A DNA stretch of 64,000 nt from Bacteroidia bacterium. GTDB taxonomy: Bacteria; Bacteroidota; Bacteroidia; Cytophagales; Cyclobacteriaceae. Numbering within the stretch: the first letter of the stretch is position 1; each line of letters opens with the position of its first letter. Where the stretch lies: assembly GCA_030425425.1 (NCBI GenBank), contig JAUIAO010000016.1, forward strand, positions 1 through 64,000, given 5' to 3'. Below the pieces are notes generated by a model. It saw only the letters and a list, made by a program, of their open reading frames with translations. It had not been told where the DNA came from and ran no database searches. Shown piece after piece: positions 1-64,000 of this stretch. The position numbers and the translations under genes are program-made.

Positions 1-147
1 CTTACTGGAAGGCACATTCACTGGTAATCCCGATGGAGTGATAAATGAAGCCGTGAGCATGAAAAAAATCAATAATAGGAAGATCACATCAGTCATGGAA
101 GACATGCTGAAAGCTGCTTCAACCTTATGCTTTGATTTTAAATTCAT
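1..147 (-). CDS. exbD: ExbD/TolR-family proton-channel subunit, N-terminal part (runs off window)
   Basis: Partial gene: only the first 49 codons are inside the window. It starts MNLKSKHKVEAAFSMSSMTD and continues into a single hydrophobic helix (VIFLLLIFFMLTASFI). The Asp in SMTDVIFLLLIFF matches the conserved proton-carrying Asp of the ExbD/TolR family. Such proteins sit in the inner membrane with ExbB and pass proton-motive force to TonB or a TonB-like protein. The ATG overlaps the ExbB stop by four bases (ATGA), so the two are translationally coupled. Which partner system it drives cannot be told from this fragment. Confidence 0.9.
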   Translation of the reverse strand, partial: MNLKSKHKVEAAFSMSSMTDVIFLLLIFFMLTASFITPSGLPVNVPSSK

Positions 148-800
148 TTCTGTGGCTCTTGTAATAAGTCAACAAAATCGATGGAAGAATATTCCATAGT
201 ATGAACGAGTTTAGACACTCTACTCACCAGGTAATTGTATCCAAGGTATGCCAGGATTCCTACAAACAATCCCGCTGCAGTAGTCACCATTGCCTCATAG
301 ATTCCGCTACTCAAAAGCTTAGGACTCACTGCTCCTTCTTCCTGTGCTATTGCAATAAACGCCTGAATCATTCCTGTAACAGTTCCTAAAAAACCAATCA
401 TCGGTGCTGCTCCAGAAATAGTCGCTAAAATACTAAGGTTCTTTTCCAGCCGGTAAAGTTCAATTTTACCCGTGTTTTCGATGCTTACTTCAATGTTCTT
501 TAAAGGACTCCCTATTCGGCTCACTCCTTTTTCGATCATTCTAGCCACGGGTGTATCTGTCTGTGCACAAAGCTGACGAGCACCATTCACTTCTCCTGCC
601 AAAACCAGGCTACGAATCCTATCCTTAAAGTCTGCAGGAGTTTTCCCTGCATTTTTCAAAACAAGGAGTCTTTCAACGAAAATATAAATTGCTCCAATCC
701 ACAACAAAAGGATTGGAATCATCATATATCCACCATTGAGCAAGAGCTCAAATACCGATACCGACTCTAAAGTCTCTGTAGTTTCTATCTGTAATAACAT
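144..800 (-). CDS. exbB: ExbB/TolQ/MotA-family proton channel protein
   Basis: Inner-membrane proton channel subunit, about 218 residues, normal for ExbB/TolQ. One N-terminal membrane segment (MIPILLLWIGAIYIFVERLL) is followed by a cytoplasmic loop and two further helices (ISGAAPMIGFLGTVTGMIQAF and AAGLFVGILAYLGYNYL). The GFLGTVTGM motif is typical of the family. With ExbD, with which it overlaps by four bases, it should energise outer-membrane transport by the TonB-dependent receptors in the window. A TTG at 818 would add six residues, but it lies in the T-tract of the upstream terminator, so I prefer the ATG at 800. Confidence 0.93.
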   Translation of the reverse strand: MLLQIETTETLESVSVFELLLNGGYMMIPILLLWIGAIYIFVERLLVLKNAGKTPADFKDRIRSLVLAGEVNGARQLCAQTDTPVARMIEKGVSRIGSPLKNIEVSIENTGKIELYRLEKNLSILATISGAAPMIGFLGTVTGMIQAFIAIAQEEGAVSPKLLSSGIYEAMVTTAAGLFVGILAYLGYNYLVSRVSKLVHTMEYSSIDFVDLLQEPQK

Positions 801-814
801 ATTGATCTGTATAA

Positions 815-861
815 ACAAAAAAATCGTTTAATCCCGTCACCTTAACGCGGGATTAAACGAT
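815..861 (-). terminator. Rho-independent terminator after the SPOR-domain gene
   Basis: A perfect 14-bp inverted repeat, ATCGTTTAATCCCG at 823-836 and its complement at 848-861, has an 11-base loop. Read on the minus strand it is followed by a run of seven T (816-822 region). It lies between the SPOR-domain gene and exbB, so exbB-exbD probably form a separate transcript or depend on read-through. Confidence 0.85.
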
Positions 862-881
862 AGATTGTCAATTAGGTTTGT

Positions 882-2036
882 TTAATATTTCAATGTCCAA
901 ATATCCGAACCATAGTCTGCTTTGTAACCTTCCAGGCTGGCTCTTGCATCTTCAAACTTGGTGAATTCCGCAATTGCCACTCTGTAGAACTTCGCATTGT
1001 TGAACGGAGGAATAATCATTGGGCTCTTACCATCTGCTGCCAGCTCGTTGCAATAATCTCTGGCAAGATCCTCGTCGAAGAAGCTACCTATGATTACATA
1101 AGTGTACCCCTGACGCTCGGAAAGCACTGTAATTTCACCCGCAGGCTTCTGTTGCGGAGCTGCTGGCTTCTGAGCTTTTGGCTTAGGCTGCTGTTCCTTT
1201 GGTTTTTCCTCCACCTTCTTAGTAGTTTCAGTGGCAGCTGGTTTAGTCTCCTCTTTCTTAGGTTCCTCAGCCTTTTTCTCTGGTTTTTTAGCTGGCACTT
1301 CCTTCTTGGCGATCTCCTTCTTCTCAGATTCTTCTCCGCCAGATGGGAAAAATACATAAAGTCCTATAGCAATCACTGCTATCAAAACGGTACCAATCAC
1401 CACTACTTTCACAAAGTTCCCTTTACCTGAGGCTTCTTCAGTAGTTTGATAAGAAGGTTGCGCATATCTCGCCGCAGCTTCGTTTTTAGGACTGTATTCA
1501 GCAGCTGCTGGTTGTTCTTCAGGAACAATTGAATCTTCTTCTTCAGATTCATCCGAATCGAATACAGAAGCAGAAGCTATCTCTTCAGTATCAGTATCAA
1601 ACTCATCAAAAGATTCTTCTTCATAGAACCCGGTAGATTCATCTTCCTTCAATTCATCCTCAAGTTCCTGCTCCAATTCTTTCTCCCAGTCCTCTACTTC
1701 ATCTTCAGAACTCATGTCGATATCATCGTCAGACAAGTCAATGTCATCCAATTCCATCTCAGGCATTTCTTCAGTATCTTCATCAGCAGATTCTTCCACT
1801 GGTTCATCAGCAGGTTCTTCTACAATTTCTTCTTCTACGTCCTCTTCTTCAGAGCTTTCTTCAGAGTCAAAGTCATCATCAAACGCGCTTTCATCGAAAA
1901 CTTCGTCATCATCAAACTCTTCAATTTCTTCATCTAACTCATCATACTCTAAATCAGGCAATCCGAAATCATCATCATCAAATTGATCATCTCTTTCTTC
2001 TTCCGGATCTTCATTGAAATTTTTGTCGTCAGCCAT
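882..2036 (-). CDS. Acidic single-span membrane protein with C-terminal SPOR domain
   Basis: About 384 residues. The first ~190 residues are extremely acidic and low-complexity (runs of D, E and S). A membrane helix follows (VKVVVIGTVLIAVIAIGLYVFF), then a Lys/Pro/Glu-rich linker of about 70 residues, then a C-terminal SPOR-like domain (YTYVIIGSFFDEDLARDYCNEL ... YRVAIAEFTKFEDARASLEG). SPOR domains bind peptidoglycan stripped of side peptides, often at the division septum. The layout implies a cytoplasmic acidic tail and a periplasmic SPOR domain. A TTG at 2069 could add 11 residues; MADDKNFNED from the ATG at 2036 is the more natural start. A strong terminator follows. Confidence 0.85.
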   Translation of the reverse strand: MADDKNFNEDPEEERDDQFDDDDFGLPDLEYDELDEEIEEFDDDEVFDESAFDDDFDSEESSEEEDVEEEIVEEPADEPVEESADEDTEEMPEMELDDIDLSDDDIDMSSEDEVEDWEKELEQELEDELKEDESTGFYEEESFDEFDTDTEEIASASVFDSDESEEEDSIVPEEQPAAAEYSPKNEAAARYAQPSYQTTEEASGKGNFVKVVVIGTVLIAVIAIGLYVFFPSGGEESEKKEIAKKEVPAKKPEKKAEEPKKEETKPAATETTKKVEEKPKEQQPKPKAQKPAAPQQKPAGEITVLSERQGYTYVIIGSFFDEDLARDYCNELAADGKSPMIIPPFNNAKFYRVAIAEFTKFEDARASLEGYKADYGSDIWTLKY

Positions 2037-2120
2037 TAAGATTAGATTTAGTTCAAGCCAAGATAGCAAAAAAACACAATTCGCAATACTTTGTGTTATA
2101 GTTTCACGCGAATATCCAAC

Positions 2121-3782
2121 TTAAAAGCGATAAATGAAACCCAATTTGCCGTTTAAACCAATGACAGGGTAATTTAAGTAGCGTTCGTAACTCTGATTCA
2201 GCAGATTTCTGCCTTGAATAAACGCTCCCCATTGCTCATTGATTTCATACTGTGCAGACAGTCCCAAATCCAATATTGAACCGAGAGTTACAGCATTTTC
2301 AGAGACAGGACTCATTCCCGTGATACCATCCATCAAAAGCAGGCTGGCAGAGACATTGAGTTTTTCAATAAAGGTCTGATTATAATTGATCTCCAATTGG
2401 CTGGCGGGTAAATACCAGGGTTCTGTCACTTCGGCTGTTTTGTAATTAGAGAACTTCATATCTACTGAAACACTCGCTGATTTCCCGGTAAAAACAATCC
2501 TGGCTCCCATGTCCGTTTGGATAAAATCTCCTTCATCATAAGTCAAAGCAAAACGTGAGCTATCTGATGAGGAAACTACAAACAATGATTTTTGATTAGT
2601 AGAGCTTATTCCCAGATATGGTTCTACAGAAAGTTTACTGTTGATGGCATACGCCAGGCTAAACTCTGTATTGATTTTTTGAATTTGATTTTTCATTGAC
2701 AAACTATCCTCTAAGAACCAGCAATTGTCAAATGAATTGCGCAATGAGGTTCCAATCACACCCCCATCAACCAAAAGGTTGAGCGATAATTGATCATTGA
2801 AAACGAATTGGCCAGAAATGTCGGGGAATACATAAAATTTCATTGCAGATTCCGTACTATCATTGGCCCCAGCCAGCTCCACTCCTATCTTTCCTTTAAA
2901 CTTTTCAAATTCAAAATTCACACCCGGAGTAATCTTCGCAATATTTCGGTTGTTACTAAATGAGCTTTTGTAACCAATGAATTGATAACCGGCATTTACA
3001 TATCCTGTAAATCGATCATTGATCTCAAAGCCTATTCCCATTTGATGATTGAAATCAAATTCCGAATTGAATGAAGCATCTGAAGTACCTAACCATCCGT
3101 ACCGAATCTGAGGCTTAATGAAATAATTCAACCCATTCTTATTACTAGAGATCAATTCCGGGTTTAACGAAAAGGAATTGAAATGGGTCTTATCCGTAAT
3201 ATTGGGTAATATGCCGGCAAAAAGATCCGCTGCTATATTATCATATCCATAATAATGGAATGACTTTCGATCAAAAGTCAATTCAGGTTTAAATAGTGCA
3301 TTACGCAAATCAAAATTGCCAAACAAACTAACATCCGTAGTGGCAAAAGCACTTTCCTTTTTCCTCACAGGACCATTGATAAATGACTCATGGTTTAGCC
3401 AAAGCCCGATCTCCTGATCCTGCTCGCTTTTACTCAGGAAAGCCTGCACCAAAGGCGAAATGTAATTCCCAAATCCTAGTGCAGCATAATTGTTATAAGA
3501 CTCATAATCAAAAGAAGAGCTAAATGGTTTCTGCCTCGGCACCACCTCGATCGGCTCAGGATTGAATACGGGAGCAGATAACCGATAATTGATCGCAACC
3601 TGTTCGGTTTTTACGGGTAGCACTTCCGTTTTCGAATACGACCTACTCGCTTTTGGAAGTGTGAGAGGCTTGTCCTTTTCTATCACTATCTGAGCATCCT
3701 CTATCTCTCCGGTAGGCTCTTCTTCCTGTGCTGCAGCACCAAATAGCGTGAATACGAATATGATTGAAAATATCTTTTTCAT
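2121..3782 (-). CDS. Outer-membrane beta-barrel protein (TonB-dependent-receptor-like barrel without plug)
   Basis: 553 residues with a signal peptide (MKKIFSIIFVFTLFGAAA). A short Pro/Lys-rich region is followed by many alternating beta strands and a terminal aromatic residue (GFIYRF), as expected for an outer-membrane barrel. It resembles the barrel portion of Bacteroidota TonB-dependent receptors, but I see no plug domain and the protein is shorter than a full receptor. Its start overlaps the stop of the TPR gene by four bases, so the two are probably made together and may work together at the outer membrane. Substrate unknown. Confidence 0.75.
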   Translation of the reverse strand: MKKIFSIIFVFTLFGAAAQEEEPTGEIEDAQIVIEKDKPLTLPKASRSYSKTEVLPVKTEQVAINYRLSAPVFNPEPIEVVPRQKPFSSSFDYESYNNYAALGFGNYISPLVQAFLSKSEQDQEIGLWLNHESFINGPVRKKESAFATTDVSLFGNFDLRNALFKPELTFDRKSFHYYGYDNIAADLFAGILPNITDKTHFNSFSLNPELISSNKNGLNYFIKPQIRYGWLGTSDASFNSEFDFNHQMGIGFEINDRFTGYVNAGYQFIGYKSSFSNNRNIAKITPGVNFEFEKFKGKIGVELAGANDSTESAMKFYVFPDISGQFVFNDQLSLNLLVDGGVIGTSLRNSFDNCWFLEDSLSMKNQIQKINTEFSLAYAINSKLSVEPYLGISSTNQKSLFVVSSSDSSRFALTYDEGDFIQTDMGARIVFTGKSASVSVDMKFSNYKTAEVTEPWYLPASQLEINYNQTFIEKLNVSASLLLMDGITGMSPVSENAVTLGSILDLGLSAQYEINEQWGAFIQGRNLLNQSYERYLNYPVIGLNGKLGFIYRF

Positions 3783-6700
3783 TTGATAGAGTCTGTTAAT
3801 GAAGAATCCGCTGGAATCAATAATTCCTGTTCTTTAGCATTGATAAGTTCAAGTTTTTCAATCGCCTCTTGTCTGATTTCGTCAATTGAAGCATTTTGAA
3901 TAATCGATTCTGTAGTGGCCTTGGCTTGTAATAATTCTTCCATAGCGATGTAATTATCCGCAATCAACAAAAATGATTTGCCGATCCAATATGGATATGA
4001 GGCGAAGGTCTTGTTTAACTGGAATAAGGATTCCAGAGACTGTTTGTGTTGTTCCTGCTCATAATAAATCCTGGCCATCATATAGCTGGCCTCCGCTCCT
4101 CTTTCACTAGGTGTGTCATTGATCACTTTGATCAACTCATCCAACGCAAGGGAATATTCTTCTCGTTCAATGAAAATCTTCGCTTTAAAAAGAATAATTG
4201 AGCTTTCGGCATTTACTGGCTTCCAATCACTATCGATGATGATATCAGCATAATAGATTGCGCTATCCAGCTGTTCAGCCATTGAGAAAGATTTCATTAA
4301 TCCTTCATTGGCATTGAAAGACTCTTTACGATTGCGTGCGACCTGAAGAAGTGTTTTGTAACTGGAAATGGCTTCATCAAATTTCCCGAGATTCAGCAGT
4401 GCTTTTCCACTTTTGTCCAGCGCCCGGCCAAGATAAGCACTGCTTTGGGACCCCACCAAGAGCTTAAAGTTATCCGAAGCTTGTTGCCAATTTTCGGACC
4501 GAAAATGCGCATCTGCCAGGAAGTATGTGGCATCTTCCACAAAACCGCTTTCAGGATATTTCTGAAGAAATTTTGAAAATTTATTGATGGCCAAATTATA
4601 CTGCTGATCATAGTAATTGGTCTTAGCAGCTTCAAATTCTATTACTTCCAAACTGGAATCGTCTGGATTGACACGTTGGTACTCAACCATTAGTTGTTCG
4701 AAATCAGGTACGGCAACTCCACGTTTAGAGACCTCCTGCAATCCAAGTAACGCTGAATTGGCTACTTCATGTGTCATGTGCTGACCCAAAATATCTAAGT
4801 ACACCTGACTAGCTTCTTCAAACTGAGACATGTTGAAATAACAAAGTGCCAGTTGACTTTTAGCATAGGGCACCAGATTGCTACCAGAATAATCTTCAAT
4901 CAAATTATTCAGTGGAAGTATGGCTTCCTGAAATTTTGATTCATCTACCATCAGAGAAGCCAACTGATAAAGTGCATTGTCCGCAAAACCTGAAGCACGG
5001 TCGAGTGAAACTACCTTGAATGCCTCCTGAGCTTGTTCATATTGGTTTATAAGCTTGTAAATGAGTCCTTTCTGGTAAGTGACATAAGATAAGAACTGAG
5101 GCTCTGAAACCCGATTGTAATTTTCAATGGCCATCGAATAATCCTTGGCTACATAGTAACAGTCGGCCAACCTTACCAGAGCATCCTGATAAAAAGGACT
5201 CTTGTCGGCAGATCTCACAAATCCCTCAAAGCTTTGCCTGGCTGCAGCGAAATCCTTCTTATTATAATATAGGTAGCCTAACCCATACCTTGAATCCGTA
5301 GAATAAGGCTCCTTACTCATGCGAATACATTTTTTATAGGCCTGCTCCGCCTCATCTATTTGATTGAGCATGGAGCTAGATTCCCCTATCAAATAATACG
5401 CCTCTGCGGTAATTGACTTGTTTTCTGGAAAGCTGACAGCCTTCCTTAAATACACAATAGACTGTGCAAAATGACCATCATTATACAAAAGCTGAGCTTT
5501 TTGAAAAGTCACTTTTTGATAAGCCTGTCGCAATGGCAATGACTTACTCGCAATAGCTTCGAGATGAGCTATCGCCTGATCATAATTGGAGGTACTCAAA
5601 TAAGATTGTGCCAGCAGTTCATTGGCTTCTTGTTTTCGTTTGCTTGATGGATATTCACTGATAAAGTAATCCAGGTCCTTGATGGCTTCTGCATATTGCT
5701 CCCGCTGAAAGTTGATCTTACCGAGTGTAAATGCAGCTTCTTCATTCATTTCATTTTGCTCATCAGAGAGCGCCACATTCTTAAATGCACTGTAAGCGTA
5801 GTTGAGATTGTTTTCTTTCAGGTACAATTGCCCCAGATAATAACTACTCACCTGCCCCATTTCACCTTTTTCCAATCCGGCCTTTTTGAAGTTTTCGATC
5901 GCATTCTGATTGTCTTCCAGGTGAAAATATGAAAGTGCCAATTTGAAAAAAGTAGTCGCCTCTGCCCTTTTACCGGTCAAATCCAAATATCGCTGCAAAT
6001 AATCTGCTGATGAAGTATAGTCCTGATCCTGAAAATAGGCTTCCCCCAGGTATAAATTGAGCTGTTTGTTCTTATCAGAAACTGATTTGGTAATCTTCGT
6101 AGGAGCGTAAGCGTACAACCGATCAAACTGATCCGTATTGTAATAAATGCCCGCAATGAGAATTGGCACTTCATTGCTATATGGTCCTTCTGCCTGATCG
6201 ATCTCCAATAATAAACTCAAGGCCTGTTCCTGCTGGTCATCAGCTAAATGTAGAGTGGCTAAATAATAAGTTGCCGCGATGAAATACTCACCTGCATATC
6301 CACGAGTTTTTTCAAATCGGGATTTGGCCTTTTCGCTTTCTCCCAGTTTTAAATGAGCATATCCCAAACCAAATTCCGCAAACTCCATTTCATCCACAGC
6401 TAATTGATCTAACCGTAACTCGGACAGGTACTGCAGCGATTTGTTATAAACCTGCTTATTGAAGTAATAGACTCCCAGATCCAAATAGCCACGTTGGGCC
6501 ATAGGATGTGTAGGAAACAGCTCGATGGCAGCTAGCAAATCTTTCTCGCCCGACTTTTTCCCTACACGCAATAGCGCTGTTGCTCGCAGGAAATAGGCTT
6601 CCGGTCGAGGCTGATTGGTGGATTGGATGTATTCATCAAACAAAACAACCGAAGCGGCATATTCCTCCAGCTTATATGTTTTGACGGCATTTTCAAAAGC

Positions 6701-6787
6701 AGAAAACGTGCGTTTCTCTAATTCCAATTGCTGGCCGTAAAGTGTACCGGTCATTAAAAAAATCAATAACAATGAGGACAGTCTCAT
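3779..6787 (-). CDS. Large secreted tetratricopeptide-repeat protein
   Basis: 1002 residues with a signal peptide (MRLSSLLLIFLMTGTLYG). Nearly the whole length is TPR helix pairs, for example AYFLRATALLRVGK, AYYLIGESSSMLNQIDEAEQAY and ATYFLADAHFRSENWQQASDNF. Long periplasmic TPR solenoids serve as assembly scaffolds. The overlap with the barrel gene (ATGA) and the 52-base gap from holA suggest one transcript running from holA. The ~1000-residue TPR plus barrel pairing is something I remember from other Cytophagales genomes; its function is not known to me. Confidence 0.85.
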   Translation of the reverse strand: MRLSSLLLIFLMTGTLYGQQLELEKRTFSAFENAVKTYKLEEYAASVVLFDEYIQSTNQPRPEAYFLRATALLRVGKKSGEKDLLAAIELFPTHPMAQRGYLDLGVYYFNKQVYNKSLQYLSELRLDQLAVDEMEFAEFGLGYAHLKLGESEKAKSRFEKTRGYAGEYFIAATYYLATLHLADDQQEQALSLLLEIDQAEGPYSNEVPILIAGIYYNTDQFDRLYAYAPTKITKSVSDKNKQLNLYLGEAYFQDQDYTSSADYLQRYLDLTGKRAEATTFFKLALSYFHLEDNQNAIENFKKAGLEKGEMGQVSSYYLGQLYLKENNLNYAYSAFKNVALSDEQNEMNEEAAFTLGKINFQREQYAEAIKDLDYFISEYPSSKRKQEANELLAQSYLSTSNYDQAIAHLEAIASKSLPLRQAYQKVTFQKAQLLYNDGHFAQSIVYLRKAVSFPENKSITAEAYYLIGESSSMLNQIDEAEQAYKKCIRMSKEPYSTDSRYGLGYLYYNKKDFAAARQSFEGFVRSADKSPFYQDALVRLADCYYVAKDYSMAIENYNRVSEPQFLSYVTYQKGLIYKLINQYEQAQEAFKVVSLDRASGFADNALYQLASLMVDESKFQEAILPLNNLIEDYSGSNLVPYAKSQLALCYFNMSQFEEASQVYLDILGQHMTHEVANSALLGLQEVSKRGVAVPDFEQLMVEYQRVNPDDSSLEVIEFEAAKTNYYDQQYNLAINKFSKFLQKYPESGFVEDATYFLADAHFRSENWQQASDNFKLLVGSQSSAYLGRALDKSGKALLNLGKFDEAISSYKTLLQVARNRKESFNANEGLMKSFSMAEQLDSAIYYADIIIDSDWKPVNAESSIILFKAKIFIEREEYSLALDELIKVINDTPSERGAEASYMMARIYYEQEQHKQSLESLFQLNKTFASYPYWIGKSFLLIADNYIAMEELLQAKATTESIIQNASIDEIRQEAIEKLELINAKEQELLIPADSSLTDSIK

Positions 6788-6839
6788 ATTTTGTATGCTT
6801 AGGATTTAAGGCTTAAACGAATCATTGAACTGAATTGTA

Positions 6840-7859
6840 TCAATGCAACAACTTATAAATCAATTCTTTGAGGATTTCTCCATCCTTCATGGGTGCAAAA
6901 CCGATGCCCTTTGATTGCAGATCTGCGTCTTTAATAAAGGTCAGATTGCGAAGCACAACAGGCAATGGGTAATTGCGCGCCGCTTGTATATACTCATTTG
7001 CAAAAAAAGGGTTGACCCCTATCGTGCGGGCCACGGCATTTTTGTCAAAGGCACCATTGTCATGAATGAGTAACAACTTGGAGTAATAGGCAAACAGATT
7101 GGCTATGACCAGGATGATGGGGTTGCTGGAAGGGTTTGCAGCAAAATAATCTACGATCTTATAGACCTTTACTTCATCCTTTAGTGACAGTGCCTTTTGC
7201 AACTCAAACGTATTGTAATCCTTGCTGATTCCCACATATTTCTGCACCGCCACTTCATCTATCTGCTGACCTTCAGGAATATTCAGTCTTAGCTTATCGA
7301 TCTCATTGGCTAAGCGTTGAAGATTATTCCCAATATTTTCCGTGAGAATCATCACGGCCTTTTCAGAAATACTCGCTCCTGTAGCCTGAGCATAAGACTT
7401 CACCCATCCAGGCACCTTATCATCATAGATTTTTTTCGAGTTCAGAAAAACTGCATTCTTCTCGATCAACTTGGTGATCTTCTTCCGCCTGTCCAATGAC
7501 TTGTACTTGTAGCCGATAGCCAGGATGGTGGATGGTAGCGGATTTTCCAGGTAGCTCTCCAGTAATTTCAGTGCGTTTTCACTTTTCCAGTCACGCATTT
7601 CCTGGGCTTCCTTCACAATCACTACCTGCCGCTCTCCCATCATCGGGAATTTGCGTGCCGCATTCATGATCTCGGTAAACCCAACCTCCTTACCATACAG
7701 CACATATTGGTTAAAACTCTTCTGTGTTTCGTCCAGTGCGTTGGCCTCTATGTTGGCAATGATGTTATCTATGAAAAAAGGCTCCTCACCCTGCAGGAAA
7801 TAAATGGGTGCATATTTACCCTTCTGTAGGTCTTTGATGATCTCTGCATATTCCGCCAT
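6840..7859 (-). CDS. holA: DNA polymerase III subunit delta
   Basis: 339 residues, the usual length. Delta opens the beta clamp as part of the clamp-loader complex at the replication fork. Visible family features are the N-terminal YFLQGEEPFFIDNII, the RKFPMMGERQVVIVKEAQ segment, and the C-terminal AAA-lid region (LQRLANEIDKLRLNI ... VGISKDYNTFELQKAL). The ATG at 7859 is the only good start. It is first of a minus-strand gene run; the G/T-rich repeat region lies directly upstream, so its promoter must lie in or beside that repetitive DNA. Confidence 0.93.
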   Translation of the reverse strand: MAEYAEIIKDLQKGKYAPIYFLQGEEPFFIDNIIANIEANALDETQKSFNQYVLYGKEVGFTEIMNAARKFPMMGERQVVIVKEAQEMRDWKSENALKLLESYLENPLPSTILAIGYKYKSLDRRKKITKLIEKNAVFLNSKKIYDDKVPGWVKSYAQATGASISEKAVMILTENIGNNLQRLANEIDKLRLNIPEGQQIDEVAVQKYVGISKDYNTFELQKALSLKDEVKVYKIVDYFAANPSSNPIILVIANLFAYYSKLLLIHDNGAFDKNAVARTIGVNPFFANEYIQAARNYPLPVVLRNLTFIKDADLQSKGIGFAPMKDGEILKELIYKLLH

Positions 7860-8498
7860 GGTGTAAAGTTATTCTGATTTAGTGAGTAGTGAAAAGTAAT
7901 TGGTGAGTAGTATTAGGTTTTTCAAGTGGCGAGTTTTTTTTGGTTTCGGGTTAGTTGGTTGCGAGTGATCGGGTTACGGGTTTAATGGATTTCTGAGTTA
8001 TTGGGTTTCGAGTTTGTGGGTTGCGACTTTATTGTTGCAATTGAATTGAGAGATTTTAAAACTTACCTATTGGACTTTGCCTACTGCCTATTTGTATAGT
8101 AGGTCGGTTTTTTGGTGAGTAGTTAAGAGTGAGTGGTGAGTATTTGGTTTGGAGGGTTTTTCGAGGTGCGATTTTCGTTAGTATCGGGATTTTCTGTTTC
8201 GGGTTAGTTGGTTCCGAGTGATCGGATTACGGGTTTAATGGTTACGGGTGACCGGGTTAGTCCTACTTTGTTATCTTAGAAAATCCCTCCGCCTAGCGGC
8301 ACCACTTGCCGTGCGCCACCCCTTATTAAGGGCGGTTCGGCGTTCCGAAGGATGGGTGGGGTTAAAATTCCAAATTTCTCATCAATAAATATTGCATTAT
8401 TGGCGTAAGGTCAACATGACAAAGTAGGATTAGTTTGGGTTGCGAGTTTTTTTTTGATTGCTAGTTAGCGAACAGCGTCCAATCCTTCCCTCTCATCT
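7860..8498. repeat. G/T-rich imperfect repeat region
   Basis: No gene is supported here. To about 8275 the plus strand is strongly G/T-skewed and built from short imperfect units such as GGGTTACGGGTT, GGTTGCGAGT and GGTGAGTAGT. A 45-bp direct repeat is present at 7944-7988 and 8197-8241, differing at two positions by my alignment, 253 bp apart. After 8280 come small hairpins (CGGCA at 8297 with TGCCG at 8307; CCCTTATTAAGGG at 8320-8332). Similar units flank the four-helix-bundle gene at 15.5 kb. Confidence 0.75.
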
Positions 8499-8680
8499 CT
8501 CCACAGATTTTTGAGGCACGAAAAATACCGGGATGTCTCTGTAAAGATTGGCATTGCTTTCTTTCGTCATGCAGAACCTGCCTACCGAAGGTGGCATGGT
8601 GAAGCATCTATTGATGGTTCTAATGTCATGTTTGGTTTTAGTACGAGGCACGAGTATGGACACACGCGCCAGCCTGATTC
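8499..8680. repeat. REP-like composite repeat, copy 1 (elements A, C and B)
   Basis: Element A (8499-8545, GAGGCACGAAAAATACCGGG core) and element B (8646-8680, GGCACGAGTATGGACAC core) both recur at 14138-14236 in the same order and orientation. Between them lies element C (8564-8609, CGTCATGCAGA...GGTGGCATGGTG), which recurs at 9392-9437. Intergenic palindromic repeats of this sort are scattered widely in Bacteroidota genomes. A 64-codon plus-strand reading frame spans it and is not a gene. Confidence 0.7.
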
Positions 8681-8688
8681 TTTAGTTT

Positions 8689-9003
8689 TTATTCCTCAAT
8701 TCTGAATATTTTCCATTTAGCGCCAATTGATTCTCTTTCAGCACATAATCCTTCTGGCATCTCGAAAAGGTCATTTATAGTGCTATCTAATTCTGTGGCT
8801 TGTTTAAGGCTGATAATTTTAATATTTGAATCGGTATGACCATCTATTCCACACAAAAATTGCCAACTGGAATCAACACTATCATGACTTACAAATAATA
8901 TAGGCTTTTCCTTATTCATAACATGATCACAGGTAAAACAAGCTGTGTTTTCCTTTTCTCTAAATCTATATTCTGACTTTTTCCCAAATAATCTTTTTAG
9001 CAT
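8689..9003 (-). CDS. Small conserved hypothetical protein
   Basis: 104 residues, no signal peptide or membrane helix. The sequence is orderly: a basic N-terminus (MLKRLFGKK), a CFTCDHVM segment with two Cys and a His that could bind metal, then ILFVSHDSVDSSWQFLCG and a C-terminal MPEGLCAERESIGAKW. I have seen similar ~100-residue proteins (xVSHDxxGxWQFLCG ... GxxAERxxIxxKW) in many bacteria, perhaps near DUF2185, but cannot name the family with confidence. It lies downstream of the orphan antitoxin, where a toxin gene would normally be, but does not look like a RelE/ParE toxin. Confidence 0.65.
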   Translation of the reverse strand: MLKRLFGKKSEYRFREKENTACFTCDHVMNKEKPILFVSHDSVDSSWQFLCGIDGHTDSNIKIISLKQATELDSTINDLFEMPEGLCAERESIGAKWKIFRIEE

Positions 9004-9101
9004 CTGTGGATTAGGCTAAGTTCAATTCTAAAATTTTTGAGGACAAGTTTGAGTGATAGATAATTGGTTTATAAGACACCTAACAATTTTCAAGGATTTA
9101 C

Positions 9102-9341
9102 TCACCAGTTTTCGGCTTCTTTTTCTAAATCTTCCTGACTGATAAATTCGCCAGAGGCAAATTGGCGTTCACCATTTTCCAATCTAGAATTATAGGCTTT
9201 GATCGTTAAAGGTTCTCCCTGTGTGGTATATCCAACGATCATTTCCTCATCCATCAATTGATTGATACGATCCAGAAGTGATGGGGTGTTTACCTCCATG
9301 ATCTTCTGCATGACTGTGAGTTTAGTGGTTTCTATATCCAT
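9102..9341 (-). CDS. Orphan antitoxin-like protein
   Basis: 79 residues. It follows the pattern of a common Bacteroidota antitoxin-type protein that normally precedes a RelE/ParE-like toxin: an N-terminal helical part, then VGYTTQGEPLTIKAYNSRLE, and a final GEFISQEDLEKEAENW. That C-terminal stretch would wrap the toxin. No RelE/ParE gene follows: the next 98 bases downstream are non-coding and the next gene is the 104-residue hypothetical. It may be a solitary remnant, or may neutralise a toxin encoded elsewhere. Confidence 0.6.
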   Translation of the reverse strand: MDIETTKLTVMQKIMEVNTPSLLDRINQLMDEEMIVGYTTQGEPLTIKAYNSRLENGERQFASGEFISQEDLEKEAENW

Positions 9342-9658
9342 CCTATTTCTAATTGCCAGTATAAAGGTAAGTATAAGTATTTATCTACCAATCGTCATGC
9401 AGAGCCTGCCATCCGCAGGTGGCATGGTGAAGCATCTTAAGTAAAGACTTAAAAGCCACCAAGGCCTCTGTCCTCACTCTGAGTGGCTGACTAATTATGA
9501 AAATCAGCAAATATTAAGGTGTAGAGGATTCTACACCTAAGTAGTATATCTTTATTTCTTTCACTATTTAGCAAGATAGTGCACCCTTCATATTCTATCT
9601 CGTCGGTTGGTGAGAACACCAACCGAGGCAAGGCACGCGTCAAAGCAGGTATGGCTAT
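9342..9658. other. Intergenic region with REP-like and hairpin repeats
   Basis: A 317-base gap without a gene. It contains element C copy 2 at 9392-9437 (four mismatches in 46 to the copy at 8564 by eye), a 9-bp stem hairpin AGGTGTAGA-GGAT-TCTACACCT at 9517-9538, and a 10-bp perfect hairpin TCGGTTGGTG-AGAA-CACCAACCGA at 9603-9626. The two hairpins lie just past the end of the exonuclease gene and could end its transcript, though neither has a clear T-tract on the minus strand. Confidence 0.6.
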
Positions 9659-10228
9659 TTATAGCAAACCTATTTTTCTCATCTCCCAAAAGCACCTCTC
9701 TGTAGCATCAATATCTACTGAAGCATCATGGGCTTCTTCGAAATCAACTCCAAAAAGTTTAATATGCAATTCTGAGAGTTTGGGCCATTTATATCCATAC
9801 AAGCCTGGAAGTTTGCAAAAATTGGTTGATGATTGCATCGTGCATATTTTTCGTTTTTTATTGAAATTACTCTGGATATTCTTTCTTATTAATTCTGCTC
9901 CTAATATCTTCTCATCAAAACTAATATTATGGGCAACAATAAAACCCGCTCGACCAGCTAACTCATTAAACTGGGTTAGTACTTGTTCAAGATCTTTCCC
10001 TTCATTTATTGCCTGCTCAGTTGTTATTCCATGAACATTAGATGCGTCAATTGGTATTTGATAGTTTTCCGGAATTATAATATGGCTTGCTGACTCTATT
10101 CTATTTCCATATTTATCACTCAATATCCAAGCAATCTGAACCAATCTAGGCCAATTATTCAAGTCTGTAACTGGAGCTTTCCAATTTTTAGGCACACCAG
10201 TTGTTTCTGTGTCGAAAAACAAATACAT
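9659..10228 (-). CDS. DnaQ-like 3'-5' exonuclease (DEDDh)
   Basis: 189 residues, a bare exonuclease domain. Motif I is FDTETTG (residues 5-11), motif II HNISFDEKILGAEL, and motif III HDASVDIDATERC with the His and Asp of the DEDDh type. Such enzymes remove 3' nucleotides from DNA or RNA using two metal ions. It is last in a run SIR2, HerA, exonuclease, 37 bases after HerA, so probably co-transcribed. It could be an extra nuclease of that defence cassette or an unrelated housekeeping-like exonuclease; the sequence alone does not decide. Confidence 0.85.
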   Translation of the reverse strand: MYLFFDTETTGVPKNWKAPVTDLNNWPRLVQIAWILSDKYGNRIESASHIIIPENYQIPIDASNVHGITTEQAINEGKDLEQVLTQFNELAGRAGFIVAHNISFDEKILGAELIRKNIQSNFNKKRKICTMQSSTNFCKLPGLYGYKWPKLSELHIKLFGVDFEEAHDASVDIDATERCFWEMRKIGLL

Positions 10229-10265
10229 CTTCCTTTGATTTTAAAATTTGATAAAAAAAATTGAT

Positions 10266-11945
10266 TTACTTCTGTTGTTTTCTTAATGCTTCCACGGCAT
10301 TTTCAAAACCTTTTTCGGTTTTCTCAGAAGACCATTCGTCCCAGAAATCAATAGTTGCACTATTTGGAGCTATTGTAGGTTTATCTATTTTCACTCTACT
10401 AGGTAATAAGGAAGCGTCTCCAACTATCAAGCTTTCTCCAATATCCAATATTGGAAGTAATTCTGAAAAGTCTCCTAAATTATCTGGAAATAGTCTTTTT
10501 ATTACATTTTGATCATCAGGATTTGTCAGTCTCATGGCAACAAAATTCCCACATTGGCTTAAGATTGTTTTATTCACATCTGAAGGCCTTTGGCTAATTA
10601 CAACTAATGATATCCCATATTTTCTACCCTCCTTCGCAATTCTTTCAAAGCTTTGTAAACCTTTTTCTTCCATACCTCCCTTTATCTTTGAAGGAATATA
10701 TAGATGAGCTTCATCACAGAATAATGCTATGGGATGCCTTTTATCTTCTTCCATCCATTGTTGAATAGAAAAAACGAGCCTACCTATTAAACCTGTTATT
10801 AAAGGAAGAATATCAGATGGAACTTCAGAGAAGTCAATAATTTTCAATCCTTTTTCATTGCCAAAGTCCATAAGTTTACTGATAAGAGAAATAAACCAAT
10901 CGTACTTCAATAAATCTTCACTTGAATTAAAAAGAAAGTTCAATCTTTTATCAGCCTGTTTGCTTTTTAAACGCTGAATGAATCTGGTTAATTTTCCATA
11001 TAAAGGACCTTGTTTCTCACTCCTTGCTCCTGGAACCATTTCAGTATCGATAGATTCTAATTCAGAAAGGACCTCTGAAATTCTAAAAGGAATAGGACTT
11101 TCAACGGTAAAATTGTCTAGCACTTCTTGTTTGCTCTCTTCGTTGAGCACTAATTTTTTGTACTTGATTATAAGATCAAAAAGTGCTCTTGATTGATTTG
11201 GAGCATTAGCATCGCTTCGATCAAGAAGTAAAGCTTCCATCTCTTCATAGGATAATAACCAATATGGCAGGAAAATGGTGTTTTCATCACTTGGCTGATC
11301 CGAAGGCCCAGAAATTTTAAGCAAAGTTGTATTTGGTAAATCTTTGAGTGATTTGTATTCCCCATGTAGATCAAACACTATACTATTTAAAGACTTAAGA
11401 GTTGTAGCTTTCTGAAGAATATTTGCCACTGTCCAGGATTTACCTGAACCAGTTCCCCCTACAATTACAGCATGTCTTTGAAAAAATTTATTACCATCCA
11501 GATTGGCATCTGATATTTCAGAAATTGTGTATTTCCCTATTTTTAAAGGATAGTCGCTATTCGATGATATGATATTCATAAACTTTGACAATTCTTCACC
11601 TTGCAACAAAAAACAGTCCGCATCTATACTCGGAACTGTATTAAGTGTTCGCTTAAAAACGTTTCTCTCCATTCCACTAATTTCCAATAAAGTTCCAACC
11701 AAGTTTACCTTTATAAGATTTTCAACAATAAAGTCAGGCTCACTTCTATCATCAATCTTTTCTGCAATCGCCTTACGAACAATTTTGGAAATCAAACCGA
11801 TAATTTTCTCACCAGTCTTGGTTGACCTTATTTGTACAATTTGATTTACTTGTACACTATTTAAAAACTCTTCTTTTTCAACTTTTATTGAGATACTACC
11901 TGTATCCACACTTTGAACTTTCCCTATTAATGCTTCTGAATCCAT
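10266..11945 (-). CDS. HerA-like DNA translocase/ATPase (SIR2-HerA defence cassette)
   Basis: About 559 residues. An N-terminal HAS-barrel-like beta region (VQSVDTGSISIKVEKEEFL) leads to a HerA/FtsK-type motor: Walker A GGTGSGKSWT, Walker B ALFCDEAHLY, sensor VVISQRPSDVNKT, and a C-terminal Arg-containing segment LTNPDDQNVIKRLF. HerA motors form hexameric rings; partnered with SIR2 proteins they form a known antiphage system. An upstream TTG (11981) would overlap the SIR2 gene by 34 bases; the ATG at 11945 lies two bases after the SIR2 stop and is preferred. Base composition is clearly A+T-richer than most of the window, suggesting acquisition. Confidence 0.88.
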   Translation of the reverse strand: MDSEALIGKVQSVDTGSISIKVEKEEFLNSVQVNQIVQIRSTKTGEKIIGLISKIVRKAIAEKIDDRSEPDFIVENLIKVNLVGTLLEISGMERNVFKRTLNTVPSIDADCFLLQGEELSKFMNIISSNSDYPLKIGKYTISEISDANLDGNKFFQRHAVIVGGTGSGKSWTVANILQKATTLKSLNSIVFDLHGEYKSLKDLPNTTLLKISGPSDQPSDENTIFLPYWLLSYEEMEALLLDRSDANAPNQSRALFDLIIKYKKLVLNEESKQEVLDNFTVESPIPFRISEVLSELESIDTEMVPGARSEKQGPLYGKLTRFIQRLKSKQADKRLNFLFNSSEDLLKYDWFISLISKLMDFGNEKGLKIIDFSEVPSDILPLITGLIGRLVFSIQQWMEEDKRHPIALFCDEAHLYIPSKIKGGMEEKGLQSFERIAKEGRKYGISLVVISQRPSDVNKTILSQCGNFVAMRLTNPDDQNVIKRLFPDNLGDFSELLPILDIGESLIVGDASLLPSRVKIDKPTIAPNSATIDFWDEWSSEKTEKGFENAVEALRKQQK

Positions 11946-11947
11946 AA

Positions 11948-12913
11948 CTATATAATCTCTAAGAATTTTTGGAGTTGCCAATAATCACCTTCTATTATTT
12001 CTGTTACCTCTTTTGCTGAGGAGTTTTCTTTATATATCACCTTGGTTTTGGAAGGAGTTTCTTCCATGAGAACATATTTTTCAGCGTTCTTTAACTCCTC
12101 ATAGGTGCTTTCTGTAATTTTTTTTGTTATTAACACTACCGGGGTACCCTGTTTTACTTTTGCCTTAATCTTTGGAGTTAAATGTTCATCGTTAAATCCA
12201 AATCCGATAACAAGAAAACTAGATGCAGTCTTGATCAAACTATCAGCTTTTTGAATTAATTCTCGATAAGGACTATTATATGCTTCCTGATATTTATTCT
12301 TCCCTGGTGCAATGATTTGAGGGGTTTCTTGATTACTGTTAAAGGGCAAGAAACGAATTTCCCCATCTATTTCGAACCAATTTAGTGAGCCATGTACTTT
12401 AACTACGTTAACATTTTTTTCAACAAAACTGCTTTCATCAAAGATTGAAAGAGCTTTTCCATTAAAACCGTCTGTATAAGGGAAATTATAATATGATAAT
12501 ATGTATTCAAGAACCCTATCATAGTTTGTAGTAACTATATTGACAGTTCTAGGGTGAGGATCCATGAATTTTTCAATAAGCGAACGAATTCCTCCAAACT
12601 CTTTTATATCGTTAGAAAGTATTTTATCAAGTACTGAAGAATCTGCTTCATTCACTTTTTCCCAGATTACCTTCCTAATCTTAGGCATCCATGTCAGATA
12701 TTTTTCCTTTCCTAATTCAATTTCCAAATTCTCACTTGCTAAATCAAAGCCTTCAACTTTTGATTTTAGTTCTTCATTCAAATCCCACATGCTTGGCAAT
12801 CCGAGCGAAGCTGTAGCTCCTGATCCCCAAACTATTAAAGGAGGTGTTTTTAGGAAAGTTTGTATAACCTGAAAAATTTTCTCTTTTGATTGCTCGTAAA
12901 TGTCAAATATCAT
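11948..12913 (-). CDS. SIR2-family protein (defence NADase candidate)
   Basis: 321 residues. The Rossmann NAD-binding signature VWGSGATASLGLPSMWDL is near residue 28, followed by TTNYDRVLEYIL, VKVHGSLNW with a likely catalytic His, and FLVIGFGFNDEHL. These are the marks of the divergent SIR2 domains found in antiphage systems, which usually degrade NAD rather than deacetylate proteins. No extra domain is visible. It is the first gene of the cassette and is followed after two bases by HerA. A 60-base sample (12241-12300) has 16 G/C by my count, much lower than neighbours. The 21-bp repeat array lies just upstream and may hold its promoter. Confidence 0.87.
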   Translation of the reverse strand: MIFDIYEQSKEKIFQVIQTFLKTPPLIVWGSGATASLGLPSMWDLNEELKSKVEGFDLASENLEIELGKEKYLTWMPKIRKVIWEKVNEADSSVLDKILSNDIKEFGGIRSLIEKFMDPHPRTVNIVTTNYDRVLEYILSYYNFPYTDGFNGKALSIFDESSFVEKNVNVVKVHGSLNWFEIDGEIRFLPFNSNQETPQIIAPGKNKYQEAYNSPYRELIQKADSLIKTASSFLVIGFGFNDEHLTPKIKAKVKQGTPVVLITKKITESTYEELKNAEKYVLMEETPSKTKVIYKENSSAKEVTEIIEGDYWQLQKFLEII

Positions 12914-12935
12914 ATTCGATCAAAGTCAATTAGTA

Positions 12936-13085
12936 TTAATCCAAACCACTCACACCCCCTTCTGGGACTCCTTCACCCCTCTCTGGGGGTAAAATGCTGA
13001 GTTCTGGGGCATCTATCACCTTTTCTGGGGGTGGATTGAGCATCTCTGGGGGTCTATTAAATGGTTCTGGGGGTGAAAAATTCAT
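12936..13085 (-). CDS. Possible 49-residue Pro-Glu heptad-repeat peptide
   Basis: This frame through the 21-bp array is open from an ATG at 13085 to TAA at 12936. It encodes six heptads each ending in PE: PPE, PPE, PPE, APE, PPE, VPE, with four unrelated residues between them. The 21-base period keeps any frame open, and the plus strand is also open (SGG heptads), so coding is not proven. I list it so that it can be tested; a non-coding role for the array is at least as likely. Confidence 0.22.
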   Translation of the reverse strand: MNFSPPEPFNRPPEMLNPPPEKVIDAPELSILPPERGEGVPEGGVSGLD

Positions 13086-13113
13086 TTCTGGGCTATAAAC
13101 TATCGCTCTGGGC
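12961..13113. repeat. Array of TCTGGGGGT cores with exact 21-bp period
   Basis: The core TCTGGG(GGT) starts at 12961, 12982, 13003, 13024, 13045, 13066 and 13087: seven units exactly 21 bases apart. An eighth, at 13107, is 20 bases on and forms one arm of the palindrome. The 12-base stretches between cores are unrelated to each other. Twenty-one base pairs is two turns of B-DNA, so the cores would lie on one face of the helix. It sits between the start of the SIR2 gene and the end of the 13.1-13.8 kb gene. Confidence 0.92.
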
Positions 13114-13130
13114 GCCCAGAACGATAGTTT
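13097..13130. repeat. 34-bp near-perfect palindrome containing the array core
   Basis: Arms 13097-13113 and 13114-13130 are complementary over 17 bp with one mismatch (C13106 against A13121) and no loop. The centre is TCTGGGC|GCCCAGA, so two array cores face each other. It begins eight bases past the stop of the 13139-13834 gene. It is not followed by a T-run on either strand, so a simple intrinsic terminator is unlikely. Cruciform extrusion or dimer binding is possible. Confidence 0.9.
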
Positions 13131-13138
13131 CTTTGGTG

Positions 13139-13834
13139 TTAATGTCTAAAATAGGAACTGCCGTATCCTTTAACTCGCTCTGGTTGTTTTCTAAGTGCAT
13201 AGCGCCCCGCCTTACGCACCTTATCCACCGTTTCCTTTAGCAGGGTATATGCCTGGTCGCGGATGGTCTTTTCTTCTTTCTTGGTGTCTTCTCCATTCAC
13301 CTGTGCCAGTAAGTTGCGCATTTCCTCAGCCAGACGATCCGCTGTGTCCAGCTGGGTGTGGTCAAAGTTGATGGCCGTGAGTTCGGCCTTATGGTCTTTG
13401 CCCAGTACGGAGAGCTCCACCAGGTCCTGAATCATGTCTTCATGGCCTGTGCCTTCTTTGATAGCGTCCACTTTGGCCAGCAGTTCTTCATTGCCATCAA
13501 AGGCATAGTCGAAGGCTGCTTCCAGATCGCTTCTCAGTTCATAGGCGGCCGGGCTTTGTGCATCCCAGAGCTTTTTCGCTTCTTCCTGGCTGTAGCGCTC
13601 CTTCATCCATACAGCCTGTGCGTGGCTGAGTGCCCCCGCTCCCTGCTCCAGTAAGTCAAGTGAGGATTCTGGAAGCCCTACCCCCATCAGTGCCGCCTGG
13701 TCGTCAGACGCCCATTCTTTGAGATTGACCGCTTCTTGTATGAATACATCGATGGGAATGTTGGGAGTCTTGATGTCCTCTGCCGCGATCTGCTGGATCT
13801 GTGGCAAAAGTGTTTGATAGTCTGTGAGTGACAT
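13139..13834 (-). CDS. Unrecognised helical protein next to the 21-bp array
   Basis: About 231 residues from MSLTDYQTLL; an ATG at 13882 would add 16 residues (MVWGARLAAIIKKEQL). It is predicted largely helical and acidic, with a basic C-terminus (VDKVRKAGRYALRKQPERVKGYGSSYFRH) that could touch nucleic acid. No signal peptide, membrane helix or catalytic motif is seen. Base composition differs from its surroundings: 32 of 60 G/C in 13381-13440 by my count against 16 of 60 in a SIR2 sample. I recall similar proteins with a GYxSSYF ending in other Bacteroidota but know no function. The palindrome and array follow directly. Confidence 0.75.
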   Translation of the reverse strand: MSLTDYQTLLPQIQQIAAEDIKTPNIPIDVFIQEAVNLKEWASDDQAALMGVGLPESSLDLLEQGAGALSHAQAVWMKERYSQEEAKKLWDAQSPAAYELRSDLEAAFDYAFDGNEELLAKVDAIKEGTGHEDMIQDLVELSVLGKDHKAELTAINFDHTQLDTADRLAEEMRNLLAQVNGEDTKKEEKTIRDQAYTLLKETVDKVRKAGRYALRKQPERVKGYGSSYFRH

Positions 13835-13882
13835 AAGCTGTTCTTTTTTGATTATGGCAGCTAATCTAGCACCCCATACCAT

Positions 13883-14389
13883 TAATTCCTATACCCACTT
13901 TATGGTAGTTTTTTGTGTAACGTGTTGTGATTAGAAGAAAAAGTATAAAGATTCCGGGAAACTGATGAAAATCATGTGATCGCTGAACGCTATTCGCTCT
14001 ACGCCCTACGCTTTTCACTGTCTGGCGTGAGGTGAACTTTGGTTAGCCATTAGCGAAAGACGTATGGGATTCATGAGGTCGCGAATCACAGGGAAAAGAG
14101 TTATTAGTGAAAAGTAAACAATTCTTTCCGTAAGTCACTCCAGGGATTTCTGAGGCACGAAAAAAATACCGGGGAGTCTGGGAAAGTGTTTGCATCGTCA
14201 TCAAAGGCACGAGTGTGGACACTCGCGCCAGCTAGAGGAAATAGATTCTTCCTTTCAGTCAGAATGACGGCTCGCAAAGAGTACGAAAAGCGTAAGGCGA
14301 ACTGCGGTTAGCGATTAGCGTATGGGAATCGTGAGGACACGAACCACGGCGAAAAAAGCAATAAGCGAATTGCGATAAGCGTAAAGCGA
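13883..14389. repeat. Intergenic repeat region with REP-like composite, copy 2
   Basis: No gene is supported in this ~500-base stretch. It holds element A copy 2 (14138-14186) and element B copy 2 (14205-14236, with the perfect hairpin CGAGTGT-GG-ACACTCG), in the same order and orientation as at 8.5-8.7 kb. It also holds two related direct copies of a GGTTAGC(C/G)ATTAGCG ... TATGGGA(T/A)TC(A/G)TGAGG block, near 14042-14090 and 14304-14350. Confidence 0.7.
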
Positions 14390-15292
14390 TTAAACTTCCC
14401 TAATAATAAAAAAACCATCATCGCCATGACTTTGATACAGCGGCATGAAGATCATTCCATCTTCCGGAGAAGCAATCTGACCATTCTTATCCAGTGCCAA
14501 TAACTGTCCTTTGTGAACAGGCTGGAAGTTGTGAAAACCCGGCAACATTCGAAATGCATCATCACGGATAATCTGATGACGATAGACGATGGCCACTTTG
14601 GCAGGAAAGTGTTTTCCTACTTCGTACAAGTCATTGGCATAGTGATCTTCCACTTCGTGATCATGATGAGAAATGGCTCCAGCTTTGTCCAACACCTCCC
14701 ACAGGCCTGAAGTATGTAATCGATAAGCTCCGTCCGAACCAATCGTCCCCCCTTCAAAGGCAAAAGCGCAGAATCCATGCAGATGGTGGTAATAAGAGAC
14801 CAAAGTCCCCTGAAGATGCTCATCCAGTCCCATTACTACTGGTAATTGTAAAGCCTTAATGACCGGATGTTCGCCTTCATCATCCGGCACGACAATAAAA
14901 TTCCCTTTATCAGCTGATGTGGCATGTAAATCGACAATCACTCGCTCGGTGTATTCTCCCTGAGACTCTCGGTCTATAATTTGATGAATGGCTTTAACTT
15001 CTTCATTTTCCGCTGATAATCCATAAGCATCATTGAGTATCGAGTCTACGATGGGTTCCTTCCAGCACCTATTCAAATCATAGTCTAGAAAACGTTCATT
15101 TGATGCTATCGCTTTAATATTACCCGTGATGCCTACTAATTTGCCTTTAAAAGGAATTTTGTGTTTGATGATGGCCGAGTAAACATTTCTGAAGGCATGA
15201 ATGCCAATTTGTTCATTGCCATGAATGGCCGCAATGCAAATGATTAGTGGTCCTGGCTCGTCCCCTTCAATGATGCCTAATATTCGATCCAT
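14390..15292 (-). CDS. Succinylglutamate desuccinylase/aspartoacylase (AstE/AspA)-family deacylase
   Basis: About 300 residues. The zinc-site motif CIAAIHGNEQIG gives His and Glu ligands, and VDLHATSADKG gives the later His. The C-terminal half contains AFEGGTIG with the likely catalytic Glu. The family removes acyl groups from N-acyl amino acids; the true substrate cannot be read from the sequence. A TTG at 15322 would add ten residues; the ATG at 15292 (MDRILGIIEGDE) is preferred. The next conserved gene upstream is the GCS2-like/CBS protein, and the four-helix-bundle unit lies between them. Confidence 0.83.
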   Translation of the reverse strand: MDRILGIIEGDEPGPLIICIAAIHGNEQIGIHAFRNVYSAIIKHKIPFKGKLVGITGNIKAIASNERFLDYDLNRCWKEPIVDSILNDAYGLSAENEEVKAIHQIIDRESQGEYTERVIVDLHATSADKGNFIVVPDDEGEHPVIKALQLPVVMGLDEHLQGTLVSYYHHLHGFCAFAFEGGTIGSDGAYRLHTSGLWEVLDKAGAISHHDHEVEDHYANDLYEVGKHFPAKVAIVYRHQIIRDDAFRMLPGFHNFQPVHKGQLLALDKNGQIASPEDGMIFMPLYQSHGDDGFFIIREV

Positions 15293-15401
15293 ATTTCGTT
15301 TATAGCAATTCGCTTGATGCAAATCGCATGACTCTGATATTTTATAGACTAATCTATGATGGTTTGGAATGGAAATGAAGGAAATTGGGAATTTTGGTTT
15401 T

Positions 15402-16023
15402 TTGGTTGCGGGTTTCTTTGGGTTTCTGAGTTGCGGGTTGGTTGGTTTTAAGTACTATGTGTGTTGAGGTTCTGAGTTGCGGGATAGTTGGTTGCGGGTT
15501 CTATGGGGTACGGTTTTTTTGGGGTACGGGATATTCAGTTTCTCGGGATATTCCAGTTCTTTTCTACATATTGGATGAACTTATTAATCATTTTACCAAG
15601 GTTGTTGTATGCTGTGACTAGTTCTGATGCTTCATCTGATAATTCAGGATATATCTTTTGTAATTTGCGCAGATGATTGACAGTTTCATCGTTGCTAGAA
15701 TGAGCATAAATTAAAAACTTCAAAAAGTCATTCTTATATCTCCTTCGGCCATAACCTTCTACAATATTTGAATTGACGGAATCGGCTGATCTCCTCAGTT
15801 GACTGCCTAACTCGTAAGTTTCATATTTTGGTAATTTCAGCGAATAATGGTGAGTTCTCAAAAACAGATCGAAGGATACCTTATAAATATCAAGTTCGAG
15901 ATATGATTTAGCCATATGTGAAAATAATGAATAGCTTCTTTACAGCGAAACATGTTAACCAAAAACCAAATAACTCATTAACCCGAAACCCTTAAAACTC
16001 GAAACTATAAAACCCGCAACCAA
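15402..16023. mobile_element. Putative repeat-flanked unit carrying a four-helix-bundle gene
   Basis: The 14-base sequence TTGGTTGCGGGTTT at 15402-15415 is perfectly inverted at 16010-16023. Inside these ends are G/T-rich imperfect repeats (plus strand on the left, minus strand on the right) that face each other around the gene at 15535-15915. No transposase is present and I see no target-site duplication. The inward-facing arrangement suggests a unit that moves or spreads with help from elsewhere; this is inference. Confidence 0.5.
15535..15915 (-). CDS. Four-helix-bundle protein (S23/IVP family)
   Basis: 126 residues, typical length. The family was named after proteins encoded in 23S rRNA intervening sequences and includes relatives of Avd from diversity-generating retroelements. 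Visible signatures are ELDIYKVSFDLFLRTHHYS in helix 1, the conserved QLRRSADSVNSNIVEGYGRR in helix 2, and FLKFLIYAHSSNDETVNHL in helix 3. The last codons (NIPRN) already run into the flanking repeat sequence. No reverse transcriptase or rRNA gene is nearby, so its job here is unknown. The flanking inverted repeats are described separately. Confidence 0.88.
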   Translation of the reverse strand: MAKSYLELDIYKVSFDLFLRTHHYSLKLPKYETYELGSQLRRSADSVNSNIVEGYGRRRYKNDFLKFLIYAHSSNDETVNHLRKLQKIYPELSDEASELVTAYNNLGKMINKFIQYVEKNWNIPRN

Positions 16024-16030
16024 TGATAAA

Positions 16031-17953
16031 TCACCCCTTCCCTTTCATCAGCCCTTTTAGTAGACTGGTAGTAATATTGATAAAATTACCTTCAGTAATA
16101 ATACCAACTAGTCGATCATTCTTGACTACCGGAAGACAATCTGTTTTGGCTTCCCTCATAAGGATCAATGCATCCCGGATCGTGGCTTCCGGGTGAATCG
16201 TGGTGGGGTCTTTATCCATCAGATCCTTTACCAAAACTGATTCATTGGGGTTTACATGCATCTTTTTGCTGTAATAGCGAAGTAAGATCCGATAATTCAA
16301 AACTCCCTTCAACCGGCCTTTATCATCCTCAATCGGTACGTGCTTGATATGTCGCCAGTTGATGATATCCGCTACCAGTTCCGGGATATCATCCTGATGA
16401 GCAGTAAACAAATCAGTGGTCATAAACTCTTCCACCAGCATCGAATAGGGATGCCAGTTGGTCATGTCTTCCAGTGAAGCCAGCTCCCATTGATGAACGG
16501 GAATACCCGCTCGTTGATTTTTGATCATACAGGAAGTGATCGCAACCAAAAATTCTTCCCGAGACGTTTGCTTCATCAGACTGATATGAGAGTCCAGCAC
16601 CCATTTAGTACCTGTTTTACCGGTTTCGTTTCGTTCTTCAATGATCTCCAGATACTTATTGATATCAGCTGCATCTAATCCGTTTTTCTCCAATCCTTCT
16701 CTGGCAATTGGCAGCAATTCTTTTTTGATGAGTTCCTGCACATCTACCTTCGTGCCTTTTACCCATTTAAAGTCAGTATTCAATCCATCACGTGCTGCTG
16801 ACACGAAATTGTCCTTAGCATGATCAAATTCCATCACTTTGGTGATATCCGGGTAGTGATCTCCAAATGCATTCATCAACCCAAACCAAAATGCAGCATT
16901 GGCTACTTCGTCTACTACCGAAGGCCCGGCTGGGAATACCCTGTTTTCGATCCTTAAATGAGGTTTGCCATTGGCACTTATACCATAGCATGGTCGATTC
17001 CATCGATACACCGTACTATTATGGATCATGAGTGCTTTAAGTTTTGGAGTGATCCCTTCATCGAGCATTTTCATGACATCCTGCTCAAATTCCGACATCA
17101 GCATAACGCGAAAGCGTACAATATCCTCTTTGTACATATCCACGATGGAATTTTCCAACCAAGAGTTGCCAAACATGACACGTGGACTTCTGTCTCTGAT
17201 GTGATCCCCGGTAATTCGCGTATCAACAGACTGCTGGAAAAGTGCAACACGCGTTTCGGACCATAGTCTCTTCCCGAAAAGCAAAGGTGAGTTACTGCTG
17301 ATCGCTAAAACGGGACCTGCTAGTGCCTGAGCTACATTGTATTTACTCACAAACTCATCAGGCGTCACTTGAAGATGCACCTGAAAACTTGTATTGCATG
17401 ATTCCAACATGGCTGAATCGTGCTTGATATTCAACTCATCCAATCCGGTAATTCGAAGCTCATAGTTTTTACCCCGCATCTTACTGATGGCTTTGAGCAG
17501 GGCAGCGTAACGTTCAAGTGGTGTTAGGTTCTCTATTTCCAAATCAAACTTGCGAATGGTCGGAAGAATCCCCGTCAGCACAAAATTTAACTGCTCTTCA
17601 TCTCCTACCGCATACAGTTCATTCATGCGGGCGTTGAGATTAGTTTCCATCTGGCTGAGGCAGTTTCCTTTAAACTCCAACGGCTGCAGGTTGGCCTCCA
17701 GGTTGAACAAGGCGAGCTCCGTGGTGAAAGCATCATCATTCAGTCTTCCCAGCACATCCAATGACTTAGGTGCCGGCTTATAATGATCGTCAACTATACA
17801 GATTTCTTGTTCCGCACCTATGTGCATTGGTGCATCATTGAACCAGCCCTCTTCGAGCATACGCTCCAGAGCATGCACGTCCTTGAGCAGGTGTCGGGTA
17901 AAGGTATTGAGTTGCTTGTGGTTGGAAATGACTTTTACGTTCAGGTCACCCAT
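16031..17953 (-). CDS. GCS2-like carboxylate-amine ligase fused to a CBS-domain pair
   Basis: 640 residues. Residues ~1-470 resemble the GCS2 (glutamate-cysteine ligase type 2) fold: MHIGAEQEICIVDD, LEANLQPLEF, SFQVHLQV, RVALFQQSVDTR and KPHLRIENRVFPAGPS match its ATP/metal-binding segments. Residues ~505-640 form two CBS motifs (MTTDLFTAHQDDIPELVADI and VLVKDLMDKDPTTIHPEATIRDALILM), which usually bind adenine nucleotides and regulate. A peptide-bond-forming ligase regulated by nucleotide level is the likely role; whether it makes gamma-glutamylcysteine is uncertain. Cytoplasmic. The right arm of the four-helix-bundle unit ends eight bases past its stop. Confidence 0.8.
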   Translation of the reverse strand: MGDLNVKVISNHKQLNTFTRHLLKDVHALERMLEEGWFNDAPMHIGAEQEICIVDDHYKPAPKSLDVLGRLNDDAFTTELALFNLEANLQPLEFKGNCLSQMETNLNARMNELYAVGDEEQLNFVLTGILPTIRKFDLEIENLTPLERYAALLKAISKMRGKNYELRITGLDELNIKHDSAMLESCNTSFQVHLQVTPDEFVSKYNVAQALAGPVLAISSNSPLLFGKRLWSETRVALFQQSVDTRITGDHIRDRSPRVMFGNSWLENSIVDMYKEDIVRFRVMLMSEFEQDVMKMLDEGITPKLKALMIHNSTVYRWNRPCYGISANGKPHLRIENRVFPAGPSVVDEVANAAFWFGLMNAFGDHYPDITKVMEFDHAKDNFVSAARDGLNTDFKWVKGTKVDVQELIKKELLPIAREGLEKNGLDAADINKYLEIIEERNETGKTGTKWVLDSHISLMKQTSREEFLVAITSCMIKNQRAGIPVHQWELASLEDMTNWHPYSMLVEEFMTTDLFTAHQDDIPELVADIINWRHIKHVPIEDDKGRLKGVLNYRILLRYYSKKMHVNPNESVLVKDLMDKDPTTIHPEATIRDALILMREAKTDCLPVVKNDRLVGIITEGNFINITTSLLKGLMKGKG

Positions 17954-18037
17954 GGGATTGTTGTTTGCTCATCAAATTAGCCATTAATTCCCAAATCAAA
18001 AAGAACAAAAATCACGCTATAGAGCGATAAAAGCTAC

Positions 18038-19462
18038 TCAGCGCATTTCTTTGAGATAGGCACCTTCAGGAAACTTAGCAGCATACATCTTTTTCACCTG
18101 AGCATTCAGTTCCTCTCTCTCTGTCAGTTTGGTGAGTTGGAACATTTGCCAATAATGAAACTCTTCCTGCGGATTAAAAGTCTCAGGATTATTCAAAAAA
18201 TGATAGGCAATCTCCAGCATTTCATCGGGAGAAAGATTGAAGAGAAAGGCATTGATCTCACTAAGTGGCTTAGTAAATCCTGTAGTGTAGTAATTCACAT
18301 ACATGTAGAAATTATTGGAGGGGCTAAAATCATAATGTGCCTGATAGAGATCGATAAATATCTGGGTAATCATCGCTATCAGATACTCATTTTCTGGCTG
18401 CTCCAGTCTCATCATTGTGGCCAGATAAAGCACAATTTCATAAAAATGATAATCATAAGCTGCCTGTAACAAATCAAAGGCAAGAGGACTATCAATGATT
18501 GATAAATGGGAGCTTTTAGGAGCATTGATTTTCAAACCAGTCAATTGCTCCAAAGCCTTCATTCTCAACTTAGTATCTGGGTGAGATTGAATAGAATCCG
18601 TAAAATAGATAAAACTCACATCTCTGGTTTTTTCATATATGGGCAACCGATCATTGAACCAAAAACTTCGCATGGGGTATTTGGTAGTAAAGAGCTGCTG
18701 TAGTAGCATGCGAACCGGCATTGGTTCAGAATATACATTCAATCCGATCTTACCAATCATCGGCACAGCAAGACTAATATCCTCCTCACATTTTTGCATG
18801 TACATAATGGAAAGACTGTCAGCTTCTACTTCGTCACTTCGTTTATTTTTGAAAAGAGCGTAAGCCAATGTCTGAGCTTCTTCCAGATCGCTTACACTAC
18901 CCCGGCGCTGGATGCTTTCTCCTATTGCCTGAATCGCTTTGTCTTCAATGTCATTTTCCTGAAACTCATGTATCCTTCTAATGGAGTGTTCTCTGGCAAT
19001 GTGAGCCAGTTCATGACCAATGATCATTTTCAGTTCTTCAGCCGTACTGCTGGCTACAATCACACCAATATTGATTTCAATCACATGTATCATCAAGGAA
19101 GATGCATTGACCGCCGGATCTATACTGACTAAGAATATCGGATCATCGATCTGTAGCTGACAGTTTTTAATGATCTCCAATCCAATTGTGCTAACCAGAT
19201 TTTCCAATGAATCATTTTGGATGTAAAGTTGGTCATCGATTCCATTCAGCACATGATCACGGCTTTTGATAATGCTTTCGGCATAAAACTGAGTAGACTG
19301 ATCCAGCTTTGCCAACTCACGTTCGGCATTGGCATTGACTTGCTCTATTAAAACTTTAGACTTTTTGTCGTATCGTGCCATTGGCTGAAAGCCGTTGACT
19401 TTTATCTGTCCATAGAGTGAATGAGTAATAGAAATGAAAACGAGAATTACTACGCGCAACAC
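18038..19462 (-). CDS. Secreted M48-family zinc metalloprotease
   Basis: 474 residues with a signal peptide (MLRVVILVFISITHSLYG) read from a GTG. The active site is IIGHELAHIAREHS (HExxH), and the third zinc ligand is likely the Glu in KNRSDEVEADSL. After the protease domain (to ~300) comes an all-helical C-terminal region. Periplasmic M48 proteins such as BepA help quality control of outer-membrane proteins, which would suit this genome; that is inference. It is divergent from tyrS, with about 100 bases between them. Confidence 0.85.
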   Translation of the reverse strand: MLRVVILVFISITHSLYGQIKVNGFQPMARYDKKSKVLIEQVNANAERELAKLDQSTQFYAESIIKSRDHVLNGIDDQLYIQNDSLENLVSTIGLEIIKNCQLQIDDPIFLVSIDPAVNASSLMIHVIEINIGVIVASSTAEELKMIIGHELAHIAREHSIRRIHEFQENDIEDKAIQAIGESIQRRGSVSDLEEAQTLAYALFKNKRSDEVEADSLSIMYMQKCEEDISLAVPMIGKIGLNVYSEPMPVRMLLQQLFTTKYPMRSFWFNDRLPIYEKTRDVSFIYFTDSIQSHPDTKLRMKALEQLTGLKINAPKSSHLSIIDSPLAFDLLQAAYDYHFYEIVLYLATMMRLEQPENEYLIAMITQIFIDLYQAHYDFSPSNNFYMYVNYYTTGFTKPLSEINAFLFNLSPDEMLEIAYHFLNNPETFNPQEEFHYWQMFQLTKLTEREELNAQVKKMYAAKFPEGAYLKEMR

Positions 19463-19512
19463 AAACTGGTCATTTTGATGGTGATTTAAGAAGCAAAATA
19501 TAAAAGGCCTTC

Positions 19513-19520
19513 TATTTTTG
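19513..19520 (+). promoter_or_regulatory. Bacteroidota -7 promoter element of tyrS
   Basis: TATTTTTG fits the Bacteroidota consensus TAnnTTTG and lies 41 bases before the tyrS ATG. I see no good -33 TTTG at the right distance, so this is a weak call. Confidence 0.4.
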
Positions 19521-19560
19521 CGGTCTTAAATTGAAAAAAGAAGAACATAACGATAATTCG

Positions 19561-20862
19561 ATGAAAGATTTTGTAGCGGAGTTGACCTGGAGAGGAATGA
19601 TTCAGGATATTATGCCTGAAACACAAGAACATCTGATGGAAGAAATGAGAGCTGCCTATGTGGGAATCGACCCCACGGCGGATTCTTTGCATATTGGCCA
19701 CCTGGTGAGCGTGATGATGCTGAGACATTTCCAGTTGAGTGGGCACAAACCTTTGGCTTTGGTAGGTGGTGCTACGGGTATGATTGGTGACCCTTCCGGA
19801 AAATCTGCAGAACGAAATTTATTGGATGAAGCCACCCTGAGACATAATCAGGAATCAATAAAAAACCAACTTTCGAGATTTCTTGATTTTGACTCTAATG
19901 CGCCCAATGCAGCAGTATTGGTCAACAATTACGATTGGATGAAGGAATTTTCATTTCTTGGATTTATCCGTGATGTAGGTAAGCATATTACCGTGAACTA
20001 TATGATGGCGAAGGATTCCGTAAAAAAGCGGCTTTCTTCGGAATCTTCAGAAGGAATGAGCTTCACTGAGTTTACCTACCAATTGGTACAGGGTTATGAC
20101 TTTTTGCACTTGTATCAAAATGAAAAATGCACCCTCCAAATGGGCGGTTCTGACCAATGGGGAAATATCACAACAGGCACCGAATTGATCAGAAGAATAG
20201 GTGGTGGTAAAGCATACGCTATGACATGCCCGCTGATTACCAAGGCAGACGGCACCAAATTTGGGAAAACAGAAGGCGGAAATATATGGCTGGATGCTGA
20301 GCGGACTTCTCCATACAAGTTTTACCAGTATTGGCTCAATACCTCAGATGAAGATGCTGAGAAATACATCAAAATTTTCACATTCCTCACTAAGGAAGAA
20401 ATAGATGCCTTGATAGAGGAACATAAAGCTGCACCACACCAGCGAGCGCTTCAAAACAAACTTGCCGAGGAAGTAACCGTAATGGTTCACTCAAAAGAAG
20501 ATCTTGAAAAAGCTATAAAGGCATCCAGCATCCTTTTTGGAAAATCAACTACAGAGGATTTGGCTTCACTGGATGAGGCTACCTTACTTCAGGTTTTTGA
20601 AGGTGTGCCACAGACCGAAATCACCAAAGCTGATTTTGAAGCTGCTGCTAATGTTACTGATCTCTTAAGTGAAATTTCTAACGGAATTGTATTTGCGTCC
20701 AAAGGTGAAGCACGCCGCATGATCAAAGGTGGAGGAGTAAGTATCAACAAGCAGAAAGTTGGTACGGCTGATGATGAAGTTAACTTTGACCTCTTACAAG
20801 GAAAGTATCTTCTGGCCCAGAAAGGCAAGAAAAATTACTATCTTATTGCTGTTTTACCCTAA
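19561..20862 (+). CDS. tyrS: Tyrosyl-tRNA synthetase
   Basis: 433 residues from the ATG at 19561; a TTG at 19531 would add ten Lys/Glu/Asn-rich residues and is less likely. The HIGH motif is at residues 44-47 (DSLHIGHL) and the KMSKS equivalent is KFGKTEGG. Tyrosine-pocket residues are visible in YDFLHLYQ and GGSDQWGN. The C-terminal ~70 residues are the S4-like tRNA-binding domain ([17 protein letters not shown]). It charges tRNA-Tyr in the cytoplasm. The following outer-membrane gene starts 11 bases later and is probably co-transcribed. Confidence 0.96.
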
Positions 20863-20873
20863 ACCATAAAGCT

Positions 20874-22658
20874 ATGCGCGCCATTCTTTTTTTGTTTATA
20901 ATCTCGCTATTTGGAAACTGGTCATTTGCACAGGAATCGGGAGCTGATGACTTTTCAGACTATTCATACCTATGGGAAACCAAAAAGGATAAGAAAAAGA
21001 AGAAAAAAACAAAAGAGGAACAGCAGCCACTTGAAGAATTAGATCAGGTAGCTCCGGCGGATACGCTAAAGAAAGAATCCACGAATGTTCCTGATGAAAC
21101 GATTCCGGGCGACACGCTAAAAAAAGATGAGCCTGCTGAGCAGATAGAACCCGAGGTAGACGCACCACAGGTAGAAGAGGTGGACGAACCTGAATCGGAA
21201 GATGTTGAAATAGAAATGGATCCTACGGATGTTGAAGATGCTCCTAACGAAGAGATGCAGGAGCCTGACACTGAAGTATCCACTGATCCATATGAGGCAC
21301 CAGATGAGCCAAAACAAAAAAAGGAAAGAGCTGACCCACCGCAAATGGGAGATTTCCGCTCTGGAATGGCTGGATCATCTGGTGGTGGCAGCAACATCAA
21401 CGGTGGCCTTACAGTCACCAATATTGATGGTCAATATTTTGTGGGATTGGTGCTCAATCCTGAGTTGAACCTCGGCAAAGTGGGCGTGGGTTTAAATGTC
21501 CCGATACTTTATGGCTTAGAAGATCAGAAAGTCAGAACAGAGATTTTCAAAGATGGTGTCGGTATTGCAAGATTGATTACCTATGTCCGATACGGCATTC
21601 AGAAAAGTACTCCTGTTTACGTTAAGGTTGGTCAGCTCAACAACACGATGATTGGTTTTGGAGGTTTGATCAATAACTACACCAATACAACTAGTTTTGA
21701 GAAACGTACCATCGGACTTCACTATGATGTAAATTATAAAGGTTTAGTTGGTCTGGAGGGAATGTATAGCGATTTCAGCCCTGGTAGTTTTAACCTGTTT
21801 GCGATCAGACCTTATGTCCGACCATTGATCTACACTGGCATTCCGATTGTCAGAACTTTCGAAATTGGCACAACGATTATCAAGGATAAAGACCAAACGA
21901 GTCAGGTAAGACCTGACACCACCCAAAACTCTTATTTGTTTACCAAAAATGGTGTTGGAGCATTCGGCATAGATGCTGGAGTAACACTTCTTAAAATTCC
22001 GTTCATTCAGATCGACCTATTTGCCAATTATTCCAGGCTGAACCTCGGGTCGGATGCATTAACAGATTCACTGGCCAGTGCGACGGTCATCGCCAATGAG
22101 AATGATTTCAAAAACGGCAATGGCATCAGCGCTGGTATCAATTTCAGGTTTCATTTCATCGCAGATGTGATGAGCACTGACGTACGGATAGAGCGATTGA
22201 ATTATTCTGATTATTATTTACCACAGTTTTTCGATGCTACCTATCAGATCGATAAAGATGCGAAAATATATGCGCTGGGTTCTGCTCAGAAAATGAGTGG
22301 TATCTATGGTAGTCTCACCGGTCAGATTCTTCAGAAAGTACAGATTGGGGGCAGTTTGATGATACCAGATGAAATTTCCACAGAAACTCCAGCAGTGGTA
22401 AGAGTCAATGCTAATCTGGATAGATTGGCAGATAAGTTTTCATTCCATGGAAGCTACATCAAAGGTGGATTAACAGATTTGAATGATGCCTTTACTTTTG
22501 ACAATAGATCACTTGCCAAACTAAGAGTGATTTATCACCTGAATAAGTTTCTGGCGACAGGAATGGATTACTATTATTATTGGGTTAGAAATGAAGAAGG
22601 TGAATACAAAGCCACTCAATATGTTTCTCCATATTTCGGGTTGAGTATTTCATTTTAA
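20874..22658 (+). CDS. Secreted protein with acidic linker and C-terminal outer-membrane barrel
   Basis: 594 residues with a signal peptide (MRAILFLFIISLFGNWSFAQ). Residues ~35-165 are low-complexity: a Lys block (KKDKKKKKKTKEE), then Asp/Glu/Pro-rich sequence with repeated DTLKK. From ~185 onwards the sequence alternates like a beta barrel (GLTVTNIDGQYFVGLVLNP, IRPYVRPLIYTGIPIV) and ends in an aromatic residue (YFGLSISF). No family recognised. The acidic linker would extend into the periplasm. It lies 11 bases after tyrS and converges on the next gene. Confidence 0.7.
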   Translation: MRAILFLFIISLFGNWSFAQESGADDFSDYSYLWETKKDKKKKKKTKEEQQPLEELDQVAPADTLKKESTNVPDETIPGDTLKKDEPAEQIEPEVDAPQVEEVDEPESEDVEIEMDPTDVEDAPNEEMQEPDTEVSTDPYEAPDEPKQKKERADPPQMGDFRSGMAGSSGGGSNINGGLTVTNIDGQYFVGLVLNPELNLGKVGVGLNVPILYGLEDQKVRTEIFKDGVGIARLITYVRYGIQKSTPVYVKVGQLNNTMIGFGGLINNYTNTTSFEKRTIGLHYDVNYKGLVGLEGMYSDFSPGSFNLFAIRPYVRPLIYTGIPIVRTFEIGTTIIKDKDQTSQVRPDTTQNSYLFTKNGVGAFGIDAGVTLLKIPFIQIDLFANYSRLNLGSDALTDSLASATVIANENDFKNGNGISAGINFRFHFIADVMSTDVRIERLNYSDYYLPQFFDATYQIDKDAKIYALGSAQKMSGIYGSLTGQILQKVQIGGSLMIPDEISTETPAVVRVNANLDRLADKFSFHGSYIKGGLTDLNDAFTFDNRSLAKLRVIYHLNKFLATGMDYYYYWVRNEEGEYKATQYVSPYFGLSISF

Positions 22659-22702
22659 AAGGATGAGAGATTGAAGTCAAATTGATTGATTCCCTTTTGT
22701 CT

Positions 22703-23545
22703 TTATAAATTCCAAAACAGTCCAAAACCAAAATTAGGAGCAGCAAGGATTCGTTTGCCGGAAAGTGCCAACCCTGCATTGGCTGTGAGGCCGAAATTGT
22801 CATTGAATAAATATGACACTTCAGGTGTGTATGAGAAATATTCAGTGTTGTTGGCAAATGTCCCTGATGCTTCAAGGTCATTCGCAACACCATTGTATAA
22901 AGACATTCTGTCTTCAATTTTCAAGATCAATATCCAGTTGCCTGGAGTCCAACCAACCTCTCCTCCTACTCTGACTTCCTCAGAAAAACCTCTGGTTCGG
23001 TTATTGAAAGCTCCGTAAACAGATGTGTAAAAAGGTGCCGGATAAAAGGAATGACTCGCATCTATTCTGATCATTTGATTGAACTCACCATCACCTGTTT
23101 GTAGTATTCGCTCTGCGGTTACTTCAGAAAACCCAAAGGGCAATCCGAATAATAGCTGAGCCGACATTACGATCTTACGATCCTGGAAAAATCCATATTT
23201 CAAAGCTATATCCGTATCACCAAAAGAGTTGATTGCATCACCAGGGTTGACATCTCCACTCTGCCCTATTTGTTGCCTATTCATGGTAGAGCGAACAAAA
23301 AAAGGTACATATGCAATTACATCCAGCTTGTCCGTCAATCCATATTCCAAATACAAACTGCTGGTGTAAAGGCTTATTGTAGGAATATCCACTATGGCTC
23401 CTCCTTTATCAAAAAAAAGTTGGGAACGGATCATATTCTGAGCTACTTTGAAATAACCGCTATTCTTTTCAAAAACCCATCCTCCACCAGCTAAGACCTG
23501 ATAACCAGAAAGAATGATCAGCAAATAGATAAATGACTTTTTCAT
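22703..23545 (-). CDS. Outer-membrane beta-barrel protein, unknown substrate
   Basis: 280 residues from the ATG at 23545, which begins a clear signal peptide (MKKSFIYLLIILSGYQVLAG); a start at 23569 would add eight residues before it. The mature part is rich in alternating strands (YGLTDKLDVIAYVPFFVR, DTDIALKYGFFQDRKIVMSAQ) and ends in FGLFWNL, as for a small barrel of the transporter/DUF3187-like or MetA-pathway-of-phenol type; the exact family is not certain. Its ATG follows the lipoprotein stop by one base, so the two are one operon. Confidence 0.75.
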   Translation of the reverse strand: MKKSFIYLLIILSGYQVLAGGGWVFEKNSGYFKVAQNMIRSQLFFDKGGAIVDIPTISLYTSSLYLEYGLTDKLDVIAYVPFFVRSTMNRQQIGQSGDVNPGDAINSFGDTDIALKYGFFQDRKIVMSAQLLFGLPFGFSEVTAERILQTGDGEFNQMIRIDASHSFYPAPFYTSVYGAFNNRTRGFSEEVRVGGEVGWTPGNWILILKIEDRMSLYNGVANDLEASGTFANNTEYFSYTPEVSYLFNDNFGLTANAGLALSGKRILAAPNFGFGLFWNL

Positions 23546-23546
23546 T

Positions 23547-24476
23547 TTACTTGAGTTCAGCCGATCCAAAAGTGATACTCGCTGGTTTACAGAGCATGAT
23601 TACATATTGATATTGATCCAGGGTTACCGATGCATCAATCTCAGAGATATTGAAAGAATGGAATCCTTTTCCGGTTATTTCAGAGACTTCTAATCCTTGA
23701 GCTCTCACAACACTTCCCGATGTGGAATTCGCCAGATATGCGAATGTGCCTAAAGCAAAATCAGTTTCAAAATTTTCACCGAGCTCCAAAATTAGATCAC
23801 CAGACTCGTCAATAAAGAGTGTGGTTGTCCCTGACGTGTTATAACTTCCAGCTCCCTGAAAATTACCCGAGCGTGATTGTAAACCTACCATCAGTTTGAT
23901 TTCCTGACTACTCACACCATCTACTGTCGCCGTAATAGCGGCTTCACCGTCGGAAACGGCAGTAGCTAAACCAGAAGCATCAACCGCAACAACAGAAGGC
24001 ATATCTGAAGACCATGTAAACGTATCCACACTAACCTCCTCGTTTGAACTTGTGTAAGCCGTAGCAGCAAGCTGAATCGTTTCACCGACGTTAAAAGATG
24101 TTTTGTCTGCTGAAATAATTACCGACGCTACATCAAGTTCGGTTTCGACTACTGTGACCATTACAGTCGCCGTATCTTCACCTGGATTAAAAACAATGAC
24201 CTGTGTTTGTCCCTTTGCAATTCCACTAATACTGCCTTCTTGATTAACTACAGCTATCGATTCATCTTTTGACTCCCAGAATAGCTGAGTATCAGGTTCT
24301 GGCCTATCCATATTGTAGAAATAAGTAGCTTCGACAGATTTGGATTCACCTACCATCAAAACCAAAGAAGTGATATCAACAACAACTGACGGATCTTTAG
24401 GCTCATCTATTTGATCTGTACCAACGCACCCACTAATTGCAAAGACTAAGACGATTGAATAAACTAATGTTCTCAT
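23547..24476 (-). CDS. Lipoprotein with Ig-like (BIG2) domains
   Basis: 309 residues. The lipoprotein signal peptide ends in the lipobox ISGC (residue 16). Two bacterial Ig-like group 2 domains follow: one around 30-110 (VVDITSLVLMVGESKSVEAT ... VVNQEGSISGIAKGQTQVIV) and one around 115-195 (VIISADKTSFNVGETIQL ... VVAVDASGLATAVSDGEAAI). The C-terminal ~110 residues are a separate beta-rich domain that may bind a ligand. It is probably anchored on the cell surface or outer membrane and works with the barrel encoded one base downstream. Confidence 0.85.
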   Translation of the reverse strand: MRTLVYSIVLVFAISGCVGTDQIDEPKDPSVVVDITSLVLMVGESKSVEATYFYNMDRPEPDTQLFWESKDESIAVVNQEGSISGIAKGQTQVIVFNPGEDTATVMVTVVETELDVASVIISADKTSFNVGETIQLAATAYTSSNEEVSVDTFTWSSDMPSVVAVDASGLATAVSDGEAAITATVDGVSSQEIKLMVGLQSRSGNFQGAGSYNTSGTTTLFIDESGDLILELGENFETDFALGTFAYLANSTSGSVVRAQGLEVSEITGKGFHSFNISEIDASVTLDQYQYVIMLCKPASITFGSAELK

Positions 24477-24654
24477 TCTTTAAAACTACAAAACATACAG
24501 AGGTTCAAGGGAGTTAAAATGTCGTCTGGCTAGCAAATGCATCAATAACGTCCATTTTGAATCATTTAGCCAAGGATATTGCCGGTCACATAATACCTTC
24601 TAAATCGGCAAATGATTTTCACTAGGTTTAATGTTGAGTAAATCAAAATATGTA

Positions 24655-27600
24655 ATGAGGAGAAATTTAACTTTAATTCTACTACTGGTTTCTGTGATGC
24701 TAAATGCACAAAAACTGGACATGGACCTTCTTAAAGGAATAAAGCCGCGGAGTATTGGTCCTGCGGGAATGGCCGGACGTATCACGGCTATTGATGTGAT
24801 CAATGATCAACCGAATGTAATCTATGTAGGTGCAGCATCTGGTGGTGTTTGGAAATCCGAAAATGGAGGCACTTCCTGGAAGCCTTTATTCGAGAAAGAA
24901 ACTACGGCCAGCATCGGAGCAATTGCCATACAGCAATCCAACCCATCGGTCATCTGGGTAGGAACAGGTGAAGGAAACCCAAGAAACTCTCTGAATGGTG
25001 GAGATGGAATTTATAAGTCAATAGATGGCGGCCGAACCTGGAATAAAATGGGGTTGGAAAAAACCAGAAACATTCACAGGATCATCGTCGACCCAATGAA
25101 TCCTAACACAGTTTATGCTGCAGCTATTGGTTCACCGTGGGGAATTCACCCGGAACGTGGTGTTTTCAAAACCACTAATGGAGGAAAAACCTGGGAAAAA
25201 ATTCTCTATACAAATGACAAATCAGGTGCTGCTGATTTGGTGATGGATCCTAAAAACCCGAACAAGCTAGTTGCTGCTATGTGGGAGCATTACCGACAGC
25301 CTTACTTTTTCACTTCTGGTGGTGAAGGATCCGGATTGTATGTCACTTTTGATGGTGGCGAAAACTGGGAAAAACGCACAGATGAAGATGGGTTACCAAA
25401 AGGCGACTTAGGAAGAATGGGATTGGCCATTGCGCCAAGCAATCCTAACAAAATCTATGCTTTGATCGAATCAAAAAAGAATGCACTATACAGCTCTGAA
25501 GATGGAGGATTCAAATGGACCAAAGTAAGTGATAAAGATGAAATTGGCAACAGACCATTTTACTACAGTGACATTTTTGTAGATCCCGCAAATGAGTACC
25601 GGCTGTATTCTGTGTTCACGTATGTAAACGTGAGTAATGATGGAGGAAAATCATTCTCTCAGTTGATGCCGGCATATGGCGTGAGCAATGGAGTACATCC
25701 GGATCACCATAGTTGGTGGATCCACCCTACTGACCCAAATTACATCATAGAAGGAAATGATGGTGGGTTGAATATCTCAAGAGACCGTGGTAATACATGG
25801 CGATTTGTTGAGAATATTCCTGTAGCTCAGTTTTATCACATAGCTGTGGACAATGAATATCCTTACAATGTTTATGGAGGTATGCAAGATAATGGCTCGT
25901 GGGCTGGTCCGGCATATGTATGGAAAGCACAGGGCATCAGAAATAGCTACTGGCAGGAAATTTCGTTCGGTGACGGGTTTGATGTCATTACTGACAAAGA
26001 TGATAGCCGATACGGTTGGTCTATGTCTCAGGAAGGATTCGTGGGAAGATATGACAGACAAACTGGTTACTTTGAATATGTGAAGCCACAAGGTCCGGAT
26101 ATAGATACCAAACTGCGATTCAACTGGAACTCTGCGATAGCTATTGATCCGTTTGATAATAGTACGCTGTATTTTGGAAGTCAATTTGTACATAAAAGCA
26201 CTGATAAAGGCCAGACCTGGGAAATTATCTCTCCTGACATTACTACCAATGACAAGTCAAAACAGAAACAAGACGAAAGTGGTGGATTGACAATGGATGC
26301 TACAGGTGCTGAGAATTATTGTACGGTCATCGTGGTAACCCCAAGTGAATTGGACAAAAATGTGATTTGGGCAGGAACAGATGATGGCAATATCCAGATC
26401 ACAAAAGACGGAGGTAAAACTTGGACGAATGTTGCTAAAAACATCAAAGGATTGCCTGAAAATGCTTGGGTTCCTCAGATTAAGGTTTCTAATAAAAATA
26501 AGGGAGAAGCATTCGTAATTGTGAATAATTACAGAAACTTTGATTTCAAACCTTATGCATACAGAACCAAAAACTATGGAAAATCATGGGAAAGAATTGT
26601 GGATGAAAATGATGTGATCGGATATACACTTTCAATCATTCAAGATCCTGTAGAACCGAAGTTGATGTTTTTGGGAACAGATGATGGCCTCTACGTTTCT
26701 ATAGATGAAGCCTCTACCTGGACAAAATGGACTAATGAATATCCTACCGTTAACACCATGGATATGGTTATTCATCCTCGGGAACACGATTTAGTGATTG
26801 GTACTTTTGGACGTGCTGCTTATGTAATGGATGATATCCGTCCTCTGCGGGAAATGGCAGCAAAAGGTGCTTCTGTTTTGGATAAAAAAGTTCACCTCTT
26901 CACTCCACCTACAGCTTATAATGCGGCATATCAGCAGCCAACAGGCACCAGGTTTGGAGCAGATGCGATGTTCAATGGTGAAAACAGAGGCGGCGGTGCA
27001 TTGATCTCCTATGTAGTGAATAAGCCAGAAGAAAAGAAAGATGAGTCAGACAAAAAGGATAAATCAGATGAGGAAGAAAAAGGACCTTCTTTGGACTCAT
27101 TGTCCTTGCTGGTATATAATGATGCTGATGAACTGATCAGAACGATCAAACGAAAGATTCCAGAGGATAAAGGAATCAACCGAATGACATGGTATCTAAA
27201 TGAAAAAGGCGTAAATGGTTTAACCAGAAGAGCGCTCAACAACAACCGTGAGCCAGGTGGAGTGACCGTATTACCTGGTACATATACGTTGAAACTAGCT
27301 TATGCTGGTGATACTTCAAGTGCACCAATAGAAGTGAAATTCGATCCGAGATTAGACTGGACTATGGAAACCTTAAAAGGCAAATATGATGCGTTAAAAG
27401 CTTTAGAATCAGATCTGGAATTGGCCGTGGGACGTATGGAGCAACTGAAAGACAAGATCAAGGTCATTGACGAGATGACTTCCAGAATGAAGGCTAAAGA
27501 CGAAAAGGAGTTCGAAGAGCAAATCAAGTTGTCAAAAGAACTGAAAGACACATTGAATACTTTCATCGATCAGTATGTGGGTAAAGAAGACAAGCGACAA

Positions 27601-27828
27601 GGGATTACCGCAGATCAGCCTAATACAATCAGTAATTACTATAATACTGCGTATTGGTACACTTCCAACGCTTCACATGCTCCTACTTCAACAGAAATTG
27701 CTCTAGCTAATAAATTTAAAAAGGAGTCTGAAGAACTCAATCAAAAAGTGGACGACTTTCTAAGTGAGGAATGGCCAAAATATAAGGAAAAAGTAGAGGG
27801 TGTAGACGTAAGTCCTTTCAAAGACTAA
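24655..27828 (+). CDS. Secreted BNR/sortilin (VPS10)-like beta-propeller protein
   Basis: About 1057 residues from the ATG at 24655, which opens a signal peptide (MRRNLTLILLLVSVMLNAQ); an ATG at 24631 adds eight residues. The body carries many BNR/Asp-box repeats of the S-x-D-x-G-x-T-W type: SENGGTSW, SIDGGRTW, TTNGGKTW, TFDGGENW, SEDGGFKW, SRDRGNTW, STDKGQTW, TKDGGKTW. These build one or two beta propellers. The last ~200 residues are helical and coiled-coil-like. Databases often label such proteins glycosyl hydrolase, but no catalytic residues are evident. Probably periplasmic or surface; substrate unknown. Confidence 0.85.
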   Translation: MRRNLTLILLLVSVMLNAQKLDMDLLKGIKPRSIGPAGMAGRITAIDVINDQPNVIYVGAASGGVWKSENGGTSWKPLFEKETTASIGAIAIQQSNPSVIWVGTGEGNPRNSLNGGDGIYKSIDGGRTWNKMGLEKTRNIHRIIVDPMNPNTVYAAAIGSPWGIHPERGVFKTTNGGKTWEKILYTNDKSGAADLVMDPKNPNKLVAAMWEHYRQPYFFTSGGEGSGLYVTFDGGENWEKRTDEDGLPKGDLGRMGLAIAPSNPNKIYALIESKKNALYSSEDGGFKWTKVSDKDEIGNRPFYYSDIFVDPANEYRLYSVFTYVNVSNDGGKSFSQLMPAYGVSNGVHPDHHSWWIHPTDPNYIIEGNDGGLNISRDRGNTWRFVENIPVAQFYHIAVDNEYPYNVYGGMQDNGSWAGPAYVWKAQGIRNSYWQEISFGDGFDVITDKDDSRYGWSMSQEGFVGRYDRQTGYFEYVKPQGPDIDTKLRFNWNSAIAIDPFDNSTLYFGSQFVHKSTDKGQTWEIISPDITTNDKSKQKQDESGGLTMDATGAENYCTVIVVTPSELDKNVIWAGTDDGNIQITKDGGKTWTNVAKNIKGLPENAWVPQIKVSNKNKGEAFVIVNNYRNFDFKPYAYRTKNYGKSWERIVDENDVIGYTLSIIQDPVEPKLMFLGTDDGLYVSIDEASTWTKWTNEYPTVNTMDMVIHPREHDLVIGTFGRAAYVMDDIRPLREMAAKGASVLDKKVHLFTPPTAYNAAYQQPTGTRFGADAMFNGENRGGGALISYVVNKPEEKKDESDKKDKSDEEEKGPSLDSLSLLVYNDADELIRTIKRKIPEDKGINRMTWYLNEKGVNGLTRRALNNNREPGGVTVLPGTYTLKLAYAGDTSSAPIEVKFDPRLDWTMETLKGKYDALKALESDLELAVGRMEQLKDKIKVIDEMTSRMKAKDEKEFEEQIKLSKELKDTLNTFIDQYVGKEDKRQGITADQPNTISNYYNTAYWYTSNASHAPTSTEIALANKFKKESEELNQKVDDFLSEEWPKYKEKVEGVDVSPFKD

Positions 27829-27855
27829 TAAGAAAAGTGATTTAGATTTAGTGTC

Positions 27856-27886
27856 AATGGCTACTCGAAAGGGTAGCCATTTTTTG
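27856..27886 (+). terminator. Rho-independent terminator after the BNR-repeat gene
   Basis: Stem ATGGCTAC (27857-27864) and GTAGCCAT (27873-27880) with an 8-base loop, followed by five T. It lies 28 bases after the stop codon and may also serve the opposing amylase gene. Confidence 0.85.
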
Positions 27887-27902
27887 TTCCAGCAACTTAA
27901 GA

Positions 27903-30311
27903 TTATTTCAACACCACTCTTTTAATTATCAACTGCTCTCCTTCCCGAATCCTCAACATATATAATCCAGGATTATAATCTCCAACTTTAATTGAGGTCT
28001 GTCCAAAGATTTCTCCTTGTTTAATAACTGAACCATTCAAATTTATAAGCTCAAAGTGCGAAGGCTTAATAGTGTAAATCTGAAGGTAATCGGTAGCAGG
28101 ATTTGGATAAACCTTAACAAACTCTTGTCCCTTTGCAGAAAGTATATTCGAAAGTTCCTGAGGAACAAGTACCATGGATGTTTTTGGAGCTAATTCAATA
28201 GTAATCTCTGATTGATTATTTACATCAAACCATTCTGATCCCAATACATTTCCCAAAACAGGCTCTTCAAAATCAAATGAGAGTCCAGATAGGTCAAGGG
28301 TTACCGTTTGAGAAGAAGAACCAAGGTTGACGAGGGTAAAAACCACCTCATCCTCATGTTGCCTTTTGAAAGCAAAAACCTGAGTATTGGTTGGTTGAAT
28401 CTCTTCAAAACCGCCAATACCCAATGCTTTGGATTTTGATCGAAGTTGCACCAAACTTCTGTAATGTCTCAGCAAAGAACCAGAGGAATTTATCTGATCA
28501 TTTACATTGTATGATTGATAATTAGAAGCAAGACCATGCCAGGGGTTTGATGTAGAAAAACCTGCATTTGTTCCGGCACTCCATGACATTGGTTTTCTGA
28601 TATCTTCATCAGGCTTGGAGCCTGACATTCCTACCTCTTCACCGTAGTAGATAAATGGAATTCCTGGTAATGTTAAATAAATAGTGGAAGCCAATTTCAC
28701 TTTACCTGCATCACTAGACAACACATCCATCAACCGATTCATATCGTGATTGGTCGTGAACGTGCCAAATTGATAATAAGGATATGCATTGATGGATTTA
28801 TTGACCTGATAAGATATGTCGCTACTATTTCTAGAATTGACACTGTTGAGTATGGCAGAAGCCAAATCGAAATCAAAACAAAAATCCAATCCTTCATTTA
28901 CAACATATGGCACCACCTTGTCCGTAGAGGTCCAGGCTTCTCCTACACTCAAGGCATCAGGGTTCGATGCTTTGGTTACCCCAACCCATTCTCTCCAAAA
29001 CTGATGAGTCTCTGGTAAATCTTCAAGGTCAGAACCATCTTCATACAAATATTTTACAGCATCGAGCCTGAAGCCATCTACACCCACAGTTTCCAACCAA
29101 TATTCTGTTATATCAAAAACCTCTTGTCTGACTGCTTCCTCTTCATAATTGAGATCAGGCATACCACCCCAAAAAATACCGTAGTAATATCCTGTAGAAG
29201 CACTGTGCCAAACACCTTGGCCCCACGGTCCCGAATAACCAGGATTAGTATCTGACCAACGGTACCAATTTCTTTTGTCTGATGTTTTTGATGATCGTGA
29301 ATCCTTAAACCAATCATGTTCTGTAGAAGTGTGATTCAATACCAAATCCATAATCACCTTGATGCCTCGCTTATGAGCTTCTTCTAAAAACTCTTCAAAA
29401 TCAGCCATCGTCCCATAATCAGGGTTGATTGCGCGATAATTTGTCACATCATAACCATGATAACTCGGTGAATTGTTAATTGGCATCAGCCAAATTCCCG
29501 TAATTCCCAGATCAGAATTGGTATTTGGATCTCCGTCATTCAAATAGTCTAGTTTCTCAATAATTCCTTGAAAATCCCCAATCCCATCTCCATCACTATC
29601 GTAAAAACTTCGAACGAAAATTTCATAGAAAACAGTTTCATTCCACCAGTCTAGATCATCAGTGGAGCGTTCTTCCACCGTGATGAAATCTTCCAAGACC
29701 ATTACATCTTCTGAAAAACTATTAGATACTTTGAGAGTAACATCATAAACACCAGGTTCCGCATAACGAACATTTACCTTGGAATCATTCGATGAAGCAG
29801 GATTACCTCCTTCAAAAGTCCATTCATAAACTTCTACTAACCCCGATGCATCCTCCTCGAAAACAATCTCTCCATCAGCATAAGTGAAATCAGACGATGC
29901 TCTAATCCCAGCTATCGCCGGACCAGTCGGTGGGTTTTCATCATTGTACCAATAAGTTACCGTTTCTGCAGTGGAAGGAACTTGATATGACCGATTTGGT
30001 CCCCCATTCGGAAATTCCTCTGTTCCGTCCCAGCTACCATTGATTCTGAATTTGAATTCGATAGTTGAACCAGCAGTAAGATCTGTTAGCGTCACGGTCC
30101 AAAGACTGTCATCGACGGTTTCAGTAAGTACATCTGAAGTTGCTCCCCAACCATTAAAACTTCCCGCAACATCCACATAGTCATTGTCGGGGTTGAAGTT
30201 TCCCAGTTCGATCTGATATGACATATTGACCTGGAATGTAATATCAACAGCTTTAGAACTGATAATCGTCAAGAGGGCAACAGAAAGGAGTAATACTTTT
30301 TTGGGTTCCAT
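27903..30311 (-). CDS. Secreted alpha-amylase (GH13) with PKD domain and type IX sorting tail
   Basis: 802 residues. Order: signal peptide; an N-terminal starch-binding-like domain (~20-125, VDVAGSFNGWG); a PKD domain (~135-215, YEWTFEGGNPASSNDSK); a GH13 catalytic domain (~225-680) with VIMDLVLNHTS, GFRLDAVKYL (nucleophile Asp), VGEAW (acid Glu) and TTNHDMNR; a C-terminal beta domain; and a type IX secretion sorting domain (KVYPNPATDYLQIY ... IIKRVVLK). It should be exported through the outer membrane to degrade starch-like glucans. No susC/susD pair is nearby. Confidence 0.93.
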   Translation of the reverse strand: MEPKKVLLLSVALLTIISSKAVDITFQVNMSYQIELGNFNPDNDYVDVAGSFNGWGATSDVLTETVDDSLWTVTLTDLTAGSTIEFKFRINGSWDGTEEFPNGGPNRSYQVPSTAETVTYWYNDENPPTGPAIAGIRASSDFTYADGEIVFEEDASGLVEVYEWTFEGGNPASSNDSKVNVRYAEPGVYDVTLKVSNSFSEDVMVLEDFITVEERSTDDLDWWNETVFYEIFVRSFYDSDGDGIGDFQGIIEKLDYLNDGDPNTNSDLGITGIWLMPINNSPSYHGYDVTNYRAINPDYGTMADFEEFLEEAHKRGIKVIMDLVLNHTSTEHDWFKDSRSSKTSDKRNWYRWSDTNPGYSGPWGQGVWHSASTGYYYGIFWGGMPDLNYEEEAVRQEVFDITEYWLETVGVDGFRLDAVKYLYEDGSDLEDLPETHQFWREWVGVTKASNPDALSVGEAWTSTDKVVPYVVNEGLDFCFDFDLASAILNSVNSRNSSDISYQVNKSINAYPYYQFGTFTTNHDMNRLMDVLSSDAGKVKLASTIYLTLPGIPFIYYGEEVGMSGSKPDEDIRKPMSWSAGTNAGFSTSNPWHGLASNYQSYNVNDQINSSGSLLRHYRSLVQLRSKSKALGIGGFEEIQPTNTQVFAFKRQHEDEVVFTLVNLGSSSQTVTLDLSGLSFDFEEPVLGNVLGSEWFDVNNQSEITIELAPKTSMVLVPQELSNILSAKGQEFVKVYPNPATDYLQIYTIKPSHFELINLNGSVIKQGEIFGQTSIKVGDYNPGLYMLRIREGEQLIIKRVVLK

Positions 30312-30534
30312 CTTACAAACTTAGTAAAGGAAGCGTGATGGGGTTTGGAGTTTCCGATCTTAATGATATGGAAATAGAAAATGTTGTAGTGTATACATCT
30401 AGAACTACTCACTTATCATCTCCTCTGAATACACCCAACTTAAGCTTTGTTCTAATGGCAAATTGAAACCTCACCATCCCTTAGCGATATCTTTCTCCTT
30501 TTTTTATCTTGCCTGACGAATCAAATGACTGACT

Positions 30535-31767
30535 GTGGTACTGAATTATATTTGGGTAGGTTTCGTGTTGATCGCTATTCTAGTAGGATTGATCAAGTTG
30601 ATATTTCTGGGAGATACAGAGGTGCTTCCGGCCATCGGTCTTTCTACTTTTGACAATGCAAAGCTGGCATTCGAAATCTCCATTTACCTCACAGGAGTAA
30701 TGGCACTCTGGCTCGGCCTGATGCGGGTCGGGGAAAAAGGCGGTGTGATTAAAGTACTCAGCAGGTTGATAGCTCCATTCTTCCGCAGAATATTTCCCGA
30801 AATACCGAAAGACCACCCGGCATCCGGCAGCATGATCATGAATATTGCTGCGAATATGATCGGACTGGACAATGCGGCCACTCCCCTTGGCCTCAAAGCC
30901 ATGGAAGACCTTCAGGAACTCAACCCGCAGAAAGATACGGCTTCTAATGCACAGATCATGTTTTTGGTACTGAATACTTCAGGACTGACTCTACTTCCGA
31001 TAAACGTCATGGTTTTTCGGGCGCAGCTCGGAGCTGTAGACCCTTCAGATGTTTTTATCCCTATATTGATCGCTACGTTTGTTTCGTCGTTGGTTGGCCT
31101 GCTGGTGGTCGCCGCTTATCAGCGCATCAATTTGTTGGACAAAGTCGTATTGGCTTATCTTGGCACAGTGACCTTATTCATAGCAGGATTGATCTACTTT
31201 TTCCAGTCCATCCCTCAGGATCAGGTCAATGTTTACTCCTCTAATCTCAGCTACATCTTCATGTTAATGATCATAGGATCATTCATTGGAATGGCGCTTT
31301 ATAAACGAATCAATGTCTATGAAACCTTTGTTGAAGGAGCCAAAGAAGGTTTTGGGGTGGCCATCAAAATTATCCCGTATCTGGTGGCTATGTTGGTAGC
31401 TATCGGAGTATTTAGGGCATCAGGGACGCTCGATTTGATTGTAGAGGGATTCTCTCAGGTGGTTGGTTTTTTCGGGATTAATACAGATTTCATTCCTGCC
31501 ATGCCAACTGCTGTAATTCGTCCACTCAGTGGCAGTGGCGCCAGAGCCATGATGATTGAAACCATGACCAACTATGGTGCAGATTCATTTGCAGGAAGGT
31601 TATCAAGTATCATGCAGGGAACTACAGAAACAACCTTTTACGTAATTGCTGTTTATTTTGGTGCAGTCAATATTCGTAAAACGCGCTATGCTATTACTGC
31701 CGGACTGATCGCAGATGCAGCAGGTATTTTGGCAGCCATTTTAGTGGCGTACTTGTTTTTTCATTAG
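30535..31767 (+). CDS. SpmA-SpmB fusion, nucleoside-recognition (GATE) membrane protein
   Basis: 410 residues with about ten membrane segments. It joins two GATE-domain halves: the N-terminal half resembles SpmA (MNIAANMIGLDNAATPLGLKAM) and the C-terminal half SpmB (IIPYLVAMLVAIGVFRASG ... PTAVIRPLSGSGARAM). The separate proteins are named from Bacillus spore maturation, but fused forms are common in non-sporulating bacteria, where the transported solute is unknown. The start is a GTG: a stop lies three codons upstream and no in-frame ATG fits. Its stop overlaps the M14 gene's stop end to end. Confidence 0.88.
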   Translation: MVLNYIWVGFVLIAILVGLIKLIFLGDTEVLPAIGLSTFDNAKLAFEISIYLTGVMALWLGLMRVGEKGGVIKVLSRLIAPFFRRIFPEIPKDHPASGSMIMNIAANMIGLDNAATPLGLKAMEDLQELNPQKDTASNAQIMFLVLNTSGLTLLPINVMVFRAQLGAVDPSDVFIPILIATFVSSLVGLLVVAAYQRINLLDKVVLAYLGTVTLFIAGLIYFFQSIPQDQVNVYSSNLSYIFMLMIIGSFIGMALYKRINVYETFVEGAKEGFGVAIKIIPYLVAMLVAIGVFRASGTLDLIVEGFSQVVGFFGINTDFIPAMPTAVIRPLSGSGARAMMIETMTNYGADSFAGRLSSIMQGTTETTFYVIAVYFGAVNIRKTRYAITAGLIADAAGILAAILVAYLFFH

Positions 31768-33173
31768 CGCACAAAAACTCCCCGCTGAACCTGAATATCC
31801 TCATCAGTTTGCTTCACCTCCATCCCGTTGATGAAGCAATATTTGATCACTCCATGTTCGTCTTTTAGGCAAAATGTAGGATTGATCCCGACGCTGAGCT
31901 GTTTAGGAGGAGTGAAATCTTCGGTAAAAAGATTGATCAATTCATGGCAGAAATCATCATTGTCATGAAACTTGACCTTTACCCACCCTATTCCCTGATC
32001 ATACAAATCATTGAGATCAAGACTATCCAAATAGCCAATGTGAGTAAGGGTTTCGGGCATGGGTTTCGCCATATGAAGAGTCAAACCAGAAGCATCAAAT
32101 TCCTGATAACCATGAGCATTGGACAAATCCCCAAGTTCCTCGATTTCAGCTTCCAGGTAAAAGCCTTTCAGTTCTGGCAATTCCTTCTCATTCAAAACGA
32201 TTCCAATGTCCAATAACATTTGATGGCCATTGATTTCATATTGTGCATTACGGATGATCACATCCATCATGCGATTTTCATTGAATGGTAGATTTACATA
32301 CCCCTCAGTGGAATGCTCCTGATAATCCCCAGAAGCAATACTGTGCAAGCCTTCAATGATGGCCACAAAATGCAATTTTCGAGACAATGACTTTTCGCGA
32401 TCTCCTGGATATCCTCCGGATTCAAACAATACGACACTTGTCCCCCACTTGGTAATGTTATCACCAAATGCTCTCAGCTCAAATTCGTCGGACCACTTCC
32501 CTATATGATCAGGAATCACTTTTTCCACATGCTCCGTCAAATGACTAATCAATTTCATCGCTCGCTCTCGAACATCATTAACTTCACGCTCTTCATTATA
32601 AGGAGGCGAAAGAAACGTGAAAGTTGCCGGATGTCCAGTATTGCCAACGGCATGCACCCTTGCCTGATCGTGAAGATTGAAGCCAAACAAAGGTTTCAAT
32701 TCATCTACTGCTTGCTTGAGTATTTTAGATTCCGGGGATTGCAGTTTAGCTGCATCTCTATTTAGATCAATTCCCAATGCATTTAATCTATCAAATCGCT
32801 GAGCACCATCAGGATTAAGCACAGGAATGATATGTATGGTCAGCTGGGAGAAAATCTGGGTTTTCTGCTCCGCAAATCTTACCTCATCAAGAAAGAAATT
32901 CAGCACATCAAATATCGCTCTGGAAGCAGTTGACTCATTTCCATGCATCTGTGCCCAAAGCAAAACATTCGTAGGTCCCGTCCCTAAACTAATCATAGAA
33001 ATCGGCCGATCTTCAATAGACTTTCCAAGTACTTTAAGTGAAACAAGAGGATGACCAGAAAGACTCCAGAGTTTATCATGGAGTAACTGCGGCAACACCC
33101 TTCGCTGATCTAATCCGACTTCCTTATACTCTTCATATTCCTCAAGGAGTCGCTGAAAAAATGTAATACTCAT
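31764..33173 (-). CDS. M14-family zinc carboxypeptidase
   Basis: 469 residues. The N-terminal half is the M14 domain: WAQMHGNESTASRAIFD carries the His and Glu zinc ligands, NPDGAQRFDRLNALGIDLNRD is the substrate-pocket region, FNLHDQARVH provides the third ligand, and VVLFESGGYPG contains the catalytic Glu. The C-terminal ~170 residues are a separate domain. No signal peptide is visible, so the enzyme is probably cytoplasmic and may trim cell-wall or other peptides, in keeping with the LD-carboxypeptidase 12 bases upstream. It converges on the SpmAB gene with a four-base overlap. Confidence 0.88.
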   Translation of the reverse strand: MSITFFQRLLEEYEEYKEVGLDQRRVLPQLLHDKLWSLSGHPLVSLKVLGKSIEDRPISMISLGTGPTNVLLWAQMHGNESTASRAIFDVLNFFLDEVRFAEQKTQIFSQLTIHIIPVLNPDGAQRFDRLNALGIDLNRDAAKLQSPESKILKQAVDELKPLFGFNLHDQARVHAVGNTGHPATFTFLSPPYNEEREVNDVRERAMKLISHLTEHVEKVIPDHIGKWSDEFELRAFGDNITKWGTSVVLFESGGYPGDREKSLSRKLHFVAIIEGLHSIASGDYQEHSTEGYVNLPFNENRMMDVIIRNAQYEINGHQMLLDIGIVLNEKELPELKGFYLEAEIEELGDLSNAHGYQEFDASGLTLHMAKPMPETLTHIGYLDSLDLNDLYDQGIGWVKVKFHDNDDFCHELINLFTEDFTPPKQLSVGINPTFCLKDEHGVIKYCFINGMEVKQTDEDIQVQRGVFVR

Positions 33174-33185
33174 AACAAAAATCGT

Positions 33186-34115
33186 TTAACTGAGAGGTGA
33201 CTCAAGATATTGCAATTCACCCGTTTTGAAATCAATCTGAGCGTTTATACCAATTGGTAAAGTAGAATTATTGACAATATGGCCAAACTCCAAACCGTAA
33301 ACCGCATTTACCTTAGCTCGATACATTCGTTCTTTCAACACCTCATGTAGTGAAGGATCACCATTGGATTTAGCGTCACAGTTATTGAACTCCCCAAAGA
33401 CTACTGCTTTTACCTGAGATAACTTTCCAGAATTGATTAGCTGGGTCAACATGCGATCTATTCGATACGGAGCCTCTCCTACTTCTTCGATCACGACTAT
33501 TTTATCCTGATAATCATAATCATAAGGAGTTCCTAACAATGAGCTGAGGATCGAAAGATTTCCTCCGATCACTGCTCCTTCAAAAACAGTTGTTTTAGTT
33601 GTCTCATTGAGTACTTGAAATGAATCTCCAGGTGTTATTTTCGGAATTGTTTCCCCTGTGATGGTTGACACCAGCGAATTGATAGTCAATGGATTAAAGC
33701 TCGATCCAGCCATCGGGGCATGGAATCCCACAAGTCCAGTTTTCACATAAAATGCACTCAATAAGGCTGTGATATCACTGTAGCCTATGAATACTTTCGG
33801 ATGCTTTTTTATCAGTTGATAATCAATTGAATTAAGTAATCTGGCCGATCCATAACCACCACGTAAGCTGATGACACCATCTACTTCATCATCTTCAAAC
33901 ATTTCATGTAGGTCATTCAATCTGGTCTGATCATCACCAGCCAGAAAACCAGTGAACTGCCTTGCACTTTCAGAATACTTAGGCTTGAAACCAAGGTCCT
34001 TTACTTTGGAAATAGCCAGTTCAAATGAAGACTCATTCAAAGGACTCGCTGGGGCAATGATTCCTAATGTATCTCCTAATTTTAGTTTTTTGGGTTTAAT
34101 AATTCTTTGATTCAT
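33186..34115 (-). CDS. LD-carboxypeptidase (peptidase S66, LdcA/MccF family)
   Basis: 309 residues, the family length. The nucleophile Ser lies in FIGYSDITALLSAFY, with the nucleophile-pocket Gly-rich SLRGGYGSARLL before it, the Glu in IEEVGEAPYRIDRML, and the His in YGLEFGHIVNN completing the Ser-Glu-His triad. LdcA removes the terminal D-Ala from murein tetrapeptides in the cytoplasm during cell-wall recycling. It runs into the M14 peptidase gene after 12 bases. The dipeptide epimerase, next step of the same recycling route, is on the same strand 0.8 kb upstream, beyond the toxin-antitoxin pair. Confidence 0.9.
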   Translation of the reverse strand: MNQRIIKPKKLKLGDTLGIIAPASPLNESSFELAISKVKDLGFKPKYSESARQFTGFLAGDDQTRLNDLHEMFEDDEVDGVISLRGGYGSARLLNSIDYQLIKKHPKVFIGYSDITALLSAFYVKTGLVGFHAPMAGSSFNPLTINSLVSTITGETIPKITPGDSFQVLNETTKTTVFEGAVIGGNLSILSSLLGTPYDYDYQDKIVVIEEVGEAPYRIDRMLTQLINSGKLSQVKAVVFGEFNNCDAKSNGDPSLHEVLKERMYRAKVNAVYGLEFGHIVNNSTLPIGINAQIDFKTGELQYLESPLS

Positions 34116-34363
34116 TGATGCAATTCTAATTGATAGATTTCTAACCTGAATAATTCAGGAATTAATTATTGAGAATCGTAATCGTCCTTTGCAGACGCCC
34201 AGATAATCAACGTATTAACCGATTTGTTCAAAGAAATTCTGTTCGAAAAAAACATTGGAATTTAAAACTTACCAACACATTGTTAATTCGTTTCTCCAGT
34301 AATCTTTTCAATTATAAATGATTTAAGCTTAAAACATCTTCAAATAAACTCTCAACTATAATT

Positions 34364-34382
34364 ACACATTTGTGTACATTTG
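34364..34382 (+). promoter_or_regulatory. Operator/promoter of the YefM-YoeB pair
   Basis: ACACATTTGTGT (34364-34375) is a perfect palindrome and overlaps the hexamer TGTACA at 34373-34378. TGTACA is the core that YefM antitoxins are known to bind. TACATTTG at 34375-34382 fits the Bacteroidota -7 box TAnnTTTG, so the antitoxin bound here would block its own promoter. The antitoxin ATG follows 20 bases later. Confidence 0.6.
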
Positions 34383-34401
34383 TATAAAGCTTTTAGATAA
34401 T

Positions 34402-34659
34402 ATGAATACTGTAACTATGCGTGAACTGCGCGCCAATATGAAATCATACTTTGATGGTGTGGATGATGATAAAGATACTCTATTGGTTCCTAGAAGTGGT
34501 AATAAAGAAGCAATCGTGATCATGACATTATCCGAATATAACAGCATTAAAGAAACTGAATACCTACTTTCATCAAAAGCCAATAGATCAGTTTTAGAAC
34601 AGTCACTTGCTGAATTGGAATCCAACGATACAGTAGAATTTAATTCAGAAGTCAAGTGA
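34402..34659 (+). CDS. yefM: YefM/Phd-family antitoxin
   Basis: 85 residues from the ATG at 34402. The N-terminal Phd/YefM fold is recognisable (MNTVTMRELRANMKSYFD ... ALIVMT-like segment EAIVIMTLSEYNSIKETEYL). The C-terminal third is acidic and flexible (LAELESNDTVEFNSEV), as expected for the part that wraps the toxin. It binds the operator just upstream and neutralises the YoeB-like toxin, whose start overlaps its stop by four bases (GTGA). The pair lies between LdcA and the epimerase gene, both facing the other way, and looks inserted between them. Confidence 0.88.
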   Translation: MNTVTMRELRANMKSYFDGVDDDKDTLLVPRSGNKEAIVIMTLSEYNSIKETEYLLSSKANRSVLEQSLAELESNDTVEFNSEVK

Positions 34660-34925
34660 ATGTGCTCTTTTCACGTACAGCATGGGAGCAGTATTTAGTA
34701 TGGCAAAAAGAAGATGAGAAAATAGTAGCTCGAATTCATGAATTGATAAAAGCAATACAAAGAGAACCATTTAAAGGAATTGGGAAACCCGAACCTCTTA
34801 GACAAAACCTCAAAGGATTCTGGTCAAGAAGAATAACCTCAGAACATCGATTAGTATATAGAATCGTCGGAAACCGTGGTGAAAATCAAAGAATAGAAAT
34901 CCTTACTTGCAGATATCACTATTGA
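34656..34925 (+). CDS. yoeB: YoeB/Txe-family mRNA-cleaving toxin
   Basis: 89 residues, full length for YoeB (E. coli 84). The start is a GTG overlapping the antitoxin stop, which keeps toxin translation tied to antitoxin. Catalytic residues of the family are present: the Glu in GKPEPLRQNLKGFWSRR, the Arg in SEHRLVYRI, and the C-terminal TCRYHY with its His and Tyr. YoeB cuts mRNA in the ribosome A site when the antitoxin is degraded. The gene appears intact, so the module is probably functional. Confidence 0.92.
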   Translation: MNVLFSRTAWEQYLVWQKEDEKIVARIHELIKAIQREPFKGIGKPEPLRQNLKGFWSRRITSEHRLVYRIVGNRGENQRIEILTCRYHY

Positions 34926-34943
34926 TCATTTTCAATATACAAA

Positions 34944-35963
34944 TCACCTTACCAACCTATCAATCCCAACCCCATATCTCTCGGGCATGATAATTTTTTG
35001 ATTTTCAATATAAGGACCTTCGGCGACATCATTGTCGATGAGCAGGAAGCCGTCCATATCAATATAATCCAAAAATGGTCGGAGTTGAGCAACTGCCGAG
35101 ATCCCAACGGAAGATTCTGTCATACAACCTACCATAGTCTTCAACCCTAACGTTCTTGCTTCTTTAATCATACCAATGGCCGGAGTAAATCCCCCACATT
35201 TCATCAACTTGATATTTACCCCGTGAAAATGACCGGAACATTTTTGGATGTCAGATTCGTGAATGCAACTTTCATCAGCTACTACGGGTAAATCTGAGTA
35301 TTGGTAAACTTGCTTCATTCCCTCCCAATCATTCGCCGGTAAAGGTTGCTCAATGAATTCAACTCCTAGTTCCTTAAGAATTTTGGAGTTTTCAATGGTC
35401 TCTCTTACACTCCATCCACAGTTGGCATCCACCCGAAAGGCGGCGGCAGTAACTTTACGCAACTCCTGAATGATCTTAATATCATCTTTCGTCCCTAACT
35501 TGATTTTATATATCGGCCATGGAAATTCCCTAAGCTTGGTAATCATATTTTGAACCGAATCTATTCCTATGGTATAATTGGATTGAGGCCAGTTTTTTAT
35601 CAATGGCAAATCCCAAAGCTCATATAATTTAACCTGCTTGTTTTTGGCGTACAGATCGTGTAGAGCTTCATCCACAGCAGCTAAAGCAAACGTATTTTCG
35701 CCAAACACAAGCTTTAATTTCTCCCAAAATTTCATTGGATCCGTAAAATTATAAGATTCAATCAGGTCAATATTTTCCTCTAACACAGCAATCATATCCT
35801 GCAACCCATTGTGGTAATACTTACTGACTGTGGCTTCACCAAATCCAGACATTCCTTCATGTTCGATTTCTATGATCAACGTTTGCTGAACACTTCTGGA
35901 ATCATGGGCGATGTTGAATTGATGTTTTAGCCTGAGTTGATATGGGTGAAGTTTTAATTTCAT
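34944..35963 (-). CDS. L-Ala-D/L-Glu (dipeptide) epimerase, enolase superfamily
   Basis: 339 residues. The enolase-superfamily layout is clear: IYKIKLGTKDD with the first catalytic Lys (KxK), metal ligands in FRVDANCGW, FIEQPLP and VVADESC, and the second Lys in GVNIKLMKCGG. The residue pattern fits dipeptide epimerases, which convert L-Ala-D-Glu from cell-wall breakdown into L-Ala-L-Glu so that peptidases can use it. This matches the LdcA and M14 genes nearby. Other members of the superfamily have different substrates, so the substrate is probable, not certain. Confidence 0.85.
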   Translation of the reverse strand: MKLKLHPYQLRLKHQFNIAHDSRSVQQTLIIEIEHEGMSGFGEATVSKYYHNGLQDMIAVLEENIDLIESYNFTDPMKFWEKLKLVFGENTFALAAVDEALHDLYAKNKQVKLYELWDLPLIKNWPQSNYTIGIDSVQNMITKLREFPWPIYKIKLGTKDDIKIIQELRKVTAAAFRVDANCGWSVRETIENSKILKELGVEFIEQPLPANDWEGMKQVYQYSDLPVVADESCIHESDIQKCSGHFHGVNIKLMKCGGFTPAIGMIKEARTLGLKTMVGCMTESSVGISAVAQLRPFLDYIDMDGFLLIDNDVAEGPYIENQKIIMPERYGVGIDRLVR

Positions 35964-36010
35964 TGACTGAAGAATTTAGTCCTAAATTGGCTCGATTAGG
36001 TCTATAAACC

Positions 36011-36044
36011 AAAAATCCCTCACAGAAAACTGCAAGGGATTTTT
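36011..36044 (-). terminator. Bidirectional terminator after ppc
   Basis: AAAAATCCCT (36011-36020) pairs perfectly with AGGGATTTTT (36035-36044); an inner CAG-AAAA-CTG stem fills the loop. Read on the minus strand it lies 22 bases after the ppc stop and ends in TTTTT. It separates ppc from the epimerase gene. Confidence 0.85.
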
Positions 36045-36066
36045 CAGAGCTCAATCTTATTAAAAA

Positions 36067-38832
36067 TCATCCAGTATTTCTCATAGCAGATGCGATACCA
36101 TTGATAGTCAGCATAAGCTTCATCTGTGTGATTTGCGTTTGCGGGTCATTGTTTTTCTTCTGCTCTCTCCATCTTCCTAGTAAATCCACTTGTCTTTTGT
36201 GTAGGTGGAACATCAATGACGATCTCAGCATATTAGAGTAATGATGGTTTTTCCTTCTTTCCTCAATTCCTTGCTCCAGCAAATCCATCATCATGTCTTT
36301 GGTCAATTGAAGCTCAGATAAGAATAGATTTGAAAACTTCTCCCTAACATCATCTTTAGTCACCAAAGAAATGTACATTTTCATCACTTCATCGTCAGTA
36401 GCAGCCAAACTCGTATCCACGTTTGTCATCACATATCTGATAAACGCATCGTGTTGTGTACGCTCTTTGAAGATTTTGTAGTTTTCCGGATCCTCATCCT
36501 TGAGCTTTTTCAAGGCAGTGCCCACACCATACCAGGAAGTCATATTGAATCTGGACTGGCTCCATGAGAATACCCAAGGAATTGCTCTTAAATCCTCCAA
36601 AGAATTCGCTCCGGTCCTTTTAGCAGGCCTCGAACCAATCTTACTGGTTTCAATTGCATCAATTGGAGTTGCCTCTCTAAAGAATGCAATAAACCCGTCA
36701 TCATGCATCAGATTTTCATAATGCTTTTTAGCATCATCAGCCAGTCTTTGGAAGATATCAGCGGCAGGATATTCCTCACGCTTCGTGAAATAATTTCTGA
36801 TTGTTTTCTCAGAAGTAGTCGCCATGAGCAGCTCTATATTGTACTCGGCATTCACCTTGTTAGCATATTTCTGAGCAATAGTTTCTCCTTGTTCCGTGAG
36901 TCTCAGCGAACCATCTACACTGGAATGCGGCAATGCATTAATGAAATAATGTGTTGGTCCTGCACCTCTACTAATCGAACCACCCTTGCCATGGAAGTAC
37001 TGGATTTTAACATCAAATTGCTTACCCACTTCAAAGAGTTTGTTTTGAGCCTTGAACAGGTACCATTGGCTAGCCATGATACCTCCATCTTTGTTACTAT
37101 CACTGTACCCAACCATCACTTGCTGCAATGGCTTCTTCTGCCCTTTCATTTCTTTGATGTAAGAAAGGCTTCTCTGAGTAAAAGGATGACTCAAGAATCC
37201 CTTCATGATTTCCGGACCATTTTCCAGATCGTCTATGGTTTCCAGAAGCGGAACTACAGGCACCACACAAACAGGACCTGCATCCGTTTGGCGAACTAAA
37301 CCACCTTCCCTTGCCAATAAATAAACTACCAACAAATCAGAAACGGACCTTGTCATACTCACGATTAATGAGCCAATCCCATCTGTTCCATAGTTATTCA
37401 CGTGCTTGGCGATCACACGCAAGCAATCGGTGACTTTTTGTGCGTTTTCACCGAGCACTGCACTTTCATGAGCAAAAGGTCTGTTCGAATTCAATTCTTG
37501 ATTGATGAATTCAATTCTTTCTTCCTCAGACCACTCCGAAAAATTCGTTGCTTTAATGCCGGCACTTTTTAATAACTGCTCCACAGCCTTATCATGAAAC
37601 GCACTGTTTTGTCGTACATCTAATCTTGCAAGATGGAATCCAAATGTTTCAACCACTCTGATGGCATGATGCACATCATCATGAGCTATGGTCACCGCAC
37701 CGTATTCCTTGATCGTAGATTGCAATAACTTCAAATCTTCCAAAAGCTCTTTGCTTTCTGTATAACATCCCGGAAACTCAAGAATTTCTGTGGCGTGTCC
37801 TCTTCTTGTATCAACCGGCAACTTTGCATTGACTAAAGAAAGAAACTGTCGGAAAGCCTCTCCCCTATTCCGAGTATAGGTCGCCATTCCATTTTTACCC
37901 AATTCATCAATCATATCAAAGCATCGATCTTTGAATGATTTATTAAGCTCATCGATCTCTACAGAAAAGCTGAGGTGCTTAACCAAGTCGGTTAGTTTTC
38001 TTCTCACCACCACCAGAGCATTGAGCCTCATCGTTTGTAAGGTCTCAGCAGTCACCTCAGCAGTCACCAACGGGTGACCATCTCTGTCACCACCTACCCA
38101 ATCACCGAAAGTTAACTTTGGCCATGCTTCAAGATCATACAGTACATTCGTATCAAACCCCTGATCTTCCCATGCCTGGATCATTCTTCTATCCATCACA
38201 GGCAGTACTTCTGGAAATACATTTGTGAGATAATGCAAAATGTTTCGAAGCTCATCTGTGACATTCGGCTTTTCCAGGAATACTTCTCCGGTTTTCCAAA
38301 GTCTGTAGAGCGTTTGCTTAATGTTATGACGGAAATTTTCCTGTTCTTTCACTGTGTACATTTGGTTCTCCAACTGTACAATTAGAAGATATAATTCCCT
38401 ATGATGCTCTAGCACTGTTGCTCTTTTCGCTTCTGTTGGGTGAGCGGTGAGTACAGGTTCTACATTGATATCTTTCAGGTGTACTGCGATATCTTTTTGA
38501 TCAATTTCCTTTTCTTTCAATCGCTTGAAATTATTTGCCCAAAGCCCATTGATCGATGCTAAATCTTCATTTTCCAAACTACGGCGATGCTGAACAGCCC
38601 CGTTTATTTCTACCATGTTCACGATCTGAAAAACCAATGAATAGAGCTGAATGTGTTTGTCGGAAAATTCTGTTTTGTCCAGATCAGGCAAATCATTGAT
38701 CCACGGTATTTGTGAAGCCATTTCTGCCTCTCCATTCTCTATGAGAATTTCCCTGAGGGCTTCTAACAAATATTCGAGATCGCGATAAGGTTTGCCTAAC
38801 GTTTCTTTTAATAACTTGAGAGTGGTTTTCAT
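36067..38832 (-). CDS. ppc: Phosphoenolpyruvate carboxylase
   Basis: About 921 residues from the ATG at 38832 (MKTTLKLLKETLG); an upstream start at 38877 would add 15 residues. Key motifs are VLTAHPTEAKR with the catalytic His, FGDWVGGDRDGHP, GYSDSNKDGGIMASQW, FHGKGGSISRGAGP with the glycine loop, and the invariant C-terminal RNTG. It fixes bicarbonate onto PEP to make oxaloacetate, refilling the citric acid cycle; citrate synthase lies 1.1 kb away on the other strand. Cytoplasmic, tetrameric, usually inhibited by aspartate. A terminator follows. Confidence 0.96.
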   Translation of the reverse strand: MKTTLKLLKETLGKPYRDLEYLLEALREILIENGEAEMASQIPWINDLPDLDKTEFSDKHIQLYSLVFQIVNMVEINGAVQHRRSLENEDLASINGLWANNFKRLKEKEIDQKDIAVHLKDINVEPVLTAHPTEAKRATVLEHHRELYLLIVQLENQMYTVKEQENFRHNIKQTLYRLWKTGEVFLEKPNVTDELRNILHYLTNVFPEVLPVMDRRMIQAWEDQGFDTNVLYDLEAWPKLTFGDWVGGDRDGHPLVTAEVTAETLQTMRLNALVVVRRKLTDLVKHLSFSVEIDELNKSFKDRCFDMIDELGKNGMATYTRNRGEAFRQFLSLVNAKLPVDTRRGHATEILEFPGCYTESKELLEDLKLLQSTIKEYGAVTIAHDDVHHAIRVVETFGFHLARLDVRQNSAFHDKAVEQLLKSAGIKATNFSEWSEEERIEFINQELNSNRPFAHESAVLGENAQKVTDCLRVIAKHVNNYGTDGIGSLIVSMTRSVSDLLVVYLLAREGGLVRQTDAGPVCVVPVVPLLETIDDLENGPEIMKGFLSHPFTQRSLSYIKEMKGQKKPLQQVMVGYSDSNKDGGIMASQWYLFKAQNKLFEVGKQFDVKIQYFHGKGGSISRGAGPTHYFINALPHSSVDGSLRLTEQGETIAQKYANKVNAEYNIELLMATTSEKTIRNYFTKREEYPAADIFQRLADDAKKHYENLMHDDGFIAFFREATPIDAIETSKIGSRPAKRTGANSLEDLRAIPWVFSWSQSRFNMTSWYGVGTALKKLKDEDPENYKIFKERTQHDAFIRYVMTNVDTSLAATDDEVMKMYISLVTKDDVREKFSNLFLSELQLTKDMMMDLLEQGIEERRKNHHYSNMLRSSLMFHLHKRQVDLLGRWREQKKNNDPQTQITQMKLMLTINGIASAMRNTG

Positions 38833-38991
38833 TAAATCAACTTTGATAAAATCACGAAAATAAGAACATTTTCGCAATGAAAATTAAAATCCTTTGATAA
38901 ATCAACAATTAATCATTACTTCTTCATTAAGCATGGAGATACGAGTCACATGATTAACTTTACATTCTTCAATAATAATTACAACATATTT

Positions 38992-39816
38992 ATGGATAAT
39001 CGAAAATATTTACCCCTGATTGTGATAACAGCAATTGCCCTGATAGTGTTATTGACATTATCGAACAGTCTCATATATAAAGTAAAATCCGGAGAACGAG
39101 CAGTGATCTTCAACACTCTTTCCGGGGAACTTGACAAAGAAAACGTAATTGGCCCGGGATTTCATATTAAAGTGCCGTGGGCAGATGCATACATTTATGA
39201 TGTTACTGAAAACCAAATTGAGGAAACAATGGACGTTTTGGATAAGAATGGTCTGAATATCAATGTGGACATTACGGTTCGTTTCCACCCGATGTATGAT
39301 AGTATTGGAGAGATTTACGAAACTTTCAGACAGGATTATATCAGAAGATTGGTGATACCTGAGGTAAGGTCTACTGTGAGGCAGGTAATGGGTAGATACA
39401 CCGCAGAAGAAATTTTCTCAACAAAAAGACCAGAGGTAGAGGGATCTATCAAAACCGAAACTGAAGAAATACTTGGAGCACCTGGAAATAATATCGAGAT
39501 GAGAGCGCTTTTAATCAGGTCAATCAAATTACCAGATCAGATCAGAAAAGCAATCGAAAATAAACAACAACAAGAGCAGGAAGCACAAGCCTATCAATAC
39601 AAACTAGAGAAGGAAAAAAGTGAAGCAGAGAGGAAAAAAATTGCCGCTCAAGGTGAGGCTGCTGCCAACGATATTGTCAATAAGAGTTTGACTACCAATC
39701 TACTAAGGATGAGGGGAATTGAAGCCACTCAGGAGCTGGCGAACTCACCTAACGCGAAGGTTGTTGTAATTGGTAGTGCAGAAGATGGATTACCATTGAT
39801 CCTTGGAGGAAACTAA
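38992..39816 (+). CDS. Prohibitin-family (SPFH/band 7) membrane protein
   Basis: 274 residues from the ATG at 38992 (MDNRKYLPLIVITAIALIVL); a start at 38950 would add a Phe/Asn-rich 14 residues. One N-terminal membrane anchor is followed by the SPFH domain (YKVKSGERAVIFNTLSGE ... GPGFHIKVPWADAYIYDV), then a Glu/Lys/Gln-rich coiled coil (KAIENKQQQEQEAQAYQYKL), and a short C-terminal tail. Prohibitin-like proteins form large membrane rings that chaperone membrane proteins and modulate FtsH-type proteases. It stands alone between ppc and gltA. Confidence 0.9.
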   Translation: MDNRKYLPLIVITAIALIVLLTLSNSLIYKVKSGERAVIFNTLSGELDKENVIGPGFHIKVPWADAYIYDVTENQIEETMDVLDKNGLNINVDITVRFHPMYDSIGEIYETFRQDYIRRLVIPEVRSTVRQVMGRYTAEEIFSTKRPEVEGSIKTETEEILGAPGNNIEMRALLIRSIKLPDQIRKAIENKQQQEQEAQAYQYKLEKEKSEAERKKIAAQGEAAANDIVNKSLTTNLLRMRGIEATQELANSPNAKVVVIGSAEDGLPLILGGN

Positions 39817-39920
39817 ACTGACGTTTATCAGTTAAAAATAGAATTTTCGTAAACAATTGATCACCCAAATGAATTATCTTAGCGAAATTTCACAAGTACT
39901 TATAATAAATCAATTAACAG

Positions 39921-41207
39921 ATGTCAAATACAGCAGAAATAAAAGTAGATGGTAAGTGTTACGAATTACCATTAGTTGAAGGAAGTGAAAAGGAAAAGGC
40001 GATCGATATTGGCAAATTCAGAGCACAGTCAGGGATAATCACACTCGATTATGGATTCAAAAACACTGGCTCTACTCAAAGTGCCATTACTTTTTTAGAT
40101 GGTGAAAAGGGAATCCTCCGATACAGAGGGTACTCAATAGAACAATTGGCGGAGCATTCTAGCTTCTTAGAGGTAGCTTATTTGCTGATATTTGGCGAAT
40201 TACCAAGTAAAGAAGAGTTCGAATCTTTCAAAGACGAGATCACTCACCATACGCTCATTCACGAAGACTTCCATACAATTCTCGAAGGTTTTCCTTCAGC
40301 GGCGCACCCAATGGGGGTACTCTCCTCTTTGGTGACAGCTATGACGGCATTCTATCCTAAGAGCATGGATCCTAACAGATCATGGGATGAAGTGAGACTT
40401 AGCATTATTAGAATACTAGCCAAGCTGCCTACACTTGCTGCATTCTCATACAAAAACAAAATTGGTCACCCGGTAATGTATCCAAACAATAAGTTGGATT
40501 ATTGCTCCAACTTCCTTCACATGATGTTTGGGCTGCCAAGTCAGGATTTTGAAGCAAATCCGGTAGTCACGGATGCATTAGATAAATTATTGATCCTTCA
40601 TGCTGACCATGAACAAAACTGTTCTGCTTCTACTGTTAGAATTGTTGGTTCTTCTCAGGCCAGTTTGTACGCTTCTATCAGTGCCGGTATCAATGCACTT
40701 TGGGGACCGCTGCATGGAGGGGCTAACCAGGCGGTGATAGAAATGCTAGAAAACATCAAGGCCGATGGTGGAAACGTAGAAAAATGGATGGACAAGGCAA
40801 AAGACAAAGATGATCCTTTCAGATTGATGGGATTTGGTCACAGAGTATATAAAAACTTTGACCCTAGAGCCAGAATCATCAAAAAAGCTGCTGATGATGT
40901 ACTAGCAGCACTTGGGGTAAATGACCCTGTTCTTGATATTGCTAAGGGATTGGAAGAAGTGGCTTTGAGAGATGATTACTTTGTGGAAAGAAAGCTTTAT
41001 CCAAACGTAGACTTCTATTCAGGAATCATTTATCGAGCTCTGGGAATCCCAACTGAAATGTTCACTGTAATGTTTGCGATGGGAAGACTTCCGGGATGGA
41101 TCGCTCAGTGGAGAGAAATGAGAGAGAACAAAGAACCAATTGGTCGTCCTCGTCAGGTTTACGTTGGTAAAACGGAGCGAGATTATGTACCAATGGGTAA
41201 TAGATAA
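39921..41207 (+). CDS. gltA: Citrate synthase
   Basis: 428 residues, matching the larger type II (hexameric, Gram-negative) enzymes. Active-site segments are ALWGPLHGGANQAV with one catalytic His, LMGFGHRVYKNFDPRA with the second His, and VDFYSGIIYRALGIPTEMFTVMFAMGRLPGWIAQW with the catalytic Asp and substrate Arg. It condenses acetyl-CoA with oxaloacetate. The N-terminal ~45 residues form the beta-rich extension of type II enzymes. A strong bidirectional terminator follows. Confidence 0.97.
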   Translation: MSNTAEIKVDGKCYELPLVEGSEKEKAIDIGKFRAQSGIITLDYGFKNTGSTQSAITFLDGEKGILRYRGYSIEQLAEHSSFLEVAYLLIFGELPSKEEFESFKDEITHHTLIHEDFHTILEGFPSAAHPMGVLSSLVTAMTAFYPKSMDPNRSWDEVRLSIIRILAKLPTLAAFSYKNKIGHPVMYPNNKLDYCSNFLHMMFGLPSQDFEANPVVTDALDKLLILHADHEQNCSASTVRIVGSSQASLYASISAGINALWGPLHGGANQAVIEMLENIKADGGNVEKWMDKAKDKDDPFRLMGFGHRVYKNFDPRARIIKKAADDVLAALGVNDPVLDIAKGLEEVALRDDYFVERKLYPNVDFYSGIIYRALGIPTEMFTVMFAMGRLPGWIAQWREMRENKEPIGRPRQVYVGKTERDYVPMGNR

Positions 41208-41221
41208 TCAGATGAAACATT

Positions 41222-41250
41222 AAAAAAAGGTGCCAAAAGCACCTTTTTTT
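41222..41250. terminator. Bidirectional terminator between gltA and a convergent gene
   Basis: A7-GGTGC (41222-41233), a 5-base loop, then GCACC-T7 (41239-41250): a 12-bp symmetrical stem with A- and T-runs on both sides. It lies between convergent gltA and the 41.3-41.8 kb gene and can serve both. Confidence 0.9.
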
Positions 41251-41265
41251 ATATCCTTTAGTTGA

Positions 41266-41793
41266 TCAATATTTTCGATTCAGAATTTCCGATAGGATTA
41301 CGGCTTTTTTTGCGTCTTCAGCATCGTTGAGCATTGTTTTGATATCAGAGGCAATTGCCGAGTTGGTTTCTTTCTCCTCAATTTTTCTTTTCATTTTGGA
41401 TTTAAAAACCCCTTCCCGCTTATAAGACAACCCCTGCTCTGCTCGCTTAATCGAATCCTCATAAATCTTTTTACTTTCATCATCGGCAAACTTCCTATTT
41501 CTACCTTCTAACCTGATGTCTTTTTCAGCTTCAGACTCAGTTTCTTGTATTTTCTGTCTTTCTCTTTCTGCAGTCTCCTGGACAGTCGCTTGTGGTTCAT
41601 CGTCTACTTTGCCATCAGTAAATTCCTTTAAGAGCTCTTCGAATGAAACTGGTTGTTTCTGAGGCCTTGTCTGCTGCTGAGGTCTATTTGTAGGTGCAGG
41701 GCCTTGTGATTGCGGTTTCTTCTTTTTCAATCCCCGGGATATAAAATAGATCACGGCAAAAATGATGTATAACCAAAATTGAAAGTCGTCCAT
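41266..41793 (-). CDS. Small membrane-anchored hypothetical protein
   Basis: 175 residues from the ATG at 41793 (MDDFQFWLYIIFAVIYFISR), where the first 20 residues form a membrane anchor. After it come a Lys patch, a Pro/Gln-rich linker (NRPQQQTRPQKQ), and a charged helical part, ending in SEILNRKY. The C-terminal motif IASDIKTMLNDAEDAKKAVILSEIL is reminiscent of short conserved tails of Bacteroidota membrane proteins, but I cannot name a family. It is divergent from smc with about 70 bases between starts and converges on gltA. Confidence 0.75.
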   Translation of the reverse strand: MDDFQFWLYIIFAVIYFISRGLKKKKPQSQGPAPTNRPQQQTRPQKQPVSFEELLKEFTDGKVDDEPQATVQETAERERQKIQETESEAEKDIRLEGRNRKFADDESKKIYEDSIKRAEQGLSYKREGVFKSKMKRKIEEKETNSAIASDIKTMLNDAEDAKKAVILSEILNRKY

Positions 41794-41820
41794 ATTAACG
41801 TAAATTATAAAAGTTCGTCC

Positions 41821-41828
41821 TAAATTTG
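41821..41828 (+). promoter_or_regulatory. Probable -7 promoter element of smc
   Basis: TAAATTTG fits TAnnTTTG and lies 36 bases before the smc ATG, in the gap between two divergent genes. No clear -33 box was found. Confidence 0.4.
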
Positions 41829-41864
41829 ACTGTTTGAACAAGGCTAAAATCGAGCTTCAACCCT

Positions 41865-44800
41865 ATGCAATTAACACGTTTAGAAATAAAGGGATTCAAG
41901 AGTTTTGCGGATAAAGTTACAATTAATTTTGATGAAGGAATAACGGGAATTGTAGGTCCGAATGGCTGTGGTAAATCTAACGTGGTTGATTCAATCCGAT
42001 GGGTACTGGGTGAGCAAAAAACAAGAGTACTCCGTTCTGATAAGATGGAGAATGTGATTTTTAATGGAACCAAAGCCAGAAAAGCAACACAACTAGCAGA
42101 AGTTTCACTCACATTTAATAACACCAAAAACCTAATCCCAACGGAATATACGCAAGTAACGATTACTCGTAGATATTTCAGATCAGGGGAAAGCGAATAT
42201 TTACTCAATGGGGTGCCTTGTCGCCTGAAGGATATCACCAACTTATTTTTAGATACAGGAATCGCTTCTAACACCTATGCCATCATTGAATTAAAAATGG
42301 TGGATGATCTACTAAATGATAAAGATAACTCTAGAAGGAGTTTGTTTGAGGAAGCTGCCGGAATCTCAAAATTTAAAATAAGGAAGAAAGAAACACTCAA
42401 AAAACTAGAAGATACTGACGCTGATCTATCACGTGTAGAGGATTTGCTTTTTGAAATAGAAAAGAACCTAAAGTCCCTCGAAAAACAGGCAAGACAAGCA
42501 AAGAAGTATTACGAGATCAAAGAAGATTACAAGAATCATAGTATTGCACTAGCAAAAAAATCAATTCAAGATCAAAATGACGAGTTTGAAAATGTAAAAC
42601 AAAAAATCACACAGGAGACCGATCGTATCAATTCCCTCAACGTACAGGTTTCGGAAAAAGAAGCGTTGGTGGAGAAGGTAAAGTCCGAGATGGTGCTAAA
42701 GGAAAAATTACTTTCTTCCAGACAAAAGACGCTGAATGAGCATGTTTCTAAAATTCGTAATTACGAAAGTGAAAAGAAGATTAAAAACGAACGTCAGAGA
42801 TATCTTCAGGACAAAATTGAAAGGTTATCCGAACAGCTAAGTCAGGATAAGCAGAGTAACGAAAGGGCTTCGTTTTCACTAAAAAGTCTGGATGCCGAGC
42901 GAGACAAGGCAAGAGAAATGTTAGCAGTGATTGGTGAAAAGTTGGAAGAACTGCAGCAAGATTATGAGCAGCAAAAGGTAGCGACCCAGGAAGCTCAGAC
43001 ATCTCTAACGGAGATTAACCAGCAGTTTACCAATAAAAGAGAATTTGTTTATCAGGTAAGTAAAGATTTGGAAATTAAGGAGGTTCAAATAAACTCTTTG
43101 CAAAACGAGCTTACTAAATCACGTGAGGACTCCAGTCAGCAAATAGAAAGTTTAAGGGGGTTTGAAGGCAAGCTGGCTGAAATTGAATCTGAAAGAAATG
43201 AAAAAAATGAGCGGTTTCAGGCATTAAAATCAAAAGAACTACAGCTCAAGGAAAAAACAGAATCATGCCAGCAAAGAATAGAGCTCATTAGAGAGGAACT
43301 CACACAAGTCAACCGTAAACTAGATTCCAAACAAAACGAATATAACCTCACCAAATCACTGGTTGATAGCTTAGAGGGCTTTCCTGAGGCGATCAAATTT
43401 CTCAGAAAAAGTAAAAACTGGAAAGATGCTCCTCTCCTTTCTGATATTTTGGCATGTCCCGAGGATTACAGAGTGGCTATCGAGAATTTTCTAGAGCCAT
43501 ACATGAACTATTATGTAGTAGAAAGTTATAATGATGCGCTCAAAGCTGTTAACCTCCTGAGTGACGCTAGTCGCGGGAGAGCACATTTTTTCATTCTGGA
43601 TCAATTAGAAGATTACCATGCCAGAAGTGCTCACATTTTCCCAAACACCCACCCGGCCACTGAAGTGGTGGAGTATGATGAAAAATACAGGAAGCTGATC
43701 GCACATTTACTGGACAATGTATACATCTACGAAGGTGAACTGGAGGAAAAAAACATCAATCAGGATGTGGTATTTGTAGAGAAATCTGGAAAGGTCACCC
43801 AGAGGAAATACGCTCTTTCAGGAGGTTCTGTCGGGCTTTTCGAGGGAAAACGAATTGGCCGTGCCAAGAATTTGGAAAAGCTGGCTGAGCAAATCAAAAT
43901 GCTCACTAAAAAACAAGAAAAAGCAAAAACCAATCTGGCCGAAAACCAAACTGAGCTCGAGCATCTAAAAGGAGCAACACAAACAGAATTACTAGATGAG
44001 CTTCAGATAGAAATCAACAGAATCAATGAAACCTATATTTCTATCCAATCCAAGCAAGAACAGTACAACAGCCTGCTGAATTCTGCAGAAACCAGAAGAG
44101 AAGACATTGAAGAGCAAATTGATAAATTATCGAATGAACTTGATACCCTCAGACCAGAATACGAACAATCTAACGGGATGCTCGCCGAGTTAGAAACTCA
44201 AGTTACATCTAAGCGGGAACAACTAAATGAACTGAATGAGCTTCTAACCACCAAATCTTCTGTATATAATGAGCAGAATGTTCTTTATCACCGTCAGCAG
44301 AACAAAATCAGCAGTATTAATCAGGAAATCAGCTACAAGGAAGAAGCTTTTGTGAGTAGTTCGGCACGTATTGAGCAGAATACTAGTGAGCTACAAAAGG
44401 CAAATGACGACCTGAATGAGCTTATGAAAAAAGCCGTGGAAAGTGATGATGAACTCGTGAGCATGTATGACGAGAAAGAGTCATTGGAAAATGGATTGAA
44501 TGAAGCCGAAAAGGAATATTATCAAGTACGTGGTACGATAGACGAAGAAGAGAAGCACCTGCGAGAACTGCAAAGAGTCAAGGAGTCTGCCAATCAAATA
44601 GTAATGGATTGGCAAAACCAACTGAATGAGACCAAAATGCATCTGAATTCCATTAAGGACAGGCTATCTGTAGAATTTAATCTGGACATGAGTCAGGTAG
44701 ATCAATTCGAAGATGAAGAGCTACTTAGTAAATCTCAAGAAGAGCTTCGGGAGAATGTAGATAAAATGAAACGTCGCCTCGAAAACATGGGGCCTATCAA

Positions 44801-45392
44801 CCCAATGGCGATGGAAGCCTACGAGGAAATCAAACAGCGATACGATTTCATCACAGAACAAAAAGAGGACCTTCTCAAAGCGAAAGAATCTTTAATGACT
44901 ACCATTGGAGAAATAGATGAGGTAGCTCGGGTGACATTTTTAGATGCATTTACTAAAATCCGTGAAAACTTCATCAAAGTGTTTAGAACACTGTTTACGG
45001 ATGAAGATGACTGTGAACTAAAACTCACTGACCCTGATCGTCCATTGGACTCTCCCATCGAAATCATGGCTAAACCAAAGGGAAAAAGACCGCTGACAAT
45101 CAACCAGTTATCAGGTGGTGAAAAAACATTGACAGCTACTTCATTACTTTTTGCTATCTATCTGATCAAGCCTGCGCCATTCTGTATTTTTGATGAGGTA
45201 GATGCTCCGTTGGATGACGCCAACATTGATAAATTCAACCAAATTATCAGAGAATTCTCCAAAGAATCACAGTTCATCATTGTTACTCACAACAAGAGGA
45301 CCATGGCCAGTACCGATATTATATATGGTATTACCATGATCGAACAGGGGGTTTCTAGAGTAGTACCGGTAGATTTAAGAGAGTTAGCATAG
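41865..45392 (+). CDS. smc: Chromosome segregation ATPase SMC
   Basis: 1175 residues, full length. N-terminal Walker A is IVGPNGCGKSNVVDSIRW (~30-45). Long coiled coils surround a hinge at about residues 505-680 (LEGFPEAIKFLRKSKNW ... YALSGGSVGLFEGKRIG). The C-terminal head carries the ABC signature LSGGEKTLTATSLLFAIY and Walker B FCIFDEVDAPLDD. SMC with ScpA and ScpB loops and organises the chromosome; neither scpA nor scpB is within the window. The only start is the ATG at 41865. Confidence 0.97.
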   Translation: MQLTRLEIKGFKSFADKVTINFDEGITGIVGPNGCGKSNVVDSIRWVLGEQKTRVLRSDKMENVIFNGTKARKATQLAEVSLTFNNTKNLIPTEYTQVTITRRYFRSGESEYLLNGVPCRLKDITNLFLDTGIASNTYAIIELKMVDDLLNDKDNSRRSLFEEAAGISKFKIRKKETLKKLEDTDADLSRVEDLLFEIEKNLKSLEKQARQAKKYYEIKEDYKNHSIALAKKSIQDQNDEFENVKQKITQETDRINSLNVQVSEKEALVEKVKSEMVLKEKLLSSRQKTLNEHVSKIRNYESEKKIKNERQRYLQDKIERLSEQLSQDKQSNERASFSLKSLDAERDKAREMLAVIGEKLEELQQDYEQQKVATQEAQTSLTEINQQFTNKREFVYQVSKDLEIKEVQINSLQNELTKSREDSSQQIESLRGFEGKLAEIESERNEKNERFQALKSKELQLKEKTESCQQRIELIREELTQVNRKLDSKQNEYNLTKSLVDSLEGFPEAIKFLRKSKNWKDAPLLSDILACPEDYRVAIENFLEPYMNYYVVESYNDALKAVNLLSDASRGRAHFFILDQLEDYHARSAHIFPNTHPATEVVEYDEKYRKLIAHLLDNVYIYEGELEEKNINQDVVFVEKSGKVTQRKYALSGGSVGLFEGKRIGRAKNLEKLAEQIKMLTKKQEKAKTNLAENQTELEHLKGATQTELLDELQIEINRINETYISIQSKQEQYNSLLNSAETRREDIEEQIDKLSNELDTLRPEYEQSNGMLAELETQVTSKREQLNELNELLTTKSSVYNEQNVLYHRQQNKISSINQEISYKEEAFVSSSARIEQNTSELQKANDDLNELMKKAVESDDELVSMYDEKESLENGLNEAEKEYYQVRGTIDEEEKHLRELQRVKESANQIVMDWQNQLNETKMHLNSIKDRLSVEFNLDMSQVDQFEDEELLSKSQEELRENVDKMKRRLENMGPINPMAMEAYEEIKQRYDFITEQKEDLLKAKESLMTTIGEIDEVARVTFLDAFTKIRENFIKVFRTLFTDEDDCELKLTDPDRPLDSPIEIMAKPKGKRPLTINQLSGGEKTLTATSLLFAIYLIKPAPFCIFDEVDAPLDDANIDKFNQIIREFSKESQFIIVTHNKRTMASTDIIYGITMIEQGVSRVVPVDLRELA

Positions 45393-45472
45393 TGGGGACG
45401 AAGGATTTTTAGGTATTCTAACAACTTTTGAACCAACAGATTCTTATATTGTATAGGTTTTAAAAGTTCCAA

Positions 45473-48400
45473 ATGTCCACCAAGCAGCTTCTATCCTATT
45501 TTAGTCTGATTATATTGTTCTCTTGGCAGATGGCTACTGCCCAGCTTCACCACACCAATACATTCCGTTCTTCAGACGGTCTTGATACTGACATTATCAA
45601 GTGTATCACTCAGGATAGTATCGGTTTTATCTGGATCGGGACGGATGATGGACTTTTCAGATACGATGGATTTCGATTTAAAAGGTACTCAAATGCTGCC
45701 ACCAGCAAGTTTTTTAAAGATTTTTTTAAAACTTCTGATGGACGATTACTGGCCATTCATGACCTGGGCATAATTGAGATCAAGAGTGGCATAATGAAGT
45801 CAGAATTCATCCAATTCCTGCCCGGAGAAAGAACAATCACAGAGGGAGCCTTGTGGTATCCAAAGAAGATTTTTGAAGACAGCCATGGTTATTTATGGAT
45901 TTCCGAACCTCAAAGTGTGGTGAGATATAAAAATGGTGAATTCAGAAGGTTCCAGTTTGATTCAAAATACAACTCCTCGTCGTTTGTTCGCTCTTTCAAC
46001 TTCCTGCAAACAGACGAAAATCATCTGGCAATTGTTAGTAACACCGGCCATTTTTTGACTTACAATTATCAGTCATCTAGGATTACACCTCTTAATGACA
46101 AACAGTCGGATTTTGTTATTTATGATATTTTTCAAGCCTTCAACAACACATATTTAGGCACTGATCAGGGTCTTAAAACTTTGAAGATTGATAGTTTGAA
46201 CTATGAAATTAAAAGCATCCGGCTTGATAAACTTCCGCTAAATTTCTCGATCAGAGATATTGTAAAAATCGGAGGTGATCAATTATTGCTATGTGGTGAT
46301 CAGAATAATACCACTATAGTTTATAAATCTGGAAAAAATTATCAGGCCAGTCAGATTTCAAAAAACGACATTTTCGTGAATCAGGCATATAAAGCCAGAG
46401 ACGGTTCTATTTGGTTAAGTACAGACAGAGGAGTGATGGTGTATAATGAACCTATTTTTAAACCGATTCCACTCGACGACCTGAATCAATACATAGAATG
46501 CATCATCCCATTAGAAAATCAGAACGAACTACTTATGCTTAATAAGGCAGCTGTTTATGCTATTGATTCAAAAAGTAATGATATAACTCGATTAGCCGGA
46601 TCAACTTCAGATTACTTTTTAAGTGGTGATGCTACAAATGACTATCAGTATGTCAGCAGCACCTATTCCATTGTTAAAATAGACAGGGATAGAATTCTGA
46701 ACAGGAAAGATTTTAGCGATCGAGGACGCTACATTTTTAATGTGCTGGCAGACAAGAATGAAGATATTTGGATTAGCCAAGAGGCAACAGTGGGTTTAAA
46801 ACTGATCAATAAAAATGACTTATCATTTACAACCTATGCAGAATCAAAAGGGCTAACTGAAGAAGTAACCTCGATCACTTCAACTGAAATGGGGATCTAT
46901 GTGGCTTGTCCTGATGGCAACAATCCTTTGTTTTTCAAATCTTACAATAATGACCATTTTCAAGCACTTCAGGTGAACTTTCCGAACAAATACCAGCTTG
47001 GGTTAACCATAGAAGCCATTGCTTCTTTAGATTCAATCACTTGGCTAGGAACCAACTATGGCTTATTCAAATACTATCGGGGCGAATTGAGCAAAATGCA
47101 GATTGCATCTGCAATAGACAATAATGCGATCAGAATATTACAACTGGATGGAAACAACCTTTGGATAGGCGCTACTTCTGGATTAATACGCTACGATCTT
47201 ATTTCAAAAGATTACGCACACTTTACAGAAAGTTCTGGTTTACCAGTCAACACCATTAATACTCAGTGTTTTCAAGTGTATGACGACAAGATTTGGGTTG
47301 GTACCTCAGAAGGCTTGGCATATGCTGACTATATGAAAAACGAACCCTTTTTGGAGAGTTCTGCCCCCACAGTATTGGAAGTAAGTATAAATGGCTCCAA
47401 ACCCACAAAATCGCTGGACAATGTCTCCGTAGACTATAACACAAGTCTGGAGATATTATTTTCAGCCCTTACTTATCCCAATAGCGACATTCAGTATAGT
47501 TACAAGCTAGACAACAACGAATGGAGTTCACCAGAAAATCTCAATTCAATAAATCTCAATCAATATTCTCCAGGATATCATACACTTCAGATCAAATCTA
47601 AAAGAATGGGAAACTATAAATGGAGTGAGTCCACAACCTTTCACTTCGAAGTAAATCCCCCTTTTTATAAAACGCCGATTTTCATCTTGTTTGTCTCCAT
47701 CGTATTAGTTGGAGCGATATTGACTACCCTGACTATTACCAGGGGCATAGAGCAAAAGAGACAAGCCAATCTCAAAATGATGGTTGATGAGCAAACTAAG
47801 GAACTTAGTGAAATCAAAAGTAACCTGGAAATTGCCGTTAAAGACAGAACAGCCGAGCTGGAAATGGCCATGACGAAACTCAAAGAGACCCAGAATCATT
47901 TGATACAAGCTGAAAAAATGGCTTCTCTTGGTGTACTTACGGCTGGAATAGCCCATGAAATCAATAATCCGGTAAACTACCTCAAAGGTGGTCTTTATAG
48001 TCTGGAGAAGTTGATCATCGAAACCGAAAAGCTCAAAGAAGATCCAGAAACTTTTGAGCAATTACAGGAAGTCATGGGTTTCATGAAACTGGGAATGGAT
48101 AGAATCACCCATATTGTGAATGGATTAGGGAGATACAGCAGAAAGGAATCTGAAGAAATGCGCCCGTGTAACTTGCATGAAATCATTGATAACAGCTTAT
48201 TGATATTGGAGCACGAGCTTAAAGACAAATTAGAAGTTGTTAAAAAACTAGAGGCACAGCAATTCAAAATTGTTGGAGACGAAGGAACATTACACCAGCT
48301 TTTTGTAAATCTTGTTACTAATGCCATTCATGCAACCAGTGACTTTAATCAATTAATTATCAGAACATATAATTCTGATAATGAACGAATTACTGTAGAA

Positions 48401-48604
48401 ATTCAAGATAATGGATCCGGGATACCCAAGGAGATAATGGACAAACTATTTGATCCTTTTTATACTACTAAAGCTCCTGGTGTAGGCACAGGTCTAGGTC
48501 TATTCATTGCAAAAAGAGTGGTCACAGAACACGATGGAAGTATTGATTTTATCTCTGAAATAGACGTTGGAACTACGGTTTTTATTACTTTTAATATAGC
48601 CTAG
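45473..48604 (+). CDS. Two-component sensor histidine kinase with periplasmic beta-propeller sensor
   Basis: 1043 residues with a signal peptide (MSTKQLLSYFSLIILFSW...). Residues ~25-635 are two-component regulator propeller repeats (DSIGFIWIGTDDGLFRYDG, DGSIWLSTDRGVMVYNE, DDKIWVGTSEGLAYAD); a Y_Y_Y domain follows (~650-725). After one membrane helix (PIFILFVSIVLVGAILTTL) come a coiled coil and the kinase core: H-box AGIAHEINNPVNYLKGG, N-box LVTNAIHA, GSGIP, and GVGTGLGLFIAKRVV. Unlike SusR-like hybrid regulators it has no receiver or AraC output; a separate receiver protein starts 11 bases later. Its ligand is unknown. Confidence 0.9.
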   Translation: MSTKQLLSYFSLIILFSWQMATAQLHHTNTFRSSDGLDTDIIKCITQDSIGFIWIGTDDGLFRYDGFRFKRYSNAATSKFFKDFFKTSDGRLLAIHDLGIIEIKSGIMKSEFIQFLPGERTITEGALWYPKKIFEDSHGYLWISEPQSVVRYKNGEFRRFQFDSKYNSSSFVRSFNFLQTDENHLAIVSNTGHFLTYNYQSSRITPLNDKQSDFVIYDIFQAFNNTYLGTDQGLKTLKIDSLNYEIKSIRLDKLPLNFSIRDIVKIGGDQLLLCGDQNNTTIVYKSGKNYQASQISKNDIFVNQAYKARDGSIWLSTDRGVMVYNEPIFKPIPLDDLNQYIECIIPLENQNELLMLNKAAVYAIDSKSNDITRLAGSTSDYFLSGDATNDYQYVSSTYSIVKIDRDRILNRKDFSDRGRYIFNVLADKNEDIWISQEATVGLKLINKNDLSFTTYAESKGLTEEVTSITSTEMGIYVACPDGNNPLFFKSYNNDHFQALQVNFPNKYQLGLTIEAIASLDSITWLGTNYGLFKYYRGELSKMQIASAIDNNAIRILQLDGNNLWIGATSGLIRYDLISKDYAHFTESSGLPVNTINTQCFQVYDDKIWVGTSEGLAYADYMKNEPFLESSAPTVLEVSINGSKPTKSLDNVSVDYNTSLEILFSALTYPNSDIQYSYKLDNNEWSSPENLNSINLNQYSPGYHTLQIKSKRMGNYKWSESTTFHFEVNPPFYKTPIFILFVSIVLVGAILTTLTITRGIEQKRQANLKMMVDEQTKELSEIKSNLEIAVKDRTAELEMAMTKLKETQNHLIQAEKMASLGVLTAGIAHEINNPVNYLKGGLYSLEKLIIETEKLKEDPETFEQLQEVMGFMKLGMDRITHIVNGLGRYSRKESEEMRPCNLHEIIDNSLLILEHELKDKLEVVKKLEAQQFKIVGDEGTLHQLFVNLVTNAIHATSDFNQLIIRTYNSDNERITVEIQDNGSGIPKEIMDKLFDPFYTTKAPGVGTGLGLFIAKRVVTEHDGSIDFISEIDVGTTVFITFNIA

Positions 48605-48615
48605 TTAAAACCCCG

Positions 48616-48978
48616 ATGTTAGCTAAAATACTTTACATAGACGATGAGTACCCAAACAGGATCATGTTTAAGCTTGCCTATCGCGGCGAACTTGATGTAA
48701 TTTTAGCTAAATCTGCAGATGAAGCCTTGACACTCTTGAAAGAAAATCCTGACATTGAAATTGTCATAACCGATATGAGAATGCCCAAAAAAGATGGATT
48801 ACAACTCGTCTCTGAAGCTCGTCTGCTAAATGACAAAATACCTTATTGTTTATTGACAGGATTTGGTGTTACTCCAGAAATTCAAAATGCACTTGATTCA
48901 AAACTAATCGACCAGTATTTCAAAAAGCCTTTTGAAAAGGATCAGATTCTGAATTATATTAAAAAAAATGTGGCTTAA
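48616..48978 (+). CDS. Stand-alone response-regulator receiver (CheY-like)
   Basis: 120 residues, receiver domain only. The phospho-acceptor is Asp53 (VITDMRMP), with the acidic pair Asp9-Asp10 (YIDDEYPN), Thr81 (LLTGF) and Lys104 (FKKPF). With no output domain it must act by protein contact or by phosphorelay. It starts 11 bases after the propeller kinase and is its likely partner. It converges on the LytTR regulator with only four bases between stops. Confidence 0.92.
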   Translation: MLAKILYIDDEYPNRIMFKLAYRGELDVILAKSADEALTLLKENPDIEIVITDMRMPKKDGLQLVSEARLLNDKIPYCLLTGFGVTPEIQNALDSKLIDQYFKKPFEKDQILNYIKKNVA

Positions 48979-48982
48979 TAGT

Positions 48983-49747
48983 TTATCGATCAAGCCAAAG
49001 CTTAAAATCCCCTACTCGTTCTCTTGCCACGATCACCTGATCATCTGTAAATCCATCAATTTTTACTTCTAAACGTGAATTAGTGAAAGCAACCATGTCT
49101 GTTGCAAAATCAATATTTACCAGATATTTGCGACTGATTCTGAAAAAATCTCTCGGATTAAGCAATTCCTCTACTCGATCCATCGTGTAATCCACAAGAT
49201 ACCTCCTATGATCAACAGTGAATAAATAGGTTCCTTTATCCTGGCTAAAGACTATCTGCACGTCTTTCACAGATAAAGACTTTAAGTGATCCCCTACTTT
49301 TACCACAAATCGCTCTTTTCCATTCGGACTCAGTGTCTTCATCAATCGATTTAAACCATGATTTGAAGCTTTTTGAGGACTTTCATTTCTCGACTGTCTA
49401 AACTTCTCAAACTTATCAATCGCTGAAGCCAGTTCTTCAGCATCAATTGGCTTGAGGAGATAATCAATACTGTTTTGCTTAAATGCCTGCAAAGTATAAT
49501 CATCGTAGGCTGTAGTGAAGATCAACGGCACTTCCAGGTTAATTTGATCGAATATGTCAAAAGACAATCCATCGGCCAATTGAATATCAATAAAAATCAA
49601 ATCCGGCTTGAGAGGTGGCAATGAGGTGACGGCAGATTCTATCGAGTCCAAACACACCATACAGTGATACTCCGGCCTCAATTCGGCAATGAGCTTTTTA
49701 AGCCGGTTTGATGCCAGCTTTTCGTCTTCTATGATGATATACTTCAT
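48983..49747 (-). CDS. LytTR-family response regulator
   Basis: 254 residues. The N-terminal receiver has Asp8, the phospho-acceptor Asp54 (IFIDIQLADG), and KPID for the Lys. The C-terminal ~100 residues form a LytTR DNA-binding domain (FVVKVGDHLKSLSVKDVQIVF ... DFFRISRKYLVNIDF). It is the last gene of the TonB-receptor operon; its ATG overlaps the kinase stop by four bases, so the two form one two-component system. It may regulate its own operon. Confidence 0.92.
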   Translation of the reverse strand: MKYIIIEDEKLASNRLKKLIAELRPEYHCMVCLDSIESAVTSLPPLKPDLIFIDIQLADGLSFDIFDQINLEVPLIFTTAYDDYTLQAFKQNSIDYLLKPIDAEELASAIDKFEKFRQSRNESPQKASNHGLNRLMKTLSPNGKERFVVKVGDHLKSLSVKDVQIVFSQDKGTYLFTVDHRRYLVDYTMDRVEELLNPRDFFRISRKYLVNIDFATDMVAFTNSRLEVKIDGFTDDQVIVARERVGDFKLWLDR

Positions 49748-50787
49748 TTCTGGATTTTTAAAATTGGGAGTACAACCTTGAATTCATTTTTATTTTTACT
49801 GATGTTCACTTGCTTATCAGTTAGATATTGATATCTGTTTTTCAGATTTTCAAGTCCTATTCCTGTAGAGTCTTTGGTAAGCTTTTCCTGAATCGTATTA
49901 GATACAATGACTGATTGATTATGTACACTTACCCGTACGGTCAGAGGTTTCGCATCCGAAACTACATTATGTTTTATCGCATTTTCCAGTAGTAGCTGCA
50001 TAGCCAATGGAGGCACCATTCCTTCACGGTGATCCAGCTCCATTTCTAGTCTAAGATTGTCACCAAATCTGATTTGCTGCAAAAAAGCGTAGTTCTCTAA
50101 AAATGCCAGCTCGTCATTCACACTCACCAATTCCTGATCTTTCGTCTCCAAAACATATCGATACACTTGTGACATTTTATGAATAAACTTCACTGCCTTG
50201 GATTGATCTTCATATACCAATTCACTTAGCACATTTAACGAATTGAAAAGAAAATGTGGATTTACCTGATTCTTCAATGATTCGTATTGTGATTTTAAAT
50301 TCTCATTTTTCAATTTCTCTACTTCTACAGCCGTTTCCTTCCATTGTAAAAGGAAAGCTCTGCCGTGCATCACAGCATTGATGAATACTGTTACTGTGAT
50401 TGGAATTACAAAAGTAGCCCAGCCAAATCGTGACCATAATTCTGATGCGGTATAATTACCAAATATCACATGAGCCACCATATAAATTGAAACTGTAACA
50501 ATCATCACGTAAACGATTGAAATGGATAATGCCAAAAGCAATCTTTTAACTGGCTGATGATCCCATTCTATTCCTAATCTGTTCAGGTAGATTACCTGGT
50601 ATTCGCTCCCCTTCCAAAGAAACAACCAGTAAAAACCAGTTGTCAGGATATCTTTCAAGTCAAAACGTCCATTGAAGATATCCCCTTCAAAAAACATCTG
50701 CTGAAATAACCCACCAAGACAGACAATTAACACATATTGAAGAATTTCTTTATCCCATCTTTTGATTACGGGTGTTCCACTACTCAT
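49744..50787 (-). CDS. LytS/YehU-type sensor histidine kinase
   Basis: 347 residues. The N-terminal ~150 residues contain about four membrane helices (LLLALSISIVYVMIVTVSIYM, FVIPITVTVFINAVM). The kinase part is of the His_kinase (LytS-like) class: phospho-acceptor His in NQVNPHFLFNSLNVL, N-box MQLLLENAIKHNV, and STGIGLENLKNRYQYL. No periplasmic sensor domain is present, so the signal is probably sensed in the membrane or passed on by a partner. It overlaps by four bases with both neighbours. Confidence 0.9.
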   Translation of the reverse strand: MSSGTPVIKRWDKEILQYVLIVCLGGLFQQMFFEGDIFNGRFDLKDILTTGFYWLFLWKGSEYQVIYLNRLGIEWDHQPVKRLLLALSISIVYVMIVTVSIYMVAHVIFGNYTASELWSRFGWATFVIPITVTVFINAVMHGRAFLLQWKETAVEVEKLKNENLKSQYESLKNQVNPHFLFNSLNVLSELVYEDQSKAVKFIHKMSQVYRYVLETKDQELVSVNDELAFLENYAFLQQIRFGDNLRLEMELDHREGMVPPLAMQLLLENAIKHNVVSDAKPLTVRVSVHNQSVIVSNTIQEKLTKDSTGIGLENLKNRYQYLTDKQVNISKNKNEFKVVLPILKIQK

Positions 50788-51416
50788 TGTTCACAGTTTT
50801 TTAGGCTTACCTCAGCAGTCTGGAATCCCCAATCTGGAAGTATATTTTCATTTTTTTGTTCTTTCTCATAGAGTTCAATCGATTTTTGGTAAAGTTCACA
50901 GGCCTTATCAAACCCAATACCAAGAAACTGAGCTGTTCCATATTCCATCTGACCTAGAAACAAATGAGCTCTTGGATTTTCAGGGTTCATTTCAATGGCC
51001 TCATTGAACTTCCCAAAGATAATTGGAGAAAGGGTTTGTCCCCTTGTCGCAGGATCCAGAGAAAGCTGCAACATCATAATAAAACCTCGAAGAGCTATCG
51101 TCTCTGAGTTTTTTTCAATCTCATCAGCTTGATCCAATATCTCTAATGAGTTTTGAAGAAACTGCTCTTTTTCATCCACTTGCTCTTTTCTAAGTGCCAA
51201 AAATGCTGTCCCCAGAGATTGATAATATCGGGGAAGCCATTCTTCTGACTCCTTGTTGGCTACTCGTTCAAAATAATTTACTGCATTTTGATAATCTTCA
51301 GCTTTGTTACCCTCAGCAAACAACAACTGTTTGCCTTTCATTATTGCGCTTTCAAATTTACTCTCTCCTGTTGCAACTGATGCAACAAGAACAATCAGCA
51401 TCATCCCGATTTTCAT
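50784..51416 (-). CDS. Secreted TPR-like protein of the TonB-receptor operon
   Basis: 210 residues with a signal peptide (MKIGMMLIVLVASVATG). The rest is helical and TPR-like (DYQNAVNYFERVANKESEEW, NPENPRAHLFLGQMEYG, FDKACELYQKSIELYEKEQ). Probably periplasmic; may bind peptides or the receptor. It lies two bases after the DUF2141 gene's stop and overlaps the kinase by four bases. A role as signal-sensing partner of the kinase is plausible but unproven. Confidence 0.75.
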   Translation of the reverse strand: MKIGMMLIVLVASVATGESKFESAIMKGKQLLFAEGNKAEDYQNAVNYFERVANKESEEWLPRYYQSLGTAFLALRKEQVDEKEQFLQNSLEILDQADEIEKNSETIALRGFIMMLQLSLDPATRGQTLSPIIFGKFNEAIEMNPENPRAHLFLGQMEYGTAQFLGIGFDKACELYQKSIELYEKEQKNENILPDWGFQTAEVSLKNCEQ

Positions 51417-51418
51417 GA

Positions 51419-51835
51419 TTAATGTATTTTAATTGAGTGAAAGGTGTTTGATTCATTGACCTGAAAAACGGCCTCTTCATAATCTGCAGGTCCAAAACGT
51501 GAAGGAGCATCATTTGAAAATCCATAAGATTCAGTAGGGATTCCCATAAAGTTGCTGTCCATTTTGCCATTGTTATTCTTATCGTGATAAACAGAAATGG
51601 CATAAGCTCCTTTAGGCAACGAAAAGGATATCGAAACCTCCCCTTCCTTCATAATCGGACTGGAGGCATTGGCAAAAGTATTTTTCAAATAATCTTCTTT
51701 AGTATTAAATACTGCGACCATCACTTGCCCATCCGTGCTTTTTAAATTGGTAATTTTTAATTCAAGATCAATTTTCTCTTGTGACCATGCCTGAAAAGAC
51801 ATTATTGATAGAATGATTAGGGTTACTTTTTTCAT
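51419..51835 (-). CDS. DUF2141-family secreted protein
   Basis: 138 residues with a signal peptide (MKKVTLIILSIMSFQAWS). The mature part has the DUF2141 pattern: KITNLKSTDGQVMVAVFN, ISFSLPKGAYAISVYHDKNNNGKMD, PTESYGFSNDAPSRFGPADYEEAVFQV. The HDKNNNGKMD loop looks like a metal-binding (calcium-like) loop. Function of the family is unknown; members often sit beside TonB-dependent receptors, as here. Periplasmic. Confidence 0.88.
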   Translation of the reverse strand: MKKVTLIILSIMSFQAWSQEKIDLELKITNLKSTDGQVMVAVFNTKEDYLKNTFANASSPIMKEGEVSISFSLPKGAYAISVYHDKNNNGKMDSNFMGIPTESYGFSNDAPSRFGPADYEEAVFQVNESNTFHSIKIH

Positions 51836-51846
51836 AATGATAATGG

Positions 51847-53985
51847 TTATAGGTTTTCTAATTGATTATTAAATGTTCCAATGGTGATAAAGCAGCCAAT
51901 AAATAAAAATCGCTTAGCCGGCAACTGAATTGCTTCTGACTCAAACACACCAGCTTCATTTTGCTCCGGCGCATATCGATAGCCGAATATCTGCTCCACT
52001 CCTAATATATTGGTAGCAGACGCGTAGATGATCACTTTAGGATTGGGCAAGTAAGCCAGGTTGAAACTCAAATCATGATATGCCTTGGCTTTGCTTTCTA
52101 TAAACCCTTCCAAGTTTGGGTTTTCATAGGGTCTGCCAGAGCTGAAGCTGTAAGTAGCTCCCATCTGCGTCTTCCATCGAGTGAAAAATCGCTTTGCTAC
52201 AATGGATAAGTTATGTCCTGTCGCAAAAGTGGGAGTTGCATGTTCTGGATAGTCCTTATAAAGTCTCTCACTCTGCATCCATGAGTAGGACACCCAATAA
52301 TCCACGTACTTCAAAGTCTTGCGGTCTCTCCAGAAAATATCCAGACCATATGCGAATCCTTCACCGGCATTACTGAAAGTACTTGGGTCATATTGATCCT
52401 GATACCTGACTAAATGATTATAATCTTTACAATACGCTTCAGTTCTGAATATCCGATCATTCTTTATTTTTTGAAAGTTGAGTATGTAATGATTGGATTT
52501 CTCTGAATTAAAGTCGGAAGTAATTTTTAAATATTCGGCACCCGGTGTTTGATAAAATTGACCAGTAGCCAATGACAATTGGCTAAAATCATTCAGTTTA
52601 TAAGCCATCGAAACTCTGGGTGAAAAAGTGGTCGATTCGATAGCATTTTCATACTCACCTCTCATACCCAGCCTGACAGCAATTTGTTCATTCAGATAAT
52701 GGCTCAATTCCGAATAAACAGAGGGATTGAATTTTTCGAAACTAGATTTATCAAATGTGTTGACCTCTTCATCAAACTGCTCTGTGAAAATTTCCGCACC
52801 TGAATTAAGGTGTGTTTTACTAGAAAATTCGTGTACAAATTTGGCTTTAAAATGTTGATTGACAGTCGGATTTTCTACGCTCAGCTCATTATAGCGAATC
52901 TGATTATAGTCTTGTGTTCTGGAGTAACCAATATATAATTGATCAGTTTCCCCAACAGGAAGATTGATTGACACATTACCATAAATATTCTGATTTTGCA
53001 ATCTGACTGTTTCTCTTCCACTTTGAGTGGTTATAGTTGATCGGTCAAATCCAAAATTAGAACTGTTCCCCATCACCAAACCCTTAATTGTGGCTCCACT
53101 TTGAAGTTTCTTCGCATAAGAAACTAATCCGGTGAAGCCTTGACTATCTCCTGTCCAATCAATCCTCTGAGGAATTAACTGATAATATGGTGTCAGGTTT
53201 GTATAACCAATGTTAGCATGAATAGTCTGATCTTTCCATGTTCTGGCAACATCTGTTTCAAATCCAACTGACATTAGTGAGACATCTATTTTGTTTTCAG
53301 CGCCCACATCTTTAGTGTTCAGGATCAGCGTAGATGATAATGCCTGGCCAAATTCCGCTGAGTAGCCACCTGTGCTAAAGAATGTTCCCTTAAAGAGAAA
53401 TGGCGAGAATCTACTTCTCGATGGTACTCCTGTTGAAGTGGCACTGTAATAGTTGGCTGCTTCTACGCCATCCACAAATATTTTGGTTTCTTCTGCTGTC
53501 CCGCCCCGAACGAACAATCGTCCTGACTCTCCCACCTTTTGTGTACCTGGCAAAGTGGTAAGCGCTCCGGTAATATCGGCAGTGGCTCCTGCTGTTGTAG
53601 CGATATCTAGACTCTTTAATACCACAACTCTTTTCTTATCGCTCGTTTCAAAACTCCCCGCTGTGATCGTCACCGCCTCTAGATCATTAAAGGACTCTTT
53701 TAGTTTGAAAACTAGCTCTACATTCACAGATAAATCAATTGTTTCTTCTATTGATTCGTATCCAACAAATGTTACGACGATCCGCCTTTGACCTTTTTCA
53801 TATGTTTCAAACTGAAACTTACCCTTACTGTCAGTCGTCGCTCCATCATATGTATCCTTCAGATAAACATTCGCTCCAATCAGGCCTTCACCATTCTGAT
53901 CAGCAACAACTCCCGAGACTCTAATTTGCGCTGTGGCATTAAATCCCAATAAAACGAAGAAAAATAAATAGACCTTTTGAAACAT
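51847..53985 (-). CDS. TonB-dependent outer-membrane receptor with carboxypeptidase-like N-terminal domain
   Basis: 712 residues with a signal peptide (MFQKVYLFFFVLLGFNATAQ). Residues ~22-110 are a carboxypeptidase-like regulatory domain (VADQNGEGLIGANVYLKDT ... KGKFQFETYEKGQRRIVVTF). A plug follows (KSLDIATTAGATADITGALTTLPG ... SGRLFVRGGTAEETKIFVDG), then a barrel. First gene of an operon with DUF2141, TPR-like, kinase and LytTR genes. The substrate is not apparent. Import would be powered by ExbB/ExbD and TonB. Confidence 0.9.
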   Translation of the reverse strand: MFQKVYLFFFVLLGFNATAQIRVSGVVADQNGEGLIGANVYLKDTYDGATTDSKGKFQFETYEKGQRRIVVTFVGYESIEETIDLSVNVELVFKLKESFNDLEAVTITAGSFETSDKKRVVVLKSLDIATTAGATADITGALTTLPGTQKVGESGRLFVRGGTAEETKIFVDGVEAANYYSATSTGVPSRSRFSPFLFKGTFFSTGGYSAEFGQALSSTLILNTKDVGAENKIDVSLMSVGFETDVARTWKDQTIHANIGYTNLTPYYQLIPQRIDWTGDSQGFTGLVSYAKKLQSGATIKGLVMGNSSNFGFDRSTITTQSGRETVRLQNQNIYGNVSINLPVGETDQLYIGYSRTQDYNQIRYNELSVENPTVNQHFKAKFVHEFSSKTHLNSGAEIFTEQFDEEVNTFDKSSFEKFNPSVYSELSHYLNEQIAVRLGMRGEYENAIESTTFSPRVSMAYKLNDFSQLSLATGQFYQTPGAEYLKITSDFNSEKSNHYILNFQKIKNDRIFRTEAYCKDYNHLVRYQDQYDPSTFSNAGEGFAYGLDIFWRDRKTLKYVDYWVSYSWMQSERLYKDYPEHATPTFATGHNLSIVAKRFFTRWKTQMGATYSFSSGRPYENPNLEGFIESKAKAYHDLSFNLAYLPNPKVIIYASATNILGVEQIFGYRYAPEQNEAGVFESEAIQLPAKRFLFIGCFITIGTFNNQLENL

Positions 53986-54113
53986 GTCCTTTTAGTTTTG
54001 TTGATTCAAAAGTGATGTCTGGGAGATGCTTTATAAATTCTGATATGCTGAATTGTTGAATTTTCAGGACGAATTGTATGCCAGAATGAAAATCCAAAAA
54101 CTTTTTAATTTTA

Positions 54114-54166
54114 TTATGCATGCATACCATATTTTATTATATCTTTGAAATAGTATGCATGCATAA
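54114..54166 (+). promoter_or_regulatory. Double palindromic operator around a promoter (acyl-CoA dehydrogenase)
   Basis: TTATGCATGCATAC (54114-54127) and its inverted copy GTATGCATGCATAA (54153-54166) share the perfect 12-bp palindrome TATGCATGCATA; centres are 39 bp apart. Between them is TATCTTTG (54140-54147), which fits the Bacteroidota -7 box TAnnTTTG. A dimeric repressor bound at both sites would bracket the promoter of the gene starting at 54195. The regulator is not encoded next door. Confidence 0.65.
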
Positions 54167-54194
54167 CATAAATCATTAATCGCATTATCACAAA

Positions 54195-56003
54195 ATGGAA
54201 GCAGTAGCACAGAAATCAGTTATTAAAGGCGGCGAATTCATCATTCGCGAGACAAAAGCCAACGAAGTATTCATCCCCGAAGAGTTTTCTGAAGAGCAAA
54301 AAATGATGGCTGTAGCCACTCAGGACTTCATTGATAAGGAGATTCTTCCAAATATCGAAAGAATCGATAAACAAGAAGAAGGACTAATGCCAGCAATAAT
54401 GGATAAGGCTGGAGAGCTTGGGCTACTAGGTGTTTCTATTCCAGAACAATATGGTGGTTTAGGCATGAATTTTAATACCAGCATGTTGATAGCGGACATC
54501 ATGGCTGCAGCTGGGAGCTTTTCTACTACTTATGGAGCACACACGGGAATAGGCACCCTACCTATACTCTATTACGGCACTGAAGAGCAAAAAGAAAAAT
54601 ATCTACCTGGTCTGGCTACTGGTGAAATCAAAGCTAGTTATTGCCTTACAGAACCAGATGCCGGATCTGATGCTAATTCTGGAAAAACCAAAGCCAAACT
54701 GACAGAAGATGGAAAGCACTACCTTATTAACGGTCAGAAAATGTGGATATCTAATGCAGGTTTTGCTGATCTTTTTATTGTGTTTGCCAAAATAGATGAT
54801 GACAAAAATCTCACTGCATTCATCGTAGAGCGTTCATTCGGTGGTATTACAATGAACGACGAAGAAAACAAGCTTGGAATTAAAGGATCCTCTACCCGAC
54901 AAGTGTTCTTTAATGATTGTAAAGTACCTGTAGAAAACATGCTCTCAGAACGTGAAAATGGATTTAAAATAGCCATGAACGTTTTGAATGTTGGTAGGAT
55001 TAAACTGGGATGTGGCGTTATTAATGGTTGTAAAATGGTGGCTGACTACTCCACCAATTATGCCAATGAAAGAAAGCAATTTGGAGTATCAATATCTAGT
55101 TTCGGAGCAATCAAACAGAAATTGGCCAATATGGCAGCAAAGACTTATGCAATAGAGTCTGCCTCATACAGAGCCGGTCAAAATATTGATGATAAAGCCG
55201 ATTCGTTAATGGCTGAAGGAATGGAGGCAAATCAAGCCAAGCTTAAAGCATTGGAACAGTTCGCAATAGAAGCAGCCATCATAAAAGTACATGGATCAGA
55301 AGTATTGGATTTTTGTGTAGATGAAGGAGTGCAGGTTTATGGTGGTATGGGATTCTCAGAAGAAGCACCAATGGCACGAGCCTATAGAGATGCCCGAATC
55401 ACCAGAATATATGAAGGCACCAATGAAATCAACAGAATGTTGATCGTGGGTATGATCTTCAAGCGTGCAATGAAAGGCGAGTTGGATCTTATGGGGCCTG
55501 CCATGGCTGTAGGTAAAGAATTAACCTCCGTCCCTTCGTTCGAGAGTCTGGATATGAGTGTTCCGTTTGCCGAAGAGAAAGATGTACTGAAAAAACTTAA
55601 AAAAGCCGCCATGATGGTAGCGGGTAAGGCTGCTGAGACATTCGGACCAAAACTGAATGATGAACAGGAAATCCTTATGCATATCGCAGACATGTTAATT
55701 GAAATCTATGTAGCTGAATCCACTATTCTGAGAACTGAGAAATTGATGGATCTATATGGCGATGAAGGCAGTAAAATTTACCAGAACATGGCTAAACTTT
55801 ATCTTCATGAGGCTGTTATTAAAGTGAAGAATCATGGTGACGAGGCAGTTGCGTGTTTCACCACTAGCGATGAACTCAAAGTAATGTTGATGGGTATGAA
55901 AAGATTTACAAAAATGAATCCTATCAATACTCGAGACCTCAGACAGTCAATCGCTGATAAAATGATAGCAGAAAACAAGTTTCCTTATAGTATTTACAAA
56001 TAA
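54195..56003 (+). CDS. Acyl-CoA dehydrogenase (long form)
   Basis: 602 residues. The classic domain (~30-420) has YCLTEPDAGSDANSGKTK for FAD/substrate binding, KMWISNAGFADLFIVF, and the catalytic Glu in ITRIYEGTNEINRMLI. About 180 extra C-terminal residues form a helical domain as in very-long-chain acyl-CoA dehydrogenases and related Bacteroidota enzymes. It carries out the first oxidation of beta-oxidation, passing electrons to electron-transfer flavoprotein. Transcribed alone between a palindromic promoter region and a terminator; likely induced by fatty acids. Confidence 0.92.
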   Translation: MEAVAQKSVIKGGEFIIRETKANEVFIPEEFSEEQKMMAVATQDFIDKEILPNIERIDKQEEGLMPAIMDKAGELGLLGVSIPEQYGGLGMNFNTSMLIADIMAAAGSFSTTYGAHTGIGTLPILYYGTEEQKEKYLPGLATGEIKASYCLTEPDAGSDANSGKTKAKLTEDGKHYLINGQKMWISNAGFADLFIVFAKIDDDKNLTAFIVERSFGGITMNDEENKLGIKGSSTRQVFFNDCKVPVENMLSERENGFKIAMNVLNVGRIKLGCGVINGCKMVADYSTNYANERKQFGVSISSFGAIKQKLANMAAKTYAIESASYRAGQNIDDKADSLMAEGMEANQAKLKALEQFAIEAAIIKVHGSEVLDFCVDEGVQVYGGMGFSEEAPMARAYRDARITRIYEGTNEINRMLIVGMIFKRAMKGELDLMGPAMAVGKELTSVPSFESLDMSVPFAEEKDVLKKLKKAAMMVAGKAAETFGPKLNDEQEILMHIADMLIEIYVAESTILRTEKLMDLYGDEGSKIYQNMAKLYLHEAVIKVKNHGDEAVACFTTSDELKVMLMGMKRFTKMNPINTRDLRQSIADKMIAENKFPYSIYK

Positions 56004-56030
56004 ACGATACACACCCAAAAATGTCTAAAG

Positions 56031-56053
56031 AGCCGGCTGATGCCGGCTTTTTT
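56031..56053 (+). terminator. Rho-independent terminator after acyl-CoA dehydrogenase
   Basis: AGCCGGC (56031-56037), loop TGAT, GCCGGCT (56042-56048), then a run of T to 56053. It lies 28 bases after the stop codon. Confidence 0.92.
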
Positions 56054-56123
56054 AATTTATACGCTGTGAAGTTTTCTATGAGCACTATTAGTCATAATTT
56101 TATTGCCCAATTCACACGAAATA

Positions 56124-57557
56124 ATGGAATCATTCAAAACACTTACAACTAAAGAAAAAGCACTTTCGCTAAACCTCGATCCCAGAATATATGGCACTAT
56201 CGCTGAGATCGGGGGTGGACAAGAGGTAGCAGACTATTTCTTTAAAGCTGGAGCCGCATCGGGCACCATTGCTAAAACAATGTCGGCATACGACATGACC
56301 TTCAGTGATTCCATTTATGGAAAAAGTAATCGCTATGTCAGTGAGGACAAACTGATGAAAATGCTCAACAGAGAGTATTCGTTATTGTCACAGCGTCTGA
56401 CAAATCGTGCCAAAAGATCTCACTTTTTTGCTTTCGCCAATACTGTTGAAATTCTAAACTTCAATAGAACGAATGTCGGCCAGGGTTGGGTTGGACTCAG
56501 ATTTCAGAAGCACCCTAATTCAGACCCGAATGATTGTGTGATCCATGTAATCCTAAAAGACAATGATCCTCTTTGGCAGCAGCAATTGCTAGGGATGATC
56601 GGTGTAAACCTGATACATGCATGTTATAATTATTCCGAGCCTGAAGACATCATTTTGTCCTTGCGTGACAACATTCATCACAGTCGGGTAGAAATAGATA
56701 TGTTCAGAATTGAAGGTCCAGACTTTCATCACGCGGATAATCGTTTGATGAGTTTGAAACTGGTAAAGCATGGCCTTACTCATGCTGCTATGTTCGGACC
56801 AAAAGGTGATGTACAGCAGCCTTCAGCCGTACTTTACAAGAAGAATGTTTTTGTTCTTAGAGGAAGATTTAAGCCTGTGACTCATGTCAATGTAGATATG
56901 ATGATTACAGGAATGAGGGCCTTCCGGAAAGAAGAAGATGTGGATATTAAGAATATCGCCCCTATTGTAGAGTTGACTTTGAACGATCTGACTATGGGCG
57001 GTGAGTTGGACGAAACCGATTTTCTGGATAGAGTTGACCTTTTATGCTCATTAGGGCAAAGCGTCTTGATTTCAAATTATCAGGAGCACTATAAGTTAGC
57101 GGCTTACCTCTCAAAATTTACCAGGCATAAAAAGCTGGGAATTGTCATTGGCTACTACAACTTGGTGAGCATTTTTGATGAGAAATACTACGGCAACCTC
57201 AATGGCGGTATTCTTGAATCATTCAGTCGATTATTTGGTAGTAATGTGAAGTTGTATGTCTATCCGAGTATTAATATAAGTGATGGCAAATCTGTTTTGA
57301 CTTCTGAAGACTTTACCCCAGAACCACACCTGAAAGGATTATATGACTATCTGAAAGACAATGAGAAAATGGAGGACGTAAAAGGAGCTAAAACTGCCAA
57401 CCTTCACATCATTTCAGATCAGATATTGGAGAAAATAGAATGCGGAGATGATGGCTGGGAAAAATACGTACCCAATAAAGTAGCTGAGGCCATTAAAAAA
57501 GAACACCTGTTCAATTACCCGTACGATGTGCCACCTGATGAAGAAGATTTTTTATAA
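56124..57557 (+). CDS. Large conserved cytoplasmic protein of unknown function
   Basis: 477 residues from the ATG at 56124 (MESFKTLTTKEKALSLNLDP); a TTG at 56103 would add seven. No signal peptide or membrane helix. The N-terminal block is orderly and probably conserved: IYGTIAEIGGGQEVADYFFKAG, then AKTMSAYDMTFSDSIYG and RAKRSHFFAFANTVE. A middle part has VNLIHACYNY and HGLTHAAMFGP. I recall homologues in cyanobacteria and Bacteroidota with conflicting database names (including nucleotidyltransferase), but see no motif that supports any of them. Single gene between a terminator and the transporter. Confidence 0.75.
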   Translation: MESFKTLTTKEKALSLNLDPRIYGTIAEIGGGQEVADYFFKAGAASGTIAKTMSAYDMTFSDSIYGKSNRYVSEDKLMKMLNREYSLLSQRLTNRAKRSHFFAFANTVEILNFNRTNVGQGWVGLRFQKHPNSDPNDCVIHVILKDNDPLWQQQLLGMIGVNLIHACYNYSEPEDIILSLRDNIHHSRVEIDMFRIEGPDFHHADNRLMSLKLVKHGLTHAAMFGPKGDVQQPSAVLYKKNVFVLRGRFKPVTHVNVDMMITGMRAFRKEEDVDIKNIAPIVELTLNDLTMGGELDETDFLDRVDLLCSLGQSVLISNYQEHYKLAAYLSKFTRHKKLGIVIGYYNLVSIFDEKYYGNLNGGILESFSRLFGSNVKLYVYPSINISDGKSVLTSEDFTPEPHLKGLYDYLKDNEKMEDVKGAKTANLHIISDQILEKIECGDDGWEKYVPNKVAEAIKKEHLFNYPYDVPPDEEDFL

Positions 57558-57593
57558 AATCAATTAGCCTATTTCAGGCAATTACGCTTTTGT

Positions 57594-57601
57594 TATATTT
57601 G
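57594..57601 (+). promoter_or_regulatory. Probable -7 promoter element of the NSS transporter
   Basis: TATATTTG fits TAnnTTTG and lies 29 bases before the ATG. A TTTC at 57572-57575 could be an imperfect -33 box. Confidence 0.45.
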
Positions 57602-57630
57602 GTGATTCATCAAGTACGATAATTTATCAT

Positions 57631-59022
57631 ATGTCATCAAGAGGTTTATTTTCCAATAGATTAGGGTTTATTCTTGCAGCGGCAGGATCAGCAGTAGGAT
57701 TAGGAAACATTTGGAAATTTCCTTTCGAGGTGGGGCTCGGCGGAGGTGCGGCATTTGTAGTGATGTATTTGATCTTTGCATTTCTACTGTGCTATCCGGT
57801 GATGATTACAGAGGTGGCTATTGGTAGAAAGACCCAAAAAAACCCTGTAGGAGCTTTTAAAGCACTCGGATATAATAATTGGAAATTTATCGGAATACTT
57901 GGTCTGATCGCCGGTGTGGTTATCCTGTCTTTTTACAATGTTGTTGCTGGCTGGGCTTTTGGATATTTCGTCGAAATGGTTCAGGGAAACTTTGCAGTAG
58001 GTGAAAATTTTGGTTCATTTACTTCAGACATCTTCAAAGTAGGTATCTATTCAATCATATTTATGTTTTTTACTGCCTTCTTTGTATCAAAAGGCGTTTC
58101 AGGAGGAATTGAAAAACTTGCAAAAGTGCTGATGCCAACTCTAATTGTTATGATATTGGCATTGGTTGCTTACTCGTTCACTCTACCTCATGCCATGGAA
58201 GGTGTCATTTATTATTTGGTGCCAGATATTTCGAAAATAGAAATCAGTACGATTGGTGGAGCTCTGCGTCAGGCGTTTTTCTCACTTTCGCTTGGTATGG
58301 GTGCTCTCATTACTTACGGTTCATATTTATCAAAAAAGGACAATATCATCTCTTCTGCCACATTCATTACTTTAGCGGATGTTGGCATAGCATTCATTGC
58401 AGGATTGATGATGTTTCCTTTCGTAGCATTTAATCTTGGTGGTGATATGAGCCCTGTTATGGCAGGAGAAGTAGGTGGTCCAGGGTTGATATTTGTTACG
58501 CTACCCGGTGTTTTTCAGACGCTGGGAAGCACTTTAGGAATGTTCATCGGTTCATTCTTCTTTCTTCTACTGTCATTCGCCGCATTAACATCCACTGTTT
58601 CTCTATTAGAAGTTCCTGTTTCTTACATGGTTGATGAATTTCACATACCCAGGTTAAGAGCTGTAGCCCTTGTAGCATCATTTATTTTCCTTTTTGGCAT
58701 CCCCTCACTTATTGGCAATGGGTATTCCGAGTTTTTTACGTCAGGTTTCAACATCCCTGGATCAGCAGATTTCATGAGTTTTCTTGGAAAGCTGGCAGAT
58801 ATAATGTTACTATTCGGTGGTTGTTGCATTGTATCATTCGCAGCTTATATCTGGAAAAAAGAAAATCTACATGAAGAATTGGCTCAAGGATATGATGGAT
58901 ATCATGCGAGTTTCGTGAAAACCTTCGTGAATTTCACAGTTTCCTATGTGAGCCCAATTTTACTTGCACTTCTATTTGTGATGGTATTATTGGATAATTT
59001 TTTCGGGATCTCAGTTTTTTAA
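57631..59022 (+). CDS. Sodium-dependent transporter, NSS/SNF family
   Basis: 463 residues with about eleven to twelve membrane helices. TM1 carries the family motif AAGSAVGLGNIWKFPF, and TM2 GGGAAFVVMYLIF. TM6-8 (RQAFFSLSLGMGALITYGSYL; FAALTSTVSLLEVPVSYM) hold the sodium and substrate sites. LeuT-fold transporters of this group bring amino acids into the cell with sodium; the amino acid is not predictable. Its 3' end overlaps the convergent next gene by 12 bases. Confidence 0.93.
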   Translation: MSSRGLFSNRLGFILAAAGSAVGLGNIWKFPFEVGLGGGAAFVVMYLIFAFLLCYPVMITEVAIGRKTQKNPVGAFKALGYNNWKFIGILGLIAGVVILSFYNVVAGWAFGYFVEMVQGNFAVGENFGSFTSDIFKVGIYSIIFMFFTAFFVSKGVSGGIEKLAKVLMPTLIVMILALVAYSFTLPHAMEGVIYYLVPDISKIEISTIGGALRQAFFSLSLGMGALITYGSYLSKKDNIISSATFITLADVGIAFIAGLMMFPFVAFNLGGDMSPVMAGEVGGPGLIFVTLPGVFQTLGSTLGMFIGSFFFLLLSFAALTSTVSLLEVPVSYMVDEFHIPRLRAVALVASFIFLFGIPSLIGNGYSEFFTSGFNIPGSADFMSFLGKLADIMLLFGGCCIVSFAAYIWKKENLHEELAQGYDGYHASFVKTFVNFTVSYVSPILLALLFVMVLLDNFFGISVF

Positions 59023-59802
59023 ACGCTTAAAAACTCCAGGATCCTGTTCATTGAAATAAACAACATAATCTCCAGGAGGTAAAACACTCACATCAATCGA
59101 GAGGCCTTCTCCTGATAGAACCATTTCACCACCGGCATCATATATTTTGTAAGTTGCGTTCCTCGAAAGTTTGAGGGAGGTGCGTGAGTTTTTTGGTGTA
59201 AAAGTCACCGGCTCAGGATAATAGTGAAAATCCACTTCTCTGGAATAGAGATAGCCGGCAGCTGGATTCTCGTACTTAATTCTGTACTTATTTGCACCTT
59301 CCTCTACTTTCGGAAAAACAAAATACTCTGCCCCTGAATATAAACCTTTAGCCATTACAGTATCCGACTGCTCCCAGATTCCCAAGTCAAACCTCTCCAG
59401 GATGTATAAAGCACCAGCCTTCTCCCCTCTTGTTTTCCAATTAATTGTGGTATCATTAATATGGACATCCTGAAATGAAAACATACTGTAATATCTGATC
59501 GCATCTGGATTAATAATCACAGGATTGCAAGTAGAATCATGTTTTATCAACAGGGAAACCGGAGCATATAAGTCAACACTCTCAAAATCGAGTTTAATAG
59601 CGGTCCTATTCAATGAAATAGTCTCTGACTTGCCATTTACCATAATTTCTTTGATACAAAAAGTTTTGGTTTTTGGTTGATAAGGGTTTTGAATAAATAG
59701 AGTCTTACCCTGATAGACACCAGTAAGATGTGTCTCAGATTTTGACTGAGACAGACCAGTCAATGTAAATGACATGAAGATTACAAATAAAACTCTAGGC
59801 AC
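59011..59802 (-). CDS. Secreted hypothetical protein, beta-rich
   Basis: 263 residues from a GTG start; the signal peptide is MPRVLFVIFMSFTLTGLSQ. The mature protein is beta-rich: an N-terminal part LTGVYQGKTLFIQNPYQ and a C-terminal part resembling a shortened fibronectin-like plus sorting tail (KNSRTSLKLSRNATYKIYDAGGEMVLSGEGL ... GDYVVYFNEQD). The ending looks like a degenerate type IX sorting fold, but the usual YPNP motif is absent. It converges on the transporter gene. I know no function. Confidence 0.65.
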   Translation of the reverse strand: MPRVLFVIFMSFTLTGLSQSKSETHLTGVYQGKTLFIQNPYQPKTKTFCIKEIMVNGKSETISLNRTAIKLDFESVDLYAPVSLLIKHDSTCNPVIINPDAIRYYSMFSFQDVHINDTTINWKTRGEKAGALYILERFDLGIWEQSDTVMAKGLYSGAEYFVFPKVEEGANKYRIKYENPAAGYLYSREVDFHYYPEPVTFTPKNSRTSLKLSRNATYKIYDAGGEMVLSGEGLSIDVSVLPPGDYVVYFNEQDPGVFKRLKN

Positions 59803-60016
59803 AACTCAGTGATATTCTTAGGTAAGTTGAAGTTATTAAAAAAATACAACACGAAAACACTTCAGTTGTATTTTCATCATGTTTGAATAGAATAAACCAT
59901 ATTCAGAATGATTTATTCAGAAGCAGAAATGCACATAAATCATATTTAATGGCATCTATTTTAAATTTTCAAAATGAACCAAAAACAAATGAAATTTAGA
60001 AGGTTACTTTTTCTGT

Positions 60017-60024
60017 TATATTTG
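60017..60024 (+). promoter_or_regulatory. Probable -7 promoter element of a small-protein/lipoprotein operon
   Basis: TATATTTG fits TAnnTTTG and lies 52 bases before the ATG at 60077. The surrounding ~270-base gap (59803-60076) is A/T-rich and otherwise empty. Confidence 0.45.
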
Positions 60025-60076
60025 TATTTAGATAAGTACAATTAATTCACGAAATTATTATAATTCCAACAAGGCT

Positions 60077-60280
60077 ATGAAATGTATTTGGTATAATCCT
60101 GACACTGATGTTTACGAGATGGGAGCTTACGATACGTTTTTGACGAAAACTGCTATCAGTGAGAATGGTGATAGATACGACGTTCTATATGAGTTTCCAG
60201 AAAATTCTGAGGCTTTAATGGATAAGATTTTGAATTCATTAAATTTAGTACGTCAACAAACTGCTCTTGCTGCAAATTAA
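60077..60280 (+). CDS. Small hypothetical protein
   Basis: 67 residues, cytoplasmic, no known domain. It begins MKCIWYNPDTDVYEMGAYD and ends in a short helical tail (ALMDKILNSLNLVRQQTAL). The regular spacing of aromatic residues suggests a small beta sheet and one helix. A TAnnTTTG promoter lies upstream and a lipoprotein gene starts two bases after its stop, so it is probably a real, expressed gene and the pair one operon. I recall similar ~65-residue proteins in Cytophagales, function unknown. Confidence 0.65.
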   Translation: MKCIWYNPDTDVYEMGAYDTFLTKTAISENGDRYDVLYEFPENSEALMDKILNSLNLVRQQTALAAN

Positions 60281-60282
60281 CT

Positions 60283-60834
60283 TTGAAGAACACATTTTTT
60301 CTCCTGATTGTACTTATCAATCTTACTGGATGTAATCAAAGAATCATACATTATCTAAATGATTCATCTCCATTAGCCTCTTATAATACTTATACAGTCA
60401 CAAAGCTTTCCAATTCCGAGAAGTCATTAAATGCCACTGGGCAAGAAATCCTGCGGACGATAGAAAATGAAATCAGCGGTCAAATGGAAAAACGTGGTTA
60501 TCAATCAGGAATGAATGCGGATGTGATCATAAGGTATGAAGTAATCAGTGAACAACAAAGTACAGCTCCCTCAAACCAATCTAGATATCAATCCTATTAC
60601 AACCCCTTTCCAACTAATATGAGTAGAACCATTCTGCAATCGGCTTTATTGGTGGAGATGTATGACATGAAGACCAAGGATTTGATCTGGCAAGCAAGTG
60701 TGGATATGGACAAGTATACGAAAAGCACTGAGAAAGCCGTAATAATCTCATCATCTGTTGAATCGATTTTCAGTACGTATTTATACAGAGCTGGTTCGGA
60801 TGTACCGGATGATTCTCTAAAATCTAAGGAATAA
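60283..60834 (+). CDS. DUF4136-like lipoprotein
   Basis: 183 residues. The start is a TTG that lies directly before a lipoprotein signal peptide (MKNTFFLLIVLINLTGC, lipobox LTGC), and no ATG is available in frame. The mature part matches the DUF4136 pattern: LASYNTYTVTKL, ILRTIENEISGQMEKRGYQ, ADVIIRYEVIS, LLVEMYDMKTKDLIWQASVDMD. These are membrane-anchored proteins of unknown role. It follows the 67-residue gene by two bases and converges on lysA. Confidence 0.82.
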   Translation: MKNTFFLLIVLINLTGCNQRIIHYLNDSSPLASYNTYTVTKLSNSEKSLNATGQEILRTIENEISGQMEKRGYQSGMNADVIIRYEVISEQQSTAPSNQSRYQSYYNPFPTNMSRTILQSALLVEMYDMKTKDLIWQASVDMDKYTKSTEKAVIISSSVESIFSTYLYRAGSDVPDDSLKSKE

Positions 60835-60866
60835 TACGTAGTTAATTATCAAAAAACTGTATCTAC

Positions 60867-62006
60867 TCAATCCTTATAATAAGGTTTAGCAAGATCACGG
60901 GCATTATAAGCGTTTTTCATGGTCTCTCCGTAAGCACCAGCAGAACAAATAACTACAAAATCGCCACGCTTAGTTTCCGGTAATTCAATTGCCTTCCCAA
61001 AAGAATCTGATGATTCACAAATTGGGCCTACTACATCATAAACCTTATTAAGTGATGCGTTCGAAAGACTTACAATTTTGTGTTTGGCCTGATACAAGGC
61101 TGGTCGCATCAACTCGGTCATTCCCGCATCTAAAATCAAGAAATTCGTATGTGGACTTTCTTTCACATACAAGGTTCGCGAAACCAGGTAACCACACTGT
61201 CCTACAATCGATCTACCTAGCTCAAAATGCAGTTCCTGATCAGGTAATAATTCAAGGTTTTCATGAAAAACTCTAAAATAACCTTCAAAATCCGGAATAG
61301 GATCATTTATTGGGTCCTGATAATTGATACCAAGCCCACCCCCTACGTTGAGATGAGGTAAGGATAGACCTGTATCGTGCAGTGCTTTTTGGAGTTCATT
61401 GACCTTTTCACACAAGTTTTTAAACCTGTTGAGATCATTGATTTGACTTCCAATGTGAAAATGTAATCCAATAAAATCGATGTGCTTTAACTCATTGATC
61501 AATTGCAACGATTCAAAAAGCTCATCACCGGATATCCCAAATTTATTCTCTTTCGCTCCCGTAGTGATATAATGATGAGTGCCTGCATCTATAGCAGGAT
61601 TGATACGCATAGAAATATTGGCTACCTTCCCCCGTTTACCAGCCAGTTCATCAATTACCTTCAGTTCAGCGATAGATTCTACATTGAATGAAAAAATATC
61701 GGCATCAAGTGCGATTTCAATTTCCTTGTCAGTTTTCCCGACTCCTGCCAATACTATATGACTGGATTGAAACCCATTTTTAACACCTATTTTGACTTCA
61801 TTGCCACTTACACAATCCACACCAAATCCTGCCTCCTTAATTCGTTTAAGAATCTCGGGATTATTGTTTGCTTTCAGGGCGTAGTGAATATGATAGCCAT
61901 ACCTGTTCGCAGATTTAATAGCCGCAATGGTATCAGACAAAAGACCCAGATCATAGAAATAGAATGGGGTCTCTTTCCCTTCAAAGTGTGGTAGAAATGA
62001 TTCCAA
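60867..62006 (-). CDS. lysA: Diaminopimelate decarboxylase
   Basis: 379 residues, a little short for LysA. The PLP lysine is in HIHYALKANNN; substrate/cofactor motifs are FIGLHFHIGSQI, LNVGGGLGINY, ELGRSIVGQCGYLVSRTLY, and VVGPICESSDSFGK with the catalytic Cys. It makes lysine from meso-diaminopimelate, the last step of the pathway in which DapD acts earlier. The only usable start is a TTG at 62006: an in-frame TAA, which is also the stop of the upstream gene, lies three codons before it. It starts seven bases after that gene. Confidence 0.93.
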   Translation of the reverse strand: MESFLPHFEGKETPFYFYDLGLLSDTIAAIKSANRYGYHIHYALKANNNPEILKRIKEAGFGVDCVSGNEVKIGVKNGFQSSHIVLAGVGKTDKEIEIALDADIFSFNVESIAELKVIDELAGKRGKVANISMRINPAIDAGTHHYITTGAKENKFGISGDELFESLQLINELKHIDFIGLHFHIGSQINDLNRFKNLCEKVNELQKALHDTGLSLPHLNVGGGLGINYQDPINDPIPDFEGYFRVFHENLELLPDQELHFELGRSIVGQCGYLVSRTLYVKESPHTNFLILDAGMTELMRPALYQAKHKIVSLSNASLNKVYDVVGPICESSDSFGKAIELPETKRGDFVVICSAGAYGETMKNAYNARDLAKPYYKD

Positions 62007-62012
62007 CTGAGT

Positions 62013-62600
62013 TTATTTACAATATTTTTCTTGTACTGCTTTAGCTTCTCTTACATTCAAGGCAACAGCTTTCCGAATGTCTTCACATGCAGAGGAATTC
62101 TGACCATTATGTATTTTGAGTGCTCCTCTGTATAAATATGCCTCACCAAAATCTCTATTGATGTTAATAGCTGAAGTATAAGATTCCATCGCACTTTCAA
62201 CATATCCAAGTTGGTGTTTGGCTCTGGCAGAGAGAAAATGACCCTGCGCAGAGTTTTCATTCTGCTCCAGTGCTTTATCAGCGAAGATTACAGCTTTATT
62301 GTAAGCCTTTTGAGAGTAGTAGAGTTTTGACAGACTTAGGAAGGCACTTAGGTTTTTTTCATCCATCTCCAAGACAGCAATAAAATCCATCTCGGCATTC
62401 TTGAAATCACCTAACTCTTCATAAGCCCGACCTCTATTATATAAAACTGAAGCTTTTTTGGCATTAGAAGATAAATAGTCATTATAGGCTTCAATAGCCT
62501 TTTTGTACTGACCTTTTTCAAAAAAATCATCCCCTTGATTAGAGGAATCACTCCTACAGCTAAGCAAACCTAGCAATATAAAAACAACAATAAAACGCAT
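62013..62600 (-). CDS. TPR lipoprotein
   Basis: 195 residues with a lipoprotein signal peptide (MRFIVVFILLGLLSC). Four to five TPR units follow: GQYKKAIEAYNDYL, VLYNRGRAYEELGDFKNAEMDF, AFLSLSKLYYSQKAYNKAVIF, GHFLSARAKHQLGYVESAMESY, AYLYRGALKIHNGQNSSACEDI. It is probably anchored on the periplasmic side of the outer membrane. Its stop is shared in frame with the region before lysA, so the two are surely co-transcribed. Confidence 0.88.
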   Translation of the reverse strand: MRFIVVFILLGLLSCRSDSSNQGDDFFEKGQYKKAIEAYNDYLSSNAKKASVLYNRGRAYEELGDFKNAEMDFIAVLEMDEKNLSAFLSLSKLYYSQKAYNKAVIFADKALEQNENSAQGHFLSARAKHQLGYVESAMESYTSAININRDFGEAYLYRGALKIHNGQNSSACEDIRKAVALNVREAKAVQEKYCK

Positions 62601-62634
62601 GATTTTTAATTAAGAATGCAAAGTTAAGTACTGA

Positions 62635-63435
62635 TCATTGAAAATCAGGCCCATATTTAATATTTCTATAAGCAGTGAGCTCACAGTAGCCTGTCCCGAA
62701 AAACATCTCTGCTTCGATTCTTAACGGTAGCTGATTAGAATCGGCTGATATATAGGCTACTATCCCCTCTTCATTAGGGAAAATTTCACTTGGTGGTACC
62801 AAAAAACTTATTTTATGAGCGGAAAGTTTACCTACTTTAGAATCAAGTTGATGAATGCCTCGATAAACCATTTTGAAATGATAAAACTCATCTTCATAAA
62901 ATGTATCTATGGAGATAGTATCTCCATTTTGATATTGACTGAAATCTTTATTTCTCAGGCTTAGATATGAACTCATCAAATCATTTGCATGATCCGGAAT
63001 ATCATATTGGCGCTTAGGTTTTCTTTCCGTTTTACGCGGATCATAACGTAGCACTTCTACTTTTCCCTGATCATGATCAAAATAAGTTCGCTCCTCCCTC
63101 ACATATTTTCCTTCCTCTATATTTCTATATGCATGTATCGGTAGTAAATTATGTTTCCTCACATATCCTCCCCAAACATCATCTACGTGAGTGAATGCTC
63201 CTAGCAAACCTGCCGTTTCACCCTTGATTGTGACTTGATAACAATCTTCTCCTCGAAATTCATTGAACTGATCATCAATGACCAAACTGGCCTTCCCAAC
63301 AGTAAACCAGCCGTAAGACAGCTTGAACTCTAATTGTTCTCCAAGTTCGAAATGATAAGAATAAGTAGGGTCATCCGCTTTTGTCTGTGCAACAAGACTG
63401 AATGAAGAAAATAACAACAAGAAAATTATACGCAT
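62635..63435 (-). CDS. DUF3108 secreted protein
   Basis: 266 residues from the ATG at 63435 (MRIIFLLLFSSFSLVA, a signal peptide); a start at 63459 would add eight residues. The mature sequence is beta-rich and matches DUF3108: GEQLEFKLSYGWFTVGKASLVI, CYQVTIKGETAGLLG, DLMSSYLSLRNKDF, AHKISFLVPPSEIFPNEEGIVAYI. The family is periplasmic with unknown function; a lipid-binding fold is likely. It precedes the TPR lipoprotein by 34 bases. Confidence 0.88.
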   Translation of the reverse strand: MRIIFLLLFSSFSLVAQTKADDPTYSYHFELGEQLEFKLSYGWFTVGKASLVIDDQFNEFRGEDCYQVTIKGETAGLLGAFTHVDDVWGGYVRKHNLLPIHAYRNIEEGKYVREERTYFDHDQGKVEVLRYDPRKTERKPKRQYDIPDHANDLMSSYLSLRNKDFSQYQNGDTISIDTFYEDEFYHFKMVYRGIHQLDSKVGKLSAHKISFLVPPSEIFPNEEGIVAYISADSNQLPLRIEAEMFFGTGYCELTAYRNIKYGPDFQ

Positions 63436-63490
63436 ATGATTAAAACGAATTCCGCTCATTCTGATAACAACTAATGTGCCAACAAAACTT

Positions 63491-64000
63491 TTATACGGAG
63501 ACGTTGTTTTCTCTCAAAGCGTTGTTAAGTGAAGTCTTTTTATCTGTACTTTCTTTTCTTTTACCAATAATCAAAGCACAAGGCACCTGATATTCACCGG
63601 CTGGAAATTTTTTCGGGATTGTTCCAGGTATTACCACTGATCTTTCAGGCACATAACCTCTGTACTCCACCGGCTCATCACCTGTGACATCTATGATTTT
63701 AGAACTGGCAGTCAAAACAACATTTGCACCGAGTACAGCTTCTTTTCCAATACGCACACCTTCTACAATGATACATCTGGAACCTATGAATGCATTGTCC
63801 TCTATGATTACCGGAGCAGCCTGAACAGGTTCTAATACACCACCGATTCCAACACCGCCACTGAGGTGCACATTTGTTCCGATCTGCGCACAACTACCTA
63901 CTGTAGCCCAGGTATCCACCATAGAACCTGAATCTACATATGCTCCAATATTCACATAAGAAGGCATCAATACCGTATTCTTATTGATGAATGAGCCATA
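63491..64000 (-). CDS. dapD: Tetrahydrodipicolinate N-succinyltransferase, C-terminal part (runs off window)
   Basis: The last 169 codons; the frame continues past the window edge ([20 protein letters not shown]). Left-handed beta-helix hexapeptide repeats are visible: [72 protein letters not shown] is typical of DapD. It succinylates tetrahydrodipicolinate in the lysine/diaminopimelate pathway, in line with lysA 1.5 kb away. The end lies 55 bases before the DUF3108 gene. Confidence 0.94.

Follow-up and report, generated by a model that had tools for sequence, protein, structure and literature searches.

What is the role of a regularly spaced array of short DNA words lying between a defence gene and a gene that resembles nothing recognised? 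The question is raised by the window, i.e. the whole stretch of 64,000 nucleotides analysed here, for which the first-pass annotation had described seven TCTGGG cores at 21-bp intervals and an eighth at 20 bp. The description holds: at 12961–13112 the cores start on the plus strand at 12961, 12982, 13003, 13024, 13045, 13066, 13087 and 13107, that is, six steps of 21 bp followed by one of 20 bp, and the last core doubles as one arm of a palindrome.

12961..13112, no strand assigned: eight-core TCTGGG array (CCCAGA on the gene strand), steps 21, 21, 21, 21, 21, 21, 20
13097..13130, no strand assigned: near-perfect 34-bp palindrome centred on TCTGGG-CG-CCCAGA, the dyad at which the array begins to extend in the direction opposite to the gene

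The 9-mer TCTGGGGGT is complete in four of the eight cores, the invariant portion being TCTGGG. When the 64 kb were scanned for chains of 6-mers containing at least three different bases at steps of 13–40 bp, TCTGGG gave the longest fixed-step chain (seven copies), and all unrelated chains of at least four stopped at four copies. Furthermore, the longest TCTGGG chain at 21 bp in 3000 Markov resamples of positions 12601–13400 comprised two copies, a length reached once. The 12-bp gaps had been called unrelated, which is close to what we find, though not perfectly so: their mean pairwise identity is 32% versus 26% in composition shuffles, and 54 of 2000 such shuffles reached the observed identity.

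The array forms the 3′ flank of an unrecognised gene that ends eight bases before the palindrome.

13139..13834, minus strand: gene for the putative array-binding protein, 231 aa, or 247 aa if translation started at a more upstream ATG
13142..13168, minus strand: C-terminal tail GYGSSYFRH, the part covarying with the array core among relatives

The protein has no match in Pfam, PADLOC or the solved structures of the PDB, and its best PHROGs match is a single one at E 0.033. No known DNA-binding fold was matched in Pfam or among PDB structures, and a low-confidence single-sequence model (mean pLDDT 49) is all-helical. The NCBIfam model NF052641 ('PQLLE family') gives a partial match at 149–221 (28 bits, E 1.6e-6); two members of the near family score 28 and 30 bits, below the curated cut-off of 80; the window protein is a distant relative of the PQLLE family. 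In an empty-site comparison within the genus, the neighbour gene had no match at E 1e-20 in four of five relatives, the fifth having only a 35% match. There was no protein match in 72,556 plasmid records and no match in 50,697 phage records, so that a phage or plasmid origin was rejected; 88 stretches with the pattern in IMG/VR yielded none that was confirmed. Copies of the family lie on contigs of 3.9–5.8 Mb in G141, G213, G229, G073 and G241. We consider it probable that the array and the gene form one locus, in which a DNA-binding protein is encoded beside an array of its own sites.

Homologues of the gene were found in 10 of 146 relatives, six of 390 genomes of the order, 14 of 28 genomes of chosen genera, one of 395 genomes of the class (the window's own genome) and two of 15 genomes of a second family, both already known; these search sets overlap. 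The family is patchy and, among the genomes searched, restricted to two families of the order. The idea that the same periodic arrangement would recur near homologues proved right for the spacing, as arrays with 20- or 21-bp steps lie downstream of the gene in 19 of 22 homologue loci, but not for the word, which changes between loci. The automatic test behind this count, a 5-mer chained at least four times in steps of 20, 21 or 41 bp within 600 bp downstream, was positive at 19 of 22 gene loci (L166, L167 and L225 failed) versus one of 496 control pieces, and upstream of the gene no chain exceeds two copies in the 22 loci. Among 28 downstream flanks, near-duplicates included, lag 21 ranks in the best three of 51 lags in 25; in the other three, lag 41 comes first twice and lag 20 once. 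Following in each of the 22 loci the 5-mer that chained best in 20/21/41-bp steps, we counted 155 unfiltered distances between successive cores, of which 88 are 21 bp, 38 are 20 bp, 16 are 40–42 bp and 13 take other values, with none of 19, 22 or 23 bp. Such distances fit two turns of DNA and do not fit a reading frame, which supports the earlier proposal that the cores are helically phased. Freely drifting spacing accompanied by decaying cores, named in advance as the pattern that would speak against selection on the array, was looked for in the relatives and is absent; the 20/21-bp steps hold.

The words in these arrays include CCCAGA, CCGGGA, GCAGGA, TCAGGA, CCATGG, CTACAGG, TGTTGTGA and others, and the 12–15 bp between cores carry little sequence information. 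A palindrome of the array's own core is present in 12 of the 22 loci, with one polarity throughout; in one further locus, L211, it is built from a different core, a TCAGGA hairpin standing beside a GCAGGA array, and the CATGG of L160 is too nearly self-palindromic to score. As a separate observation, the AT-rich motif AATATTATTTGG (at most one mismatch) occurs in nine of 22 downstream flanks versus eight of 496 control pieces, and in several of these loci it sits close to the distal end of the array.

The word of the window itself recurs rarely in comparable form. The strict three-core pattern has ten matches in the window's own genome, all within two arrays, one in the window and the other on contig C15. 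The two array regions show no blastn similarity to each other; core and period are kept and the gaps are not. On C15 there are in fact twin arrays (L009, 9660–9791 and about 9846–10062) next to a decayed remnant of the 3′ end of the unrecognised gene, with CCCAGA as the outer and CATGC as the inner core, which looks as if an older specificity was left standing. The strict TCTGGG pattern matched seven of 390 genomes of the family and, among the places listed, the gaps are unrelated solely in the window's genome (G000) and in G036. In the latter, ATCTGGG cores recur every 21 bp on contig C312 (L017, 9580–9690), and the two genes of the protein family found in this genome are on other contigs, C136 and C320, with different cores. 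A GTDB scan for four TCTGGG at 21 bp returned at least 116 stretches; the lowest gap identity among those listed is that of L079, on the same contig as the C312 array (0.47, six copies), followed by L146 (0.53) and L151 (0.56) with four copies each, and none of the 116 listed encodes a relative of the window protein (two HMMs, E 0.01). Checked against these stretches and the 390 family genomes, the window array was rejected as an ordinary tandem repeat.

If the core word differs between loci, does it follow the protein? With the cores read in the orientation of the gene or outward from the palindrome, we find YLN and YLD tails with TCAGGA (L174, L212, L222, L228, L230), YFR tails with GCAGGA (L161, L168, L211) and, in the window, with CCCAGA, a YFN tail with TTAGGA (L220), YH and YN tails with CCGGGA (L156, L165, L169, L175), YH tails also with ACAGGG (L164, L171, L176), HWA tails with CATGG (L160, L166), YYRK tails with CCTGTAG (L163, L213, L215) and YRSR tails with TGTTGTGA (L173, L219). 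The code is not strict: SQYHK accompanies ACAGGG in L164 and CCGGGA in L165, and YW tails accompany CATGC in L157 and GCAGGA in L172. Overall, the core covaries with the last approximately nine residues more closely than the remainder of the protein would predict. With the body controlled for, a partial Mantel test relating core to tail gave r 0.46 (22 loci, hand-oriented cores; 0 of 20,000 permutations as high), the same test with BLOSUM tail scores gave r 0.41 (4 of 20,000), and automatic k-mers gave r 0.38 (0 of 20,000). The analysis covered 22 of the 31 loci with a core, near-duplicates and broken copies being excluded (L157, L170, L171, L176, L213, L219, L222, L229 and L230); L159 offers no more than 44 bp of downstream sequence, and L177/L178, a split copy, was left out. 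The 395 class genomes and the 15 genomes of the second family provided no new members for an out-of-sample test of the tail–core relation. In an association scan, residue 115 in the body outscored residue 229, the best one in the tail, and since tail and array are neighbours in the DNA, some of the covariation can be imitated by linkage. However, locus pairs with the same core show no gap similarity in 23 of 27 cases, the similar pairs being close orthologues; the arrays of L163 and L213 fall largely outside the 400 bp compared, and without the seven pairs involving either of them the count is 17 of 20. Furthermore, the YFR residues are encoded by TAC TTT CGA in L168 and by TAT TTT AGG in L161 and L211. 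Unshared gaps and partly different tail codons argue against recent copying of one piece of DNA, and selection on both tail and core is the simpler reading. Given that the relatives keep the spacing and change the core, and that the core follows the C-terminal tail, the protein of the adjacent gene is the likely binder of the array.

Tail and array also appear to move as a unit. Contig C119 carries a paralogue with 95% identity, which is likewise followed by a palindrome and a 20/21-bp array, with CCGGGA as the core.

13187..14387, no strand assigned: block 92.5% identical to the paralogue on C119, ending before the C-terminal tail codons and the array

Similarity between the two loci spans −553 to +647 of the gene and is lost outside these limits, and 11 of the 13 differences between the proteins fall in residues 205–231, with two in residues 1–200. 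An imperfect direct repeat (74%; 14050–14111 and 14308–14369) lies in the upstream part of the shared stretch, ahead of the gene. Two contigs of G003, C65 and C93, have 24,826 bp in common at 99.88% identity; the first 566 nt of the gene are identical, differences cluster from nt 567, and the alignment breaks off about 20 nt short of the gene's end, after which tail, array (GCAGGA or CCGGGA) and flank differ. The G003 pair may represent a duplication, a mixture of two strain variants or switching. In two genomes, then, paralogues nearly identical up to the C-terminal tail carry different tails and arrays.

The array is flanked on its other side by defence genes, the start codon of the SIR2 gene lying 47 bp away.

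11948..12913, minus strand: SIR2-family defence gene, a neighbour and possible regulatory target
10266..11981, minus strand: HerA-like helicase of the SIR2-HerA pair, neighbour
9659..10228, minus strand: DEDDh exonuclease, neighbour, matching a PADLOC model listed as CRISPR-associated

Within three ORFs past the array, recognised defence or toxin–antitoxin genes were found in eight of 24 loci (67 array-side proteins, L241 excluded), in all eight of them in the direction of the gene: SIR2-HerA in the window, an Mrr-type nuclease in L158, KwaA/KwaB in L233 and DzbA/DzbB in L238, as well as HepT in L244, Vsr in L270 and GmrSD_N with HEPN in L271. Cas9 and Cas1 are presumably past the array in L231, where they were placed from the PADLOC tally and the recognisable start of the ORF. 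Most relatives have no recognised defence gene beyond the array. The opposite side (61 proteins; L234, which duplicates L233, and L241, where no ORFs lie on that side, were excluded) contains defence genes too, so no enrichment is claimed. NsnA and HEC-09 are among the PADLOC matches listed (the best 25 of 104 and 82 families). Elsewhere in the window, a gene of the 23S rRNA-intervening-sequence family (PF05635) lies at 15535–15915, two genes upstream, and an Imm33 immunity-protein domain at 8689–9003, near the defence genes.

Such neighbours raise the alternative that the gene body is a homologous anchor and that tail and array together are an attachment or boundary module used to exchange defence cargo, with the array as a site of recombination or synapsis, not of regulation. 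The breakpoints at the 3′ end of the gene in two genomes would fit, as would the eight loci with defence or toxin–antitoxin genes past the array and two partial copies: on C13, the last approximately 20 codons and a CCGGGA array are copied and followed by a Vsr endonuclease gene, and contig C30 of G172 has an array copy that lacks the gene and precedes GmrSD_N and HEPN genes. Yet the array-adjacent gene showed no recognisable integrase, transposase or catalytic motif, many loci have ordinary neighbours, defence genes occur on the other side as well, and plain homologous recombination between paralogues would yield the same breakpoints. We regard a recombination site as unlikely.

A slim chance attaches to the array acting as RNA, namely as the 3′ untranslated part of the transcript of the gene, bound by the protein. 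Arrays of the near family do lie downstream of the gene and in line with it, the RNA fold of 12930–13138 has a z-score of −5.9 relative to shuffles, for much of which the palindrome accounts, and no terminator-like site was found at the hairpin of the window itself. Against this, a two-turn spacing of 20 or 21 bp fits duplex DNA, and in L174, L211, L212, L222 and L230 the first hairpin, judged by eye, is followed by a T run and is terminator-like, placing it between gene and array. Moreover, Rfam covariance models at the gathering score gave no matches in the window, and distant relatives carry arrays upstream of the gene.

The latter relatives come from a search of the phylum with the PQLLE model, which identified 28 places in 11 of 296 genomes, two of them in the window genome itself. 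A lag-21 array accompanies 18 of the 26 other loci (2.2–3.6 kb each), the remaining eight showing none, and, apart from 42, no lag from 12 to 45 other than 21 was seen; the control, 77 pieces taken from the flanks of the near family, gave one positive. Profiles of the near family and of the PQLLE-like group align with a probability of 96.7 (hhalign, E 4.5e-10, 211 columns), which supports homology of the two groups, and the window locus falls within the wider PQLLE-like superfamily both by profile homology over the protein and by its array in a 21-bp register. Arrays of these distant relatives usually precede the gene and keep strictly to 21 bp, and the proteins end in different tails. In L199 (463–1400, reverse complement) and L202 (657–1200), blocks of differing units share one 21-bp register that runs on for hundreds of bases; one block of L202 reads CTTCTGGGGGGTGATT, near the window core.

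Some arrays of the distant relatives are near-perfect tandem repeats, as would be expected of a functionless minisatellite that diverged and whose covariation with the tail arose from adjacency in the DNA alone, an account with which the joint exchange of tail and array also agrees. It is nevertheless scarcely probable: diverged arrays retain the core and the 20/21-bp step even as their gaps become unrelated, loci with the same core mostly lack gap similarity, and lag 21 (with 42) stands alone beside the 26 distant relatives. Finally, a heptapeptide repeat (PPE-xxxx, minus strand, 21 bp being seven codons) can be dismissed, since, although the window array has one open minus-strand frame and the C15 array two of six, 19 of 22 loci, among them the window, have steps of 20 or 41 bp that break a frame, an open frame is found in 13 of 22 arrays versus 11.7 expected from gap shuffles, and among the long arrays of six relatives four have stops in all frames and two do not.

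We thus return to a protein that binds its own array; DNA binding, the tail as reader and cooperativity are what we infer from the patterns above. Each 6-bp core would represent one putative binding site, with sites two helical turns apart (20 or 21 bp) and one protein unit per two turns. Sites two turns apart all face the same side of the duplex, so that neighbouring protomers could touch. The short C-terminal tail after a conserved G-Y/F would read the core, and the palindrome of two inverted cores would be the likely nucleation point, from which the array would grow away with fixed polarity. A change of specificity might then be achieved by exchanging the C-terminal tail together with the array, the body of the gene staying in place. 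Our guess is that the resulting nucleoprotein array would serve as a local silencer or insulator, repressing its own gene and any defence operon behind it.

More broadly, and somewhat doubtfully, these loci could exemplify an undescribed class of proteins across the Bacteroidota that form nucleoprotein filaments on their own 21-bp DNA rulers, with an exchangeable C-terminal tail as a protein–DNA code, tail and array being swapped together and marking or silencing the edges of exchangeable defence islands. If true, this would be an uncharacterised class of sequence-specific DNA-binding proteins with specificity in about nine residues, and tails readable against at least ten natural core words would constitute a natural experiment in protein–DNA recognition. 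It would also provide a function for a phylum-wide family for which we found none and an entry point to how defence islands in Bacteroidota are organised or regulated.

A gene–array system of this kind was not found described in the titles and abstract openings listed from the open-access literature, and comparison with known repeats brings out both likenesses and differences. The TAACTGA heptamer repeats of Beggiatoaceae, Cyanobacteria and some Bacteroidetes resemble the window array in being short intergenic direct repeats found in Bacteroidetes too, but consist of one heptamer with indels in steps of 7 nt, and the sections consulted describe no cognate gene beside them (PMC4679880). BrickBuilt, a minisatellite MITE of Porphyromonas gingivalis, is likewise an intergenic tandem array in the same phylum but has a 23-nt unit without spacers and lies inside a MITE with inverted ends (PMC4596501). 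The NF052641 'PQLLE family' shares a remote protein relation and, at loci found by its model, 21-bp arrays, although the window protein scores far below the cut-off and arrays there are mostly upstream and strictly 21 bp. CRISPR arrays are accompanied by cas genes and have repeats of at least approximately 20 bp separated by unique spacers, whereas only 6 bp are invariant in the 21-bp unit of the window, and no cas1, cas2 or effector was among the window neighbours scanned. In RAYT/REP elements, each gene has its own cognate palindromic DNA word, a likeness to the present loci, in which, by contrast, no transposase is recognised and the sites form phased arrays. Plasmid iterons and direct-repeat centromeres of the parC/ParR type are series of short cognate sites, in helical register, next to the gene for the protein that binds them. 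Unlike these, the loci described here reside on multi-megabase contigs, often several per genome, keep only a 6-bp core that differs per locus, and have no recognised replication gene or partition motor, the protein itself being without a Pfam match; by analogy, however, the window locus shares their arrangement of short, helically phased sites beside a putative binding-protein gene.
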